Positions 1 to 64,000 are shown, counted from the first letter of the stretch. The stretch is 64,000 bases of DNA from Candidatus Korarchaeum sp. (GCA_038888615.1 JAWAID010000001.1:372001-436000); one strand, 5' to 3'. Translations and numbers: made by a program. The notes: generated from the letters alone by a model not told the origin.

Positions 1-154
1 AAAGTGTTCTCAGACCAATGCTTGGGTCCTATCTTTCAAACGTCCTCAGAGTTCCTAAACTTCTCGTGCGGCTTGGCGTTCGCTAGAACAGCTAATATCC
101 ATTCAAGAGCTTTTCTCAGCCAGCACTTACACATTAAATATTTTTCAGGATTCT

Positions 155-991
155 CTAGGCTCTCTCAGCGTCCATAGAGAAGTCAAGCCATCGAGCGCTA
201 TGAGTTATGTAGCCACTGCTTATAACATCCACCCCAGTCCTCGCGTACTCCACCACATTACTCGGCGTTACCCCTCCGGAGACCTCTATTATCAACTTAC
301 CCTTCAACTCGCTCGTTACCTGTTCAATATCTCTAAGTTTCATGTTATCGAGCAGTAAAGCATCTGCACCAGCTCTGTAAGCCCTTATAGCATCCTCGTA
401 TGTAGAAACCTCAACCTGAACCTTCTTCGTGAAGCTAATCTTGGACTTCACAGTCTTAATCAAGCTCTCCAAGTCCCCGTAAATCGCTATATGATTATCC
501 TTTATCAGCACAGCATCGGCGAGGTTGAAGCGGTGGGGATCACCTCCTCCCACCTCTATCGCATACTTCTCGAAAGCCCTGAGCCCAGGCGTCGTCTTTC
601 TAGTACCTGCAATTCTGATGTTCGGATCAACTGACTTGGCGAGCCTCACCATTAGGTTAGTCGCGGTAGCTACACCTGAGAGCCTCGCTATCAAGTTAAG
701 GATCAACCTCTCTACGGCTAATAGCTTATCAGCAGGACCTACTAGTGTTAGTATCAAATCCCCCCTACCGACGAGCTCCCCATCATGCTTATTGACACTG
801 ACCTCGAATCCCAAGTAGTCTAGGAAGGGCTTGATGAACCTAACGCCCGCTAACACACCCCTCCCCTCGTCCTTACAGAAGATAAGACCCCTACCCCTGA
901 TCCCGATTAGGGACCCACTGGTTAAATCCTCGGGGAATGCGTCCTCCTCCAGGAACTCCAGGAGCCTCTTGATATAGAGTTCCTCTATCAA
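155..991 (-). CDS. nadC: Nicotinate-nucleotide pyrophosphorylase (quinolinate phosphoribosyltransferase)
   Basis: Converts quinolinate and PRPP to nicotinate mononucleotide in de novo NAD synthesis. Family signatures are clear: GTRKTTPGLR, then GGGDPHRFNL and LIKDNH, and near the C-terminus DALLLDNM and EVSGGV, covering the two-domain type II phosphoribosyltransferase fold. The open frame extends seven codons upstream, but a full Shine-Dalgarno match (GGAGGTGATC) sits just before the TTG at 991. Starting there gives 278 residues beginning MIEELYIK, the usual family length. It lies 17 bases after the nadA stop and is probably co-transcribed. Function is confident; the start is inferred from the ribosome binding site. 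Confidence 0.93.
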   Translation of the reverse strand: MIEELYIKRLLEFLEEDAFPEDLTSGSLIGIRGRGLIFCKDEGRGVLAGVRFIKPFLDYLGFEVSVNKHDGELVGRGDLILTLVGPADKLLAVERLILNLIARLSGVATATNLMVRLAKSVDPNIRIAGTRKTTPGLRAFEKYAIEVGGGDPHRFNLADAVLIKDNHIAIYGDLESLIKTVKSKISFTKKVQVEVSTYEDAIRAYRAGADALLLDNMKLRDIEQVTSELKGKLIIEVSGGVTPSNVVEYARTGVDVISSGYITHSARWLDFSMDAERA

Positions 992-1008
992 GAGATCACC
1001 TCCTGACT

Positions 1009-1935
1009 TCAATCACTTAACAACTTTCTAGTCCTCTCGAAGGACTCTCTAACAGCCTCAGCGATATTCCTAGGTATCTCGATCCTGTAAACGCGGTCCC
1101 TCAGTGATCTGTAAACCTTCTCGAGAGTTATCATGGCCATGAATGGGCACCTCGCGAAGGGCTCAAGGGTGAGGGGGTAGAAGTACTTATTCGGGACCCT
1201 TAGCTTGAGGGAGTTGAGCATACCCAACTCAGTACCCACTATGAACTCCTCCGAGCTATCGCTCCTCGCGAACTCTATCATCTGGTTCGTTGAACCGACG
1301 AAGTCAGCGAGCTCCAGTACCTCGGGGGGCGCCTCGGGGTGTATTAAGAGTTTAGCTTTAGGATGCTTTCTCCTGGCTTCCTCAACGTAAGTCGGTATGT
1401 AGCTCGCGTGAACGATACACCTCCCGTTGGGTGGTACCTTGATCACCCTCTTGCCTGAGACCCTCTCAACGTAAGTTGCTAAGTTAACGTCAGGGCCGAG
1501 TATAACGGTATCGGAGGGGATCCTTCTCACCGCCTTAGCTGCGGTCGATGATGTCACTATGTAGTCGGCTAACGCCTTCGCCTCGAGATTTGAGTTTATG
1601 TAAAGAACTACAGGTACTTCAGGAAACCTCTCCTTGTACTCCAAGAGGATCTCTTTATCTAAGGAATCTGCTACTGTACAGCGAGCGTTTAGATCTGGGG
1701 ACAGCACTTCTCTCTCGTAATTCAATGCTTTAGCTTGCTCAACCATGAACCTAACCCCTGCGAACAAGATCACATCGGCTTCAGTGCTCGCGGCCTTAAG
1801 GGCGAGGTCGTAGGAGTCTCCCGTGGAATCGGAGACTAATTGTACTTCTAAATCCATGTAGTTATGTCCAAGAATTACGGCTCTCCTTTCAATCTTCAAC
1901 CTCCTTACCTCTTCGACTAACGCATTTCTCCTCAT
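1009..1935 (-). CDS. nadA: Quinolinate synthase A
   Basis: A 4Fe-4S enzyme condensing iminoaspartate with dihydroxyacetone phosphate to form quinolinate. The 308-residue length is normal. The three cluster cysteines expected in the family are visible at about C86 (ARCTVAD), C173 (GRCIVHASY) and C263 (FARCPFMAM), and the N-terminal AVILGHNYM motif is present. AGGAG lies just upstream of the ATG, and a TATA-like box ends about 25 bases upstream, so the leader is very short. First gene of a nadA-nadC unit. No nadB-type aspartate oxidase or dehydrogenase gene is in the window, so the source of iminoaspartate is not visible here. Confidence 0.95.
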   Translation of the reverse strand: MRRNALVEEVRRLKIERRAVILGHNYMDLEVQLVSDSTGDSYDLALKAASTEADVILFAGVRFMVEQAKALNYEREVLSPDLNARCTVADSLDKEILLEYKERFPEVPVVLYINSNLEAKALADYIVTSSTAAKAVRRIPSDTVILGPDVNLATYVERVSGKRVIKVPPNGRCIVHASYIPTYVEEARRKHPKAKLLIHPEAPPEVLELADFVGSTNQMIEFARSDSSEEFIVGTELGMLNSLKLRVPNKYFYPLTLEPFARCPFMAMITLEKVYRSLRDRVYRIEIPRNIAEAVRESFERTRKLLSD

Positions 1936-1958
1936 CGCTCCTTATGTTCTTAAATTCA

Positions 1959-1966
1959 CTTATATG
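1959..1966 (-). promoter_or_regulatory. TATA box of nadA-nadC
   Basis: Minus-strand CATATAAG centred about 27 bases upstream of the nadA ATG, the distance expected for an archaeal box A. Transcription would begin within a few bases of the start codon. Confidence 0.6.
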
Positions 1967-2207
1967 CATTCCCCCCGAGGGGACGTCCTTGCGAATCGGC
2001 CTCACAGTATCATCTCCGACTACGATGGGTTACCTTCGAAGGAGCAATATCGGAAGTGCGACACATCAGCTAAACAGATGACCCGTTCTCAAGAGGACTC
2101 TTGCGTGGTATTAAAGCTACTGAGATCTCCGAAGGGACCTGAAAGTATCTGGGGGGATACCACGTCCAGGGCAAAGCTTATTAGTATGGGCTACCTCAAT
2201 AGGTTAG

Positions 2208-2279
2208 GCCGGGTTGGCCGAGCGGCACAGGCAGCGGGCTGCAGACCCGTGGACGGGGGTTCGAATCCCCCACCCGGCT
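2208..2279 (+). tRNA. tRNA-Cys (GCA)
   Basis: A full cloverleaf can be drawn: acceptor GCCGGGT with ACCCGGC, anticodon stem GCGGG with CCCGT, loop CTGCAGA giving anticodon GCA, and T-arm GGGGG TTCGAAT CCCCC. Discriminator base 73 is U, the typical cysteine identity element. CCA is not encoded. A weak TATA-like TTATTAG lies about 28 bases upstream. Confidence 0.95.
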
Positions 2280-2330
2280 CTTATACATCTCGAGAGCCGA
2301 GTTGGTTTAAGTAAGCGGGTTAAGGGCACC

Positions 2331-3554
2331 TCAACTTCTCCCGGCCCTCCTCAAGAACTTCCCCCTCACGACCCCTGCCCTTCTCCTGACCTCCTCCGTC
2401 ATCTTGAAAAGGGATTCTAGGAGCTTCTCCTCAACTGGATCAGGCTCAACTCCTCTCCTGGGGGCCATTCTCCTATAAGTCCTTATCACAGAGTCAAGCT
2501 CCAGTTCCACAGGATCCCAACCCAAGCTTCTTCCGTATATAGTGAAGGGTGGCACCTCCTCAGCTACTAAACCGTGGACGTGAGAAGCGGTGCCTATTAT
2601 CGTTCCGGCGTAAGTCAGGGTGCCTATGGAGAGCTTAGCGTGATCTCCCACGTAAGCCCCCACCTTGCTCAACCCCGTGGGCTGACCTCTCACCTTGACC
2701 TCCCCATAGGTGTTCTTCAGGTTGGATGTGACCGAGCCAGCGCCTACGTTGACCCACCTACCGAAGTAACTGTGGCCTATGAAACCGAAGTGTATCTTAT
2801 TGGAGAAATCCGATAGTACGCTAGTCGAGACCTCTCCTCCAGCTCTAGTCCGCACTCCCAGGTAGCTACCAGCTATCCTGCTCCCAGAGACCACCTGAGC
2901 TCCCTCGCCTATGTAGAGAGGCCCCTTCAGATGGGAGTAAGGTTCCAGCACGACACCGCTCTCTACGATGACGGGCCCCTCCCTCACGTCTATAGTAACG
3001 GGTCCCAGGGCCTCCACACCCTCCTTAACCACTACTACGTGCTTTCCCACTACAGTTAGTCCTCCTACACAGATTTCGCTCTTCCTATAAATCTTAGCTA
3101 GGTCCCTAGTCATTAATTCAACTAAAGAGAGGGGAGATACCTCCCAGAGACTCTTGATAAGCTTGAAGTTGCAAAGCTTAACCTTGCCTAAGGCGAGACC
3201 GTTTGCAGCAGTTTTAAGGACCTCATCATCAAGACACCTCACCTTAGCAGCCACTAGCCCACTCTCGCACACTAGGGACTCACCGTAATCCAGCTTCAAG
3301 GCTTCCTCAAGGGATTCAGTCTGCATTACCCTGGAATTGAGGAGTAAGGCCGAAGATCCTATTTCAGGAGCCCTTTCCTTCGGAATCCTATCTCTAAGGA
3401 GCTCCCTCACCGCCCACTTAGTCTTCAACCCGTAGAGGGCCTCGAACCTCAGGAACTGCTTAGCCCCTCCCACGACAACCTCTTGCATCGGAACTAAGTC
3501 GGTTAAAGGGCTCAGCTCCTGAACTAAAGAGTCCTCGAACAACACCACCTGCAC
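2331..3554 (-). CDS. GlmU-like sugar-phosphate nucleotidylyl/acetyltransferase
   Basis: A 407-residue protein whose second half is a left-handed beta-helix, shown by hexapeptide-like repeats such as VIVESGVVLEPYS, LYIGEGAQVV and YVGDHAKLSIGTLTYAG. The N-terminal half is divergent and lacks an obvious classical GxGTRM nucleotidyltransferase loop. This layout resembles the alternative GlmU-like proteins annotated as UDP-GlcNAc diphosphorylase/glucosamine-1-phosphate acetyltransferase. It may make activated amino sugars for surface glycans; a UDP-GlcNAc 2-epimerase is encoded at 41952-43319. The GTG start at 3554 falls about 26 bases from a TATA box, so the mRNA is probably leaderless. The substrate is not proven. 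Confidence 0.7.
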   Translation of the reverse strand: MQVVLFEDSLVQELSPLTDLVPMQEVVVGGAKQFLRFEALYGLKTKWAVRELLRDRIPKERAPEIGSSALLLNSRVMQTESLEEALKLDYGESLVCESGLVAAKVRCLDDEVLKTAANGLALGKVKLCNFKLIKSLWEVSPLSLVELMTRDLAKIYRKSEICVGGLTVVGKHVVVVKEGVEALGPVTIDVREGPVIVESGVVLEPYSHLKGPLYIGEGAQVVSGSRIAGSYLGVRTRAGGEVSTSVLSDFSNKIHFGFIGHSYFGRWVNVGAGSVTSNLKNTYGEVKVRGQPTGLSKVGAYVGDHAKLSIGTLTYAGTIIGTASHVHGLVAEEVPPFTIYGRSLGWDPVELELDSVIRTYRRMAPRRGVEPDPVEEKLLESLFKMTEEVRRRAGVVRGKFLRRAGRS

Positions 3555-3576
3555 GTTCGAGCCGGGAGGTCATAGC

Positions 3577-3584
3577 TTTTAAAT
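3577..3584. promoter_or_regulatory. Shared TATA box, glmU-like gene and aRF1
   Basis: The near-palindromic TTTTAAAT lies between two divergent genes. Its centre is 26 bases from the minus-strand GTG at 3554 and about 35 from the plus-strand GTG at 3615, so one AT element could position transcription in both directions. Inferred from spacing only. Confidence 0.5.
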
Positions 3585-3614
3585 GATCAACTCGAGTGAG
3601 GAGGGGAAGGGAAA

Positions 3615-4847
3615 GTGTCGCTAGCATATGAGAGGTACGAGTTCAGGAAACTGATAAAGGAGCTTAAGGGGAAAGTAGGAAGAGGTACTGAGCTAATATC
3701 CCTCTACATACCTCCGGGCAGGAACGTGTACGAGGTGGTGAAGTATCTGAGGGATGAGTATGACCAAGCTGGGAACATAAAGGATAAACTGACTAGGAAG
3801 AACGTCCAAAGCGCTATAGAGAGTATAATACAAAGACTTAAGCTTTACAGGGAGATACCGAGTAACGGGCTAGTGATATTCTGCGGAGCTGTCCCTCAGG
3901 GAAAGGATAGAGGTACTGAGAAGATAGAGATATATGTGATAGAGCCCCCTGAACCGGTGAGGTCCTTCCAGTACGTCTGTGATCATGAGTTCTACCTCGA
4001 GCCGCTGGAGGAGATGGCCAGGGAGAAGAGGGTTTACGGGCTCATAGTGATGGATAGAGGAGGGGGCTTGATAGCCACGCTCAAGGGCTCTAACTACGAG
4101 ATAGTCGACTGGGTGAGCTCGGACATACCGCCTAAGCACAGTGCGGGAGGGCAGAGCCAGAGGAGGTTCGAGAGAATAAGGGAGGAGAGAGTCCATGACT
4201 TCTTTAAGAGGCTCGGCATGAGGGCAAATGAGACCTTTCTCCCAATGCTGGGCGAACTAGAGGGCATAATAATAGGGGGGCCTGGCGATGCTAGGGAGAG
4301 GTTCGAGGAAGGGAGCTACTTGGACTACAGGTTGAAGGAGAAGGTCATAGCAAATCTACCGCTATCCTACACGGAGGAACAGGGGCTCAGGGAGCTCATA
4401 ATAAAGGCTGAGGACCTCCTCAAGGAGTCGGCCCTATACAAGGAAAGGGTCCTGGTCGAGGAGGTGTTCAGTTTACTCGCTAGGAGCCCTAACAGGATAG
4501 CCTACGGGTTGAGTGAGGTCGAGAGGGCTATAGAGTCTGGTGCGGCTGAGAAGGTGCTGATTATAGAGGACCTCCCCTTCAAGAAGGTCAAACTTAAGTG
4601 CGAGGTGTGTGGTTACGAGGAGGGGAGGATCCTGAGGAGGGAAGAGAACTTAAGCTCCTGGGAATGCCCCAACTGCAGGGCTACTAGTTACAGCTCGGAG
4701 GAAGTCGATCTGATAGAGTACCTGGGCGAGATGGCTAAACAATCAGGAGCTGAGGTTTACGTGATAAGCGGAAGTAGTGAGTGGGGCACTCAGCTCAGGG
4801 CCCTAGGTGGATTGGTCGCGGTGCTTAGGTACGAGATGAGGAGTTGA
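3615..4847 (+). CDS. prf1: Peptide chain release factor aRF1
   Basis: Recognises all three stop codons and triggers peptide release. All three eRF1 domains are present in 410 residues: the decoding motif region at residues 54-57, YxCxxxF as YVCDHEF at 120-126, and the catalytic GGQ at 178-180 in HSAGGQSQRRF. The C-terminal domain has a zinc-ribbon-like pair, CEVCG and CPNCR. The usual NIKS decoding motif reads NIKD here. GTG start preceded by a purine-rich GAGGAGGGGAAGG site. Genes in the window end in TAA, TAG and TGA, so omnipotent release is expected. Family assignment is certain; any effect of NIKD is unknown. Confidence 0.97.
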   Translation: MSLAYERYEFRKLIKELKGKVGRGTELISLYIPPGRNVYEVVKYLRDEYDQAGNIKDKLTRKNVQSAIESIIQRLKLYREIPSNGLVIFCGAVPQGKDRGTEKIEIYVIEPPEPVRSFQYVCDHEFYLEPLEEMAREKRVYGLIVMDRGGGLIATLKGSNYEIVDWVSSDIPPKHSAGGQSQRRFERIREERVHDFFKRLGMRANETFLPMLGELEGIIIGGPGDARERFEEGSYLDYRLKEKVIANLPLSYTEEQGLRELIIKAEDLLKESALYKERVLVEEVFSLLARSPNRIAYGLSEVERAIESGAAEKVLIIEDLPFKKVKLKCEVCGYEEGRILRREENLSSWECPNCRATSYSSEEVDLIEYLGEMAKQSGAEVYVISGSSEWGTQLRALGGLVAVLRYEMRS

Positions 4848-4878
4848 GTTTTTTAATTCTCCTGGAGGTACATAGCGG

Positions 4879-4951
4879 GGGCCGGTGGCGCAGCTGGTAG
4901 CGCGCCGCCTTCGCAAGGCGGAGGTCGCGGGTTCGAATCCCGCCCGGTCCA
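4879..4951 (+). tRNA. tRNA-Ala (CGC)
   Basis: Acceptor GGGCCGG pairs with CCGGTCC, giving the G3-U70 wobble that identifies alanine tRNAs. Anticodon stem CCGCC/GGCGG encloses TTCGCAA, anticodon CGC. T-loop TTCGAAT, discriminator A. No intron and no encoded CCA. A TTTTTTAATT box lies about 26 bases upstream at 4848-4857. Confidence 0.96.
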
Positions 4952-5438
4952 CTCATCGTCCTTCTGGTCTTTCTAGACTATATTCAAGCCCTTACGATCA
5001 GGGAACCAAAGCCTTAGGGTTACCCGTTGACCATATCGTGGGGGCCTTTTACAAGGGCGAGGGCATGGTATAGGGGGTTAGAGTAAACTGAAGGCAGTTG
5101 AGAAGGGCCGCTTTATGGGAATACAGGCCGAAATACACTAAAGACCGATGTAGCGGCATTATGATATACTAATAAAGGGCGAAGCTTTAACCCCCATGGT
5201 CGCTTAATGGGGAGAAAGAGTATGTTTCTATAATTATGTCCTAACTTGAACTAGGGAGAACGTCATAACGGGAAACATTACGCTATATAGCTACGCAAGA
5301 TTAAGATAGCAAGAGATAATAACCAAATGAAGTTTATTTATGAATACTTTAATCGATTTACCGTTAACAAAAATTTGGCTGTAACCGACATCCGACGGAC
5401 TCGCGAGTAATTTTTTAAGTGAGTGAGCTCGAGTTAGA
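4952..5438. other. Intergenic stretch without a recognisable gene
   Basis: About 490 bases between tRNA-Ala and tRNA-Ile. I see no ORF with family resemblance, no repeats and no clear RNA structure. A TTTTTTAAG box at 5411-5419 is correctly placed for the tRNA-Ile promoter. The rest may be decayed sequence. Confidence 0.5.
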
Positions 5439-5513
5439 TGGCCCGTGGCTCAGACTGGATAGAGCGCCCGGCTGATAACCGGGAGGTCGGGGGTTCAAGT
5501 CCCCCCGGGCCCA
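5439..5513 (+). tRNA. tRNA-Ile (GAT) with an unpaired 1:72 position
   Basis: Anticodon stem CCCGG/CCGGG encloses CTGATAA, anticodon GAT. The D-stem GCTC/GAGC, T8 and the T-arm GGGGG TTCAAGT CCCCC fix the numbering. Counting back from T8, the acceptor is TGGCCCG against CGGGCCC, so six pairs form and position 1 (T5439) faces C72 (C5512). Discriminator is A. No CCA is encoded. The PIN-domain gene begins only 11 bases downstream. The 5' end could alternatively be taken as G5440 if a G is added or position 1 is edited. Confidence 0.88.
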
Positions 5514-5524
5514 TAGGTGATGGG

Positions 5525-5920
5525 ATGAGGAAGCTCCTGCTCGACTCCTCCTTCCTCCTAGGTTTGACTGAGCTCCCCATAAGTATGGAAGACCTCCTCT
5601 CACTCTATCCTAGAGCTGAACTACTCACGACAGCTTCCGTAGTCAGGGAGCTCTCTAGCATAAGAGATAAGAGAGCAAGGGTCTCCCTAGAGGTGCTGAG
5701 GAAGTACGGTGTTAGGATCTTGGAGACTTACTCAAGCAACACTACTGATGATGATATACTTAAGGCAGCTAAGGAATTAGGTTGTGCAGTTGCTACACTG
5801 GACTTGGAACTCAGGAGAAAGCTCTCGGCGGAGGGGGTAGCTGTGATATACCTAAGGGCCGGTAAGAAGCTCGTCTTGGACGAGCCATCCAAGCTCGCTG
5901 AGGAGAGCCAACCCGGGTGA
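5525..5920 (+). CDS. PIN-domain protein (putative RNA nuclease)
   Basis: 131 residues, start ATG at 5525 preceded by GGTGAT. The N-terminal LLLDSSFLLGL carries the first PIN aspartate, VVREL supplies the central acidic residue, and VATLDLELRRKL resembles the second acidic cluster, so the compact PIN nuclease fold is likely. It resembles archaeal single-domain PIN proteins of the Fcf1/Utp24 or Nob1-like group more than VapC toxins, and no antitoxin gene is adjacent. It sits between tRNA-Ile and the rpo7-spt4 pair, suggesting co-transcription with the tRNA and a role in RNA processing. The specific substrate is unknown. Confidence 0.75.
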   Translation: MRKLLLDSSFLLGLTELPISMEDLLSLYPRAELLTTASVVRELSSIRDKRARVSLEVLRKYGVRILETYSSNTTDDDILKAAKELGCAVATLDLELRRKLSAEGVAVIYLRAGKKLVLDEPSKLAEESQPG

Positions 5921-5969
5921 AAGGTTTTAAACGCTTCCCTCACGGAAGCCTGTTCGCCAGGTGATACCC

Positions 5970-6512
5970 TTGTTCTACGAGGTGGAGCTCAGTGACGTAG
6001 GTTACGTGAAGCCCGTCGACCTAGGGAAGGATGTGAGGGAAGTGCTCAGGGAACAGTTTAAAGCTAAGTACGTAGGGAGGTTCGTCAAGGAAGCGGGCCT
6101 CATATTAGATGTGCTCGAGGTCACTGACTTCGGCTATGGTACCTCGATAATAGGGAGCCCGAACATATACGTGAGGGCTAAGTTCAAGGCCCTCAGCTAT
6201 ATGCCCCTGAAGGACGAGGTCATAGAGGGAGAAATAGAGAACGTAGTTGACTACGGTATATTCGTGACAGCAGGTCCTATAAACGGATTCGTTCACATAT
6301 CTCAGCTTGGAGACGATGTGTTTGTCCACAGAGGAGGAGTGATACAGGGGAGGAAGCTAAAGGTGACTCTCAGGCCCGGAGATATTGTCAGGGCTAGGGT
6401 AACCGCTGTTAGCAAGCCGGATCCCTCAGCTCCGCTCAGGAACGAGCCCGTGATAAAGGTAGCGTTGACTATGAGGCAGCCCAAGCTCGGGAAACTGGAG
6501 GTGGTTGAGTGA
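5970..6512 (+). CDS. rpo7: DNA-directed RNA polymerase subunit Rpo7 (E')
   Basis: The stalk subunit that, with Rpo4, binds emerging RNA and helps open complex formation. The N-terminal RNP-like domain (FYEVELSDVGYVKP) is followed by an S1/OB domain from about residue 80, with GEIENVVDYGIFV and GFVHISQL. A GTG lies at 5961 in frame, but GGTGAT overlaps that codon and sits at the right distance from the TTG at 5970. Starting at TTG gives MFYEVELSDV, which matches how family members begin; 180 residues. The stop overlaps the spt4 start by four bases. A TTTTAAAC box at about 5924-5931 may drive it. Confidence 0.93.
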   Translation: MFYEVELSDVGYVKPVDLGKDVREVLREQFKAKYVGRFVKEAGLILDVLEVTDFGYGTSIIGSPNIYVRAKFKALSYMPLKDEVIEGEIENVVDYGIFVTAGPINGFVHISQLGDDVFVHRGGVIQGRKLKVTLRPGDIVRARVTAVSKPDPSAPLRNEPVIKVALTMRQPKLGKLEVVE

Positions 6513-6700
6513 GGTACAAGGCTTGTAGGAACTGCAAAGCGTTGATTGAGGATAAGGAGGAGAGGTGCCCTATGTGTGGGTCAGAGGACTTCACTTACAA
6601 CTGGGAGGGGATCGTTGCTATAGTGGATCCCTTCAAGTCACAGATAGCTAAGGCTTTAGGCTATGAGAAGGCGGGGATATATGCTCTCAAGGTATACTGA
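6509..6700 (+). CDS. spt4: Transcription elongation factor Spt4 (RNA polymerase subunit E'')
   Basis: 63 residues with a zinc ribbon: CRNCK near residue 6 and CPMCG near residue 20, followed by the conserved WEGIVAIVDP. It partners Spt5 on the polymerase clamp for processivity. The GTG start overlaps the rpo7 stop (GTGA), so translation is probably coupled, the classical archaeal rpo7-spt4 arrangement. Confidence 0.94.
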   Translation: MRYKACRNCKALIEDKEERCPMCGSEDFTYNWEGIVAIVDPFKSQIAKALGYEKAGIYALKVY

Positions 6701-6746
6701 TAGCTAAGCTTAAAAAGTCCTCTAGGTCGGGTCAGGAGGTGTAGGA

Positions 6747-7040
6747 ATGGAGCTGGAGCTAGTGAAGAAGAGGGAGAACCCACTACTCAAGAGGGACGAG
6801 CTAGTGCTCAGGGTGAGGTTCAGGGGAGGTACTCCATCTAGAAAGGAGATAAGGGAGCTGATAGCGAGACAATTAGGCAAGTCTCCCGCTAACATATTTA
6901 TAAGGAGGATATCCACAGAGTACGGGAAGGAGGAAGCTATAGTTTTAGCTATGGTTTACCATAGCAGGGCTATGGCTTTAATGATAGAGCCTAAGCACTT
7001 GGTGAGGAGAAACGAGGGGACCGAGGGGGTGGCCTCTTGA
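6747..7040 (+). CDS. rps24e: 30S ribosomal protein S24e
   Basis: 97 residues with the S24e core: [12 protein letters not shown] near the N-terminus, [15 protein letters not shown], and the [13 protein letters not shown] stretch. GGAGGTG lies eight bases before the ATG. A CTTAAAAAG box around 6709-6717 is placed to start transcription just upstream. The stop codon overlaps the TTG start of rps27ae. Confidence 0.95.
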
Positions 7041-7201
7041 AACACAGATCGGTTCAGGCTTGGAAGTACTATTCAGTCGAGGGGGATAAGCTGGTGAGAA
7101 AGAGGAAGCAGTGCCCCAGGTGCGGCTGCTTCATGGCCGATCACAAGAACAGGTACTCCTGCGGGGGATGCGGTTACACAGAGTTTAAGGGAAAGAAGTA
7201 A
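7037..7201 (+). CDS. rps27ae: 30S ribosomal protein S27ae
   Basis: 54 residues starting at TTG 7037, overlapping the rps24e stop (TTGA). The sequence has the S27ae zinc ribbon: CPRCG with CGCF spacing, then the [13 protein letters not shown] stretch, i.e. Cys pairs about 18 residues apart, and a [12 protein letters not shown]-terminus. The S24e-S27ae pair is a conserved archaeal couple. The unusual start and short length make it easy to miss. Confidence 0.93.
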
Positions 7202-7235
7202 CCAAAGTTTTTATCAGACCTCCTCCTTTTAGCTT

Positions 7236-7439
7236 ATGCCCGTGGTCTTCGTTCACGTCTGGAGGGGGTTCTCGAACGAAGCTAAGAAGAGGGTGATAGA
7301 GGGAATAACGAAAGTTTTCGTGGAACTCGGAATACCTACCGAAGCCGTTGAGGTCTTGATAAACGAGGTCCCAATGGAGAACTGGGGGATAGCTGGTCAG
7401 CAGGCTAGTGAGAGATTCAAGGAGGTCAAGGTGCCCTAA
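7236..7439 (+). CDS. 4-oxalocrotonate tautomerase-family enzyme
   Basis: 67 residues, the standard size of a 4-OT subunit. Pro-2 (MPVVFVHVW), which acts as the catalytic base after removal of Met, is present, as is the VEVLINEVPMENWGIAGQQAS segment, equivalent to the family's strand with WGIGG. Homologues form hexamers and tautomerise keto-enol acids. The physiological substrate in archaea is unclear, and no aromatic-degradation genes are near. A TTTTTAT box about 24 bases upstream suggests a leaderless message. Confidence 0.85.
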   Translation: MPVVFVHVWRGFSNEAKKRVIEGITKVFVELGIPTEAVEVLINEVPMENWGIAGQQASERFKEVKVP

Positions 7440-7642
7440 GGGACTTCTTCCCCTCCTACTGCTAGTGAGAGCTCTGACTATGTACCTCACAGATTTACAT
7501 AGTCCTCAGAACCTTAGGGCATCATATGGTTTTTCAGGGCATTGATCTCTCATCCGGAGTGCCCTTCCACCTTTCTTACTATCTAATCATCGATTTTATA
7601 GCAACTAGCAACGGTAACTTCGCAATCGCTCCACTAGTGGAG

Positions 7643-7717
7643 CGGGCCCGCCGGGACTCGAACCCGGGACCTCCGGCTCCGGAGGCCGGCGCTCTCACCT
7701 TGCTGAGCTACGGGCCC
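7643..7717 (-). tRNA. tRNA-Arg (CCG)
   Basis: On the minus strand the acceptor GGGCCCG pairs with CGGGCCC. The anticodon stem CCGGC/GCCGG encloses CTCCGGA, anticodon CCG, reading CGG codons. T-loop TTCGAGT, discriminator G. No intron or encoded CCA. An AT-rich element (ATTAATTATTATG, minus strand) at 7738-7750 is the likely promoter. Confidence 0.94.
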
Positions 7718-8228
7718 TCATAGGAGTATACCTCCAAACATAATAATTAATGTTGGGTGACGGAGTAGCTCATCTAGTTGCGCACACATCCTCCTATCGA
7801 AGCGCTGCCTGAAAAGATCCTCAGGGGAGTGGAGTTAGAAATTATATAGCTCCATCGCATTAAAGCTCATCTACTTATACAATAATGGCGGTTTTAAACA
7901 TAAATTATTTAAGATAAACACGAAAATTTAGAATAAAAATTCCTCGAACATGAATGTGTGAAAATATCCAGGAAGACTTTGATCGTAGCTTCAGTAGAAG
8001 TCTCTTCATCCTGAAGCACGAGGAGTCAATCAGAGGATGGAGCGACTCCCCCCTGATTGAGGACGGGAACCTTTCTTGAAGAGGCTTTGTAACTCAGAAC
8101 TCTACTTAATTGGCAGGGGATCTTAGGTCGCTGGTAATGCTCAACTACCTAAACGGGAGACTCCAGGCTTGAGAATTTAAATGTAACTTAGCTACGTTAA
8201 TCGCGATTAACAATGGGAGAATCGTGAA
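7718..8228. other. Intergenic region upstream of a decayed methyltransferase
   Basis: About 510 bases with the tRNA-Arg promoter at its left end. The remainder is moderately AT-rich with no ORF I can relate to a family, no clear repeat and no structured RNA that I can support. Confidence 0.45.
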
Positions 8229-8940
8229 GTGGACAAATTTTTCATTAAAAATGACAAGATAATGATAATAAATGATGATTTTCTCTTAACAGAGCTAATT
8301 TCTGAGGGATTCATTTACTCAATCGTAACTCTCCTCCTTAAAAACGTGAATATTAACTACGGGACTCTCAAGGACGATGCGATGACCCGTACGAGAGTAC
8401 TCGGAGTTCACTGAGGGAGGTGGTTGAGGGAAGCATTGGGTCTTTTGAAACCCGATGAGAGGTGCCTGAAAATTTCCCCTAGATAAGAGCAAGGGGAGGG
8501 ATGATGAAGGTTTTCTGAGCATCTACGCGGATATTGCGGGTGTAGTTAGGGGAGTCGTGTGGAAGTACTTCAGCGCGATCATGGCAGAGCACTAGCGATC
8601 CTTACGTCATCGCTCCCGTGGAGGTTAATGGTCCTCTCCATAAGGAGAGGTAGAGAGAAAGATCCAAAAGCGGGATCTTCGGACATGAGTAAGGATGGAT
8701 TCATAGAGTGGACTAATGGACTCTGAAGCTTCCCCGGGGATAGCAGGAGGGTCGGTCACCCTGCAACTTCCCACTGAAATTGCCAGTGAGATGTATTGTG
8801 CTTTTCAGTCACGTTGAGGATACCATCTCAGATCCACTCTTGGGTAGCGGGACTAGGCTTCATAGCCACGCCTTAACCGATCAGAGGGGATCTGTGTGAA
8901 GATCGGTAGGAGGTACTGCGAGATCGCTAAGACGGACTGA
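8229..8940 (+). pseudogene. Decayed N4/N6 DNA methyltransferase
   Basis: Reading across three frames reveals the order of motifs of a PF01555-type (N4-cytosine or N6-adenine) DNA methyltransferase. KFFIKNDKIMIINDD and ELISEGFIYSIVT correspond to the start of the catalytic region. The next residues, where SPPY should be, read LLLKN. Then follow LGLLKPDERCLKI, GFLSIYADIAGVV, DPYVIAPVEV, SKDGFIEWTNGLWKLP, GHPATF, PLKLPVRCIVLFSHV, DTISDPLLGSGT and finally CVKIGRRYCEIAKTD. At least four frame changes and several stops separate these blocks, and the catalytic motif is lost, so the gene cannot work. Family names are from memory; the order and spacing of blocks is what is seen. Confidence 0.82.
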
Positions 8941-9019
8941 TGGAGGAGGGTAGGATTCGTCAGGGGGAATCTTTATAACACCGTAAGCTTCTTTAATGTT
9001 TCCCTTGTTCCTAGTGAGA

Positions 9020-9877
9020 TTATAGTTTACCTTTCCTTCGAGTGTACCCAGTTCTACAACCGAGTTTTATCTCACGAGCTAGCTCAGCTACCTCCGGTAA
9101 GGTCTTCGAAGGATCCCGCAGGTCCTTAGAGTATATCCTAGCGTAAGCGCTCCCAACTACTACACCATCAGCACCAGCACTCACGAAAGCCTCGGCATGC
9201 TCTCTTCTCGAGATACCGAACCCTACCATCACCGGAATATCGCTCATAGCCTTTATCTGCCTGATCATCCTAAAGGTATTCAATCCCCCCCTAAGATCAG
9301 AACCCGTGACTCCCTCGAGACTTATAAGGTAGAGGAATCCCGAGGAAGCCGTCAGTATCCTCTTGAGACGCTTTTTGGACGTAGTGGGCGCTACTTGGAG
9401 GATGAGATGAATCTCCTTCTCAGCAACTAGGTTCAAATAGGGTTCAGCTTCCTCTAAGGGGAGATCTGGTATTAGAAGTCCCTGAACACAAGCTTCTCTG
9501 ATCTTCTCTAGAAACCTTCTGAAACCCATGACGTAAGGGATGTTGAAGTAAGTAGTTAGGACCACTGGGGCATCTAGACCCCCCTCCCTCATCCTCCTTA
9601 TAGCTTCTATGCACATATCTGGAGTCACTCCTGCCTTGAGAGCTCGCTCACAGGCTGTCTGGAAGATGGGACCATCGGCTATCGGGTCAGAGAATGGGAT
9701 ACCTATCTCTAGTATATCGGCACCATTTCTCACGAGAACCTCGGCAAGCTTTATTGAGAACTCCCCGGATGGGTCTCCGTAATAGAGGTGAGCCATGTGG
9801 GCACCCTCCCCACGCCTCTCTAGCTCCTCGAACTTCTCCTCAAGCCCTCCCGTAGAAGTGCTCCAAGATCGTCTCAA
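9020..9877 (-). CDS. trpA: Tryptophan synthase alpha chain
   Basis: Cleaves indole-3-glycerol phosphate to indole for TrpB. The signature ILEIGIPFSDPIADGP contains the catalytic Glu and Asp, and the phosphate loop GFGISRREHAEAF with ADGVVVGSA is present near the C-terminus. The usual IPYLTAGDP is replaced by MAHLYYGDP. 285 residues; the only start compatible with the conserved FEELERRGEGA lies 38 bases inside trpB, so the overlap appears real. Last gene of the operon. The fifteen residues before LEEKFEEL are unlike family members. Confidence 0.96.
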   Translation of the reverse strand: MRRSWSTSTGGLEEKFEELERRGEGAHMAHLYYGDPSGEFSIKLAEVLVRNGADILEIGIPFSDPIADGPIFQTACERALKAGVTPDMCIEAIRRMREGGLDAPVVLTTYFNIPYVMGFRRFLEKIREACVQGLLIPDLPLEEAEPYLNLVAEKEIHLILQVAPTTSKKRLKRILTASSGFLYLISLEGVTGSDLRGGLNTFRMIRQIKAMSDIPVMVGFGISRREHAEAFVSAGADGVVVGSAYARIYSKDLRDPSKTLPEVAELAREIKLGCRTGYTRRKGKL

Positions 9878-11015
9878 TGTCCTTATCCCCCCTGCCGGAG
9901 TAGTTAACTACCACTAAATCATCCTTATCGAACTCCTCAGGGTTTTTCAGGAGGTAAGCTATGGCGTGGGCTGTCTCAAGTGCCGGTATAAGGCCTTCCG
10001 TCCGACACATAACCTTCACAGCCTCGAAAACATCTCTGTCGAGAGCATAGCATGGTTTCACGCGTCCAATCTCGCAAAGATAAGAGATCTCAGGACCTCT
10101 AGCTGGGTAATTCAAGCCAGCCGCCCTGGTCTTAGAGGGTCTGATTTGTCCAAAGCTATCCTGTAGGAGCATGGTTAAGCTACCATGGAGCACACCCGGG
10201 CTTCCGAGCTTGAAAACAGCAGCGCTGTTCTCAGCGCCCAGGAAATCTCCTCCTCCCTCGACAAAGTATAATCTCACATCCTTCTCCTCCAAGAAGGGTT
10301 TGAATATTCCTATAGCGTTGCTTCCCCCACTACCACAAGCTACTATAGCGTCGGGGAATCTACCTTCTCTCTCAATTATTTGGAGTTTGAGCTCCTCACC
10401 TATCACACTCTGAAAAGTCGCTACTATAGTTGGAAAGGGATGGGGGCCAACTGTCGATCCTATGAGATAGTGTGTAGTTCTAGAGCAGGAAGCCCACTCT
10501 CTTAGCGTTTCTGAGACGGCGTCCTTTAGTACACCAGCCCCTGCCCTCACAGGTTTTACTTTTGCACCTAAAAGTTTCATCTTCTTAACATTAGAACTCT
10601 GGCGTTTGATATCTTTGACTCCCATGAATATCTCAGTCCTCAGACCTAGAATATTCCCAGCCATTGCCGTAGCTAGCCCATGCTGACCAGCTGCCGTCTC
10701 AGTTATCAAGCGTCTCTTCCCCATCTTCTTAGCTAGTAATGCCTGTCCAATTGCGTTGTTCAGCTTATGAGATCCACCACAAAGAAGATCCTCCCTCTTA
10801 AGGTATACCTTGAACCCTACGTACCTACTAAGGTTCCTAGCGTAGTAGAGTGGTGTTGGTCTACCTCCATAATCTCTTAAAAGTCCTTGGAACTCTTTTT
10901 GAAACTCTTCAGATGGATAAATTCTCTCAAAAGCCTCCTCAAGTTCTAGAAGCGCATGCATTAGAACTTCACTTACGTACATTCCGCCATACCTGCCGAA
11001 CTTCCCCCTCTTCAA
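9840..11015 (-). CDS. trpB: Tryptophan synthase beta chain (TrpB1 type)
   Basis: PLP enzyme joining indole and serine to make tryptophan. The PLP lysine lies in GGSHKLNNA (usually TGAHKINNA), the catalytic Glu in TETAAGQHG, and the phosphate cup in CGSGGSNAIG; the C-terminal NYSGRGDKD is typical. 391 residues and the presence of trpA next door indicate the TrpB1 form that complexes with TrpA. Starts at TTG after GGTGATATC, four bases beyond the trpF stop. Confidence 0.97.
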   Translation of the reverse strand: MKRGKFGRYGGMYVSEVLMHALLELEEAFERIYPSEEFQKEFQGLLRDYGGRPTPLYYARNLSRYVGFKVYLKREDLLCGGSHKLNNAIGQALLAKKMGKRRLITETAAGQHGLATAMAGNILGLRTEIFMGVKDIKRQSSNVKKMKLLGAKVKPVRAGAGVLKDAVSETLREWASCSRTTHYLIGSTVGPHPFPTIVATFQSVIGEELKLQIIEREGRFPDAIVACGSGGSNAIGIFKPFLEEKDVRLYFVEGGGDFLGAENSAAVFKLGSPGVLHGSLTMLLQDSFGQIRPSKTRAAGLNYPARGPEISYLCEIGRVKPCYALDRDVFEAVKVMCRTEGLIPALETAHAIAYLLKNPEEFDKDDLVVVNYSGRGDKDIETILEHFYGRA

Positions 11016-11019
11016 GATA

Positions 11020-11691
11020 TCACCACGGATCAGGATACTCGTCCTCCAACAGAACCCCCTTGGCCTTCCTGATGAAAACCCTCAGCTTCTCAGGATCCTT
11101 CGATCCCGGGGATGATTCTATACCAGAGGAGACGTCTACGGCATAGGGCTTAACGTATCTCACGGCTCTTTCGACATTCTCGGGATTAAGACCCCCTGCT
11201 AGTATCAGAGGTTTTGGATAGACAGCTTCCTTTAGAATCTTACTTAAATCCCAATTGTGGACTAGCCCTGTCCCTCCATGCTTCTCAGGGTGAGGGGAGT
11301 CTGCGAGGAATCCGTTGACGAGATGGTAGGAAGAAAGAGCTTCCTCAATCACTTTAGCTGAGCTTACACCCAAAGCCTTGACTATAAAAGCTTCGGGAAC
11401 TTCTTCCTTAAACCTCTTAATATCTAAGGGGCCATGTATCTGAATGAGATCAGGTTTTAACGTGTTATAAGCTCTCGAGACTCGCTCTAAGTCATGAGAT
11501 ACAACGACTATCACACTAATCACATCATCAGGGACTAGTTTAATTAACCTAGCAGCCTCATCGAGGCTCAAGCTCCTTGGTGAAGATGGAACTTCGACCA
11601 CAAAGCCTACCATATCGGCCCCTAATCCACAAGCTGTTCTCAGATCCTCTTCACGTTTCAACCCACAGACCTTCACTTTAACTCTCCTCAT
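11020..11691 (-). CDS. trpF: Phosphoribosylanthranilate isomerase
   Basis: Amadori rearrangement step of tryptophan synthesis, a (beta/alpha)8 barrel of 223 residues. KVCGLKREEDL holds the catalytic Cys near residue 9, and DSPHPEKHGGTG and LAGGLNPENV match the family; AVDVSSGIESSPGSKD forms the phosphate site. The catalytic Asp region has no clear deviation. The ATG overlaps the trpC stop by four bases, indicating coupling. Confidence 0.96.
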   Translation of the reverse strand: MRRVKVKVCGLKREEDLRTACGLGADMVGFVVEVPSSPRSLSLDEAARLIKLVPDDVISVIVVVSHDLERVSRAYNTLKPDLIQIHGPLDIKRFKEEVPEAFIVKALGVSSAKVIEEALSSYHLVNGFLADSPHPEKHGGTGLVHNWDLSKILKEAVYPKPLILAGGLNPENVERAVRYVKPYAVDVSSGIESSPGSKDPEKLRVFIRKAKGVLLEDEYPDPW

Positions 11692-12503
11692 AAGGCCGTC
11701 ACCAGCTCCCTGACTTTACCCTCCACGTTCTCAGCTAGCATTATTGCCGAGCCCACTAGGAAAGCCTTAGCTCCGCACTTCCTGAGAAATCTTATATCTT
11801 CAGCCGATTTGATGCCGCTTTCACTGACTACGATTTTTTCCGACGGATCAACCTTACCCAAGATCTCCTTAGTCCTATTAAGATCAACTCTCAGGGTTCT
11901 CAAGTCTCTATTGTTTATACCCACTAAGTCGGCATGACTCCTCACCGCTGCTCTGAACTCCTCAGGGTCTTGAACTTCAAGCAGGACCTCCATCCCATTA
12001 GAATGAGCAAACTCTATCATGTCTTTCAGGGAGCAGCCTGTTCTAGTAAGAACAGAGTATATTAAAAGTACAGCATCAGCTCCTAGTCTTGAAGCTGCTT
12101 CTAATTGAATCCGATCTAGAATTACGTCCTTCATCAAGATCGGAATACTAACAGCTCTCTTCACATCGACTAAAGCTTTTAGAGAACCCTTAAAATGCTT
12201 GGGTTCTGTAAGAACAGATATGCCAACCGCACCACCGGACTCCATTGCTTTAGCTATTCTAACGAAATTTTCAGAATAGATCAACCTCCCTAAGGACGGA
12301 GAAGCTGGCTTTATCTCTGCTATCACCGGTGCATGTTCACACCCGATTATTGAGCTTACTAGACTTCTTCTATCATCTACACTTACTTCCGAGCTATAGT
12401 AACCGCTGCTTACTGCTTTCAGGGCATCTTGAATTAGGATGTCGAGGAAATCAGCGGTATTTTTCCTCAAGTTCCTCAAGCCTCCCGATATCACTTCCCT
12501 CAT
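11688..12503 (-). CDS. trpC: Indole-3-glycerol phosphate synthase
   Basis: Closes the indole ring. Barrel motifs are present: VIAEIKPASPSLG (normally EIKRASPS), ILMKDVILDRIQ with the catalytic Lys, LLEVQDPEEF, GINNRDLRTL and VVSESGI. The ORF begins 53 bases inside trpD. In-frame TTG codons at about 12476 and 12467, each after GGGAGG or GAGG-like runs, would shorten the protein and the overlap, so the exact start is unsettled. 271 residues as given. Confidence 0.95.
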   Translation of the reverse strand: MREVISGGLRNLRKNTADFLDILIQDALKAVSSGYYSSEVSVDDRRSLVSSIIGCEHAPVIAEIKPASPSLGRLIYSENFVRIAKAMESGGAVGISVLTEPKHFKGSLKALVDVKRAVSIPILMKDVILDRIQLEAASRLGADAVLLIYSVLTRTGCSLKDMIEFAHSNGMEVLLEVQDPEEFRAAVRSHADLVGINNRDLRTLRVDLNRTKEILGKVDPSEKIVVSESGIKSAEDIRFLRKCGAKAFLVGSAIMLAENVEGKVRELVTAL

Positions 12504-13515
12504 AAGTCCTTAAGACTTCCTTAAGCTTCTCATAAGCGCGTCCACTCTCAATGGATTCCTGAGCTAACTCGATCCCATGAGTGAACTCGTCGGATTCACC
12601 GCCCACTATGATCCCTGCTGCGGCGTTAATGACTACGAGATCTCTCCTCGGATCTCCTGCCCTCAAGCATCCGTAAAGTATTTTGAAGATAACTTCGGCA
12701 CTTTCCTGAATATTTGAACAAACTAATCTCTCTGGAGGACATCTCTTAACCCCTAAGTCCTCGGGGCTGACTTCAAATGTCCTAATCTCCCCTCCCTTAA
12801 GCCAGGATATGGATGTCTTACCGATGTTCGAGATCTCATCAAGACCATCTAGCCCATGGACCACCATGGCCTCCCTGATCCCCAGTCTCTTGAGCGCACT
12901 GGCTACCTTCTCAACCAGTCCAGCATCGCATACACCTACAACTTGAGCGTCCAATGGAGCTGGGTTCGTTAGAGGGCCTAATATGTTGAACACAGTCCTT
13001 ATGCCTATTTCTCTCCTCGGGCCAGAGGCGTTTCTCATTGCCGGGTGAAACGAAGGTGCAAACAGAAACCCTATACCTGTGCGTTCAATAGCTCTCTGAA
13101 CTACATCTTGAGGAGCCTCTAAGTTCAATCCTAGGTATTCCAGGACATCAGCGCTTCCGCTCTTACTCGTGACCGACCGATTGCAATGTTTAGCCACGGG
13201 AATACCCACTCCAGCAACTATGAAAGCTGCTGCAGTGCTCACGTTGAATGTCTTCACTTTGTCACCTCCAGTACCGCAGGTGTCTATCAGGCGGCCTCTG
13301 ACCTTAGGCGTTATCTTAAGGCAGAATTCCCTCATCACGGTAGCAAATGAAACTATTTCGTCAACAGTTTCTCCTTTAATCCTTAAAGCGGTGAGAAAAG
13401 CGGCTATCTGAGCACTGGTAGCTTCACCGGACATTACCTCTCTCATGGAAGCATAGGCCTCATCCTGAGTTAAGTCCTGCCCGCTAATTAACTTCTTAAT
13501 GGCTTCACGTATCAA
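12451..13515 (-). CDS. trpD: Anthranilate phosphoribosyltransferase
   Basis: Transfers the phosphoribosyl group of PRPP to anthranilate. The glycine-rich DTCGTGGDKVKTFN and the NRSVTSKSGSADVLE loop are diagnostic; the usual KHGNR reads KHCNR here. LAPxFHPAM and GPLTNPA are also seen. 354 residues, normal length. TTG start with GGTGATAT at proper spacing. Confidence 0.96.
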   Translation of the reverse strand: MIREAIKKLISGQDLTQDEAYASMREVMSGEATSAQIAAFLTALRIKGETVDEIVSFATVMREFCLKITPKVRGRLIDTCGTGGDKVKTFNVSTAAAFIVAGVGIPVAKHCNRSVTSKSGSADVLEYLGLNLEAPQDVVQRAIERTGIGFLFAPSFHPAMRNASGPRREIGIRTVFNILGPLTNPAPLDAQVVGVCDAGLVEKVASALKRLGIREAMVVHGLDGLDEISNIGKTSISWLKGGEIRTFEVSPEDLGVKRCPPERLVCSNIQESAEVIFKILYGCLRAGDPRRDLVVINAAAGIIVGGESDEFTHGIELAQESIESGRAYEKLKEVLRTYEGSDIGRLEELEEKYR

Positions 13516-13519
13516 AATA

Positions 13520-14101
13520 TCACCAACCGTCGAGAAAGTTCTTGATAATCATCTTCCCCTGCTCCGTCAGTACTGACTCCGGGTGGAACTGAACCCCCTC
13601 GATTGGGTAATGCAAGTGGCGGACGCCCATGATCTCACCATCATCAAGTGACACCGCGGTGACGATGAAGCAACTAGGGAGCCTCTCCTTATCTACGACA
13701 AGCGAGTGATACCTAGCAGCCAGTATCGGATTCTTTAGGCCCCTAAATAAACCTTTCCCATCATGTTCTACTAAACTAGCTTTTCCGTGCATTATCCTAC
13801 GTGCCTTTACCAAACTGCCCCCGTAGGACCAAACTATGCCCTGGTGACCTAAACACACTCCTAGTGTTGGTATCTTCTTGCTCAAGCTCCTCAAGATCTC
13901 CGCACAAGAACCAAAGTACCTGGGATCCTCAGGACTGCCCGGACCGGGGGAGATCACTATCCTATCAGGTTTGAGCTCTTGGGCCTTTCTAACGTTTATT
14001 ATATCATTCCTGTAAACTAATGGTTCAGCTCCTAGTTCTCCTAGATACTGGACTAAATTGTAGACGAAGGAATCGTAGTTATCTATGACGAGCACTCTCA
14101 A
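13520..14101 (-). CDS. trpG: Anthranilate synthase component II (glutamine amidotransferase)
   Basis: Supplies ammonia from glutamine to TrpE. The catalytic triad is visible: Cys in LGVCLGHQG and His-Glu in VQFHPES. The frame opens with a GTG at 14110 overlapping the trpE stop, but the TTG at 14101 is preceded by GGTGAGGG at the right distance and gives the canonical start MRVLVIDNYDSF, 193 residues. Either start leaves the enzyme intact. Confidence 0.94.
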   Translation of the reverse strand: MRVLVIDNYDSFVYNLVQYLGELGAEPLVYRNDIINVRKAQELKPDRIVISPGPGSPEDPRYFGSCAEILRSLSKKIPTLGVCLGHQGIVWSYGGSLVKARRIMHGKASLVEHDGKGLFRGLKNPILAARYHSLVVDKERLPSCFIVTAVSLDDGEIMGVRHLHYPIEGVQFHPESVLTEQGKMIIKNFLDGW

Positions 14102-14106
14102 AACCC

Positions 14107-15489
14107 TCACCCCCCTCTGGAGGACATCTCGAGGGCCCTTAAGACGGCTAACGCTTTTTGCTCCGTCTCAAACCACTCCATCTCGGGTACCGAATCCGCC
14201 ACCACACCAGCTCCTACCTGAACATAAGCTCGATCTCCCTGAGCAAAGAGGGTCCTTATCGCTATCGCGAAATCAGCGTTTCCGTTCTTGGAGAAGTAGC
14301 CAACCGCTCCTGCGTACGGCCCTCTTCTCACAGGCTCCAGTTCCTCTATAATCTCCATAGCCCTGACCTTAGGAGCTCCCGATACTGTCCCGGCCGGAAA
14401 AACTGCCTTCAAAGCGTCGTAGCAGTTGCAGTCTCTCTTAATACTACCAGCGACCCTAGAGACCATGTGTTGAACGTGACTGTACTTGTAGACCTTCATG
14501 AGTTCTATGACGCGAACCGTCCCGAATTCCGAGACACGACCTAGGTCATTCCTCGCTAGATCCACCAGCATTATGTGCTCAGCTCTCTCCTTAGGGTCGT
14601 TAATGAGTTCTAACTCTAGAGCTTCGTCTCTGGAGGGATCTTCCTTGACCCTGGGCCTGGTTCCTGCTATGGGATAGGTCTCCACGCTAAGCCCATCTAC
14701 CCTCACTAGCATCTCGGGGCTTGCTCCTACTATCTGTCGTTTCCCCATCTTTAGGAAGTACATGTAAGGGGATGGGTTCAACTGCCTCAGCTTCCTGTAG
14801 AAGGGGATGAGGCTTCCATCGAAATGGAGATCGTACCTTCTTGAGAGAACTACTTGGAAGACGTCTCCTGAGACTATATATTCCTTTGATCTCGATACGA
14901 TCTCTTCAAATTCCTCCTTCTTTAGATTAGATTTAGGCTCCGAACAACCTAATGCCTCAAGACTATAACCCTCTCTGACAGCTAACTCAACGTCCCTCAG
15001 CTTACTCTCGCCCGAATGGTAGTAAATGAGGTCACCTGTTTTATGGTCAAAGATGAAGCCGTCATCGTATATAGCCATCTCAAGATCCGGAAAGTGGAGG
15101 TCATCAACAGCTAACTTAGGGAGTTTCTCCCAATACCTAACACTATCGTAAGATATGTAGCCCACGGCTCCCCCGATGAACCTGAAGCGGCTCTCAGCTA
15201 CTCTTCCAACGAGACTCGGTAGGAGTTGAAGTGGGTCTTCAGAAGGTCCTGAGATATGTTTATCGTGGTAAATTATCTCAGCGATGCCGTTCTTCACCCT
15301 CACCACAGCCTTGGGCTCGAACCCGACGAAGGAGTAGTCTGCCAAACCATCAGGGCCCTCAGCGGACTCCAGAAGATAGGAGTACTCAAACCTCTCCTGC
15401 AAGATGCTGAAGAGATCTAGGGGTCTGAGGTCCCAATACAACCTAACGAATGAGAGCTCAGTAGAGCCAAACACGATCCCCCATCGCAT
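14107..15489 (-). CDS. trpE: Anthranilate synthase component I
   Basis: Makes anthranilate from chorismate. The C-terminal chorismate-binding domain shows [26 protein letters not shown] and [11 protein letters not shown]. The N-terminal region contains the LLESAEG element that in other TrpE proteins forms the tryptophan feedback site, so allosteric control by tryptophan is expected. 460 residues. First gene of the seven-gene trp operon, in the order E-G-D-C-F-B-A, which together encode the full route from chorismate to tryptophan. GGGTGAG is directly beside the ATG, and a GTG five codons in is an alternative start. Confidence 0.96.
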
Positions 15490-15522
15490 CTCACCCGATG
15501 TTAGGTGATCCTCCTTATTGGT

Positions 15523-15534
15523 TTTTTAATTAAG
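15523..15534 (-). promoter_or_regulatory. TATA-like box of the trp operon
   Basis: Minus-strand CTTAATTAAAAAA centred about 38 bases upstream of the trpE ATG, giving a leader of roughly a dozen bases. No palindromic operator or attenuator-like structure is visible between it and the gene. Confidence 0.5.
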
Positions 15535-15771
15535 ACGGACAATTGGGCTCGTATACTATGAACTTCGCACAACTGCTCAGTCTTAGGGTCACTCATAATA
15601 CTCACTCTACCCGTAAACCCCGGGTGATGAGGGAGCTGCTCAAGACTCAACTAGGCTTGGACTAAAGCAGTTCAAACATTTTTAGCGAAATCAGATTAGG
15701 CCAGTAGGGATGAGGACGATCTCCAGCCAATTAGCTAGACTCATAGGTCGAGAGAGAAATAGAAGGCAGGA

Positions 15772-15790
15772 GCGCCCAGCACAGCCGAGG
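15772..15790 (-). other. 23S rRNA processing stem, 3' strand
   Basis: Sequence beyond the 23S 3' end (minus strand CCTCGGCTGTGCTGGGCGC) is complementary to 18808-18828 before the 23S 5' end. The arms pair CAGCACAG with CTGTGCTG and GAGG with CCTC, with small internal loops, as in archaeal pre-23S stems cut by the splicing endonuclease. Confidence 0.7.
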
Positions 15791-15799
15791 ATTAGCCGG

Positions 15800-18801
<3,002 letters not shown>

Positions 18802-18807
18802 TTTAGC

Positions 18808-18828
18808 TCCTCGGACTGTGCTGAGCGC
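18808..18828 (-). other. 23S rRNA processing stem, 5' strand
   Basis: Partner of 15772-15790. Minus strand reads GCGCTCAGCACAGTCCGAGG just before the mature 23S 5' end. The internal loops near GAGG are where a bulge-helix-bulge would be expected, though I could not draw a perfect canonical one. Confidence 0.7.
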
Positions 18829-18885
18829 TCATAGGCTTAGCCTCACGCCTCAACTGACGAGGTTGCGCCTCGCCAGCCTCATCAT

Positions 18886-18916
18886 GAGTCCGGATGGTCC
18901 TATCACTGGTTGGAAT
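18886..18916 (-). other. 16S rRNA processing stem, 3' strand
   Basis: Lies in the 16S-23S spacer. Its minus-strand sequence contains ATTCCAACCA, then GTG, ATA, then GGACCATCCGGACTC, which pairs with 20433-20463 in the leader. Confidence 0.85.
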
Positions 18917-18921
18917 ATAAT

Positions 18922-20417
<1,496 letters not shown>

Positions 20418-20432
20418 CGAAGTACGGCCGCA

Positions 20433-20463
20433 ATTCCAACCATTCGTGGGACCATCCGGACTC
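20433..20463 (-). other. 16S rRNA processing stem, 5' strand, with bulge-helix-bulge
   Basis: Pairs with 18886-18916. From outside inward: a 15-bp helix (GAGTCCGGATGGTCC with its exact complement), a 3-base bulge on the 3' side (ATA), a 3-bp helix CAC/GTG, a 3-base bulge on the 5' side (GAA), then a further perfect helix TGGTTGGAAT/ATTCCAACCA. Two 3-base bulges on opposite strands around a short helix is the archaeal splicing endonuclease target used in rRNA maturation. Confidence 0.85.
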
Positions 20464-20467
20464 TCTT

Positions 20468-20492
20468 GAACGCGAGCCTTCAGCTCGCGTTC
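20468..20492 (-). other. Hairpin in the rRNA leader
   Basis: Perfect 10-bp inverted repeat GAACGCGAGC/GCTCGCGTTC with a 5-base loop, immediately upstream of the 16S processing stem. Probably a structural element of the pre-rRNA leader. Confidence 0.75.
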
Positions 20493-20522
20493 ACATAACT
20501 AACTTTACGGATTCATTCTGTA

Positions 20523-20596
20523 CCCCCAGCCGGAGAAAGGGTCCTCATGCGTCAGGCTCAGCCTTCACACTCAGACCCCCCGCCGGGTGGCTGGGG
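20523..20596 (-). other. Long structured element at the 5' end of the rRNA transcript
   Basis: Outer arms CCCCAGCC/GGCTGGGG pair across 74 bases. Inside, GGGTC pairs with GACCC, GTGTG can pair with CGCAT, and GGC-TGA-GCC closes the tip, making an extended irregular hairpin with several UGA-containing internal loops. It begins at about the predicted transcription start. I do not recognise it as a known RNA family. Confidence 0.6.
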
Positions 20597-20620
20597 CCAG
20601 GCAGAATATGCACACCGTAC

Positions 20621-20630
20621 ATATATAAAC
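20621..20630 (-). promoter_or_regulatory. TATA box of the rRNA operon
   Basis: Minus-strand GTTTATATAT, a strong archaeal box A, with TTAA just upstream. Initiation about 26 bases downstream would fall near 20598-20600. It starts only 19 bases from the argF stop codon. Confidence 0.75.
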
Positions 20631-20648
20631 TTAATGGATGGGGGGAAT

Positions 20649-21605
20649 CTAGGACAACAGGGCTTCTAGTACAGCTTTGGCCGTGTGAAGCCTGTTTTCA
20701 GCCTGCTCAAAGGCTATTGAGTGCTCACCATAAGCGACATCCTCAGTTATCTCCTCCCCTATGTACCAGGGTTGACAGTGCATCACCTTGACTTGAGGTG
20801 AGGCCTTACTCAGTAACTTCGAGTTCACCTGGTAAGGAGGCAGAATTTGCATCCTCTTCTCAACATCCTCGACACCCATCGACTTCCAAGTATCTGTGTA
20901 TATGACGTCAACCCCTTTGACAGCCTCAAATGGGTCCTCGGTGATCGTCAAACTTCCCCCGGTCCTCTCCATGATCTCCTTTACCTTGTTCACTATATCG
21001 GTAGAGGGCCAGTAGTCCTTAGGAGCACCTACGTAGTAGTCGTAGCCCATCAGGGCTGATGCTATCATCAAACTGTGATTGGTGTTAGCTGAACCATCCC
21101 CTAGGAACGCCACTTTGACCTTCCTATCTCCGAAGAACTCCTGTATCGTGAATACGTCGGCTAGAGCCTGCAGGGGATGGAACTTATCGCTGAGGAGGTT
21201 TATCACAGGCACCTTAGCCCACATCGCTAGCTCCTCAAGGGTGGAGTGCAGCTTGACCCTAGCAGCTATAGCGTGAACGAACCTGCTCAGCACCTCAGCA
21301 GTATCCCTTATGCTCTCGCCTCTCGATATCTGAAGGTTCGAGATAGGTAGCTCTATGAAAACGCCCCCTAAGTCGAAGGTAGCGACGCTTATGGAGACCC
21401 TGGTTCTGGTGGAAGGTTTCTCAAAGATACCAGCTACGTACTTCCCCCTGAGGGGGTCCTTAGGGGCTAACCCGTACTTGTGCTCCCAGGACCTCCTCAA
21501 TAGGTACCTGAACTCGAAGGGAGTGAGGTCTAGCAGAGTCAGGAAGTCCCTACCTCTCAAGCTCCTAGCTGCTGACATATTATCGCCGAGTTGGAGCTCA
21601 GTCAC
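20649..21605 (-). CDS. argF: Ornithine carbamoyltransferase
   Basis: Transfers the carbamoyl group to ornithine to form citrulline. STRTR at about residue 65 binds carbamoyl phosphate, FHPLQALAD is the HPxQ motif, and DTWKSMG is the ornithine-specific SMG loop. The normally invariant HCLP appears as HCQPW. 318 residues. GTG start overlapping the ftsY stop by eight bases; ATG at codon 10 is an alternative. No other arginine genes are nearby except an agmatinase at the window end. Ornithine specificity is inferred from SMG. Confidence 0.9.
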   Translation of the reverse strand: MTELQLGDNMSAARSLRGRDFLTLLDLTPFEFRYLLRRSWEHKYGLAPKDPLRGKYVAGIFEKPSTRTRVSISVATFDLGGVFIELPISNLQISRGESIRDTAEVLSRFVHAIAARVKLHSTLEELAMWAKVPVINLLSDKFHPLQALADVFTIQEFFGDRKVKVAFLGDGSANTNHSLMIASALMGYDYYVGAPKDYWPSTDIVNKVKEIMERTGGSLTITEDPFEAVKGVDVIYTDTWKSMGVEDVEKRMQILPPYQVNSKLLSKASPQVKVMHCQPWYIGEEITEDVAYGEHSIAFEQAENRLHTAKAVLEALLS

Positions 21606-22470
21606 CCAATATAACCTCTACTGCTCTAAGGGGATCGAATGGTGAGAGATCCGAGAAACCCTGACCGGTCCCCAGGAAGAGAACGGGTTTCTTGGAGTGA
21701 ATTGAAGCAAAGAGAGGGGTCACTAAGCCACCAGCATCGACCTTAGTCACTACTATAGCGTCGAATCCGACCTCGCTGAAGGAGTCACACTGATTAAGTA
21801 TATCGTTACCAGCTACTCCGTCTAAGACTAAAACCCTCAGATCAGGCTCAACAACCCTGACTATCTTCCTGAGTTCGTCTAGCAGGTTCCTGCTGAGGTA
21901 GTTCCTCCCCGCAGTGTCTATCAGCACGTGAGTATAGCCCCGAGCTGAGACCGTACCCAAGGCGTCGAAGCAGACCGCTGCGGGATCAGATCCCCTCTGT
22001 CCCTTGAAGAAGCTGACCCCGGCGGACCTGCAGTAGCCCTCCAGCTGCTCCCCAGCAGCTGCCCTGTAGGTATCAGCGGATACCACAAGCACCCTCTTGC
22101 CAGTTGATTGTAGGTACTTAGCTAGTTTAACTATGCTCAAGGACTTACCGACACCGTTGAAGCCGAAGAACACGATCTTAAAGGGCCTCTTATTGCTCTC
22201 AAGTCCATCTAATGATAGGGGTTCGGGAAGGAGCTCGAGCAGGGAATCCCTCAAAACACTCCTAACGATGCTACTAGGCTCGCCTCTTGTCTCGAGCCCC
22301 TCCATCTTAGATGAGAGTTCCCCCTTAATCATCTCGAGCACGGATAGAGGGATCCCCCTGGAGAGGAGATCTACCTCCATCTCCTCGAAGACCCTGAGCA
22401 CATCCCTCCTGGTCCACTTCTTCCTAACGAGACCCACTGAGCTGAGCTTATCAACTAGGCTACTTAGCAC
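21598..22470 (-). CDS. ftsY: Signal recognition particle receptor FtsY
   Basis: SRP-type GTPase that docks ribosome-SRP complexes at the membrane. G1 loop FGFNGVGKSLS, DTYRAAAGEQL, DTAGRN (G3), TKVDAGG (G4) and a final GTGQG (G5) are visible in 290 residues. The N-terminal charged NG-preceding domain is short, as is common in archaea. GTG start overlapping prefoldin alpha by 11 bases. Confidence 0.95.
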   Translation of the reverse strand: MLSSLVDKLSSVGLVRKKWTRRDVLRVFEEMEVDLLSRGIPLSVLEMIKGELSSKMEGLETRGEPSSIVRSVLRDSLLELLPEPLSLDGLESNKRPFKIVFFGFNGVGKSLSIVKLAKYLQSTGKRVLVVSADTYRAAAGEQLEGYCRSAGVSFFKGQRGSDPAAVCFDALGTVSARGYTHVLIDTAGRNYLSRNLLDELRKIVRVVEPDLRVLVLDGVAGNDILNQCDSFSEVGFDAIVVTKVDAGGLVTPLFASIHSKKPVLFLGTGQGFSDLSPFDPLRAVEVILGD

Positions 22471-22846
22471 GTCTCATCATCCTCTGGGCGTTTTCCAGTT
22501 CTACTTGAACCTTCGCTATGTTGCTGCTAACCTCCCTGATCCCTTGGTTCACCTCCTCAAGTCTCTCCATCATCTGCTTCATCGCGGCTTCGGGATTCAT
22601 CTTAGCGTAGACGTTCCCTCCCATGAGGACGAGCACCTCCTTGGCATTAGCTGCTTCGACGAAGAGGGAGACGAAAGTGGAGACAGGAAGTATTAATGGT
22701 CCTATATTCTCCTCAGTAGACCTCATTAAAGCCTTCAGGGTCTCTATGCTCCTCTCAAGGTCGTTTCTCAGCAGGTTAAGTCTGTTGTATTCGTCGAGCA
22801 AGTACCTGTAGACGGACTGGAGGAAAGCTATGTTGTCCTCGCTCAA
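22460..22846 (-). CDS. pfdA: Prefoldin alpha subunit
   Basis: 128 residues predicted as two long coiled-coil helices flanking a beta-hairpin region (LILPVSTFVSLFVEAANAKEVLVLMG). Together with prefoldin beta it hands unfolded chains to the thermosome encoded at 36448-38094. TTG start preceded by GAGGTGGTGG. Sits between aIF6 and FtsY as in many archaea, although the LX ribosomal protein gene often found between aIF6 and prefoldin is not here. Confidence 0.9.
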   Translation of the reverse strand: MSEDNIAFLQSVYRYLLDEYNRLNLLRNDLERSIETLKALMRSTEENIGPLILPVSTFVSLFVEAANAKEVLVLMGGNVYAKMNPEAAMKQMMERLEEVNQGIREVSSNIAKVQVELENAQRMMRRAK

Positions 22847-22865
22847 ACCACCACCTCGGCATGGA

Positions 22866-23537
22866 TCAGGGCTCTATTTTAAGCGCTTCTGCTATGGTCT
22901 CTACCTCCGTAGGAGTGGTTGGGAAACCCACCAGAGCTCCGGAGTCGCATACGACCAACCCTACCCTCACATAGATGATGCCATCGTTCACGGTCCCTCT
23001 GGTGCACTCTACCCCCAGCGTATCCGATATCCCCTTAAGCTCAGAGTCGTCCGCGGAGGGAGAGATCAGGCAACCTGAGTTGTTCGCGACCACCAGCGAG
23101 CCTACTACGGGGATCCCTCCGACGCGTCCCTTCCTGACTCTCACCCCCAGCAGTTTAGATATGATCTCCAACTCCTGATCCGCGAACCCGGGGTGGACAA
23201 CAGCACCGTAATCGTTAGCGACTATATCGTTCCCAAGGGCTGTCAGCTTAAACGTCGGTAATGCGTGGACCTCAATATCCAGAGAGTCTCTTAAGGATTT
23301 AAGCTCACTCTCCGAGACGATTGAAGGAAGCAGTAATGCCCTACTGTTAGCTACAGTCAGTACCCCGATCATCCTGCTATCGTAAACGCTCGTCTCAAGC
23401 AGTTTCAAGCTCAGCTTATCGGCCAATCCCCTGAGTGAAGAGCCAACTCCCCTGGGGGCCAGCAGGTGCCTCCCGGCCACCCTGAGGTAGATGCCTAAGT
23501 TAGAGCCACCAAGAACCCTAGCCCTGAGAACGACCAT
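22866..23537 (-). CDS. eif6: Translation initiation factor aIF6
   Basis: Ribosome anti-association factor that binds the large subunit. Five pseudo-repeats of the pentein fold are apparent, each with a phrase such as GVLTVANSRALLLP, GNDIVANDYGAVVHP, GSLVVANNSGCLISP and GLVVCDSGALVGFP. The open frame begins at GTG 23546, but ATG 23537 follows a GTGATC site and gives MVVLRARVLG; 223 residues. Confidence 0.95.
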   Translation of the reverse strand: MVVLRARVLGGSNLGIYLRVAGRHLLAPRGVGSSLRGLADKLSLKLLETSVYDSRMIGVLTVANSRALLLPSIVSESELKSLRDSLDIEVHALPTFKLTALGNDIVANDYGAVVHPGFADQELEIISKLLGVRVRKGRVGGIPVVGSLVVANNSGCLISPSADDSELKGISDTLGVECTRGTVNDGIIYVRVGLVVCDSGALVGFPTTPTEVETIAEALKIEP

Positions 23538-23546
23538 CGTGATCAC

Positions 23547-23807
23547 TCAAGCTGGCCAGATAGTCGCGATCTTCTCATCCTCATCGATCACGACCCTCAC
23601 TCTTACCTTTCCCGGTGGATTGGACGCCCCTCTACTCCATAGGAGCTCATTAAGCTCAGGTCTCACTCTTATTTCGTAGTCTCTGAGCTTAGCGTACCTC
23701 CTGACAAGCTCCCTCACCATCTTGACAGCTCTAGCCGCTCTCTTCTTAGCGGGATACTTTGCTCTCAGTAAAATACCTATATTGAAGTCAAGAGTGAGTT
23801 CAGTCAT
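23547..23807 (-). CDS. rpl31e: 50S ribosomal protein L31e
   Basis: 86 residues. RAARAVKMVRELVRRYAK and the VRVRVVIDEDEK strand are typical of L31e. ATG at 23807 follows GGTGATC by three bases and is preferred over the in-frame GTG at 23816. Directly follows rpl39e. Confidence 0.94.
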   Translation of the reverse strand: MTELTLDFNIGILLRAKYPAKKRAARAVKMVRELVRRYAKLRDYEIRVRPELNELLWSRGASNPPGKVRVRVVIDEDEKIATIWPA

Positions 23808-23817
23808 ACGGATCACC

Positions 23818-23970
23818 CTAAAGCTGGAGCCTACTCCTCCTCCAGCTCCTCCTAGGTCTCCCTCTGACCCTCCTGTTGGTCTTCACGTAGACCCAGGAGG
23901 GCATCCTCTTATTGCTCCTCATCACACTAGCGTATCTCAACTTACTGCTCAAGGGTCTCTGAGAGGCCAT
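23818..23970 (-). CDS. rpl39e: 50S ribosomal protein L39e
   Basis: 50 residues, highly basic: MASQRPLSSKLRYASV at the start, MPSWVYVKTNRRV in the middle and an Arg-rich end, matching the tiny L39e of the exit tunnel. ATG preceded by GAGGTGGG, ends in TAG. The rpl39e-rpl31e-aif6 order is a conserved archaeal cluster. Confidence 0.93.
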   Translation of the reverse strand: MASQRPLSSKLRYASVMRSNKRMPSWVYVKTNRRVRGRPRRSWRRSRLQL

Positions 23971-23979
23971 TATCCCACC

Positions 23980-24303
23980 TCACACCACCCTTATGTTGAA
24001 GTCCCTCCTCTCCCTCTCGGAGAGACTAGCTAGGAGTACCTTCAATTCGTCATCGGTGAGCTTCCTAGTGAGCTTACCAGCGGAGTAAAGCTGAATCAAG
24101 TATACCTTCACTTCATTCGCTAGCTCAGGTTTAACAAGCTCCACTCTTTTCAGTCTTTGCCAAGCCTCTGTTGTCAGGAGAGACTTCACTATAGCATCTA
24201 TCCTTTGGAGCTCCCTGACCGCTTCCTCCTCCCTGCTCCTCTTCTCACTCATCTCAGCGATAATCCTCTCCTGTATCCTCCTCAGCGCTTCATCCTCGCT
24301 CAT
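23980..24303 (-). CDS. PDCD5-family DNA-binding protein
   Basis: 107 residues, mainly helical and charged, matching archaeal PDCD5/TFAR19 homologues (ERIIAEMSEKRSREEE, LLTTEAWQRLKRVELVKPELA, KLTDDELKVLLASL). Known members bind double-stranded DNA non-specifically; the cellular role is unclear. Its ATG overlaps the rps19e stop by four bases. Confidence 0.9.
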   Translation of the reverse strand: MSEDEALRRIQERIIAEMSEKRSREEEAVRELQRIDAIVKSLLTTEAWQRLKRVELVKPELANEVKVYLIQLYSAGKLTRKLTDDELKVLLASLSERERRDFNIRVV

Positions 24304-24755
24304 GGTGGCACCACCTTCCCTGGTGTCAAGTTCAGCTCCCTGATTATTTGATTAGCGATCTTATCCAGAAGCGAGATTCCCACTGGCGTTATCCTCCTCC
24401 CTCTCCCCTCCACCTTCTCCACTAAACCGAGCGACTCTAACTGCTGGAGTATCAGCCTTATAACATGACCACTCCCCTTAGCGAACCTCTCCGGCCTTAC
24501 TCCTCTCTTCTTCCTACCGCCGTACTTAGTTCGCAGCCTCTCTACACCTACAGGCTCTCCCCTCAGGTACAGCGTCCTCAGAAGGGAAGCAGCTCTTATG
24601 TACCACCAGTCCTCTTGAATAGGTGGTCTCTCCTTATGAGAACCCGTTTTCGCATAGTAAGCCCAGTCCGGCGGCTTAATTCCATCGAACCTCTTCAGCT
24701 CCTCTTTGAGTCTCTCTATCAGAAGGTCAGCTCTAACTTCTCTAGCTGTGGGCAT
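24300..24755 (-). CDS. rps19e: 30S ribosomal protein S19e
   Basis: 151 residues with S19e hallmarks: PPDWAYYAKTGSHKERPP, WWYIRAASLLRTLYL, YGGRKKRGVRPE and HVIRLILQQLE. First gene of the unit rps19e-pdcd5-rpl39e-rpl31e-aif6-pfdA-ftsY-argF. A strong TATA box is close upstream, leaving a leader of only a few bases. Confidence 0.95.
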   Translation of the reverse strand: MPTAREVRADLLIERLKEELKRFDGIKPPDWAYYAKTGSHKERPPIQEDWWYIRAASLLRTLYLRGEPVGVERLRTKYGGRKKRGVRPERFAKGSGHVIRLILQQLESLGLVEKVEGRGRRITPVGISLLDKIANQIIRELNLTPGKVVPP

Positions 24756-24780
24756 TTTCCCTCAAGCAGTGTTGCAAGCT

Positions 24781-24790
24781 GAATATAAAA
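24781..24790 (-). promoter_or_regulatory. TATA box upstream of rps19e
   Basis: Minus-strand TTTTATATTC centred about 30 bases from the rps19e ATG. It probably drives the whole translation/export operon that ends with argF. Confidence 0.6.
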
Positions 24791-24806
24791 CCTTGCACCC
24801 CTCACA

Positions 24807-25121
24807 TCAGTAGGGTCGCCTGCTCACCCTGCCGCATTCATCGCATCTCAGGACAAGGTGGGGCATCCTCTTAGACCTCGCCCTGACGCTCATGTTTATT
24901 CCGGGGTAAAGTAGTTTCTTACAGTGCTTGCAGAACCTCCATCTCCACTCCCTCGGTATCCTCACTCTAGATCGCATGGCTATCCTTCTAGCGAGATCCC
25001 CGTAAGTCATAGCGAGGACCTTATCCTCCCTGTAGATTTCGTCAGCGAGCTTAAGAAGTCTCCTGATTCTTTGAGAGGCTATCTCCTTCTCTCTAGCTTT
25101 ACTCCTCACCTTGGGCCCCAC
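24807..25121 (-). CDS. rnp4: RNase P protein component 4 (Rpr2/Rpp21)
   Basis: 104 residues with two N-terminal helices and a C-terminal zinc ribbon: FCKHCKKLL and LRCDECGR are the four-cysteine site, with WRWRFCKHC conserved. Part of the protein set assisting the RNase P RNA in tRNA 5' processing. GTG start overlapping the nep1 3' end by 16 bases. Confidence 0.92.
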   Translation of the reverse strand: MGPKVRSKAREKEIASQRIRRLLKLADEIYREDKVLAMTYGDLARRIAMRSRVRIPREWRWRFCKHCKKLLYPGINMSVRARSKRMPHLVLRCDECGRVSRRPY

Positions 25122-25759
25122 ACATCGATGTAGTAGGCGTAGCTTAATAGCATGGATATCGCCGCTGAAGAGGACATAATCCCTCCATACAGGGAGAGCT
25201 TGAAATCAGCTAACTTCTCAACTCTCTCAGAGAAGCTTCCATGAGGAAAGCATCCTACAATGAACTTAGCATCCCTCAACCCCTTTAGGAAGCCGATTGG
25301 TTCTAAGAAATCTCCTTTCTCGTCCAAAAGCACGGATCCATCGGCTAAATCCTCGAGCTCAACCTCGATCTCTTTCACTAGGGCTGAGCTCTCACTCTTC
25401 CCCACCCATCCCCTCTTCAATAATTCCTCCATGAGGCCCAGGAACCTCACGTAGTTCCTGGGCAACCTCACTGAAGCTGAGAAGCTGAAGATCCTATCCT
25501 CCAGCGTGTGCATGTAGAGCCTTACCTTACCCATCGAGTAGAGGGGGTGATCCGTAGCTGAGAGGAGGGACCTATGCACTATATCAGGCCTCCCAGCTCT
25601 CTTAGGAACCCTTTTCCTCATTTTGGGGGGTAAGGCATTGATATCGAGGACATCGTAAAATCTTCCATACACTTTCTTGTAATTAGAAGAGACTTCTTTT
25701 CTTCTAGCCCAATCCGGAACCCTGGTGAGTGAGGACTCCGCAAGCACCAGCGTGAGCAT
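25106..25759 (-). CDS. nep1: Ribosome biogenesis methyltransferase Nep1
   Basis: SPOUT-class enzyme that methylates N1 of a pseudouridine in 16S rRNA helix 35. VLDINALPPKMRKRVPKRAGRPDIVH is split here by me into VLDIN and GRPDIVH motifs; LYMHTLEDRIFSFS and FIVGCFPHGSF with the knotted end LSLYGGIMSSSAAISML follow. The TTG at 25780 lies within the presumed promoter, so I take ATG 25759 (MLTLVLAES, 217 residues). Confidence 0.92.
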   Translation of the reverse strand: MLTLVLAESSLTRVPDWARRKEVSSNYKKVYGRFYDVLDINALPPKMRKRVPKRAGRPDIVHRSLLSATDHPLYSMGKVRLYMHTLEDRIFSFSASVRLPRNYVRFLGLMEELLKRGWVGKSESSALVKEIEVELEDLADGSVLLDEKGDFLEPIGFLKGLRDAKFIVGCFPHGSFSERVEKLADFKLSLYGGIMSSSAAISMLLSYAYYIDVWGPR

Positions 25760-25782
25760 CCCTCTCACACAAGGGCTCAAGC

Positions 25783-25791
25783 TTAAATATA
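25783..25791. promoter_or_regulatory. Shared TATA box, nep1 and tRNA-Gly
   Basis: TTAAATATA (plus strand) is centred 26 bases from the tRNA-Gly 5' end and 28 bases from the nep1 ATG on the other strand. It appears to serve both directions, and supports ATG 25759 as the nep1 start. Confidence 0.6.
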
Positions 25792-25812
25792 GTTAGTTGG
25801 ATCCTCCCCCTA

Positions 25813-25886
25813 GCGGCCGTAGTCTAGCCTGGACAGGATGGGGGCCTGCCACGTCCCAGACCCGGGTTCAAATCCCGGCGGCCGCA
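25813..25886 (+). tRNA. tRNA-Gly (GCC)
   Basis: Acceptor GCGGCCG/CGGCCGC, anticodon stem GGGGC/GTCCC with one G-U pair around CTGCCAC, anticodon GCC, T-arm CCGGG TTCAAAT CCCGG, discriminator A. The next three bases (25887-25889) are CCA, the only tRNA in the window where this occurs; it may be chance. Confidence 0.95.
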
Positions 25887-26044
25887 CCATCGGACGAATC
25901 TCCACATATGTGAGTTTGTAATGGATAGCCTCATGAGGATATTTGTATATCTCTACCGAGAAACTTCTATATAATTTTCGCGCAAGAGCCCCATTACTCC
26001 TATAAATTTTACTGAAATTTAAGCCCTCTGAAGTTTCTCACTGG

Positions 26045-28105
26045 ATGTGTATGCGATACACATACGCATTGCCCTTCCTCATCGGTTTATCCTTACTCCT
26101 AGCCATGCTACCTGTCTCCTGTAACAGATGCTGGGGATCCGTTCACCTCAGCGCGAGTGTCCCAGGGGCTGTGAAGCCGGGGCAGAGGATAGACTTCCAC
26201 GGATGGATCGAGGGAGGATGCGAGTGCGGTGGTGCGTGTAGTGTGGGCGTAAGCTGTGCTAACGGTGAGAGGACGTATACAGATAGTGGCGCTACGAGTA
26301 AGCGTGGCTACTGTATAGTGAAAGATGTCCCAGGAGGTGAGTTCTACGTATGCGCAAGCGGGAGCTGTCAGGGGCCTCAATGCGGACCTGGAGATATCCC
26401 GGGAAGCACTGGACCATTGTCCGAATGCTCTAATAGAGCTTACATAGTGAGCGTCCCCTCCTTCTCGGTCTCAGCCAGCCCAACCACCTTACCGAAGAAG
26501 GGGAACCTGAACGTGCAAGTCACAGGACTTACAGATGATGGGAAGGGAACGATAACGGTGACTGCTGAGCTAGGAGGAAAGAGCTACACGTTAAGCCCTT
26601 CCGGGGGAACGATGGAGTACGATCTCAGGAACGTGCCAGCCGGTCCCCTGACGTTGACTGTGACAGCAACGAAGAGTTATGCGGGGGTAACCGACTCTAA
26701 GGGTAAATCAATTAGCCTCACGCTTCTCGGCTCTAAGCCTAGCATAACCGTGAATATCCCTGAAGAGATAAGGAGGGGGGATAAGGTCACCACATCGGTA
26801 GATGAGCCCGATGGGGATGATGTCACGGCGAAACTCACAATCGCCGGTAGAACAGTTGAGCTGGGTAAGGGGAGCAATGAGATTACCATAGACCTTCCTA
26901 AGGGAAGCTACGCACTAAATATAGAGGCTAGCGACGTTGATGGTACGGAAAGTAAGAGCTATACCATAAAGGTCCTTGGATCTCCTCCGAGCATAAGCAT
27001 GAACGTTCCCAGCGAGCTCAAGAGGGGCGAGGCCTTCACTTTGGTAGTCAGTGAGGGGGACGGTGATGAGGTAAGCGGCACCCTAACCTTAGGTGGTAGG
27101 AGCTTCGAGTTGAGGAAGGGGGAGAACACGATAGTTGTGCCGGCAGACCTCAAGGCTGGGGATTACAGTGTTCATGCAGTCGTTAAGGACTCTGACGGTC
27201 AGAGTGAAGCCTTAGCTTCATTCAAGCTATTGAATCAGGAGCCCATGGTTTCCCTAAGCGTCGATAGGACTGAGCTCAATGTCGGTGATGTGCTTGGAAT
27301 AAGAGTTGAGGCGAGCGACGATGCACCGGGATTGATGGTCAAAACTCAGGTGGGCGATGTGGTTTTCGAGGGCACCGGGACCTTTGAGTACACTCCCAAG
27401 AGCCCTGGGAACCTCGGGATCAGATCAATAGCTGTTGATATGGATGGGGCAACGTCAGAAGCCGAACTAAGCGTTAATGTGAAGCCCTCAAGCCCCTCAG
27501 GTGGATCAAGTAGTAGCTCCTCAAGTAGCTCAGGTGGATCAAGCCCCTCAGGTGGATCAAGTAGCCCGAGTAGTCCTGGAAACGTATCGACTAACAGGAC
27601 CACCACGAAAACTAACGTATCGACTAGCGGGACCACCTCGAAATCAACTGGTACTCCCTCTAAACCAACGTCGGTGAGCGTGGTCATAGAGGTAGAGCCC
27701 CCCGAACCCTACGTGGGGGATGAGGTAACTGTAAGGGTCATCACGAGGGCTAGTGGGCTCCTACAGATAATAGAACCAGAAGGGAAAGTATCGCTGGACA
27801 CAGGGAAGCTCCAAATACGCTTCAGGGTGGATAAGCCTGGCACGTGGCTGGCTAAATTCATATACAAGGAGGGGAGCGACGTGAAGGTGGTCAGTAAGGG
27901 ATTCTCCGTGAGGGTAGTCGAAGAGGTTAAGTCAGCCGAGCCCCCTGAAGCAGAACCCCTAGTTGGTGGATCTGAATCGATAAGGAGCTTTGAAGCGAGT
28001 TGCATTATGGTGAGAAGCCAGGAGGTCTCTAACTTCCCATGGGTTTACCTAGTTCCCCTGTTAATAGCATTACTCCTGATCGCTAGGAGGAGGGTCTCGG
28101 GATGA
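26045..28105 (+). CDS. Large Cys-rich, Ig-like surface protein with C-terminal anchor
   Basis: 686 residues. A hydrophobic signal segment (about 8-24) is followed by a cysteine-dense domain to about residue 130 with more than a dozen Cys (e.g. GGCECGGACSVGVSC). Four similar beta-sandwich modules then run from about 145 to 480, with recurring phrases such as ASDVDGT, VKDSDGQ and VDMDGAT at their ends and KPSITVNIP, PPSISMNVP and EPMVSLSV at their beginnings. A Ser/Gly/Thr-rich linker (about 480-560) with three N-glycosylation sequons, another beta domain, and a C-terminal membrane helix ending RRR complete it. Probably an adhesin or pilus-associated cell-surface protein. No specific family recognised. 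The stop overlaps the next ATG. Confidence 0.8.
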   Translation: MCMRYTYALPFLIGLSLLLAMLPVSCNRCWGSVHLSASVPGAVKPGQRIDFHGWIEGGCECGGACSVGVSCANGERTYTDSGATSKRGYCIVKDVPGGEFYVCASGSCQGPQCGPGDIPGSTGPLSECSNRAYIVSVPSFSVSASPTTLPKKGNLNVQVTGLTDDGKGTITVTAELGGKSYTLSPSGGTMEYDLRNVPAGPLTLTVTATKSYAGVTDSKGKSISLTLLGSKPSITVNIPEEIRRGDKVTTSVDEPDGDDVTAKLTIAGRTVELGKGSNEITIDLPKGSYALNIEASDVDGTESKSYTIKVLGSPPSISMNVPSELKRGEAFTLVVSEGDGDEVSGTLTLGGRSFELRKGENTIVVPADLKAGDYSVHAVVKDSDGQSEALASFKLLNQEPMVSLSVDRTELNVGDVLGIRVEASDDAPGLMVKTQVGDVVFEGTGTFEYTPKSPGNLGIRSIAVDMDGATSEAELSVNVKPSSPSGGSSSSSSSSSGGSSPSGGSSSPSSPGNVSTNRTTTKTNVSTSGTTSKSTGTPSKPTSVSVVIEVEPPEPYVGDEVTVRVITRASGLLQIIEPEGKVSLDTGKLQIRFRVDKPGTWLAKFIYKEGSDVKVVSKGFSVRVVEEVKSAEPPEAEPLVGGSESIRSFEASCIMVRSQEVSNFPWVYLVPLLIALLLIARRRVSG
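27491..27564 (+). repeat. Short repeats encoding the Ser-Gly linker
   Basis: AGCCCCTCAGGTGGATCAAG occurs at 27491 and again at 27542, with a third partial copy (CTCAGGTGGATCAAG) between them at about 27529. They encode the S-P-S-G-G-S-S pattern of the surface protein linker and may vary in number by slippage. Confidence 0.75.
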
Positions 28106-28788
28106 GGAAGCTACCCACACTCCTCGCCCTCCTGGGGGTCCTGGTGATACTGGCATCCCTATCCCTCCCCCCACCTCTCTGGAGGAAGGTGGGTGTAGTT
28201 GAGAGGGGGACCTACGAGCTCTTTCGGTGTAACGCCAGCTACTTGGTATTAAGGGTTAACGTAACTCCGTGCATCTCGGCTTACGATATTCACGCTGAAC
28301 CCCTGGGTTCAGGGAACGAGCTCGAGCTCAACGCTACACAGCCTATGATAGTGGCTAGCGGTGAAACAGCTTTCGAACTCAGGAGAGAGGATGAGGAGCT
28401 GAGGGGCAACTACGTACTCGAGGACGGTGGCGTTATAATACCCGCAGAGCGTGGTAACTATGGGCTAAGCGTCAAGGGGAAGGAGGTAGAGGTTTACGAT
28501 ATTAAGAGCATTAGAAAGTTGAATTTAGCTATTGAGAAGATCGAGGACAGGTATAAGATATATTGTACGAGTGAGAGGGGCTTTTTCATTGAGGCAAACC
28601 CATTCATTTTGATTCGTGGTTCAGGTGATATGAGCTATGAGGTGGAGGCTTACGGGGAGGTACCTAACACGTTACTGCTTCTCCTGGGTGTAGTCTCGCT
28701 GACCTCCGCGATGGTGAGCAGGTATGCTCCTGAGTCAAGAGGAGGAGAGGGCGAATCAGCTAGCGGAGAGTCTCCTGAGGAGGTATAA
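28102..28788 (+). CDS. Membrane-anchored protein of the pilus-like locus
   Basis: 228 residues with a hydrophobic helix near the N-terminus (about 5-25) and another at about 188-208, so most of the protein (about 30-185) would face outside. That part is beta-rich with three cysteines (FRCNAS, TPCISA, IYCTSE) and possible N-glycosylation sites. The C-terminal tail is Glu/Ser-rich and cytoplasmic. ATG overlaps the previous stop (ATGA). No family recognised; perhaps an assembly platform partner or minor component. Confidence 0.72.
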   Translation: MRKLPTLLALLGVLVILASLSLPPPLWRKVGVVERGTYELFRCNASYLVLRVNVTPCISAYDIHAEPLGSGNELELNATQPMIVASGETAFELRREDEELRGNYVLEDGGVIIPAERGNYGLSVKGKEVEVYDIKSIRKLNLAIEKIEDRYKIYCTSERGFFIEANPFILIRGSGDMSYEVEAYGEVPNTLLLLLGVVSLTSAMVSRYAPESRGGEGESASGESPEEV

Positions 28789-30289
28789 GGATAGGGCCCT
28801 CAGGGCCAGCTTCGGTGAGTTAAGCAGGAGGGAGAGGATAGCTAAAACCATAAAAAGCTCTCGTAGACTGAGGAGATTAGCTAAAGAGCTATACCTTTTA
28901 CTCGCGCTGGATTTAATAGATAAGGCCCTGAAGGGGTCTCGACTCATGAGGAAGCTGATCGGCTCACTCAGCTCAGAATCGGTGAGATCGTTTTCCTCTT
29001 TCGAGGGGGCTGAGGCAGATGTAACGGCTGTTACCCCCGAGGGTTTAACTCTCGATTTTCCCGGGGGAGTTCTGAAGCTGATTGAGAGGACGAAGGAAGG
29101 TTACTTGGCTAAAGCCTACCCGAGGAGCCACATTAGTGGGAATCTCCTTCAGGCTCAGATCCTGGCTAGGATGCTCAAGGGTATATATCCACGGAACTAC
29201 TCGGACCAGGGGGACCTCCTGTGGAAGAGCGTCCTCCTGAGGATTGATAAAGCACGTGAACTACTGAAGGACTTTGATGTGAGTGATCCTGAGGGCCTTG
29301 CCCTAGAATCAGCTCTTAGATCAACGAAGCTCTGGCCTATATTAGCTATTCTAATGGCCGAGGACTGCACGGAAGCTTATGCTCAGTTAGGTGGGAACCT
29401 AATAATCGAGCACGTTCTCTACGGGAGGATAAGAGTAGTGAATTACGTGTTCGATGAGGAGGACCTGAGGAAGTTCATTACTTTCATTGAGGCCGATCCC
29501 AATGCCGGATTTGAGTTCAGGAAGAGCTTGGCTGAGGTTGATCTTAAGCTAGCTGATCATAAGTTCCGCATAGCCTTGGACGTGCCCCCCAGCTCCAGAG
29601 GGGCCCTGGATGTGAGAAGCTTGAGCGCCATGAGGAAGCTCAGTCTCCCAAGACTGATAAGGTTAGGGACTCTGAGCAAGGAGGAGGCTAGCATCATACT
29701 TGAGAACATTGAAGATGGATTTCCAGTGCTTATATTCGGAAGAACAGGAGTAGGGAAGACTACGTTAGCTAACGCGATCCTTGCGATTCTCCCTAGAGAC
29801 TGGAGGTTGATAAGCGTTGAGGAGGTTCGTGAGATTGAGGATCTCAGTGTTTATGGGATGCACCACAGCCCTTATGAGGTGCCACGTGAGAAGCTAGACT
29901 TCATACGCTTCCTCCTTCATAGGAATCCGTATTTAATCTTCCTAGGTGAGATATTAACTAAGGAACAAGCTGAGGCTTTCTCACTCGCTTATGCATCAGG
30001 TCTAAGGGTGATAGCTACCTCTCACGCTAGGAGCTACGAGGGCTTGACCGAGAAGTGGAGGGGCTGGGGACTCGAGATCCCCGAGGGGACGCTGGGGGTA
30101 CTTATGGAAAGGAGGAGGATATTGAGGATGATGAAGTGGGAGGGAGCTTGGATTCCAGCTGAAGCGAACGGAAACTGGATTCCCTTCCTTGAGATGCTCA
30201 AAGATGCTCAAACGAACGAGGAGGTGGCTGAGCGTATATGCGAGCTAGAGGGTCTGCGGAAAGCAGGACGATCAGCTTACTTAAGCTGA
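28724..30289 (+). CDS. Type II/IV secretion ATPase (VirB11/TadA-like)
   Basis: 521 residues. Walker A is GRTGVGKTT at about 343-351, followed by a VEEVREIEDL Asp-box-like segment, a Walker B-like YLIFLGEIL (normally VGEVR), and a His-box-like GLRVIATSHARS. These are the elements of hexameric ATPases that drive type IV pili, archaella and secretion. The N-terminal 130 residues are charged and helical. It starts 65 bases inside the previous gene, with no good start after it. It probably powers assembly of the small pilin-like proteins encoded downstream. Divergent from well-known archaeal PilB or FlaI types. Confidence 0.85.
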   Translation: MLLSQEEERANQLAESLLRRYKDRALRASFGELSRRERIAKTIKSSRRLRRLAKELYLLLALDLIDKALKGSRLMRKLIGSLSSESVRSFSSFEGAEADVTAVTPEGLTLDFPGGVLKLIERTKEGYLAKAYPRSHISGNLLQAQILARMLKGIYPRNYSDQGDLLWKSVLLRIDKARELLKDFDVSDPEGLALESALRSTKLWPILAILMAEDCTEAYAQLGGNLIIEHVLYGRIRVVNYVFDEEDLRKFITFIEADPNAGFEFRKSLAEVDLKLADHKFRIALDVPPSSRGALDVRSLSAMRKLSLPRLIRLGTLSKEEASIILENIEDGFPVLIFGRTGVGKTTLANAILAILPRDWRLISVEEVREIEDLSVYGMHHSPYEVPREKLDFIRFLLHRNPYLIFLGEILTKEQAEAFSLAYASGLRVIATSHARSYEGLTEKWRGWGLEIPEGTLGVLMERRRILRMMKWEGAWIPAEANGNWIPFLEMLKDAQTNEEVAERICELEGLRKAGRSAYLS

Positions 30290-31146
30290 CTCAGGACTTC
30301 GTCATAGGTTTGAGTGCTAGCTTATCATCTGGCTTGGAGGCCATAGGCTGCTATCAGCAGGTAGCCGTTGAGGGTGTTTCCGCGAGTGAGACCGTCTACA
30401 GGAGGCTGGGTAGAATGAGAAAATACTTAGCTGGACTCCTTGAGGGAGGTGATGAAAGGGCTAGCTCTGAAGTAGCGATGAAATTGTTGAGCAGACTTTA
30501 CGAGATAGACCTAGAGAGCAGGCAGAGGTGGATCCAGCTCAGCGTATCGTTAGCCATAACCTTGAGCCTCACAGCTAGTCTCCTCTCCTTCTACCACTTA
30601 CATCTAGATCCATTGCTCCCCCTCATACTTCTCCCCCTCTACTTCCTCCTTCCCAGCTTCACTCCTCTGGAGATTCCCGATCCCGCTTCTGCAGAAGCTA
30701 TTGCAAGTGATTTAGAATTGGGAAGCGGGATCATCTACGCTCTAAGGCATCTGGGGATATACGAGAGGACGGTAGTTGATGAGGAGCCTAAAGTGCCCAC
30801 CTACTTCGAGTATGCTATGAGGATAGCGAGCAGGGATGCAACAGCGAGCCTGATGAGGAGGACCGCTAACATGCTCAAGGACCTAGGATCCATAATCGAT
30901 TCGTGGCGCGCCGGCATGAAGGCTCTGAGGAAACTCTTAATTTTCTTAGTGGCTCTCTCAGCCGGAATAAACTTAGCCGTATACGTCGTAAGCGGGAAGG
31001 TATTTGGGGAAGCCCCTTTAGGCTTCCTCTTTACTTCAGGACTGGTATCTTCCCTTCTCGCTTCAAAACCCATGAATTGTCCCGTAGAATCCGCCCTAGC
31101 TTATACAACGGTTTTCACTATCGGGAAGATGATCCTGGGAATATGA
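30238..31146 (+). CDS. Polytopic membrane protein, TadC-like candidate
   Basis: 302 residues. About five membrane helices: two near 98-140, one near 228-247 and two in the last 50 residues, with a cytoplasmic helical region between and before them. This layout and its position right after a secretion ATPase (52-base overlap) suggest the TadC/PilC/FlaJ platform protein, reduced in size. The similarity is structural only; I see no diagnostic motif. Confidence 0.6.
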   Translation: MRARGSAESRTISLLKLTQDFVIGLSASLSSGLEAIGCYQQVAVEGVSASETVYRRLGRMRKYLAGLLEGGDERASSEVAMKLLSRLYEIDLESRQRWIQLSVSLAITLSLTASLLSFYHLHLDPLLPLILLPLYFLLPSFTPLEIPDPASAEAIASDLELGSGIIYALRHLGIYERTVVDEEPKVPTYFEYAMRIASRDATASLMRRTANMLKDLGSIIDSWRAGMKALRKLLIFLVALSAGINLAVYVVSGKVFGEAPLGFLFTSGLVSSLLASKPMNCPVESALAYTTVFTIGKMILGI

Positions 31147-31164
31147 AAAAAGGGAGGGTTGGAT

Positions 31165-31401
31165 CTAAGGCCTCGTGGTCGTGGTGGTCATATTGTTACT
31201 CGGTGAAGTCTCCTTCTTCCCGAAGATCACGCTATCTATCGATTCATAGAACCAGTTAATGAAGTTGTTCCAATTCTCCCAAGCCTTGCTCGCGGCATCG
31301 CTCACCATACTCGTGACTCCCTCCGCGATCATGAGAGGTCCGGCTATCACGAGAGCTATGGTCAGTAGGACGAGGATTATCGTCTCCATCGTGTTGATCA
31401 T
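31165..31401 (-). CDS. Small membrane protein, opposite strand within pilus-like locus
   Basis: 78 residues: a single hydrophobic helix (METIILVLLTIALVIAG), then an amphipathic aromatic stretch (WENWNNFINWFYES) and a Thr-rich tail (MTTTTTRP). Class III-pilin-like or a small regulator are both possible; no family recognised. It converges with the TadC-like gene and diverges from the chain of small ORFs, with its own AT-rich promoter region at about 31455-31468. Confidence 0.6.
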   Translation of the reverse strand: MINTMETIILVLLTIALVIAGPLMIAEGVTSMVSDAASKAWENWNNFINWFYESIDSVIFGKKETSPSNNMTTTTTRP

Positions 31402-31524
31402 GTTCCCTTAGGAGGGCTAAGCGATGGCCTTAAACCTTGAAAACGTCTTTAAAAGTTTTATAATTTAGTTGTAGGATCACATAAATATTACGGATTTTTC
31501 TGGGAAAACGATGGTATCATTGCG

Positions 31525-31650
31525 ATGAAGCCCCTAATGGTACTAGCGATTGGGACACCCTTCCTCCTCCTGGTGTTAACGACGCATGCGCAAGCCTACC
31601 CCCTCGCCGTCGCCCTCATATGGCTAGCCCTCTGGGGGTCTAACAGATGA
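31525..31650 (+). CDS. 41-residue membrane protein
   Basis: MKPLMVLAIG begins an almost wholly hydrophobic chain of 41 residues, with a polar break HAQAYP in the middle and a second short hydrophobic run ending WGSNR. Its TGA overlaps the ATG of the following gene (ATGA), which supports translation. A TAAATATT box about 36-45 bases upstream could start this operon. Function unknown. Confidence 0.5.
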   Translation: MKPLMVLAIGTPFLLLVLTTHAQAYPLAVALIWLALWGSNR

Positions 31651-32045
31651 TACTCTCGGCTGAGAGGGTAATGCTCGCGGTGATAGGCATCGCCCTGATA
31701 TTGACTACCCTAAGTTCATTAACTCCTCAGATGAGGGAGATAGAGGGAAAAAGAGATGAGAATTGCTTGAATACCGCTCTTAGAAGCGTTGATCTCGCTA
31801 TAACTAACGCAATAGGGGGAGGTGTTGCGGAGGGATATGTCTTTCTCCCCGTCAAGGTCAGTTATGAATGCAGCGGCGGTACTGTGAGGCTTAGTGCAGG
31901 AAACAAGAGCGCCTCCCTTAGCTATCCGTTCAGGTTGATCTGTGGCGGTGAGGCTTACCTGGCTGGGAAGTTTCACGCCAGCTGGAGAAGGGATGCGAGG
32001 GGTGAAGCCGAGTTAATCCTGAGCTGGTCGGGTGTTAGGGGATGA
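31647..32045 (+). CDS. Pilin-like secreted protein, 132 residues
   Basis: N-terminal charged-then-hydrophobic segment (SAERVMLAVIGIALILTTL) followed by a soluble beta-rich domain with three cysteines (ENCLN, YECSG, LICGG). Resembles type IV pilin or pseudopilin architecture, though no class III signal peptidase site is clearly identifiable. Start and stop both overlap neighbours by four bases. Confidence 0.65.
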   Translation: MILSAERVMLAVIGIALILTTLSSLTPQMREIEGKRDENCLNTALRSVDLAITNAIGGGVAEGYVFLPVKVSYECSGGTVRLSAGNKSASLSYPFRLICGGEAYLAGKFHASWRRDARGEAELILSWSGVRG

Positions 32046-32260
32046 TAGAAGCTAGTAAGGAGGTAGTGCTCACGATAATAATGCTGCTCCTTTTAGCCTC
32101 GATATCCCTCATCCTTGAGCTGACATCATCGATGATAGCTGAGGGTAACTGTAAGCAAGTAAAGGAGATAGCTGAGGAGATTAGAAGACTTTCAAGCTCT
32201 CTCAGGATCGATGCTGATAGTTATGCTACTAGAATGGAGCGTGATTCTTGTGGAAGCTGA
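32042..32260 (+). CDS. Pilin-like small protein, 72 residues
   Basis: IEASKEVVLTIIMLLLLASIS is an N-terminal membrane helix with an acidic residue just before it, as in type IV pilins, followed by a helical charged tail with two cysteines (EGNCKQV, DSCGS). ATG overlaps the previous TGA. Unknown family. Confidence 0.62.
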   Translation: MIEASKEVVLTIIMLLLLASISLILELTSSMIAEGNCKQVKEIAEEIRRLSSSLRIDADSYATRMERDSCGS

Positions 32261-32321
32261 TTTAGAGTTCTTGATAACTGCTTCAGTCTTCTTGGTTTTG
32301 CTGATCTGGGTGTTGGTATGA
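32241..32321 (+). CDS. 26-residue membrane peptide
   Basis: GTG at 32241 (or 32250) opens a short frame, EADLEFLITASVFLVLLIWV, which is a polar head followed by a single hydrophobic helix. The stop overlaps the following ATG (ATGA at 32318), filling the only gap in an otherwise continuous chain of overlapping genes. Small size leaves it tentative. Confidence 0.4.
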   Translation: MILVEADLEFLITASVFLVLLIWVLV

Positions 32322-32620
32322 GGTGGGCTCTAGCGATGATCTCCTCCCTTCTAATCATCTCATCAGCGCTCCTGAGGCCTATCTCAATTCATCTAGGCTA
32401 TCAAGTCATTTGGAAGGAGGAGGTTTGTGGTAAAGCGTTGAACATCTTGAGGGACCGAGGATATAGGTTGTTAATAAGGGGTACTCTCGAATCGGAGCTT
32501 GGAGCTGAATCTGATATTAAGGCTGAGCTGACCGAGCACTGTAATTCCTTCAGGCAGGCTTACTGCCTCGTAATTCCCGGAACGAGTCCCCTAAAATTCC
32601 TGAAGGTGGAGAGAGGATGA
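32318..32620 (+). CDS. Pilin-like secreted protein, 100 residues
   Basis: N-terminal hydrophobic helix (ALAMISSLLIISSALL) and a soluble domain with three cysteines (EEVCGK, TEHCNS, AYCLV). The stop overlaps the next ATG. Same architecture as its neighbours but no sequence family recognised. Confidence 0.62.
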   Translation: MRWALAMISSLLIISSALLRPISIHLGYQVIWKEEVCGKALNILRDRGYRLLIRGTLESELGAESDIKAELTEHCNSFRQAYCLVIPGTSPLKFLKVERG

Positions 32621-33429
32621 GGGAAGCACTAATAATGATTTCAGCCTTCGCTATCGCTTCATTCATAATATTAGTTATCGAATCCGAGGTTCAGCCCGAG
32701 TATTACGAATATAAGGGGAAGCTAAGGATAAATCAACTTTACGCAGAGCTCGAGTCCGTCGAGCCGAGAGCTATGATATACGCTCGCTCTCAGGTAGATA
32801 GCTTCCTGGCATCTGTTAACGGAACAGCCTGCGAGTTGGATCCTGTGATAGATCCCAACATGTTCAGCGAGGCAATCAATGAGGATTTAGGGTATAAGGG
32901 TTTCCTGAGCTCCATCGATCTAAAGTTCTCCGTCTTTGAGACGGAGGGGGGTGGTGCTTCGAGTGAGTACTTCGGGAGCTACTGCAGGAAAGGAGGAATA
33001 GGAGTTAGGGTAAAGGGCGAGGTCTCGATAGAGGATGAATTGATTGAGATCAGGGGAAGGAGAGCTTTTGAAAGCGTTGGATGTCAGCAGACAGCATACT
33101 ACGCCATGAAGGAAGCATTGAGCTGGCTCGAATCGGAAATCAAGGCGGGTGTTGAGGAGGCCTCGGGGAAGCTTCCTAATGTGACGAGGTTTTGGGAAAC
33201 TCTAAATAGAAAGTTGAATCAAGTTATGGTCTCCTTTAGGGAGACCTATCCGGGGCTTGAGCTTCGATTGAGGTGTGAGAAGGACTTCTATCTGGAGGGA
33301 GGTGAGCTCAAGGCACTAGTACGCTTCACACTCACACTGAAGGATCCTGAGGGCCTCTTCATAAAGAGCGGTGAGGAGAGGAAGGGCTTCTGGTGCGTGA
33401 GGGAGGTAGTAGTCGTTGCGGGAAGGTGA
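32617..33429 (+). CDS. Secreted N-anchored protein, 270 residues
   Basis: The largest of the chain. N-terminal helix (ALIMISAFAIASFIILVI), then an extracellular domain of about 240 residues with five cysteines (TACEL, SYCRK, VGCQQT, LRCEKD, FWCVRE) and a long helical middle part (SWLESEIKAGVEEASG). May be a large minor pilin or tip subunit. No family recognised. Confidence 0.65.
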   Translation: MREALIMISAFAIASFIILVIESEVQPEYYEYKGKLRINQLYAELESVEPRAMIYARSQVDSFLASVNGTACELDPVIDPNMFSEAINEDLGYKGFLSSIDLKFSVFETEGGGASSEYFGSYCRKGGIGVRVKGEVSIEDELIEIRGRRAFESVGCQQTAYYAMKEALSWLESEIKAGVEEASGKLPNVTRFWETLNRKLNQVMVSFRETYPGLELRLRCEKDFYLEGGELKALVRFTLTLKDPEGLFIKSGEERKGFWCVREVVVVAGR

Positions 33430-33652
33430 TTTCCTTAGTACTTTTAGTAAAATTTTTAGTATAATACTCCACGAAGTGATTGAAATTCTAAAAATAACGT
33501 GGCCCACTATAAAATCTTTACTCCTAGCTACATCCGCACTACTGGCGTTGATCGGTCTAGTGGCCTGGGCGGTCCTCGAGGATAGGAAGGCACTTTCCTA
33601 CTCCCTAATCACTTGCGCACTCGTAGCAATGCTTGATATACTACTCACATGA
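33416..33652 (+). CDS. Small two-helix membrane protein
   Basis: 78 residues from a TTG start that overlaps the previous gene by 14 bases. Amphipathic N-terminus (FSKIFSIILHEVIEILK), then membrane helices at about 35-55 and 63-77. The ILKITWPT phrase before the first helix faintly recalls SecE, but there are two helices and no other Sec gene here, so I leave it unassigned. Last gene of the chain. Confidence 0.55.
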   Translation: MREGDFLSTFSKIFSIILHEVIEILKITWPTIKSLLLATSALLALIGLVAWAVLEDRKALSYSLITCALVAMLDILLT

Positions 33653-33678
33653 CGTTAGTGAGAAAGTATGAGAAAATT

Positions 33679-34164
33679 TCACTGGGAGACCGATCTTGAG
33701 AGAGCCCATCTCATGAAGCTAAGTGTTCTATCCAAGTCCTTGGGATCCCTCAGCCTCACTTTCAGCAGCTTCAATATCCCCTTGGGATCCTCCTCCACCT
33801 CGATCTCACCATTCAACTCCTCTATTTTCCTGAACAAGAATTTGATGGGCCTTTCCCTAACGCTTATCGTCACCTTCTCCTCAGGGAGAAAGGATAGCTC
33901 CAGCCTATCCTTGCTAAGTCTTAGACTCCCGAGCAACTTGCCTCCTTCTGAGTAGAAACTTCTCTCCTCAACCTTAGCTTCAACATGGCCCTCAGCTCCC
34001 CTGAGCTTATCGGCAGTCACAAGAGTTTGCTCAAGGAGGACTTCGTCTAAAGATTCTATCATCCTCCTGAGGGAGATCAACTCCCTCTCGAGTTTCTCCA
34101 CCCTCCTCTTGAGGAATTCTCTGAGCATGAGTAAGTTCTTTATCCTTTCATCCCTCTCTGACAT
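33679..34164 (-). CDS. Coiled-coil protein of unknown function
   Basis: 161 residues. The first 50 or so form a charged coiled coil (LKRRVEKLERELISLRRMIE); the rest is beta-rich with many acidic and basic residues. No family recognised, no signal or membrane segment. Overlaps the lysS 3' end by 25 bases, so co-transcription is likely. Confidence 0.65.
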   Translation of the reverse strand: MSERDERIKNLLMLREFLKRRVEKLERELISLRRMIESLDEVLLEQTLVTADKLRGAEGHVEAKVEERSFYSEGGKLLGSLRLSKDRLELSFLPEEKVTISVRERPIKFLFRKIEELNGEIEVEEDPKGILKLLKVRLRDPKDLDRTLSFMRWALSRSVSQ

Positions 34165-35762
34165 CTCCCCTCAATGGACCTAACCCATATCTCCTTAAAT
34201 CTTTGTACCCCTAACCTGCAGACCAGCGGCCCCAGCCTCGGTCCTTGAGGTTGGCCCAACAGCACCGTATATATAGCTGAGAAGAAGTCCTTCGGGGAAA
34301 TATTCATCCTCCTGATCACATCAAAAGCCTTATTTTGTATCTCATTAGCACTCATCCCCGATTCTATTTCCTCTATGAAGGAATTAATAGCTTCAATGAT
34401 CCTCTCATCTATCTCACTCACGTTTCCGCTTCCCGAGCCAAAGTGCCTCGCGTAGTTGTGGGCATAGTTAACGTAACTCCTGAAGAGAGGATCCCTCATC
34501 AAATAATCCTTGCTAAGATCGTAATACTTCGAGATGAGGTCAGTAGCTATACTGAACACTTCCTCAAATGCGAGGTCCCTCGGGAGCATGGATACCACGC
34601 TTAGGACAGCCGTGTACCTGTAGGGTGGGGGGCTAGGTACTCCCTCCATCAGGTAGGTGAACTCCATCAACCTCCGCAAGGTCATCCTGTCCCTCTCGCT
34701 ACTCACCCTCTCGATGCCGTGGTACCTCCTTAGGTTCAGTTCCAGCTCGTTAACGTAAAGAGGGCTCTTCTGGAGAGAGATACTCCTAGTTCCGTGGTAC
34801 CTCTTGAACATAAGCATCCTGAGGGCTTCAGGGGGGGATAACTCCATCCACATTTGAGGGGTTATGACGTTCCCAGCGCTCTTACTTATCTTCCTCCCAG
34901 TCCTATCGAGGAACATCTCGTACCTCACGGTCAGAGGGGGCTCGTATCCTAGAACCTCCCTAGCTATCCTCGAGTTGACTCTGAAGGAATCAGCTATGTC
35001 CTTCCCATGGGGCTCGAATACAATCCCCAGAGCAGACCACCTAGCGGCGAACTCGCCCTTCCAAGAGAGCTTACCCTCACCCCTTAAGTAACTCGCCTCA
35101 CCGACGTATCCGCATCCCTTAACCCCCTTGAATCCCTGATCACAGGAGTAAACGAGTTTCCCCTCCTCCGGGATCGCTTTAATCACCCTAGTGGTGTATA
35201 TCCTCCCGCAGTTCTCACATTTAGGCCAGTAGTAGATCCATCCCTCCGGCTTACTGGACCCGACCTCCTCCCTGACTATGCTGTCCACCTTTCGACTTTC
35301 CCCGATCAACTTCCCAATCTGCTCATCTAAGAGACCCGATCTGTAGGCCTCGGTCCCGGAGACGAAAGTGAACTCAACCCCTAGCTTCTCCAGAGCATCT
35401 ATCAGTATGGAGCTCATATGCTCTCCGTAGCTGGAGTGACAGTTGAATGGATCAGGTATCTCACTCACGGGCATACCTAAGTACTTACTGTAATCCTCCG
35501 GTATGCCCGCCGGGACCTTCCTCAGGCCATCCCTATCGTCACTGTAAGCTATCAGCTCACTCCTGTATCCCAGGCTCTCTAAAGCCAGTTTAACACCGTA
35601 AGCCCTTAAAGAATCACCAGCGGATCCTATATGCGGAAATCCACTAGCTCCTATTCCAGATTCCACCCTTAAAATACTTAAATTTCTATTTAGCTTCTTC
35701 TCCCTCTCAATTACGTTCTTAGCTATCGTGTCGATCCAGAACGCAGAAACAGCTTCCTCCAT
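34140..35762 (-). CDS. lysS: Lysyl-tRNA synthetase, class I
   Basis: 540 residues. The class I signatures are PHIGSAGD for HIGH and KISKSAGN for KMSKS. A zinc-binding insertion with CENCGR and CDQGF...GCG is present, and the C-terminal half is an alpha-helical cage. Class I LysRS is typical of archaea. ATG follows GGGGGCTGATC. A TTTTTAAAG box lies at about 35808-35817. Confidence 0.95.
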   Translation of the reverse strand: MEEAVSAFWIDTIAKNVIEREKKLNRNLSILRVESGIGASGFPHIGSAGDSLRAYGVKLALESLGYRSELIAYSDDRDGLRKVPAGIPEDYSKYLGMPVSEIPDPFNCHSSYGEHMSSILIDALEKLGVEFTFVSGTEAYRSGLLDEQIGKLIGESRKVDSIVREEVGSSKPEGWIYYWPKCENCGRIYTTRVIKAIPEEGKLVYSCDQGFKGVKGCGYVGEASYLRGEGKLSWKGEFAARWSALGIVFEPHGKDIADSFRVNSRIAREVLGYEPPLTVRYEMFLDRTGRKISKSAGNVITPQMWMELSPPEALRMLMFKRYHGTRSISLQKSPLYVNELELNLRRYHGIERVSSERDRMTLRRLMEFTYLMEGVPSPPPYRYTAVLSVVSMLPRDLAFEEVFSIATDLISKYYDLSKDYLMRDPLFRSYVNYAHNYARHFGSGSGNVSEIDERIIEAINSFIEEIESGMSANEIQNKAFDVIRRMNISPKDFFSAIYTVLLGQPQGPRLGPLVCRLGVQRFKEIWVRSIEGRCQRGMKG

Positions 35763-35833
35763 GATCAGCCCCCGAGATTAAGAAAAGAGGGAATAAGAAG
35801 ATTTCACTTTAAAAACTATAGGGCTTATCCATT

Positions 35834-36115
35834 CTAGACCTGGGTCATCTCTATCTCTATGACGCTTATATCCCTTCTGCTCCCGTTCTCATCTATTATC
35901 TCCTCAGTCCCAGTCCTCAGGTCAGTGATCTTGAGCTTCCCCGGGAAGTACTTGAGCCTAGTTATCTCCGCTACATCCACCGCTCTGGAGATGGATCTCC
36001 CCCTAGCCTTGAGGACTATCTTCTTCACTCCCCTGTTTATCTGGAGTGTCGTGGCCATCACATAATTGATGGCGGGTTTCTTACCGACGAAGACGATTCC
36101 CTCCTCTGCTACCAT
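35834..36115 (-). CDS. albA: DNA/RNA-binding protein Alba
   Basis: 93 residues from ATG 36115, preceded by AGGTGATAT; the frame opens three codons earlier. Core Alba motif GKKPAINYVMATTLQINRG contains the lysines known to bind DNA and be acetylated; ISRAVDVAEI and the acidic-rich beta-hairpin are also present. An abundant chromatin protein that coats DNA or RNA as dimers. Confidence 0.94.
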   Translation of the reverse strand: MVAEEGIVFVGKKPAINYVMATTLQINRGVKKIVLKARGRSISRAVDVAEITRLKYFPGKLKITDLRTGTEEIIDENGSRRDISVIEIEMTQV

Positions 36116-36190
36116 GTATATCACCTCTCACATCCTCAGCCGTGGAGGATCTGAGTTACTGAACCCTTACAATGTACCTCATTAAAAAGA

Positions 36191-36451
36191 TTACTCTCTC
36201 CCTGAGAGGTCCCTTAGACGTACCAGGGAGACCCTATCCCCCTCACTCCTGCGTATAAGGATAGGAAGTCTCCCCTTCTCGAGTTCTAACTTCGCTAATT
36301 CAATGGGATCCGTTAAACCCTCAGGGATCTCATTCTCCTCCAAAAAAAGTGGGGATCCGGTGGCGATCTGCTGGGCCCTAACGGATATTATCCTGATTCT
36401 CTCGAATTTAGTGAGTCTTCTTGGTCCCAACAGATCATTGCTCAAGCTCAA
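36191..36451 (-). CDS. rpo6: DNA-directed RNA polymerase subunit Rpo6 (K)
   Basis: 86 residues: LTKFERIRIISVRAQQIATG and the PIELAKLELEKGRLPI segment are diagnostic for RpoK/omega/Rpb6, which stabilises the polymerase clamp. Its ATG overlaps the thermosome stop by four bases. Confidence 0.95.
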   Translation of the reverse strand: MSLSNDLLGPRRLTKFERIRIISVRAQQIATGSPLFLEENEIPEGLTDPIELAKLELEKGRLPILIRRSEGDRVSLVRLRDLSGRE

Positions 36452-38094
36452 TCACTCTCACTCTTCTCCTTCTCCTTTCCCTTTCCCTTTCCCGGTTCGA
36501 ACTTCTTACCAGCAGCCGCGATTATATCGTCTATCTTCAGTATCGTCGTCGCGAACTCTGAGGCTGATTCTATGGCCCTTCTGAGCACCCTCTCAGGCTC
36601 TATTATGTCCTTTCTATACATATCCTCAACGTCTCCAGTGTATATGTTGAAGCCGTACTCCCTCTTACCCTCACTATGAGCCTTCCTCAGCTCCGCGAGC
36701 TTTACTATGGGGTCATGACCCGCGTTCTCTATCAGGGTCTTCGGGATAGACTCTAAAGCTTCGGCGAACTTCTCAACTACGTTCTGCTCCTTTCCACTCA
36801 GTTGAACAGCGTAATTCTTCAGCATTAGTACTAAGTCAGTCCAAGCAGCTCCAGCGCCTACTACTATCTTCTCATCCTCTATCACATTCCTCACAACACT
36901 TAGGGCGTCGTGAAGGTTTCTCTCAGCCTCATCTATGATCTGTTTTTCCCCTCCTCTTATCAATATGCTGACGGCTCTCGGATCCTTGCATCCCTCAACG
37001 AACACCATCTTGTCCTCCCCTACCCTTCTCTCTTCAACGAGCTCAGCGAATCCTAGGTCCTTCTCAGATATCTCCTTGACATTCACTACTATCTTAGCTC
37101 CGGTGGCCTTGGCTAACTTCTCCATATCGGACTTCCTGACTCTCCTCACAGCCAATATCCCGTGCTTGGCTAGGAAGTGTTGAGCTACATCATCTATACC
37201 CTTCTGGCAGAACACGACGTTAGCTCCAGCAGCGGCTATCTTCTCCACTAGCTCAGCGAGCATCTGCTTCTCCTGATCTAAGAACTCCTTAACTTGAGTG
37301 GGTGAAGTTACTCTTATCTTTGAGGAGATCTCAGGCTTCTTTATCTCCAGAGCACTCTCTATTAACGCTATCTTGGCGTTCTCCACTCTCCTCGGCATCC
37401 TCGGGTGAACGACCTCCTTATCGACCACTATGCCTCTTATGAGCTTGGTATCGAATAGAGAGCCCCCTTCCTTCTTCTCGAGTTTTACGTTCTCTAGGTC
37501 AACTATCCTCCTCCCATCCCTCTCCTCGACTACTTGCAGTGCTGCGTCAACTACTAAGTCAGCTAAGTAGTCTTGAGCGACTCTAACGGACTTACTGCTC
37601 ATCGCTATCTTAGCTATCTTCTTCAGGAGCTCTCTATCCTTCCAGTCGACTCTGATTGCTATCTTATCTAAGTACTCTATCGCTTTCTCAGCTGCCTTCC
37701 TGTAGCCTGAAATTACGACAGTTGGATGGATCCCTAGGTCGAGTAGGTCTTCAGCTTTCGATAGCAGTTCACCGGCTAGTAGGACGACAGTGGTGGTCCC
37801 ATCACCGGCCTCCTGCTCCTGAGACTTAGCTAGGTCCACCATCATCTTGGCTGTCGGATGCTCGACTTCTATCTCCTTCATTATCGTTGCTCCATCGTGC
37901 GTTATTATCACATCCCCGAAAGGATCTACTAACATCTTCTGCATTCCCTTAGGACTCAGTGAGGTCCTTATGGTATCAGCTATAGCCTTAGCCACTGTTA
38001 TGTTGAGCCTAAGGGCTTCCCTTCCCCTAGTCCTCGAAGTCCCCTCCTTCAGTATCAGGACAGGTATAGCTGCTCTCTCACTCACCTCGGCCAT
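36448..38094 (-). CDS. thsA: Thermosome (group II chaperonin) subunit
   Basis: 548 residues. ATP-binding loop GDGTTTVVLLAG near residue 97, GPKGMQKMLV-type SPKGMQKMLVD at about 45, and GAGAAWTDL near 410 are present. The C-terminus is a Lys/Glu/Gly-rich tail (GKGKGKEKEK) in place of the common GGM ending. The ATG follows GGAGGGGTGGTG. A CTTTTTTAAC box at about 38166-38176 may be the promoter. Only one subunit gene is in the window. Confidence 0.96.
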   Translation of the reverse strand: MAEVSERAAIPVLILKEGTSRTRGREALRLNITVAKAIADTIRTSLSPKGMQKMLVDPFGDVIITHDGATIMKEIEVEHPTAKMMVDLAKSQEQEAGDGTTTVVLLAGELLSKAEDLLDLGIHPTVVISGYRKAAEKAIEYLDKIAIRVDWKDRELLKKIAKIAMSSKSVRVAQDYLADLVVDAALQVVEERDGRRIVDLENVKLEKKEGGSLFDTKLIRGIVVDKEVVHPRMPRRVENAKIALIESALEIKKPEISSKIRVTSPTQVKEFLDQEKQMLAELVEKIAAAGANVVFCQKGIDDVAQHFLAKHGILAVRRVRKSDMEKLAKATGAKIVVNVKEISEKDLGFAELVEERRVGEDKMVFVEGCKDPRAVSILIRGGEKQIIDEAERNLHDALSVVRNVIEDEKIVVGAGAAWTDLVLMLKNYAVQLSGKEQNVVEKFAEALESIPKTLIENAGHDPIVKLAELRKAHSEGKREYGFNIYTGDVEDMYRKDIIEPERVLRRAIESASEFATTILKIDDIIAAAGKKFEPGKGKGKEKEKSESD

Positions 38095-38245
38095 AACGCA
38101 CCACCCCTCCGCTAGGATTTCATGAGAACTACCAGTTGATGTACCGAGTATCGGTACCTCATGGGTTAAAAAAGATTATCTGTCTGAGGAGCCCTTTAAC
38201 GTAGTGAGTCATCCGAGAGGGGAAAGAAGAGCGGTGAAAGAATAG

Positions 38246-41125
38246 ATGATGCACGATGATATCCTAAATTTACTCCCAAATTGCCTCGTTTCCGCTATAA
38301 AAGATAGAGAAATAATTGAACTAACTGAAATTCAGATTAACGGGATACCTCATATAATGAGGGGAGAGAACACCCTCCTCATAGCTCCGACGGGTTCAGG
38401 AAAGACTGAAGCAGCTATGTGGCCCATAATATCGAGGATGCTCAGTAGCAAAGATAGAGGAGGGTTTCTTGCTCTATATGTAACACCGCTTAGAGCTCTA
38501 AATAGAGATCTAGAGGACAGAATAAGGTTCTGGGCGTCTAAATGCGGTCTGGATGTTGGGGTAAGGCACGGGGATACCTTGAAATCCGAGAGATTGAGGC
38601 AATCAAAGCAACCGCCTCAAATCCTCATAACAACGCCGGAAACTCTCCAGATAATGCTATCCTCACCTAAGCTCTCACTTTATCTCTCGAACGTGATGTA
38701 CGTGGTGATAGATGAGGTCCACGAGCTTCTGGATGATAAGAGGGGAGTGCAGCTATCGCTAGCTCTGGAGAGACTGAGGAGGGTTACTGGGAGAGAGTTC
38801 CAGAGGATCATGCTCTCAGCCTCTCTCGGGAACCCTGAGCTCGCTATCAGTTACTTCTCCTACCTCAGGGAAGGAAGTATCGTGGTATCGGGTGAGGAGA
38901 GGAGGATGGAGATATCCGTGGTATTCCCCAAGGTGACTGAAGAGGACCTGAGGCTCTCATCCAAGTTCCTACTTGAGCCGGAAGTCTTCTCCAGGATAAG
39001 GTTCCTGGCGGACGTCGTAAGATCCTCTAGATCAGCTATAGTCTTCACTAACACGAGGTCCATGGCTGAAGCCCTAGGTCATAGGATTAGCAGGATCTTT
39101 AACGAGCTCAAGATACATGTTCACCACAGTTCCTTATCTAGGGAGGCTAGAGTGGAGAGCGAAATGCTCCTGAAGGCGGGGGAGCTCTCAGCCGTCATAA
39201 GTACCAGCTCCATGGAGCTAGGTATAGACGTAGGTCACATAGATGTCGTGCTCCAATACGGATCCCCTAGGCAAGCAGTTAAGTTACTCCAGAGAGTGGG
39301 AAGAGCTGGTCATGGGCCTAAGGGTATCGCTAAAGGCCTAATAATAGCTCAGGACTCCGATGACTTCTTGGAATCTCTGGTGCTGAGTAAGAACGCTTTG
39401 GAGGGCAAGCTTGAGGAAGTGAGACCTATAGAGAACTCCTACGATGTGCTCTATCATACGGTAGTTGGGATGCTACTCAGGGAGAGGGAGCTGAGCATCC
39501 GGGATGTACTGGAAGTCGTGAGGAGGAGCTATCCTTACAGGAACCTGAGAGCGGAAGAACTCAGAAAAGTGCTTTTCTTCATGTCGAGAGCTTGGCCCAA
39601 GCTAATATGGTACGATGAGAAGTCGGACTCTGTGAGGAGACTGAGTGAAGCGGCTTTCGAATACTTCTTCAATAACATCTCAACGATACCGGAGACCACT
39701 AGCTACTCCGTCGTTGATGAGGTGACTGGATTCTATATAGGGAAGCTAGACGAGGTCTTCGTCCTAGAGTACCTCTTTCCAGGGGCTAAGTTCGTCTTCA
39801 GGGGTTCTATCTGGAGGATGAAGAGAGTAGAAGGGAGCACAATATACGTTGAGCAGGTATTCGATCCAATGGGAGCTATCCCAAGCTGGATAGGTGAACA
39901 GCTACCTGTCTCGAGGGAAGTGGCTAGGGAGGTAGGTAAGCTCAGGAGGAGGGTTGAGGAAGCTCATAGGGAGGGAAGAGTAGATGGTCTAGTCAAGGAG
40001 ATAGCTAAGGAGTATATGTTCTCCAATGAGGAGGATATTAGGAGATCTCTTTTACCAATAATAGAACATCTACAGAGTAGATATCCGTTACCTACAGATA
40101 AGAGAATAGTTATTGAGAATATCAGGGGGGGTGTTGTCGTCCACTCAACGCAAGGCAGCTTGGTGAACAGGACCCTCGGTAGAGCCATAGCTCATGCTAT
40201 AATGAAGCACTTCAGGCTCATGGTGAAGGTATCCGAGGACCCCTATAGGGTACTCATATTCGGGGTGACAGCGGAACCTGTGATTAAGGCTTTAAGGATG
40301 ATATCTTCTGAGGAGAACGAGAAATTCCTCTTGGAGGCTGTTGAGAACAGTTCCTTCTTCAGGATCAGGTTGATGCATACTGCGAAGAGGATGGGGTTAT
40401 TGAGGGATCACGCGAGCTCTAGGATAGTGAGCTTAAGTAAGCTCGCTAAAGCTTATGAAGGAACGCCCGTTCATGAAGAGGCTTTGAGGGAAACTATAGC
40501 CAAGGATTTCGATTTAGAGGGTACCATGGATCTCCTGAATTCCATCAAATCCGGGAAAATAGAGGTCGTCTTAGCTGAGAAGGAAGGGCCAAGTCCTTTA
40601 ACGCTTCTGGGGCTCGATAGGTCAGGTCTCCCGATAGAGGTGATACCCCCTGCCGAGCTATCGAAGAGGCTCCTTGAGAACTTCAAGAACAGGATACTAT
40701 CGCAACAAGTGACCTTAGTATGTTCAGATTGCTGGAGCTGGGCCTTAGACACTGATGTGAACACTTTAACTGAGATCGGAGCACCTACATGCCAGAACTG
40801 CGGGAGCAGGAGACTGGCAGCCCTAACAGGGCGGTGGGTGTCCGAAGCGAAGAAGTACGTTGAGGAATCCAGGGACAGGGGAAGGCCGTCTGTTGGGAAC
40901 TGGGAACTTGCAAATAGATGCTATGAGCTGGGCTTACTGACGGAGAGGTACGGTTTACCTGCTCTAGTAGCTATGGCAGCTAGAGCAGTTGATCCGATGG
41001 ACCTGGAGGGGCTCCTGAGTAACCGTAAGGAAATAGACGAAGCTTTCTTCGAGGATCTAGCTAAAGTTGAGACAGAAGCTGTTAAGAGGAGAATGATGGG
41101 GAGGAGGAGATTGAGATCTCACTGA
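38246..41125 (+). CDS. lhr: Lhr-type superfamily 2 helicase
   Basis: 959 residues. Motif I TGSGKTEAA at about 48-56, motif II DEVHELLDD, motif III SAS, motif V SSMELGIDVGHID and motif VI QRVGRAGHG. After the two RecA domains comes a winged-helix/beta-barrel region and a C-terminal zinc-binding pair (CSDC, CQNC) seen in some archaeal Lhr forms. Lhr proteins translocate 3' to 5' on DNA and unwind branched or hybrid nucleic acids. ATG at 38246 is the first available; a second ATG follows immediately. The 3' end overlaps the next gene, on the other strand, by seven bases. Confidence 0.93.
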   Translation: MMHDDILNLLPNCLVSAIKDREIIELTEIQINGIPHIMRGENTLLIAPTGSGKTEAAMWPIISRMLSSKDRGGFLALYVTPLRALNRDLEDRIRFWASKCGLDVGVRHGDTLKSERLRQSKQPPQILITTPETLQIMLSSPKLSLYLSNVMYVVIDEVHELLDDKRGVQLSLALERLRRVTGREFQRIMLSASLGNPELAISYFSYLREGSIVVSGEERRMEISVVFPKVTEEDLRLSSKFLLEPEVFSRIRFLADVVRSSRSAIVFTNTRSMAEALGHRISRIFNELKIHVHHSSLSREARVESEMLLKAGELSAVISTSSMELGIDVGHIDVVLQYGSPRQAVKLLQRVGRAGHGPKGIAKGLIIAQDSDDFLESLVLSKNALEGKLEEVRPIENSYDVLYHTVVGMLLRERELSIRDVLEVVRRSYPYRNLRAEELRKVLFFMSRAWPKLIWYDEKSDSVRRLSEAAFEYFFNNISTIPETTSYSVVDEVTGFYIGKLDEVFVLEYLFPGAKFVFRGSIWRMKRVEGSTIYVEQVFDPMGAIPSWIGEQLPVSREVAREVGKLRRRVEEAHREGRVDGLVKEIAKEYMFSNEEDIRRSLLPIIEHLQSRYPLPTDKRIVIENIRGGVVVHSTQGSLVNRTLGRAIAHAIMKHFRLMVKVSEDPYRVLIFGVTAEPVIKALRMISSEENEKFLLEAVENSSFFRIRLMHTAKRMGLLRDHASSRIVSLSKLAKAYEGTPVHEEALRETIAKDFDLEGTMDLLNSIKSGKIEVVLAEKEGPSPLTLLGLDRSGLPIEVIPPAELSKRLLENFKNRILSQQVTLVCSDCWSWALDTDVNTLTEIGAPTCQNCGSRRLAALTGRWVSEAKKYVEESRDRGRPSVGNWELANRCYELGLLTERYGLPALVAMAARAVDPMDLEGLLSNRKEIDEAFFEDLAKVETEAVKRRMMGRRRLRSH

Positions 41126-41742
41126 AAGGCAGCCTTGAGTATATCTTCGGCTGCTTTCCTAGGATCAGCAGCCCTAGTAACGGCTCTTCCCACCATAACG
41201 AAATCCACTCTTCTAGCGACCTCCCTTATGGTAGAGGCATCTATTCCACCAGCGATACCTAGCTTGACACCGCATCCCTTCATCCTATCCAGGATCTCGT
41301 AATCCGAGAATATACCTTCATCCACTCCCTTATGGATGCAGATCCTGTCAACACCTAACTCTATCACCCTCGCGATCCTGCTCTCAAGATCCCTGATGCC
41401 CAGGGTGTCAGCGAGCACATCTTTACCTTCCTCCCTAGCCCTCCTCACAGCCTCCCTTATCGTCTCATCGGGAGCCACGGCCATCACACTCATTATATCC
41501 GCTCCAGATGAGAAGGCGAGTTGGGCTTCCAAGTAGCCCGTATCCATCGTCTTTGTATCGGCGAATATAACCACTTCAGGAAACTTATCCCTGAGTTTCC
41601 TCACGGAGATCATCCCTACGGACTTAATGAGCGGAGTGCCAGCCTCAAAGTTCCTGAACCCAGCTGAGTGAGCTTTCTCAGCTATATCCAACGCTTCATT
41701 AAGATCAACTAGATCCAAGGAGAGGAAGACCTCCAGTGGCAT
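41119..41742 (-). CDS. 3-hexulose-6-phosphate synthase-like enzyme
   Basis: 207 residues, an OMP decarboxylase-like barrel. FADTKTMDTG holds the DxKxxD metal and catalytic site, FEAGTPLIKSVGM the substrate end, and LGIAGGIDAST the phosphate site. In archaea HPS condenses formaldehyde with ribulose 5-phosphate, or runs in reverse to make pentose phosphates. No 6-phospho-3-hexuloisomerase gene lies beside it. The start is placed at ATG 41742, six bases after GGAGG, rather than the upstream TTG at 41757. Confidence 0.85.
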   Translation of the reverse strand: MPLEVFLSLDLVDLNEALDIAEKAHSAGFRNFEAGTPLIKSVGMISVRKLRDKFPEVVIFADTKTMDTGYLEAQLAFSSGADIMSVMAVAPDETIREAVRRAREEGKDVLADTLGIRDLESRIARVIELGVDRICIHKGVDEGIFSDYEILDRMKGCGVKLGIAGGIDASTIREVARRVDFVMVGRAVTRAADPRKAAEDILKAAFQ

Positions 41743-41951
41743 GAGAACCTCCTTCAATGTCGCTTCATTAGACTAAAAAGATTTCCCACCGGGTGAACCT
41801 TTGAGAGGAACTGTGAAGATAGGAATATCGCTAAAAACAGACCAGTTCGCGAAGCTTTAAGGGGAGGCCGGGTGATCATGGTTAATTTTTAATTAGTTAG
41901 TCATCAGTTAGCAGAGAATTCTAAATATCTCATCTCCGCTCGATCATTAAT

Positions 41952-43319
41952 TTACACTGCTCTTTTCAATAGCTTCTCCAATCTCCCGTAGTTAGCAGAA
42001 TCCCCTCTAACCCTCACTATGTAGCTAGGCACCAGGGGAGTCCCATCGTTAAACTGAATTGACTTACCACTAGCATCGTAAAGGCTTACTACATCGTACC
42101 CAGAGACCTCCTTGAGTGAGGCCACCGTGTAACCTCTCATCCATTCCTCAACCCTGAACGCTAAGTAATGGGGGGATCCTCCCTTGAAGCGAGGTACCCC
42201 CCTCAAGGATTTAAGGTCCCAGATCCTGCTTATCACGCTAGCTATAACCCTTGATGCACTACCGTCTCCGAAGGGATTAGGCGACTTCTTGAGCCTCTCT
42301 GAAACGTTCGACTGATAGAGGTACTTCCTGACTAGGGATACTATAGTCGATGGATTCGTACCCGCTATCTCCCCGAAACCTAGCTCTATCACCTCAGGTC
42401 TCTCCGTGTTCTCCCTGAGTATGATGCAGGGTCTCTTCAGCGTCACCGCTTCCTCCTGAACACCACCGGAGTCCGTCATTATTAGGTCGGAGGAGAGTAA
42501 CAGCCCTAGGAATTCTAAGTAGCCAAGAGGATCCAGGATCCTCACGTTGCCCAGGGATGCCAACTTATCCCATAACCCAAACGATTTAAGCATTTTTCGA
42601 GTCCTAGGATGAATAGGCCAGACGAAAGTAACTTCATCCAGTTCCTCAAGAGCCTTTAGTATTCCTATCATCCTGTACTCATAATCCGTGTTTTCCCTCC
42701 TGTGTACAGTCAGGGTGACCATCGGTTCCAGCCCATCTAGCTCGAACTTGTTCAATACCTCCCTCACAGAGACCCTACGTAAGACCCTGATGACAGAATC
42801 CACCACAGTGTTCCCGCTAAGGAAGGATATCCTCTGAGGAATTCCCTCTTCCATTAAATTTGAGAACGCTCTTATCGTTGGTGCGAAGTTAAGGGAGGCT
42901 AGGTGGTCAGATATCCTTCTATTCACCTCCTCAGGCATCGTGAAATCGAAGCTCCTCAGACCAGCTTCTACATGGATGAAAGGAACTTCCATCTTAGAGG
43001 AAGCTATTGCAGTTCCTAGGACAGAGTTGGTGTCCCCCAAAGCGATGACTCCATCTGGCTCGTAACTCCCGATGACCTTTCCTATCTCCCTTATCACTGA
43101 AGAGGTCTGTGATACCTGGTCATCCGAACCTATATTCAAGTTGACATCAGGTTCCTCGACTCCCAGTTCCTTGAAGAAGACACCGCTCATCTCCCAGTCG
43201 TAATGCTGCCCCGTATGCACTAGAAGGAGATCTACCCCCTCAAGCTTACTGAGAGCCTCGTAAAGCGGCGCCATCTTGATGATCTCAGGTCTAGTTCCCA
43301 CTGAGATGAGCAGCCTCAT
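41952..43319 (-). CDS. wecB: UDP-N-acetylglucosamine 2-epimerase (non-hydrolysing), C-terminally extended
   Basis: Interconverts UDP-GlcNAc and UDP-ManNAc for surface sugars. Family signatures: GTRPEIIKMAPL, HTGQHYDWEM, GDTNSVL, HVEAGLRS, VHRRENTD, SGGVQEEA and LRENTERPE. Typical members have about 360-380 residues; this one has 455, with about 85 extra at the C-terminus (from about SLRGVPRFKGG) that I do not recognise. A leaderless start is likely because the TATA box is 26 bases upstream. May work with the GlmU-like protein at 2331-3554. Confidence 0.92.
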   Translation of the reverse strand: MRLLISVGTRPEIIKMAPLYEALSKLEGVDLLLVHTGQHYDWEMSGVFFKELGVEEPDVNLNIGSDDQVSQTSSVIREIGKVIGSYEPDGVIALGDTNSVLGTAIASSKMEVPFIHVEAGLRSFDFTMPEEVNRRISDHLASLNFAPTIRAFSNLMEEGIPQRISFLSGNTVVDSVIRVLRRVSVREVLNKFELDGLEPMVTLTVHRRENTDYEYRMIGILKALEELDEVTFVWPIHPRTRKMLKSFGLWDKLASLGNVRILDPLGYLEFLGLLLSSDLIMTDSGGVQEEAVTLKRPCIILRENTERPEVIELGFGEIAGTNPSTIVSLVRKYLYQSNVSERLKKSPNPFGDGSASRVIASVISRIWDLKSLRGVPRFKGGSPHYLAFRVEEWMRGYTVASLKEVSGYDVVSLYDASGKSIQFNDGTPLVPSYIVRVRGDSANYGRLEKLLKRAV

Positions 43320-43340
43320 CCTTCTGTATATGGAAAATTC

Positions 43341-43350
43341 TTTATTTAAT
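43341..43350. promoter_or_regulatory. Shared TATA box, wecB and atpI
   Basis: TTTATTTAAT (plus) or ATTAAATAAA (minus) lies centred 26 bases from the wecB ATG and about 46 from the atpI ATG. Suggests one box used both ways. Confidence 0.45.
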
Positions 43351-43390
43351 AGCTAGCGCGCTGAACCTCGGAAGAGGTAAAGGTGGTAAC

Positions 43391-45799
43391 ATGCTGAGAC
43401 CGGAGAGAGTCCTCAAGTTCTACGTCTATACAACGAAAATACACAGAGATGACCTAGCTTTAGAGCTTCTAAAGTTTGATGAAGTCCACTTAGAGCCTCC
43501 TCAGGGGCTTCCTGGAGTAAGACCTCCTCAGAGTGTAGAGTCGAGTGAGCTTGAAGCATATGAGGAGATCGTGAGAACACTGGAGAGAACTAGCGTGTTA
43601 GCAGGAGTACCTATGAGCCTGATAGCCAGATTATCCCGTGAAAAGGAATCTACCATAGCGAGTGATTACAAGCAAATAATCTCGGGATTAGATGAAACTT
43701 TAGGGGAATATCTAAGAGTTAAGAAGGAGATTGAAATCTCTAGGAAGGTGAAGTACTTACTTAAGGAAAGGACAGAGAGAATGAGAGAAATAGAGGGTAA
43801 GTTAAGTGAAATAGAGAGCAAGATCTCTAGTTACTATGCTGCAGCACTCGAGGTCGTCGAGGAGGATCCTTCGAAACTCAGGTTAGGTAGGACCCTCCTA
43901 GAGATAGACAGAGGGTTACTGAGAACTTCCTCTCTCCTCGGTATGGCTTCTGATAAGTCCCTATCCCTAGACGATATAAGCGAGATAGTGAAGAACACTA
44001 AAGAATCCCTTAAGGACGTTATTATGAGGATCGAAGATCTATTGATAGAGAGGACGGACCTCACTGAACTCAGAGAGATAAGTCAATGGCTCAGAGAGGT
44101 CTCAGGAGAGATAGATCACATCATAAATTTAGCCGCTGAGTACAGTTCGAGGAGGGAGAAACTGTCGGAGCTAAGAGCTGTAGAATCACTCTGGAATAAG
44201 ATGAGGGAGAGCATTAAGAGGGTCCCGGAGTTGAGCCCTATAATGGCTGAGAGAGAACCCGTGATATCTAAGATCTCTCAACAGATAAGCACTCTGGAGG
44301 ATGAGATTGGGAGTATAGAATCCGAAGTTAGAGAGCGATTGTCCAAGGTATTAGAGGATTGTTCGAGGATCAAGAGGGACTTTTCATCGGTCAGGGAGGA
44401 TTTACTCTCGATAAAGGTTGTAGCTGCAGGAGAGGCTGAGAGGAGGGTGGGTGAGCTCATAGAGAACGCTAAGCCCTTGATAGCGGAGAAGGGGAAGCTG
44501 GAGGAGGAGCTGGAGAGGTTGAATAGGCTTGCTGACAAGAAATTCGTTAAAGAGTTGAAGAGTAAGGAAAAGGAGCTCAAAGGTAGAATAATAGACATCT
44601 CATCCAAATTAGCAGCTATGGCGTTCCAGATGAGGGAAAAAGCCCTTGCTCAGAGGATCAAGATGCTGATGTACGAGGGAGAGGAGATCTCAGTGATAGC
44701 CGGCTGGCTCCCTCAGTCCAAGAGGGATATCTTTAAGAGGAGGCTGGAGGAGAGGCTAGGAGAATTCATAGCTTTAGAGTTCGAGGAAGCGAGGGAGGAT
44801 GAAGCTCCATCCAAAGTGAGTGTTCCGAGGTTATTGAAGCCAGTGAGGCTCCTCACTCATAGGCTCTACGGATATCCGTCCGTGATGGAGCTCGATCCAA
44901 CTCTCCTCACGGCTATATTCTTCCCACTCATGTTCGGGATGATGTACGGAGACCTGGGCCACGGGATAACATTAGCTCTTTTCGGCTTCTTCCTCTGGAG
45001 GAAAACCGGTGGTGCTATGAAAGAACTTGGTGGACTCCTGATTTACTCAGGAATAGCTGCAGCGATCTTCGGATATCTATACGGGGCTTTCTTCTTCACT
45101 TCAATAACAGAACATCCGATACTCAGCCCTCTTCACGATACAATGAGACTCATGGCAGTTGCCCTACTGTTCGGGGCATTTCAGATGTCAGTAGGTTTCT
45201 TACTCAATACTACGAACAAGTTAATTGAAGGTGATGCCTTTGCAGCTTTCTTAGAGTATAGGGGCCTGATGACACTCGTGATGTACTTAGGCGCCATCCT
45301 CGCTATCATCAGGAACGGTGCCGACATAGGAGGCACTCTGAGAGACCCGCTCTTCCAAGCGATGTCCATACCTCTTCTCATCACATGCATCGCTCCTATT
45401 ATCAGGTCAATGAGGGAGGGTCACGGGATAGGAGAGGGGCTCTCCGAGATGATATCCACGCTACTGGAAAGCGTCTTAGCTCTCCTTAGCAACTCACTGT
45501 CTTACATAAGGTTAGCAGCTTTTGCGGTAATACACGAAGTTTTTGGTGTGCTCACGAACCAGTCATTATTTGGGAAAGAGACCGTGCTATTAGGGGAATT
45601 TACCTCCCTTCTGAATCCTACGTTACTAGTTATATTTGCTCTCATGAACATATTAGTTATGGGACTAGAAGGGCTCCTTTCCTTCATACAAGCGACAAGG
45701 CTGACGTTCTACGAGTTCTTCACGAAGTTTTACCGTGCATCTGGAAGAGAATTCAGGAGGGTCTCTGAACTAATCTGGGGACTCGGTGAGGAATCATAA
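43391..45799 (+). CDS. atpI: A-type ATP synthase subunit I (membrane stator)
   Basis: 802 residues. Long N-terminal cytoplasmic part with extended coiled coils (about 120-450), then a membrane half with seven to eight helices starting near TAIFFPLMFGMMYGDLGHG (about 505-525) and continuing through GILSYIRLAAF-like NSLSYIRLAAFAVIHE, which holds the essential Arg of the proton/sodium path. Part of the same ATPase as the minus-strand cluster at 46855-52972, but separated from it and transcribed towards it. Confidence 0.93.
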   Translation: MLRPERVLKFYVYTTKIHRDDLALELLKFDEVHLEPPQGLPGVRPPQSVESSELEAYEEIVRTLERTSVLAGVPMSLIARLSREKESTIASDYKQIISGLDETLGEYLRVKKEIEISRKVKYLLKERTERMREIEGKLSEIESKISSYYAAALEVVEEDPSKLRLGRTLLEIDRGLLRTSSLLGMASDKSLSLDDISEIVKNTKESLKDVIMRIEDLLIERTDLTELREISQWLREVSGEIDHIINLAAEYSSRREKLSELRAVESLWNKMRESIKRVPELSPIMAEREPVISKISQQISTLEDEIGSIESEVRERLSKVLEDCSRIKRDFSSVREDLLSIKVVAAGEAERRVGELIENAKPLIAEKGKLEEELERLNRLADKKFVKELKSKEKELKGRIIDISSKLAAMAFQMREKALAQRIKMLMYEGEEISVIAGWLPQSKRDIFKRRLEERLGEFIALEFEEAREDEAPSKVSVPRLLKPVRLLTHRLYGYPSVMELDPTLLTAIFFPLMFGMMYGDLGHGITLALFGFFLWRKTGGAMKELGGLLIYSGIAAAIFGYLYGAFFFTSITEHPILSPLHDTMRLMAVALLFGAFQMSVGFLLNTTNKLIEGDAFAAFLEYRGLMTLVMYLGAILAIIRNGADIGGTLRDPLFQAMSIPLLITCIAPIIRSMREGHGIGEGLSEMISTLLESVLALLSNSLSYIRLAAFAVIHEVFGVLTNQSLFGKETVLLGEFTSLLNPTLLVIFALMNILVMGLEGLLSFIQATRLTFYEFFTKFYRASGREFRRVSELIWGLGEES

Positions 45800-45857
45800 A
45801 AATAATATTTTTAACTTGTCATCAGAGCGAGTGTCTGTCACACGAAGGGTGATCGTC

Positions 45858-46181
45858 ATGGGCACTAAGAGGAAGCTCTTGATGTACGCCGTTTTAGGGC
45901 TACCCCTGATTCTCCTCCCACTATCGCTTTTCACGGTAATGGCTGCTCAAGAGACAACTACAGTGACGGAAATCAGCGGCTTGAAGTTCATCGGAATGGC
46001 TCTTGCAATCCTGGGTAGTACTGTGGGGGCTGGGATAGCACTACACGGCGTGGCTGTAGGGGGAAGCGCTCTCTTAGCTGAAAATCCCAAGGCATTCACT
46101 CAAGTGTTAATACTGGGTGGTTTAGCGGAGGGAGTAGCTGTCTACGGATTGCTAGTGGCGTTCCTGATAATGGGAGGTTAG
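45858..46181 (+). CDS. atpK: A-type ATP synthase subunit K (rotor ring)
   Basis: 107 residues from ATG 45858, which follows GGGTGATCGTC; the open frame starts earlier but the added residues are unlike a rotor protein. An N-terminal signal-like hydrophobic segment (about 7-29) precedes the two-helix hairpin GLKFIGMALAILGSTVGAG and TQVLILGGLAEGVAVYGLLV, with the ion-binding Glu at about 91. A single hairpin, not a duplicated one. Confidence 0.9.
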   Translation: MGTKRKLLMYAVLGLPLILLPLSLFTVMAAQETTTVTEISGLKFIGMALAILGSTVGAGIALHGVAVGGSALLAENPKAFTQVLILGGLAEGVAVYGLLVAFLIMGG

Positions 46182-46854
46182 CTTCTTTTTAAGAGATCTT
46201 CAAGGACTATTTTTATTTTAATATGCTGTTTTAATCCTCATACCTACATGGTAACTGGGAAATACCAGAAAATTAATACTGAATTAGACCAGCCATCAGT
46301 CTTTACAAAACCTCAATGGAAAAGCCAATGATTTTAATATTAATGAATGAGTTCCCGAGCTTAGAGTTAAAAAATCTCTGGGTTTGAGCGAGTCACTCAC
46401 GAAGATCATAAGTCGGTTAAAGTTAATTTTCTAAGTTTAAAAGGGAAAAGGCTTCTAAATGTGATGTGAGAGCTGATAACGTCAGTTATGTGAAAATAAA
46501 ACTGCTCAGCTCTATTCAGCTATTAAACAGCAGGAGACAGTTATGTACCTTCGCCTCTGTCACGGGCCTTCTGGCACATCCTTCCTGTTCGGGACAACCT
46601 CAACCCAGGCTTCCGCTTCATGGCCGCGTGGGAAATCCGGTATCCTGAGCTGCGCTTATGCATACCCAATCGGTCCCTTGGATGATGCGATCCCTTAGCC
46701 CTGAAATCTCATCCCTAGTAAGTTTTATGGTTTGATACGGTCCCCATGGACCTCCGTGAAATCTGAAGCGATGCATGAGGCACAGCCCGAACATGGCGTA
46801 TGAGAGCTCAGTCTGAAGAACCGGGAATCTTCACAGCTTGGCCATGGGGAGATG
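46182..46854. other. Region between convergent ATPase gene clusters
   Basis: About 670 bases. The left part (46184-46470) is AT-rich, with T-runs at 46184-46190 and 46206-46220 that may terminate atpK transcription. The right part holds the possible remnant at 46560-46794. No RNA gene is evident. Confidence 0.5.
46560..46794 (-). pseudogene. Possible frameshifted gene remnant
   Basis: An ATG at 46794 opens 58 codons (FGLCLMHRFRFHGGPWGPYQT...) ending in TGA at 46618; the overlapping frame continues as HEAEAWVEVVPNRKDVPEG to 46560. The two parts read like one protein interrupted by a frameshift, and the base composition is more like coding DNA than the AT-rich flank. I do not recognise the family. 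May be noise. Confidence 0.3.
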
Positions 46855-47892
46855 TCAAACCTCCCGAGGTGTTAGTAACTGATAGAGAAGTTCCTTGGAG
46901 ACCCCACTCATCCTCCCGAATAATACAGTCCTCAAGCTCTGAGATTCCCACTCCGATGAGATCATATAGGAAACGATGTAAGCCTCACTCATCGGACTCC
47001 TCAGGGAGATCCTAAGAGCCTCTACGTAAGCTCTCTTAGAGACGGAGTGCTCTATCACCCATGGCTCCCCCACTTCACTCAAGGAGTCCCTGACCTCCAA
47101 GGAGACGGTTCTGTAGGGAGCGGTGTTTATCAACCTATCTAATAGCTCGTGTAGATCCCTAGAGGATCCAAATACGTCAAGCAATTTCCTAAAGGGGGAT
47201 CTTGAAAGGATTTTAATAACGATATCATCACTGATTCGGAGGTATTTTGCCTTGAGTAGCGTTCCCAGGAGTATGTTCTCGAGGTAGGAGCTGATTATCT
47301 CATATATGGGTTCGTTTCTCCTCCCCTCAACGGTCTCGAGGAGTAGGTCGATGTAAACCCTCGTTAATATAAGATCTAGCTCAGAGGGATCCCTCCTATC
47401 GCTTGAAAGCCAATTAGCTATTCCCGATGAGATTCTCCTATCCTCTATGACCTCTATTATATCATCTAACCTCTCTATCTTCGATAGTTTCGCGGTATCC
47501 TGAAGGTAGCCCTCATGGGGGAGTAAACTAACTCTCTCCAGACCTCTTCCGAAGAGTCTCGAGAAGACTATCCTCCTTATGTTTTCAAGATCGTATTTGC
47601 TCATGTATGTCCTCAAGATAGTCTCCATAGGGGAAGCTCTGGATATTGAGATTAACTTGTTCGCTCTGATGAAGTTGACCCTCATCGTGGCCTCATCTAT
47701 CTTAATGGGATCTGAGAGGTCCTCCGGTTTCTCGAAGAAACCTCCATAGAGGGTCTGAGATATCTTATCGAATAGGATCCTATTGTCGTCTATGAAGACC
47801 CAAGATCTCATCTCAGATGGATCGATCAAGTGAGAAGAAAGTCCATGTGTTCTCACTATAAGATATTTGATCTTAGCGTTCCTTAACATCAC
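46855..47892 (-). CDS. atpC: A-type ATP synthase subunit C
   Basis: 345 residues, alpha-helical, matching the V-type C/d subunit that couples the central stalk to the rotor ring. TILRTYMSKYDLENIRRIV and SYLENILLGTLLKAKYLR are family-like helical repeats. Last gene of the minus-strand unit, overlapping atpD by four bases. Assignment rests on context plus helical pattern, so slightly less sure than A or B. Confidence 0.85.
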   Translation of the reverse strand: MMLRNAKIKYLIVRTHGLSSHLIDPSEMRSWVFIDDNRILFDKISQTLYGGFFEKPEDLSDPIKIDEATMRVNFIRANKLISISRASPMETILRTYMSKYDLENIRRIVFSRLFGRGLERVSLLPHEGYLQDTAKLSKIERLDDIIEVIEDRRISSGIANWLSSDRRDPSELDLILTRVYIDLLLETVEGRRNEPIYEIISSYLENILLGTLLKAKYLRISDDIVIKILSRSPFRKLLDVFGSSRDLHELLDRLINTAPYRTVSLEVRDSLSEVGEPWVIEHSVSKRAYVEALRISLRSPMSEAYIVSYMISSEWESQSLRTVLFGRMSGVSKELLYQLLTPREV

Positions 47893-48506
47893 TCCCCCCT
47901 CTTTATCTGCCTGTACTTCTTCACCATTAGGAACTCCTCCAGGGATTCCTCGTCCAGCATCTCCTCTATGTAACTTATCGCTGCCTCATGATCGGGAATC
48001 ACTATCTTCTCCAGAGCGTTCACCTTCCTCATCGTATCAGCTAGAGCCGCAGCTAGTCTCTCGAACTTAGCCTCAGAATTAACTAGGGGCATCATCTCCC
48101 TTATGACATCTGCGAACTTCCTAGCTGCCGCTATGACCACAGCGTTGAGGGACGGTGAAACAGCCAGATTAAATCCTATCACCCTGATCTCAGGAACCTC
48201 GACACCTATCACGCTCCTAACCCTCATCTCCGTCAGCAGGGGTGTCGTCAATAGGGCTGCCTTCCTGATCTCCTCAGGTCCCGCTGCGGAGTAAGCTAAC
48301 TTGAGCAGCGTGTAGGCTTCCTCCAGTTTCCCCTCGATTTCACTCCTCCTCTTCAGATCTGGAATAAGGGACTGACTCTCCTTGACAAGCTGGTCTCTCT
48401 TCATCTTCAGAGCTTCCACTCCGGACTTGAGGAGCCTCAGTCTCTCTCTCAGCCTTATGAGGAAACCTTTGGTGGGGAGGACTCTCCCCACTGACCTGAA
48501 GCTCAT
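47889..48506 (-). CDS. atpD: A-type ATP synthase subunit D
   Basis: 205 residues; central rotor shaft. The N-terminal PTKGFLIRLRERLRLLKSGVEAL and C-terminal VNALEKIVIPDHEAAISYIEEML helices pair as an antiparallel coiled coil and are highly characteristic. ATG follows GGTGATCCG. Confidence 0.94.
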   Translation of the reverse strand: MSFRSVGRVLPTKGFLIRLRERLRLLKSGVEALKMKRDQLVKESQSLIPDLKRRSEIEGKLEEAYTLLKLAYSAAGPEEIRKAALLTTPLLTEMRVRSVIGVEVPEIRVIGFNLAVSPSLNAVVIAAARKFADVIREMMPLVNSEAKFERLAAALADTMRKVNALEKIVIPDHEAAISYIEEMLDEESLEEFLMVKKYRQIKRGE

Positions 48507-48510
48507 CGGA

Positions 48511-49908
48511 TCACCTTTCGACCAGTAACCTCCTCCTCGGGTGATACTTGCTCAAGGTCCTCTCACTGATCCTTGTGAGCTCGGATTCGGGGAGCACCGC
48601 TAGTATGTCCCAGGCTATGTTCAGGGTCTCCTCTATGGTCCTCCTCTCCTTGAACCCCTGAGCAACGAACTCCCTCTCGAACCTTCTAGCGAACTCCAAG
48701 TAAAGCCTCTCCCTCTGGCTTAACCCCGCTTCCCCTACTATCTGAACGAGCTCCCTAGCCTTAGTCCCTTGACTGTAAGCAGCGTAGAGCTGATCCGAAA
48801 CCTCCTTATGATCTTCTCTAGTCTTTCCGGGACCTATCCCATCCTTCATCAACCTGCTTAGACTCGGAAGCACGTTTATGGGCGGGTATATCCCCCTGTT
48901 ATGAAGATCCAGGTCTAGGAAGATCTGACCCTCAGTTATGTATCCCGTAAGGTCGGGTATGGGATGAGTCAAATCCCCTCCTGGCATGGTCAGTATAGGC
49001 ATGAAGGTGATGGAGCCCGGTTTTCCTATTATCCTGCCGGCCCTCTCGTATATACTCGCCAAGTCGCTGTACATGTAGCCGGGATATCCCTTCCTGCTTG
49101 GGACTTCCTCTCTAGCGGAGCTCAGCTCACGGAGGGCCTCACAGTAGTTGGTCATGTCGGTCACTATCACTAGGACATCCATCCCCAGCTCAAAGGCGAG
49201 GTACTCAGCTACCGTTAATGCGACCCTAGGTGTGGTTATCCTCTCTATCACCGGATCGTTCGCGAGGTTCAGGAAAAGCACGGATCTACTTAAAGCTCCG
49301 AACTCCTCGAACTGCCTTCTGAAGAAGAGAACGTCATCGTATTTCAACCCAACTGCTGCGAAGACTATGGAGAACTTCTCCTCCCTACCGAGCACCACAG
49401 CTTGCCTAGATATCTGAGCTGCGACCTCGTTATGGGGTAGCCCCGATTCGGAGAAGATGGGTAGCTTCTGTCCCCTAACTAAGCTTAACATACCATCTAT
49501 AGCTGAGATCCCAGTTTCTATGAACTCATCTGGGTAATCCCTCTTAACAGGGTTTATCGGAGCGCCGTTTATGTCCCTGAACTCCTCCGCTCTGATACCA
49601 GGGCCTCCATCTATGGGCTCACCGGCTCCGTTGAAGACCCTACCCAATACCTCATCGGATACGGGTATCTTCAGGGTAGAGCCCGTGAACTTGACTATGG
49701 CATTAGAATCCAACCCCTCAGTGTCCCCTAGTACCTGTATCACTACTTTGTCCCTACCGGCCTCGAGCACTTGGCCTAGCCACTCCCTCCCGTCCTCGGA
49801 GTATATCCTGACTACCTCCTCGTAAGCTACGCCGGGGACTCCCCTCATTATGACTAGGGGCCCCTTCACCTGATCTATACCCCTGAACGCTAAACCCTGA
49901 ATGGACAT
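48511..49908 (-). CDS. atpB: A-type ATP synthase subunit B
   Basis: 465 residues; regulatory nucleotide-binding subunit alternating with [15 protein letters not shown] and [23 protein letters not shown] are signatures; the P-loop of catalytic subunits is absent, as expected for B. ATG follows GGAGGTGAGG. Confidence 0.97.
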
Positions 49909-51695
49909 TACCTCACCTCCGCTAGGAGCGATGATATCTCAGCCTCAAGCTGGGAAATAGCTCCTTTTACAGCCTCCTCGAATTCCTCCTCGGGGACGAA
50001 TTTGAGCCTCCTAAGGAGACCCAGGGATCTCATCTCAGCCACCTTTGACATGGGGACGCCCGCTTCTATCAAGGGCTTAGCTCTATCGTAGAACTCCAGT
50101 AAGGTCCTCAGAAGTAAAGCTTGCTTTTTCGGGGAGCAGTAAGTATCGACCTCATGATAAGCGCTCTGGACCAGGAATCCTTCCTTTATCAACTCAGCCG
50201 ATAGGAGAACGAGCCTGTTCTCATCGGATAGAGCTGCTTCTCCAACGACCCTCGCTACCTCCTCCAAACTCGATGCGGACTGAAGTACGGACATCGCTCT
50301 CTCCCTGTAGTCGATCATATCATGCCCAGTCGTGTTGATCCACCAGTTCCTCAGGCCTGAAGTGTATTTAGAGAAACTTCTAAGCCAATTTATGGATGGG
50401 AAGTGCCTTCTGAAGGCGAGGTCCTTATCGAGAGCCCAGAACGCGCCCACGTACCTCATCGTGTGCTGAGTAACTGGCTCATTCAGGTCTCCTCCGGAGG
50501 GGCTCACGGCTCCTATCACGGCGACGGATCCGATCTCATCCCTGTTACCACTTACCTTAACTCTACCAGCTCTCTCGTAGAACGATGCTACGAAGTCAGG
50601 AAGGTAGGCTGGGAACCCCTTTTCAGAGGGTATCTCCTCGAGTCTAGAGCTCAGCTCCCTAAGGGCCTCAGCCCACCTCGATGTGGAGTCCGCTGTCAGC
50701 ACTACGTGAAGCCCCATGTCCCTGTAATACTCAGCGTAAGTTATCCCAATGAATATACTGGCTTCCCTCGCGGGAACGGGCATATTACTTGTGTTAGCTA
50801 TCAAAACGCTCCTCTCAAGGAGAGGTCTGCCTGTCTTCGGATCTACTAGCTTTGGGAACGTATGAAGGAGATCCGTCATTTCATTACCTCTCTCCCCACA
50901 TCCTACATAGACCACAACATCAGCATCAGCCCACTTAGATATCTGATGAAGAGTAACGGTCTTCCCGGTCCCAAAACCTCCGGGAACGGCCGACGTCCCT
51001 CCCTTAACTATCGGGAAGAATGTATCTATGACCCTCTGACCCGTGACCAAGAGTTCACTAGGATCGAGCTTCTCCCTGAAGGGTCTAGGGTTCCTCACAG
51101 GCCACTTATGATACATCCTAAGGTGTTCCCTTCCTCCTACATGCTCCACAACTACAATTGGCTCTTCCACAGTGTACTCTCCCTCCGGATAGGTTTCCAG
51201 TACCCTAGCCCTGCTGATGTACGGTGGGACCATTATCTTGTGATCGATGGGCCCTTCCCTGACCCTCCCTAAGACGTCGCCTGAGTGAACTAGATCACCC
51301 GACTTGACCTCAGGGACCCAGTGCCACTTCCTGTGCCTAGGTAGCGTAGGGGACTTGATCCCCCTGGTGATGAAGGGACCACCGGCCTTCTCAGCTATCA
51401 CCTCAAGCGGTCTTCCGAGCCCATCTAAAACCTGTCCGAGAAGCCCAGGTCCAAGCTCCGCTGAGAGAGGTTCCCCTGTTCTCTCCACGGGTTCTCCAGC
51501 TCTCACCCCACCAGTGGGCTCGTAAACTTGTACGATGGCCCTATCCCCTTCTATCCTCACGATCTCCCCTATGAGCCTCTCCTCTCCGACGTAGACCACT
51601 TCCCTTATCTTAGAGCCCCTCATCCCCTCGGCGATGACTACTGGTCCCTTTACGTGAACTATAACTCCTCTCCCGATGTAAGCTTGTTCAAGCAT
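49908..51695 (-). CDS. atpA: A-type ATP synthase subunit A (catalytic)
   Basis: 595 residues. Walker [14 protein letters not shown] at about 238, [33 protein letters not shown] and the catalytic insertion typical of V/A-type A subunits. The beta-barrel N-domain begins [14 protein letters not shown]. Hydrolyses or makes ATP at the interface with B. Confidence 0.98.
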
Positions 51696-52328
51696 CTAAA
51701 TCCCCCCGAAAATCCTCTCGACTAGGTGGGACATCTTACTCTCCACGTAGTTCCTGAGCCTTCCGTCGAAAGTATTGTAGTACCTCCTCTCATCCCTCGA
51801 GTCCTTCACGACGACACCACCGATTATAGGCAAGCCCCTAGGGTCGACCCTAGCTCTAATACCCTCTCCCTCTAACTCCTCAGAGATCTCCAGGAGGATC
51901 TCCCTATCTTTCTCCCTACCGACTAAGTAGACCTCCTTATCTCCCAGAGCTCTAATACCCTCGATGCAATACCTCCTCAGTAACTCACGGTAGTTGAACG
52001 AGGGATCATCCCCATCAGCTATCCTCTGAAGCCTCTCCTGTACCAATCTAATTAAGCTCTCCACTACCTCCCTCTTCGCCCTCAATACGATCTGATTCGC
52101 CTCAACCTCCGCAGCGCTCCTTCTCCTAGTGATCTCATCCCTAATCTCCCTCTCCAGTTTCTCCCTCCTGCTCTTGATTATCTGCTCAGCTTCCTTCTTA
52201 GCGGATTCCAATATCTCATTAGCCCTCCTCTGAGCCTCCTTGATTACGGCTTCAGCTCTGTCCTCTGCTATCTTTAATATCGCCCTAACTATCGCCTCTG
52301 AGTCCTTAGCCTCGACGAGCTCACTCAC
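51696..52328 (-). CDS. atpE: A-type ATP synthase subunit E (peripheral stalk)
   Basis: 210 residues. Long charged N-terminal helix (ILKIAEDRAEAVIKEAQRR and onward to about 100) followed by a globular end with GLPIIGGVVVKDSRDE. GTG start overlaps the atpH 3' end by eight bases. Confidence 0.92.
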   Translation of the reverse strand: MSELVEAKDSEAIVRAILKIAEDRAEAVIKEAQRRANEILESAKKEAEQIIKSRREKLEREIRDEITRRRSAAEVEANQIVLRAKREVVESLIRLVQERLQRIADGDDPSFNYRELLRRYCIEGIRALGDKEVYLVGREKDREILLEISEELEGEGIRARVDPRGLPIIGGVVVKDSRDERRYYNTFDGRLRNYVESKMSHLVERIFGGI

Positions 52329-52617
52329 CGAGGACCACCTCCCTAACTATCCCATCGATCATACTCTCTATCCTCCTAATAGCGCTCTTTTTCAACTCAT
52401 CAGCCTTCTTAGTAGCCTCCATGAGGATCCTCTCCTCCTCGACATCCAGTTCACGCATTAAGGCTGCTTCTAGAGGCATGTTCTTAGCTTCCTCAATTAT
52501 ACGTCTCGCTTCATCCTCTGCAAGCTCAATTATCCTTTTTGCTTCAGTTTCAGCGTTCTCAATTATCCTACTAGCTTCCTTCTCAGCTTCTATTATCGCT
52601 TCAACGAGCCTAGGCAT
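52321..52617 (-). CDS. atpH: A-type ATP synthase subunit H (peripheral stalk)
   Basis: 98 residues, essentially one coiled coil (IIEAEKEASRIIENAETEAKR...). Pairs with subunit E in the right-handed peripheral stalk. Short size and low complexity make family matching weak, but its place between F and E is convincing. Confidence 0.82.
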   Translation of the reverse strand: MPRLVEAIIEAEKEASRIIENAETEAKRIIELAEDEARRIIEEAKNMPLEAALMRELDVEEERILMEATKKADELKKSAIRRIESMIDGIVREVVLGE

Positions 52618-52627
52618 GACACCACCC

Positions 52628-52972
52628 CTAGAACTTCAACTCCTCGGTACCAAGGGCTCTAGCCAGAAGAGAAGATAATTCCCTCAACCTGATTCCTCTA
52701 GAACCATCCATATCAGGGACAATGGCAAAAACAGGTCTAACTTTTCCCCTTCTTAATAGATCCTCTCTATAATCTCTTATCTCCTCGGCAACCCTCTCGT
52801 TCACGAAAACAACGTGAGGGAGCTCACCTTCATTCTCCCTGAAGAATCTAACAAGAGCACTTCTTCCCTTTAGAACTTTGGCAGAGATGCCTATCATCTC
52901 AAATCCTAGAGCTAAAATTTCATCGTCAGTTACTGCGATCGGTGAGCTGGATATCTTCCCTCTCTCGCTCAT
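52628..52972 (-). CDS. atpF: A-type ATP synthase subunit F
   Basis: 114 residues from ATG 52972; the frame extends 19 codons further but would cross the promoter. Rossmann-like fold: SSSPIAVTDDEILALGFEMIG at the start and VVFVNERVAEEIRDY; the C-terminal helix sits in the D-F central stalk. First gene of the F-H-E-A-B-D-C unit; this order differs from the H-I-K-E-C-F-A-B-D order common in euryarchaea. Confidence 0.9.
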   Translation of the reverse strand: MSERGKISSSPIAVTDDEILALGFEMIGISAKVLKGRSALVRFFRENEGELPHVVFVNERVAEEIRDYREDLLRRGKVRPVFAIVPDMDGSRGIRLRELSSLLARALGTEELKF

Positions 52973-53000
52973 TAACTGCACCAACTCATGACGGTGAGAA

Positions 53001-53010
53001 AAATATAAAA
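53001..53010. promoter_or_regulatory. Shared TATA box, atp operon and tRNA-Leu
   Basis: AAATATAAAA on the plus strand is centred about 29 bases before tRNA-Leu and, read as TTTTATATTT, about 33 bases before the atpF ATG. One box apparently serves both. Confidence 0.6.
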
Positions 53011-53033
53011 ATCCTTCCCCGTAGAGCAACCAG

Positions 53034-53118
53034 GCGGGGGTGGCCGAGCCAGGACAAAGGCGGCGGACTTAAGATCCGCTCCCTTAGGGGTTCGTGGGTT
53101 CAAATCCCACCCCCCGCA
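53034..53118 (+). tRNA. tRNA-Leu (TAA)
   Basis: 85 bases, type II with a long variable arm (CTCCCTTAGGGGTTCG). Acceptor GCGGGGG/CCCCCGC, anticodon stem GCGGA/TCCGC around CTTAAGA, anticodon TAA, T-loop TTCAAAT, discriminator A. No intron. Decayed integrase-like sequence follows within 60 bases. Confidence 0.95.
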
Positions 53119-53176
53119 TTAATTTACTCTGTAGAGTTATGAAACTCGAACACCGGTTATTAGTTCATTCTCGTCG

Positions 53177-53573
53177 ATGGTTGTGACGAGGCCTGATAGG
53201 GGTAGGACGTGTACGACTAAGGATCGACTGGTTTATGTTTATTTGCCTTTCGAAGTTTGGGAGAGATCTTATTGATTCACTGAGGGAAAGTGGATCTCAT
53301 ACATAGGAAGGAATCTCGGCGGGTCTGAACGCAGATCCGTCTGACGTTGATTTGGTTAAGGCTGTTGGCAGGCAGCTTGAAGCTTAGAGGCTTATGACCC
53401 AGTAAAGTATAGGGGTTGATGGATGGTCCAAGCCTAGAAACTTGCAGAGGCCATAGGATCTGATAGAGGATTTCAGCCGGGAATGCCGTCTCAGAGGAAT
53501 GGTGGAGAAAAGCGTAAGAGAGTACACGCTAATCCCGGAAATATCCGCAAAATTTCTAGAAAAGACGGCTTAA
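53177..53573 (+). pseudogene. Decayed integrase-like gene beside tRNA-Leu
   Basis: Pieces of one protein appear in successive frames: TCTTKDRLVYVYLPFEVW from the ATG at 53177, a frame change to IDSLRESGSH, then AGLNADPSDVDLVKAVG, and after further stops DLIEDFSRECRLRGMV with EKSVREY and ISAKFLEKT at 53457-53571. The last block looks like the N-terminal SAM-like core-binding domain of a tyrosine recombinase (phage-type integrase). The catalytic domain is not seen. The position just after a tRNA gene is a typical integration site. Confidence 0.6.
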
Positions 53574-53702
53574 ACATAAATGATATAAACGTTAATGTTT
53601 TAAGAAATTTCTTCTAGTGAAGCTTTATCCTTCTAACCGACTACGCTAATCAATCGCGGTGGGCGCTCCTTCCCTATCAGCGTAATGTCGTTTTAATACA
53701 GA

Positions 53703-56330
53703 CTAATCCGGGCAATGCACAAACGTCTTATAGAACATTCCCTTGATCGCGTCTACCAACAACAAATAGGAAACAGTCAGCATCGCTAGGAACACAAAGA
53801 ACGATGGAGGCGGGGTTACGAATCCAAAAATGTTGCCTACCGGTGTGAACGGCAGCAGTAGTGCAACAGCGACGATACTTAGACTACTTAAAAGTAGAAA
53901 GTTGCTTGGTTTGCTCTTGTAAAACGGTGTCTTCCTGGTTCTTATAACGAAAATAACTAATGTCTGAGTGCATAGGGATTCGATAAACCACGCTGTTTGG
54001 AATAGTGGCTCCGTAGCTTTAAAAACATATAACATTACAAAGAACGTCATAAAATCGAAGATGGAGCTTACTGGTCCAAAGATAATCATAAATTTCCTTA
54101 TAAAGGAGATGTCCCATCTTCTTGGCCCTTCAACAGCTTCTTGATCAACACTATCGGTTGGTATCGTTAACTCGGATAAGTCGTAAAGAAGGTTGTTCAA
54201 CAGTATCTGTATGGGGCGCATGGGAAGGAAAGGTAGAAAGAGTGATGCGACTGCCACGCTAAGCATGTTGCCGAAATTTGAACTTGTCCCCATCATCACA
54301 TACTTTAGGGTATTTTCGAAAGTTTTCCGTCCTTCTAATACGCCATCATGCAGAACTCTCAAATCCTTCTCGAGGATTATTATGTCCGCAGATTCTTTTG
54401 CGACATCGACCGCGTTATCAACGGAAATACCTACATCCGCCGTCTTCAAAGAAGGCGCATCGTTAATACCATCTCCAAGATAACCAACAACGTGACCATT
54501 ATTCCTTAATGCGCCTATCACTCTATCTTTTTGGACGGGTGTAAGTCTTGCAAAAATGTTCGTTTCTTCTACAACCCTCGCAAGAGCATCATCTTGCATA
54601 TGGACGATTTCGTTTCCCAGAACAACCCCTTTAACTTCAAATCCCAATTGCTCGCAGGTTTTCCTCGTAACAAACTCATTGTCGCCTGTCAGAATCTTTA
54701 ATTCTATTCCTGCTTTTCTTAGCAACTCTAGAGAGCCTTTTGCGGTTTCCTTTGGAGGATCAAGAAATGCCACAAAGCCTAAAAACACCATATTGTTCTC
54801 GTCGTTCACGGAGTAGCTATCCTTCCTTTCTTTGACCAGTTTGTAGGCTACTCCTAGAACCCTATATCCATCGGAGCTCAATTCACGATATTTCTGTTCA
54901 ATTTTATTCAGTAAATCGTCCGTCAAATTATATATCTTACCTTTTAGCTCGTACTGTGAACATACTTTAACAACCTCTTCCGGTGCACCCTTACTGACTA
55001 AAAATTGTTTGCCTTCATGCTCAATAACGACTGAAACTCGTTTACGTGTGAAGTCGAAGGGAATTTCATCCACTTTCTCGTACGCCCGTGCATTAATATC
55101 TTTGACATCTTTATGCCTGAGGATGGCCTCATCAAGTGGGCTTTTCAGCCCAGTTTCATAGTAACTGTTCAAAAAAGAGTATAAAAGCACCTTTTCATCG
55201 TTGTTTCCTTCTATATCCATATGCAGCACAAGCTCTACTTTGTTCTCCGTTAATGTACCAGTTTTATCAGCACATAGTACATTCATGCTCCCAAAGTTCT
55301 GAATAGATGATAAACGTTTTACGATAACGCCTTTTCTCGACATCGCGAGTGCTCCTTCTGAAAGGTTTACAGTCATTATCATTGGTAAGAGTTCAGGTGT
55401 TAAACCTACTGCCAGAGCTACTGCAAAAAGAAGAGACTCCAATACGCCACGCTTGTAAAGTGCGTTTATGAAGAAGACGAATAAAACAAGGAGAAATGTG
55501 ACTTCCATGATCATGAAACCGAATTGTCTAAGCCCTCTCTCAAAATCCGTCATAGGTTCCCTTGCAATAAGTTTTTCGGCTATTTTCCCGTACTCTGTAG
55601 AGTTTCCGGTTTTTACCACGACCGCCGTTGCTGTTCCGCTTACGACTGACGTACCCATAAAAACGTAATTTGACCACTCCGTAATTGTCGTGGTTTTTGT
55701 CTTCAGTGGCGAAGCCGCTTTCTCCACGGGAAAAGCTTCGCCTGTTAATACCGACTGATTAACAAATAAGTCTTTTGCTACGATCAATCGTGCATCTGCA
55801 GGCACAATATCCCCAGCTACAAGATATATTATGTCGCCTGGAACTATTTCAGAAAGCTTAACTTCTTGCTTAACGCCATCCCTCAGCACCGTCGCAGTTG
55901 TGGTGACTTTTTCCCTAAGCATCCCAGCTGCTCTTTCAGCTTTTGATTCCTGATAGAAGTCGAGTGTTACGCTTAGAAATACTATTGAGAATATGATGAG
56001 GACATTTATTGTATCTCCGAAAAAGCCAGAGATCAAGCCCGCGATCAATAATATGATCACTAATGGGTTTCGAAAGTGGAAGATAAAATCAACAATAGCA
56101 GCTCGTCTTCGTTTTTTAGCGGGTTCGTTAAAGCCAAACATTCTTAAGCGTTCTTCTGCCTCCTCGGAAGAAAGCCCGGACAAGGAAGTGTGTAGACGCG
56201 CTAGAAGCTCGTCGGTAGACAAGCTTAAAAGCTCTTCGTCACTCGGTAGAGCCCAACTTTTAATTTCACTTACAGCAAGACTCTTTATGTTCTGTTCGTT
56301 CATTTCTCTCGTTCTCTTCATACCCCTCAT
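53703..56330 (-). CDS. mgtA: Magnesium-transporting P-type ATPase (MgtA/MgtB type)
   Basis: 875 residues. Phosphorylation loop DKTGTLTENKV, actuator SVLTGEAFPVEKA (TGE), nucleotide-domain SKGAPEEVVKVC and hinge GDGINDAPSLKTADVG are present. About ten membrane helices; GLTPELLPMIMTVNLS and PTDSVDQE fit the P3B Mg2+ subgroup. Visibly AT-richer, with many AAA and TTT codons, than the surrounding genes, which suggests transfer. Three nearby ATG codons at the N-terminus compete (56330, 56321, 56303). A TTTAAAATATAT box lies at about 56372-56384. No riboswitch-like leader is evident. Confidence 0.94.
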   Translation of the reverse strand: MRGMKRTREMNEQNIKSLAVSEIKSWALPSDEELLSLSTDELLARLHTSLSGLSSEEAEERLRMFGFNEPAKKRRRAAIVDFIFHFRNPLVIILLIAGLISGFFGDTINVLIIFSIVFLSVTLDFYQESKAERAAGMLREKVTTTATVLRDGVKQEVKLSEIVPGDIIYLVAGDIVPADARLIVAKDLFVNQSVLTGEAFPVEKAASPLKTKTTTITEWSNYVFMGTSVVSGTATAVVVKTGNSTEYGKIAEKLIAREPMTDFERGLRQFGFMIMEVTFLLVLFVFFINALYKRGVLESLLFAVALAVGLTPELLPMIMTVNLSEGALAMSRKGVIVKRLSSIQNFGSMNVLCADKTGTLTENKVELVLHMDIEGNNDEKVLLYSFLNSYYETGLKSPLDEAILRHKDVKDINARAYEKVDEIPFDFTRKRVSVVIEHEGKQFLVSKGAPEEVVKVCSQYELKGKIYNLTDDLLNKIEQKYRELSSDGYRVLGVAYKLVKERKDSYSVNDENNMVFLGFVAFLDPPKETAKGSLELLRKAGIELKILTGDNEFVTRKTCEQLGFEVKGVVLGNEIVHMQDDALARVVEETNIFARLTPVQKDRVIGALRNNGHVVGYLGDGINDAPSLKTADVGISVDNAVDVAKESADIIILEKDLRVLHDGVLEGRKTFENTLKYVMMGTSSNFGNMLSVAVASLFLPFLPMRPIQILLNNLLYDLSELTIPTDSVDQEAVEGPRRWDISFIRKFMIIFGPVSSIFDFMTFFVMLYVFKATEPLFQTAWFIESLCTQTLVIFVIRTRKTPFYKSKPSNFLLLSSLSIVAVALLLPFTPVGNIFGFVTPPPSFFVFLAMLTVSYLLLVDAIKGMFYKTFVHCPD

Positions 56331-57088
56331 TCTACTTTTTAATTCGTATCTCTTTCTGTCACTATCATTCTACGATATATTTTAAACTCATTAATGCCAA
56401 AATGAATAATATCACATCGAAAAATAGCGATTATAAGAAAATATTTTCAACCAAATCAGAAAAGTTTTACCTCTGTAGCGTTAGTGGCTGCCTATAACTG
56501 TCAATTTAGGGCTCGTATTTAAGGGAAAGAGATGCTTTTGGTCCCAAAGTCCGGAGAGGGATCAATCGCTCCTATCGAACTGCGATAAATCACATTGTTA
56601 TGCATCCACGGCTCGATAATCCCCTCACTTTACCTGACCATGCCCCTGTCACTCTAACCCTTCGTGCCATTTATTCTCGAAATTGTAGATCCTTCAAACG
56701 CGTGACCTTTTTTTAAAACTTAATTAGGCGAGGAAAGGCAAGATTTTTATGATCGTACCGTCGTCCTCTTAACAACAAGCCGATGAGATGCTTATTCGAA
56801 AAATGGTCTTACGTGAGGAATCCCCATAACTTCGTACCGTTAATGCAGCTGATCTATATTCATTATACCCTTGACTTTCACCTCCTTACCCGATCGGGCT
56901 CCTCTCCTCATGCTTACGGAAATGGGAAGTATACTCTCAAAATTTGACTATTAGGACAATCAGGATTGTCCTTCTGAGGAGTTCCCAAAAACTCACGAGA
57001 GTGATATCACATAATTTTGATGATAAAACCCACCATTAGCTGAAACACCTTATATAATTTCCGTTGAGTGAGTTAGTGGTGTGTCGCA
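56331..57088. other. Intergenic region between mgtA and the CYTH gene
   Basis: About 750 bases, AT-rich on the left with the presumed mgtA promoter. No ORF with family resemblance, no repeat of the tRNA-Leu 3' end that would mark an attachment site, and no clear RNA. TTATATAAT at 57050-57058 is the probable promoter of the CYTH gene. Confidence 0.5.
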
Positions 57089-57670
57089 TTGGGTTTGGAG
57101 AGGGAGGTCAAACTGAGGGTATCTCACTCCGATTTCATAGAAGCCCTTGATTTACTCGGCTTAACTTACGGATTCGTGGACTCCAACTTCCAAGAGGATA
57201 TTTACTTGGATTTCGATGACTGCAGACTCATGCTGAACGACTCAGCTCTCAGATTGAGGGTATCGGGCGACGTGGTGCGGGTTACTTACAAGGGACCTAA
57301 GCGTTTGGAGTTCGGAGAGAAGGTCAGGGAGGAAATAGAAGGTCCTCTAGGCAGTGAGGAATGTGAAGCTATATTGAGGATATTTGGCATCTCTAAGGAA
57401 TGCCCTAAAGACCTAATGTCCCTACTTGAGGATCTGAGAAGGTTCGGTCTCAGTGAGAGTGTTCGGGTGAGGAAAAGGAGGAAGGAGCTGAGGGTCATTG
57501 GGTTGTCGCTGAGGATCTACCTGGATGAAGTAGAAGGACTCGGGGAGTTCGTTGAGGTGGAGGGGGATGGATCGATGGAGCTCGTCAGGAAGTTGAGAAT
57601 GAGCTGTAAGGTAGTTATTCCAAGCTACGCTCAACTAATTCATGCATTAAGAAGTCTTAGTGACTCCTGA
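57089..57670 (+). CDS. CYTH-domain protein (class IV adenylate cyclase/triphosphatase-like)
   Basis: 193 residues. The ExExK signature is EREVKLRV at the N-terminus; DIYLDFDD, ALRLRVSGDVVRVTYKGPK and LDEVEGLGEFVEVE supply the other tunnel strands with their Arg, Lys and Glu residues. Members are either adenylate cyclases (CyaB type) or triphosphatases acting on thiamine triphosphate or inorganic triphosphate; the archaeal substrate is not known. TTG start, with a second TTG two codons later. Overlaps the convergent deaminase gene by 24 bases. Confidence 0.85.
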   Translation: MGLEREVKLRVSHSDFIEALDLLGLTYGFVDSNFQEDIYLDFDDCRLMLNDSALRLRVSGDVVRVTYKGPKRLEFGEKVREEIEGPLGSEECEAILRIFGISKECPKDLMSLLEDLRRFGLSESVRVRKRRKELRVIGLSLRIYLDEVEGLGEFVEVEGDGSMELVRKLRMSCKVVIPSYAQLIHALRSLSDS

Positions 57671-58951
57671 CCTCTCTAAGAGATCTATTGAACTTCTCTC
57701 AGCTTCCTCATAGATCCTCTCCTCATCCTTAACCCTCAACTTCCCATCTTGGAGGAGGAGCTTCCCCTTAACGATCACATGCCTTACGTCAGTGGATCTA
57801 GCTGAGTACACCAGGTTTGAGATCACCGAGTGAAGGGGGGTCCACCAAGGAACCCTAGTGCTCAGGAGCACCAAATCAGCTTCATAACCTTCCTGTATTC
57901 TACCCACCTTCCAAGGCAGGTAGCTAGCAGGGATAACTGTGGCCATGTCTAGGACCAGTTGAGCCGGCATCACAGTGGGATTCATACTCCTAGCCTTATG
58001 GATGAGGGCAGCTATCTTCATGGTCTCAAACATATCCAGGGTATTATTGCTAGCAGCACCGTCAGTTCCCAGAGATACTTTAACTCCCTTTTCTAAGATC
58101 TCAGGAATTGGGGCGATTCCCGATGAGAGCTTCAAGTTGCTCACTGGGTTATGAGAGACAAGAGCTCCTGATTCCGATATTAAGGAGATCTCATCATCCA
58201 TAGGCCAAACTAAGTGAGCTAGAACCGTCCTCCTAGTGAGTAGTCCGACCTCGTGGAGCAGTTTCACTGGAGTTCTACCGTACCTCTCACTGACTTCCCT
58301 CACCTCACTCTCCGTCTCCGATGCGTGTACCTGAACGCAGGAGTTGGATCCAGATCTGCTAGCGATCTCGACTAAACCCTCTGGCGATACTGTGTAGGGG
58401 GCATGGGGCCCGTAGCACGGGATTATTAGAGGATCGTTAGTCCACCTCTTAACGAATGAATCAGCTAATTTAAGGCATTCATTGAAGTCCCTACATTCAG
58501 GTGTTCCGAAGTCTATTATAGCTGATGCTAAAACTCCCCTAACCCCGAACTCCTTGAAGGCCTCAGCGATCGTATCCTCAAAGAAGTACATATCGAATAG
58601 CGTCGTTGTCCCCGTCCTCAGGGACTCGAGTAACCCTAGCTCAGTGCCTGCCCTTATGTGATGGGGTCTCAGATTAGCTTCCATCGGCCATATCTTCTCA
58701 CTTAACCAAGCCATTAGGGGCATGTCGTCCGCCACTCCCCTGAGGAGTGTCATTGGGATATGGGTATGCGTGTTTATAAGTCCGGGGATAGCGACCAATC
58801 CCCTTCCATCTACGATCTCATCAGCTGATGCAGGTAGATTCCCTATCCTCTCAATCACACCTTCCTTGATCAACACATCCTTATCCTTGAGGATCCTCCT
58901 CTCGCCGTCCTGAGTCACTAAGTAACTTACTCCCCTTAAGAGGATCTCCAT
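57647..58951 (-). CDS. mtaD: Amidohydrolase: methylthioadenosine/S-adenosylhomocysteine deaminase-like
   Basis: 434 residues from ATG 58951. Metal site: INTHTHIPM (HxH), HASETESEV, and SLGTDGAASNN with the catalytic Asp; VSHNPVSNLKLSSGIAP is the deaminase signature loop. Members deaminate S-adenosylhomocysteine, 5'-methylthioadenosine or 5'-deoxyadenosine to inosine analogues for salvage. The in-frame TTG four codons upstream is less likely given the promoter position. Confidence 0.9.
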   Translation of the reverse strand: MEILLRGVSYLVTQDGERRILKDKDVLIKEGVIERIGNLPASADEIVDGRGLVAIPGLINTHTHIPMTLLRGVADDMPLMAWLSEKIWPMEANLRPHHIRAGTELGLLESLRTGTTTLFDMYFFEDTIAEAFKEFGVRGVLASAIIDFGTPECRDFNECLKLADSFVKRWTNDPLIIPCYGPHAPYTVSPEGLVEIASRSGSNSCVQVHASETESEVREVSERYGRTPVKLLHEVGLLTRRTVLAHLVWPMDDEISLISESGALVSHNPVSNLKLSSGIAPIPEILEKGVKVSLGTDGAASNNTLDMFETMKIAALIHKARSMNPTVMPAQLVLDMATVIPASYLPWKVGRIQEGYEADLVLLSTRVPWWTPLHSVISNLVYSARSTDVRHVIVKGKLLLQDGKLRVKDEERIYEEAERSSIDLLERSGVTKTS

Positions 58952-58979
58952 GCAAACCCTCAATCCCGTGAACGATTTA

Positions 58980-58987
58980 CTTAAATA
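58980..58987. promoter_or_regulatory. Shared TATA box, deaminase and secreted peptidase
   Basis: CTTAAATA lies centred about 33 bases from the minus-strand ATG 58951 and 33 from the plus-strand ATG 59017. The symmetric spacing gives each gene a leader of about seven bases. Confidence 0.55.
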
Positions 58988-59016
58988 GGATTTCAGTCGG
59001 GATGCCTGACGGTAAT

Positions 59017-60585
59017 ATGAGGAAATGGCTCGCGCTAGTATTGCTGCTAACCTTACTTCCAGGCCCCACTACTGTAGTAGCTCAAGGAGGGGGGTTGTAT
59101 ACGTACACTTACGTAGTTAGGGAGACGGGCTGGGTCGATATAACGACTACGTTTGAGTCTAACTCATCCGGGATAAGCTGGGTCCTCGTTCCGAAATTTC
59201 AGAGATACTCCCTCAGAGTGCTGTCAGGATCCATCGAGGACCATAAATTAGTGGAGAACACAAACTACTACTTTTACTCGAATTACACATTCTCATATTC
59301 TAAAGGAACTATTCTAGAGATCAGTTGGAGCTATAGATTCGGAGCGCTGATAATAGAACCTAACGGGGCCTTCTTCTCAACTCAAATAGCTTTTAGTCGT
59401 AGGGACGACGCCCTGGTGCTTGTTAGACTACCCGAGGAGTATTCAGTGCGGGGAGTGGAGCCCAAGGGATATGCCATCGAGAAGGAGAGAGGTCAAACGA
59501 CTGTGAAGTATTACCTTGAGGGCTCAAGGAACAATACAATGAGGGTCCTAATCTCCTTCAAGACTAAGGAGAGCAGTATGGAGGAGAAAAACCTAGGAAA
59601 ACTCACCCTAATTTACCCTAAGAGGTACGAGGATTTCGCTGAGAATATAACTAGATACTACGAGAAGGCCCTCCCACTGATCCAAGATATAACATCTTTG
59701 AAGGAGGAGATCCCGATAAAGGTGAATTTATTCGTACCTGAGAAGATGGAGGACATAACGACTCAGGGTTACACGGGTCCCAGGTATACCTCGGATGTTA
59801 TAACGCAGGGGGAGGTGAACCTGAACATGATGCTCGCTAGAATGCCTGAGTACGAGCTCCCGCTGACACTGATCCACGAGCTGCTTCACCAATACATGCA
59901 GGTAGCCGGACTGGGTATAGGAGTGAGGTGGATGCACGAGGGCTTAGCCCAATACCTCAGCTCCCTAATAGTCAGGGGGATGGGGATGAACCCACCGGAG
60001 GAGCCCGATAACGAGACCGTGAGCCTAGTGATGGCCAGCACTGGAGGTGACTTCAGCTTCCTGCTCGACTGGAGGGGGGGAGGTCTCCCGGGAGACCCCT
60101 CGCTTTACTACACAGCTAGCCTGATCATAGTTAAGGATCTAGCGGATAGTTACGGAGGTTACGAAGTTTACAAGAAACTCTTCCTAGAAATGGGGAAGGA
60201 TAGGGCTACAGTGAACTCCCCGGAGGAGCTGGTGAAGTACTTGAATAAGGCAACCGGAAGAAACGTCTCAGAATTCTTCAGAACCTACGGTATTATGATA
60301 TCTGAGAACCCGCAGCAATCTCGCTTACTGAAAACCGCTCGTGCGTACGTGAAACAAACATCCTGGTTTAATCCCTTCAGCTGGTACGCTGAGAAGCTCC
60401 TCGGAGAGGGTTCAGAGGATAGCGCTATTTCAGCTATCTACATCGCGATAATAGGGGTGCTAACGGAGGCGCTCCTGCTAGCTATCCTCCTCGGTTTCCT
60501 CATCCATCTAATAATAAGAAGAGGTGATCTTAGAAGACCCTCTCGGATTTCTCGAGGTGGAGGAGAAAGTTCCACTTCTCCATGA
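59017..60585 (+). CDS. Secreted, membrane-anchored metallopeptidase-like protein (gluzincin)
   Basis: 522 residues from ATG 59017, giving MRKWLALVLLLTLLPGP as a signal peptide; an ATG five codons earlier is nearer the TATA box than expected. The N-terminal half is beta-rich with several N-glycosylation sequons. The catalytic region has HELLHQY followed by WMHEGLAQYLSS, i.e. HExxH and a downstream Glu as in M1-type aminopeptidases, but with a spacer two residues shorter than the usual 18. A C-terminal helix (IYIAIIGVLTEALLLAILLG...) anchors it. Extracellular peptide hydrolysis is likely; exact family uncertain. The 3' end overlaps porB by 56 bases. Confidence 0.78.
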   Translation: MRKWLALVLLLTLLPGPTTVVAQGGGLYTYTYVVRETGWVDITTTFESNSSGISWVLVPKFQRYSLRVLSGSIEDHKLVENTNYYFYSNYTFSYSKGTILEISWSYRFGALIIEPNGAFFSTQIAFSRRDDALVLVRLPEEYSVRGVEPKGYAIEKERGQTTVKYYLEGSRNNTMRVLISFKTKESSMEEKNLGKLTLIYPKRYEDFAENITRYYEKALPLIQDITSLKEEIPIKVNLFVPEKMEDITTQGYTGPRYTSDVITQGEVNLNMMLARMPEYELPLTLIHELLHQYMQVAGLGIGVRWMHEGLAQYLSSLIVRGMGMNPPEEPDNETVSLVMASTGGDFSFLLDWRGGGLPGDPSLYYTASLIIVKDLADSYGGYEVYKKLFLEMGKDRATVNSPEELVKYLNKATGRNVSEFFRTYGIMISENPQQSRLLKTARAYVKQTSWFNPFSWYAEKLLGEGSEDSAISAIYIAIIGVLTEALLLAILLGFLIHLIIRRGDLRRPSRISRGGGESSTSP

Positions 60586-61417
60586 CCAGTTTCTCCATTT
60601 CCTCAATTTCCTCATCCTTTAAAGAGTCAAATCTTCTCTGCATTCTTATGAACTCCTTGAGTGGCTTCTTCCTCGGTTTTACCGTTACCCTGAGCTTGCC
60701 CTCCACGATCTCATAGAGAGGCCAGAAGTAAGTATCTACAGCGAGTTTTCCAACCTCAGCTGTTTTCTCAACTGGGAAATCCCACCCAGGAGGACATGGG
60801 GAGAATATATGTATGTACTTAAACCCCTTGATCTTCCTCGCCTTCTCTAACTTATTAGCGAGATCGAAGGGATATCCCACGCTAGCTGTTGCCACATAAG
60901 GTACTCTGTGTGCAGCCACTATCATCGGCATATCCTTGGGCATTTCCTGTTTCCCCGTCGGCGTCGTCTTGGTTATCGCCTTCATGGGGGTGGCGCCTGA
61001 TCTCTGTATACCCGTGTTCATGTAAGCCTCGTTATCGTAACATATGTACATTATATTCTCCCCTCTCTCAGCAGCTCCTGATAGGGCTTGGATCCCTATA
61101 TCGACGGTTCCCCCATCGCCTGCCCATACGACGACGTTAACGTCCTTCCCTAGGAACTTATAAGCTCTCTGGACACCTGAGGCCGCTGCTGCGGCAGCTG
61201 CGAATGCGAAGTTCAGTATAGGCGCGGATATAGCGCTCCTAGGGTAGGTCGACTGGATTATGCTGAAGCAGCAAGCGGGAACTACGTAGACCGTGTTGGG
61301 CCCGAGGATCCTCGAGGCTATCCTGAAGGCTATAGTTGCCCCGCAACCCGGGCAGGCTGCTGAACCAGGGAGGTATGAGCTCTCCCTTCTCCTGAGGTCG
61401 TGTATCGTGATGCTCAT
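60530..61417 (-). CDS. porB: 2-oxoacid:ferredoxin oxidoreductase beta subunit
   Basis: 295 residues; the thiamine diphosphate subunit. AACPGCGATIAF and VPACCFS provide cluster cysteines, WAGDGGTVDIGIQAL with CYDNEAYMNTGIQ is the ThDP-Mg site, and FSPCPPGW follows. This composition (YDNEAYMNTG) is typical of pyruvate or 2-ketoisovalerate ferredoxin oxidoreductases. ATG follows GGAGGTGATGTC and overlaps the porA stop by four bases. Confidence 0.94.
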   Translation of the reverse strand: MSITIHDLRRRESSYLPGSAACPGCGATIAFRIASRILGPNTVYVVPACCFSIIQSTYPRSAISAPILNFAFAAAAAAASGVQRAYKFLGKDVNVVVWAGDGGTVDIGIQALSGAAERGENIMYICYDNEAYMNTGIQRSGATPMKAITKTTPTGKQEMPKDMPMIVAAHRVPYVATASVGYPFDLANKLEKARKIKGFKYIHIFSPCPPGWDFPVEKTAEVGKLAVDTYFWPLYEIVEGKLRVTVKPRKKPLKEFIRMQRRFDSLKDEEIEEMEKLVMEKWNFLLHLEKSERVF

Positions 61418-62649
61418 GACATCACCTCCTCAGTGAGCTCAACCCTCTGATACTCCGGCTTCAGCTTGTACCAGTAGTAAGGTCTCCTCAACCTACCAGT
61501 GGATATCCTGCCTATAGCATCCTTCGACATAGCTATGATATCTTTGTACGTGATGTCCCTACCTCCTAGGCCCGTGATATAATTGATCACGGGAGGGGAT
61601 CCTGTAATATCGTAGAGCGATGACCTGACTTCAGTTCCTATCGGACCACCTGAACTGAAGGATATGCTCCTATCTACCACTATGACTCCCTTCTTCCCTT
61701 GAAGGTTCTCCCTGAGATCGCGGTGCGGGAAGGGCCTGAAGGACCTTAGCTTAAGGAGACCTATGCGAATCCCCTCATCTCTCATGATATCGACAGCTAC
61801 CTCAGCCTCAGAGGCGAGCGTAGCTGAAGTCAGGATCACGTAATCAGCATCGCTCATTCCGTACTTCATGATGGCTCCTCCATGATACCTTCCGAACTTC
61901 TCGGAGAACTCCTCAGCTACGTCTTCCATGATGTCCAGAGCTCTCCTCATGGAGAGGTCGATGGACCACCTCATCTCCTGGTACTCATCGTCCGGAAATG
62001 TCAAGTTGCCGAAACTCATCGGGTCCGATGGGTCAAGTGCCCAGTGCCTTGGTCTGTACGGTGGGAGAAACTCATCCACCTCCTCTTGCTTGGGGATCTT
62101 AACGGGCATGAACGTATGACTCAGGACGAAAGCATCTAAACACACCATGAATGGTAGCATCACATCCGGATGCTCAGAAACTTTATACATCATGATTATT
62201 GTATCCAAGACCTCCTGATTCGAGGAAACGTACATCTGTAGCCAACCCGTATCCCTCTGCGACATGCTATCCTGGTGATCGACGTGGATATTCCAAGGAG
62301 GACCTACTGACCTGTTTATTACGGCCATACCAACCGGGGTCCTGGAGCCGGCAGCCCAGTGGAGGACCTCAGCCATGTAAAGCAACCCCTGGCTGGAGGT
62401 TGCGGTGAAGGTCCTGGCTCCGGCTGCAGCAGCGCCTATCGCGGCCGCCATCGCGCTGTGCTCGCTCTCAACCCTTATGTACTCAGCGCTCATGTAACCC
62501 GACTCTATGAACGATGCTAGGTACTCGACCACGGTGGTCTGAGGAGTTATCGGGTATGCTGCAACGACGTTCACCCTAGCTAGCTTAGCAGCTAGAGCAG
62601 CGGCATGATTCCCAGTTATTATATCCCAATCCCCTTCAACCATACTCAC
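61414..62649 (-). CDS. porA: 2-oxoacid:ferredoxin oxidoreductase alpha subunit
   Basis: 411 residues. NHAAALAAKLARVNVVAAYPITPQT is shown here as motifs NHAAALAAKLA and AYPITPQTTVVE; ESEHSAMAAAIGAAAAG, ATSSQGLLYM and the C-terminal SISFSSGGPIGTE are conserved. Oxidatively decarboxylates pyruvate or a related oxoacid with ferredoxin as acceptor. Ends overlap both neighbours by four bases. Confidence 0.94.
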   Translation of the reverse strand: MSMVEGDWDIITGNHAAALAAKLARVNVVAAYPITPQTTVVEYLASFIESGYMSAEYIRVESEHSAMAAAIGAAAAGARTFTATSSQGLLYMAEVLHWAAGSRTPVGMAVINRSVGPPWNIHVDHQDSMSQRDTGWLQMYVSSNQEVLDTIIMMYKVSEHPDVMLPFMVCLDAFVLSHTFMPVKIPKQEEVDEFLPPYRPRHWALDPSDPMSFGNLTFPDDEYQEMRWSIDLSMRRALDIMEDVAEEFSEKFGRYHGGAIMKYGMSDADYVILTSATLASEAEVAVDIMRDEGIRIGLLKLRSFRPFPHRDLRENLQGKKGVIVVDRSISFSSGGPIGTEVRSSLYDITGSPPVINYITGLGGRDITYKDIIAMSKDAIGRISTGRLRRPYYWYKLKPEYQRVELTEEVMS

Positions 62650-62909
62650 TCCCTCACCATCTCTACAGCTTTAGCCGGGCAAACATCTGCGCAAACGCCA
62701 CAACCCTTACAGTAAGATAGATCTATTACAGGGAACCCGTTCTGTCCCTCAGAGATAACTTCCTCAGGGCAATAGAGCCAGCAGATCCAGCATTTAATGC
62801 ACTTACCCTCATCCAGCACTGGCCTCTCGACCCTCCAGAGGCCTGTATTTCCGGACGCCCCCTTCCTGGGTTTGGATACCGGGATTAGGATCGGTACCCT
62901 CAGCTCCAT
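62646..62909 (-). CDS. porD: 2-oxoacid:ferredoxin oxidoreductase delta subunit
   Basis: 87 residues from ATG 62909 (GTG at 62921 is possible). Two 4Fe-4S motifs: CIKCWICWLYCP and CKGCGVCADVCP, the latter followed by AKAVEMV. Passes electrons from the ThDP site to ferredoxin. A minus-strand ATATATTTATC box at about 62948-62958 makes this the first gene of the unit; no gamma subunit gene precedes it. Confidence 0.93.
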   Translation of the reverse strand: MELRVPILIPVSKPRKGASGNTGLWRVERPVLDEGKCIKCWICWLYCPEEVISEGQNGFPVIDLSYCKGCGVCADVCPAKAVEMVRE

Positions 62910-63016
62910 GAATTGCACCACTAGTTATAGGGTAGGCGCTTCCAGATAAATATATCATCTGCGATTATTATAACGCCGATTAGTTCAAAAGAATTAAGAG
63001 GATGAGAATGAGGGGC

Positions 63017-63271
63017 TCAGTAAGCCCCCGCACCGCCCCTAGTCGGTCTCCTCTCCACCACTTCCTCCTTCACGACCAGTTTCTTTCCCTCGAACTGCAG
63101 TTGGAGGGTCTCACCTGCCAAGGCACCTGGCTTCACACTCACCTCTATGGGCTGCTCATCTCTCATCGGATAATAGACCTTCCACACGTTGGCTCTAAGG
63201 CCCGGTCTTTTCTCTTCCAAGAACTCGAGGATGCGGTCGGTCATTGGAACACCAACCCTTCTAGACACCAT
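63017..63271 (-). CDS. Unknown small protein upstream of por operon
   Basis: 84 residues from ATG 63271, four bases after a full GAGGTGATC site, so translation is well supported. Basic at both ends; the middle (WKVYYPMRDEQPIEVSVK) is beta-like and the tail RRPTRGGAGAY is Gly/Arg-rich. No cysteines, signal or membrane helix. About 100 bases separate it from porD, which has its own promoter. I do not recognise the family. Confidence 0.65.
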   Translation of the reverse strand: MVSRRVGVPMTDRILEFLEEKRPGLRANVWKVYYPMRDEQPIEVSVKPGALAGETLQLQFEGKKLVVKEEVVERRPTRGGAGAY

Positions 63272-63280
63272 ACTGATCAC

Positions 63281-63790
63281 CTCGCATACTGTCCGTGATG
63301 TACGGGACTGATTCTTACAATCGTCACCATATAAAAACGTGACTAGACATGCTAGCGCGTGGGCGTCGGGGGCTGTCCATAAAATTATAGATCCCGGGAG
63401 GTTAATTCAAGTATTTCTTAGGAATTTAGCATCAATTGTTTTTATATTGAATAATGATAAAAACCCTGAGACGAGAAGAAATTTATCCAAAATAAAAGCA
63501 GGTACGATGGGTATGCCAGCAGCTCCCTGATATAACCTTCCTAAAAGCTCAGTGAGGCTTGGGAGACATCTACCCGAAAGATCTAGGGTATACCGATACG
63601 TGATGAGGTCAGTAAAGTCGAATGAACATACCTTCCTACGCAAATGGCTCCCAGGCCAATAGATATGGAATGACAGCCTGAGATATAGCCGTTAAGCGCT
63701 AGATACAATCCTTTACCGTTGGTGAAGGGTCTTCAGGGCTTAGGAACGGGGTAACTATAAAATAATAGCTATCCGATAACGTTACACGGT
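63281..63790. other. Intergenic region before the agmatinase gene
   Basis: About 510 bases. ACTATAAAATAA at about 63753-63764 is well placed as the promoter of the downstream agmatinase. An ACCATATAAAAAC element at about 63326-63338 may serve the unknown small protein. Otherwise I see no gene or clear RNA. Confidence 0.5.
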
Positions 63791-64000
63791 ATGCATGGAT
63801 CGACAATACCCTTCTCCTTCCTCGCATCTAGGAACTCCTATGAGGAATCGAAGTACGTCATACTCTGTGTACCCTATGACTCCACTGAAAGTTGGGCCAC
63901 TGGGACACGTTTCGGCCCTGCTGCCATAGTAGAGGCTTCTAGATACATGGATAATTACGATATCGAGCTTGAATTATTCACAGACGAGCTGGGGATTCAC
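63791..64000 (+). CDS. speB: Agmatinase/arginase family enzyme, 5' part only
   Basis: Seventy codons run from ATG 63791 to the window end. VILCVPYDST followed by TGTRFGPAAIVEASRYM is the family start (GxRxGPxxIR), preceding the metal-binding motifs that would lie beyond the edge. Agmatinase makes putrescine and urea from agmatine; archaeal members may also be arginase or guanidino hydrolases. The TATA box leaves a leader of only a few bases. Confidence 0.85.
   Translation, partial: MHGSTIPFSFLASRNSYEESKYVILCVPYDSTESWATGTRFGPAAIVEASRYMDNYDIELELFTDELGIH

Follow-up and report, generated by a model that had tools for sequence, protein, structure and literature searches.

Cleavage of the leader by a prepilin peptidase is regarded as essential to the assembly of type IV filaments and as one of its defining steps. 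Among described systems, the nearest to the locus considered here are the Epd-like archaeal type IV pili (T4P; clade 1, PMC4858521) and the bacterial Tad pili, which it resembles in its small, Flp-size major pilin candidate. For Epd/Tad systems, separate genes for two platform subunits have been described, along with an A24 peptidase and a MinD-like ATPase next to the assembly ATPase (PMC6668835). The subclade 4G T4P of Pyrobaculum and Thermoproteus (PMC4858521) share with our locus a divergent ATPase and platform, many minor pilins, multiple conserved cysteines and a large C-terminally anchored surface protein, although they belong to a different phylum and the likeness is one of description. 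The same 2016 census included Korarchaeota, described these cysteine-rich Pyrobaculum and Thermoproteus loci and already stated the disulfide idea for them (PMC4858521). Finally, ArlF and ArlG of the archaellum are likewise pilin-like, N-anchored proteins without a class III signal peptide, and polymerisation of ArlG does not require PibD (PMC8978795); they are, however, stator parts of a rotary motor, and our locus lacks the archaellum gene set.

Here, we describe a gene cluster in a 64,000-nucleotide stretch (the ‘window’) of the 1.67-Mb genome of a heat-loving archaeon, Candidatus Korarchaeum sp. (GCA_038888615.1). By homology and gene order, this gene set belongs, as a divergent member, to the type IV filament superfamily of archaea, in which it stands closest to Epd/Tad-like pili. 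The initial annotation had proposed a pilus-like machine with disulfide-strengthened parts outside the archaellum, bindosome and UV-pilus gene sets, and this proposal is supported; the further suggestion of an undescribed kind of machine does not, given that homologues elsewhere in the phylum place the set within that superfamily. As a system, the set is of a known kind; what is new is the loss of a pilin leader and a fused, minimal platform. For an archaeal group whose cell biology has hardly been studied, the locus in addition offers a view of the surface machinery, with an unusually compact platform protein.

Gene content and assembly machinery

The cluster lies between a tRNA gene and a lysyl-tRNA synthetase-like gene, and comprises the following features (coordinates in the window; + and − denote strand).

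25813-25889: tRNA-Gly (GCC) gene, directly upstream of the pilus-like cluster
26045..28105, +: protein A, 686-aa surface protein (PF00801 PKD match; orthologues)
28102..28788, +: protein B, 228 aa (alignment; cysteine comparison)
28724..30289, +: VirB11/TadA-type assembly ATPase, 521 aa (PF00437; relatives across the phylum)
30238..31146, +: putative membrane platform, 302 aa, two fused T2SSF-like subunits (alignment of the halves)
31165..31401, −: major pilin candidate, 78 aa, without leader peptide (homology to leadered Flp-like pilins)
31525..31650, +: 41-aa single-helix peptide (genus-wide conservation)
31647..32045, +: C, 132-aa leaderless minor pilin-like subunit (phylum-wide family; structure model)
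32042..32260, +: D, 72-aa N-anchored subunit (homologues by position and sequence)
32250..32321, +: E, single-helix subunit of about 23-26 aa (GTG start assumed)
32318..32620, +: F, 100-aa N-anchored subunit with two invariant cysteines (homologues; cysteine comparison)
32617..33429, +: G, 270-aa N-anchored subunit, the largest of the cassette (phylum-wide alignment; cysteine comparison)
33416..33652, +: H, 78 aa, two or three membrane helices (alignment with congeners)
34140-35762: class I lysyl-tRNA synthetase-like gene on the other flank (read from the sequence)

All of the genes annotated earlier at 26045-33652 (686, 228, 521, 302, 41, 132, 72, 100 and 270 aa, and an open reading frame [ORF] of roughly 26 aa) were recovered at their coordinates, and the 78-aa minus-strand ORF at 31165-31401, between the platform and the chain of small proteins, had been overlooked, as had the fused nature of the platform and the lost leader. 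The description of that chain as mostly N-anchored is retained, except for the last ORF (33416-33652), which probably encodes a membrane protein with two helices instead of an N-anchored pilin. In other congeners (L037-L043, L150-L157), the genes for A, B, the ATPase and the platform adjoin SMC-like and ScpA/ScpB-like genes, with the minor-pilin cassette and the major pilin located elsewhere; all parts occur together only in the clade of the window.

Both motifs on which the ATPase had first been recognised (GRTGVGKTT and TSHARS) are present, and its assignment to the T2SSE family is upheld by PF00437 (41.3 bits, against a Pfam cut-off of 24.9). Homologues are found across the phylum. Scores against the NCBIfam equivalogs for FlaI, TadA, VirB11 and BasE all fall far below their cut-offs (e.g. 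49.7 bits against 550 for FlaI/ArlI and 21 bits against 1000 for BasE), and a scan of the named genomes with the single ATPase sequence gave no match. We do not argue for Tad ancestry from the ATPase because the bacterial homologues that we inspected lie in TrbB-like conjugation loci, not in Tad loci. One other protein of the genome matches PF00437 (532 aa, C1:129655); we did not take it for a further pilus motor, as it has no platform or pilin-like neighbours.

The 302-aa membrane protein beside the ATPase is, judged by profile alignment, a fusion of two small platform subunits. Its N-terminal half aligns with subunit 1 of the sister genera (hhalign 95.9%) and its C-terminal half with subunit 2 (97.0%), without cross-match. 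These subunits are encoded by separate genes in the sister-genus loci L044, L045, L046 and L056, where the ATPase is accompanied by both of them, by an A24-type peptidase and by a leadered Flp-like pilin of 91-96 aa; L044 additionally holds a MinD-like ATPase. In these features the sister genera correspond to Epd/Tad systems as described above, whereas the window has a single fused platform protein, a peptidase encoded outside the locus and a pilin without a leader. Subunit 1 of the sister genera matches PF00482 (T2SSF) at E 7e-4 to 1.4e-3, below the curated cut-off. The window protein itself matched no Pfam family, its model had no fold match in the PDB, and a search with its profile returned matches to unrelated proteins only. 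The platform assignment, made via the sister-genus subunits and the weak T2SSF match of subunit 1, is therefore indirect but consistent.

Taken together with the subunits described below, we consider it probable that the locus encodes a divergent, Epd/Tad-like version of the archaeal T4P machine, driven by ATP, in which the major pilin is leaderless and the minor pilins form a complex braced by disulfides. In such a machine, the ATPase would drive the minimal fused platform, which would extract the 78-aa major pilin from the membrane into the filament; C, D, E, F and G would form the disulfide-braced complex that starts or caps the filament; and A and B may serve as wall-spanning guides or adhesins.

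The major pilin candidate and its leader

The 78-aa protein is homologous to the leadered Flp-like pilins of the sister genera, of which the L044 orthologue matches PF04964 at E 0.019 (under the cut-off). It is kept in the three nearest genomes (64, 44 and 44% identity), and a profile of its family finds one strong match per near-complete Korarchaeum genome. Leaders in the sister genera have 18-21 residues and end in DERG or DESG; those in most other congeners have 6-8 residues (e.g. MRRRRG before VTGTLEQALLIA), with the start uncertain in a few. In four species (G000, which is the window genome, G010, G011 and G012) the leader is absent, the start Met occupies mature position 1, and the N-termini (M-INTMETIIL, M-QQTIETILL, M-LNTVETVIL) carry Glu at residue 6, as in leadered relatives. 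A class III leader with a prepilin-peptidase site is accordingly present in the major pilins of the sister genera and other congeners and absent from both the window candidate and subunit C; the FlaK-site search suggested in the initial annotation fails on the pilin candidates of the window.

A missing leader could also reflect a misread start codon, with translation beginning upstream and the pilin being processed normally, and G011 does have an in-frame ATG 8 codons upstream. In the other three species, however, in-frame stops lie 2 (G000), 4 (G010) and 10 (G012) codons upstream of the pilin ATG with no ATG, GTG or TTG between, and one of these genomes is a single contig. Identity, moreover, collapses at the ATG: in an ungapped comparison of G010 with G012, 19 of the 60 nt before it are identical (near chance) against 42 of the first 45 nt after it, and any reading frame shared by the window and G011 is interrupted by a 5-nt gap immediately before the ATG. 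We find a misread start hardly credible and regard loss of the leader of the 78-aa pilin candidate as well supported by these comparisons. The ATPase tree unites the four leaderless species in one clade (support 99/98), nested within a genus that otherwise retains the leader, so a single loss suffices; the four species have one ATPase of this family, most congeners two. As a context control, pilin-like ORFs were judged by eye in 20 loci around T4P ATPases of other archaea: a leader was visible in most of those listed, the exceptions including short ArlF/ArlG-like proteins. A literature search, narrow in phrasing and partial in coverage, returned no leaderless pilins.

Whether such a pilin is assembled without cleavage is a separate matter. 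With the initiator Met at mature position 1, the protein could insert N-in/C-out and be assembled without the action of a prepilin peptidase. We put at about even the chances that the locus makes a type IV pilus from a major pilin that is already mature when translated and enters the filament without peptidase processing, cleavage being dispensable for its assembly. The main evidence against full peptidase independence is a retained A24 peptidase: the window genome encodes an orphan enzyme of 226 aa (L099:4723-5403; G000 C2) as a standalone gene (PF01478, 31.4 bits) with both catalytic Asp motifs, and a peptidase that appears catalytically plausible from its sequence is kept in 4/4 leaderless genomes. 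This persistence implies that another substrate exists. No EppA-type 9-TM peptidase was found at the window locus, the 226-aa enzyme being the only A24 found; in G002, a relative occurs within another T4P locus (L164), which is a conventional one.

That other substrate may be the true filament subunit, a leadered pilin encoded elsewhere and cut by the standalone A24 enzyme, in which case the 78-aa protein would be a short stalk or stator subunit like ArlG. The retained Asp motifs and the precedent of ArlF and ArlG, with their lack of a signal peptide and the PibD-independent polymerisation of ArlG, fit such an arrangement. However, orthologues with a leader, from both sister genera and congeners, resemble ordinary Flp-size major pilins, and the major-pilin family profile finds one member in the window genome (E <= 1; this family only). 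We regard the stalk as unlikely and favour the 78-aa protein as the probable major pilin. A graded natural series of leaders within one family, with a leaderless pilin at its end, would make the purpose of cleavage directly testable, be it orientation, insertion or release of an assembly-competent N-terminus.

Minor subunits, surface proteins and cysteines

The C-D-E-F-G gene order is the same in distantly related genomes of the phylum, often with longer versions of D, E and F. The profile of C matched every phylum genome of at least 80% completeness (E 9e-44 to 6e-5) and gave no match in 12 other archaea. Structure prediction had been proposed as a check for a pilin fold, and its outcome for C is divided: the model (pLDDT 90.2) has the outline of a pilin, with an N-terminal helix of 51 residues leading into a sheet of five strands, but no significant match among solved structures in the PDB. 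C is leaderless in all genomes with a clear start. We therefore dropped the idea that all of the small proteins lost their leaders recently, C being leaderless throughout the phylum, as ArlF and ArlG are elsewhere. At the position of E, a similar helix is found in ten loci of the genus, and distant loci encode 45-85 aa at this place. Conserved counterparts of the 41-aa peptide (31525-31650), 41-56 aa long, precede C throughout the genus.

Protein A has a signal peptide, Ig/PKD-like repeats (PF00801 PKD, 30.3 bits, above cut-off), a Ser-rich stretch and a C-terminal membrane anchor, with orthologues in nine genomes; B has a membrane helix at either terminus, and its three cysteines are conserved. 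Cysteine conservation was compared across six members of the genus, and for A across seven genomes. The cysteine counts first reported were broadly correct, and conservation is above chance: 3/3 cysteines are conserved in the 228-aa protein, 4/5 in the 270-aa protein and 2/3 in the 100-aa protein; in the 132-aa C, C40 is conserved and C75 and C99 are lost together in one species; and the pair in the 72-aa D is likewise lost together. The ‘more than a dozen’ cysteines attributed to A hold for its near relatives, with only C29 and C653 conserved in 7/7 genomes. The cytosolic ATPase has two cysteines, and the six-genome comparison shows conservation of neither. With the outward cysteines mostly conserved and lost in pairs, and those of the ATPase not conserved, the pattern supports, short of proof, the formation of disulfides by the former.

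Protein H recalls the CedA1 and TedC pilins of conjugative-type pili (PMC9905601), being alike in size and number of helices, with or without a signal peptide. In other congeners, its relatives have a signal peptide of the Sec type with an AxA-like end (MKALIYSALVVLLLITPLAVKAQ; L150:3327-3620), as does TedC (PMC9905601). The locus could accordingly be a machine for export or DNA exchange, in which H is a second pilin of the VirB2/CedA1/TedC type and the rest a secretion apparatus. The TrbB-like setting of the inspected bacterial ATPase homologues would agree with this, as would the TrbC/VirB2 match of one of seven H relatives, which is sub-threshold at E 0.013. The six other relatives, however, gave no TrbC match, H itself had no PDB match and no significant sequence match to CedA1 or TedC, and no VirB4/CedB or VirB6/CedA partner was seen at the locus. 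We consider such a machine very improbable beside a type IV filament, and keep the identification of H as VirB2/TrbC as a lead only. The Sec-type signal peptide of H (33416-33652) was lost in the same four-species clade as the pilin leader.

Several pilin-like ORFs in the second T4P locus of another genome, G001 (L165:2550-8971), also begin at the hydrophobic helix (e.g. MQITVEKVVWIALVL, with a TTG start), which suggests that leaderless subunits may be common in the phylum.
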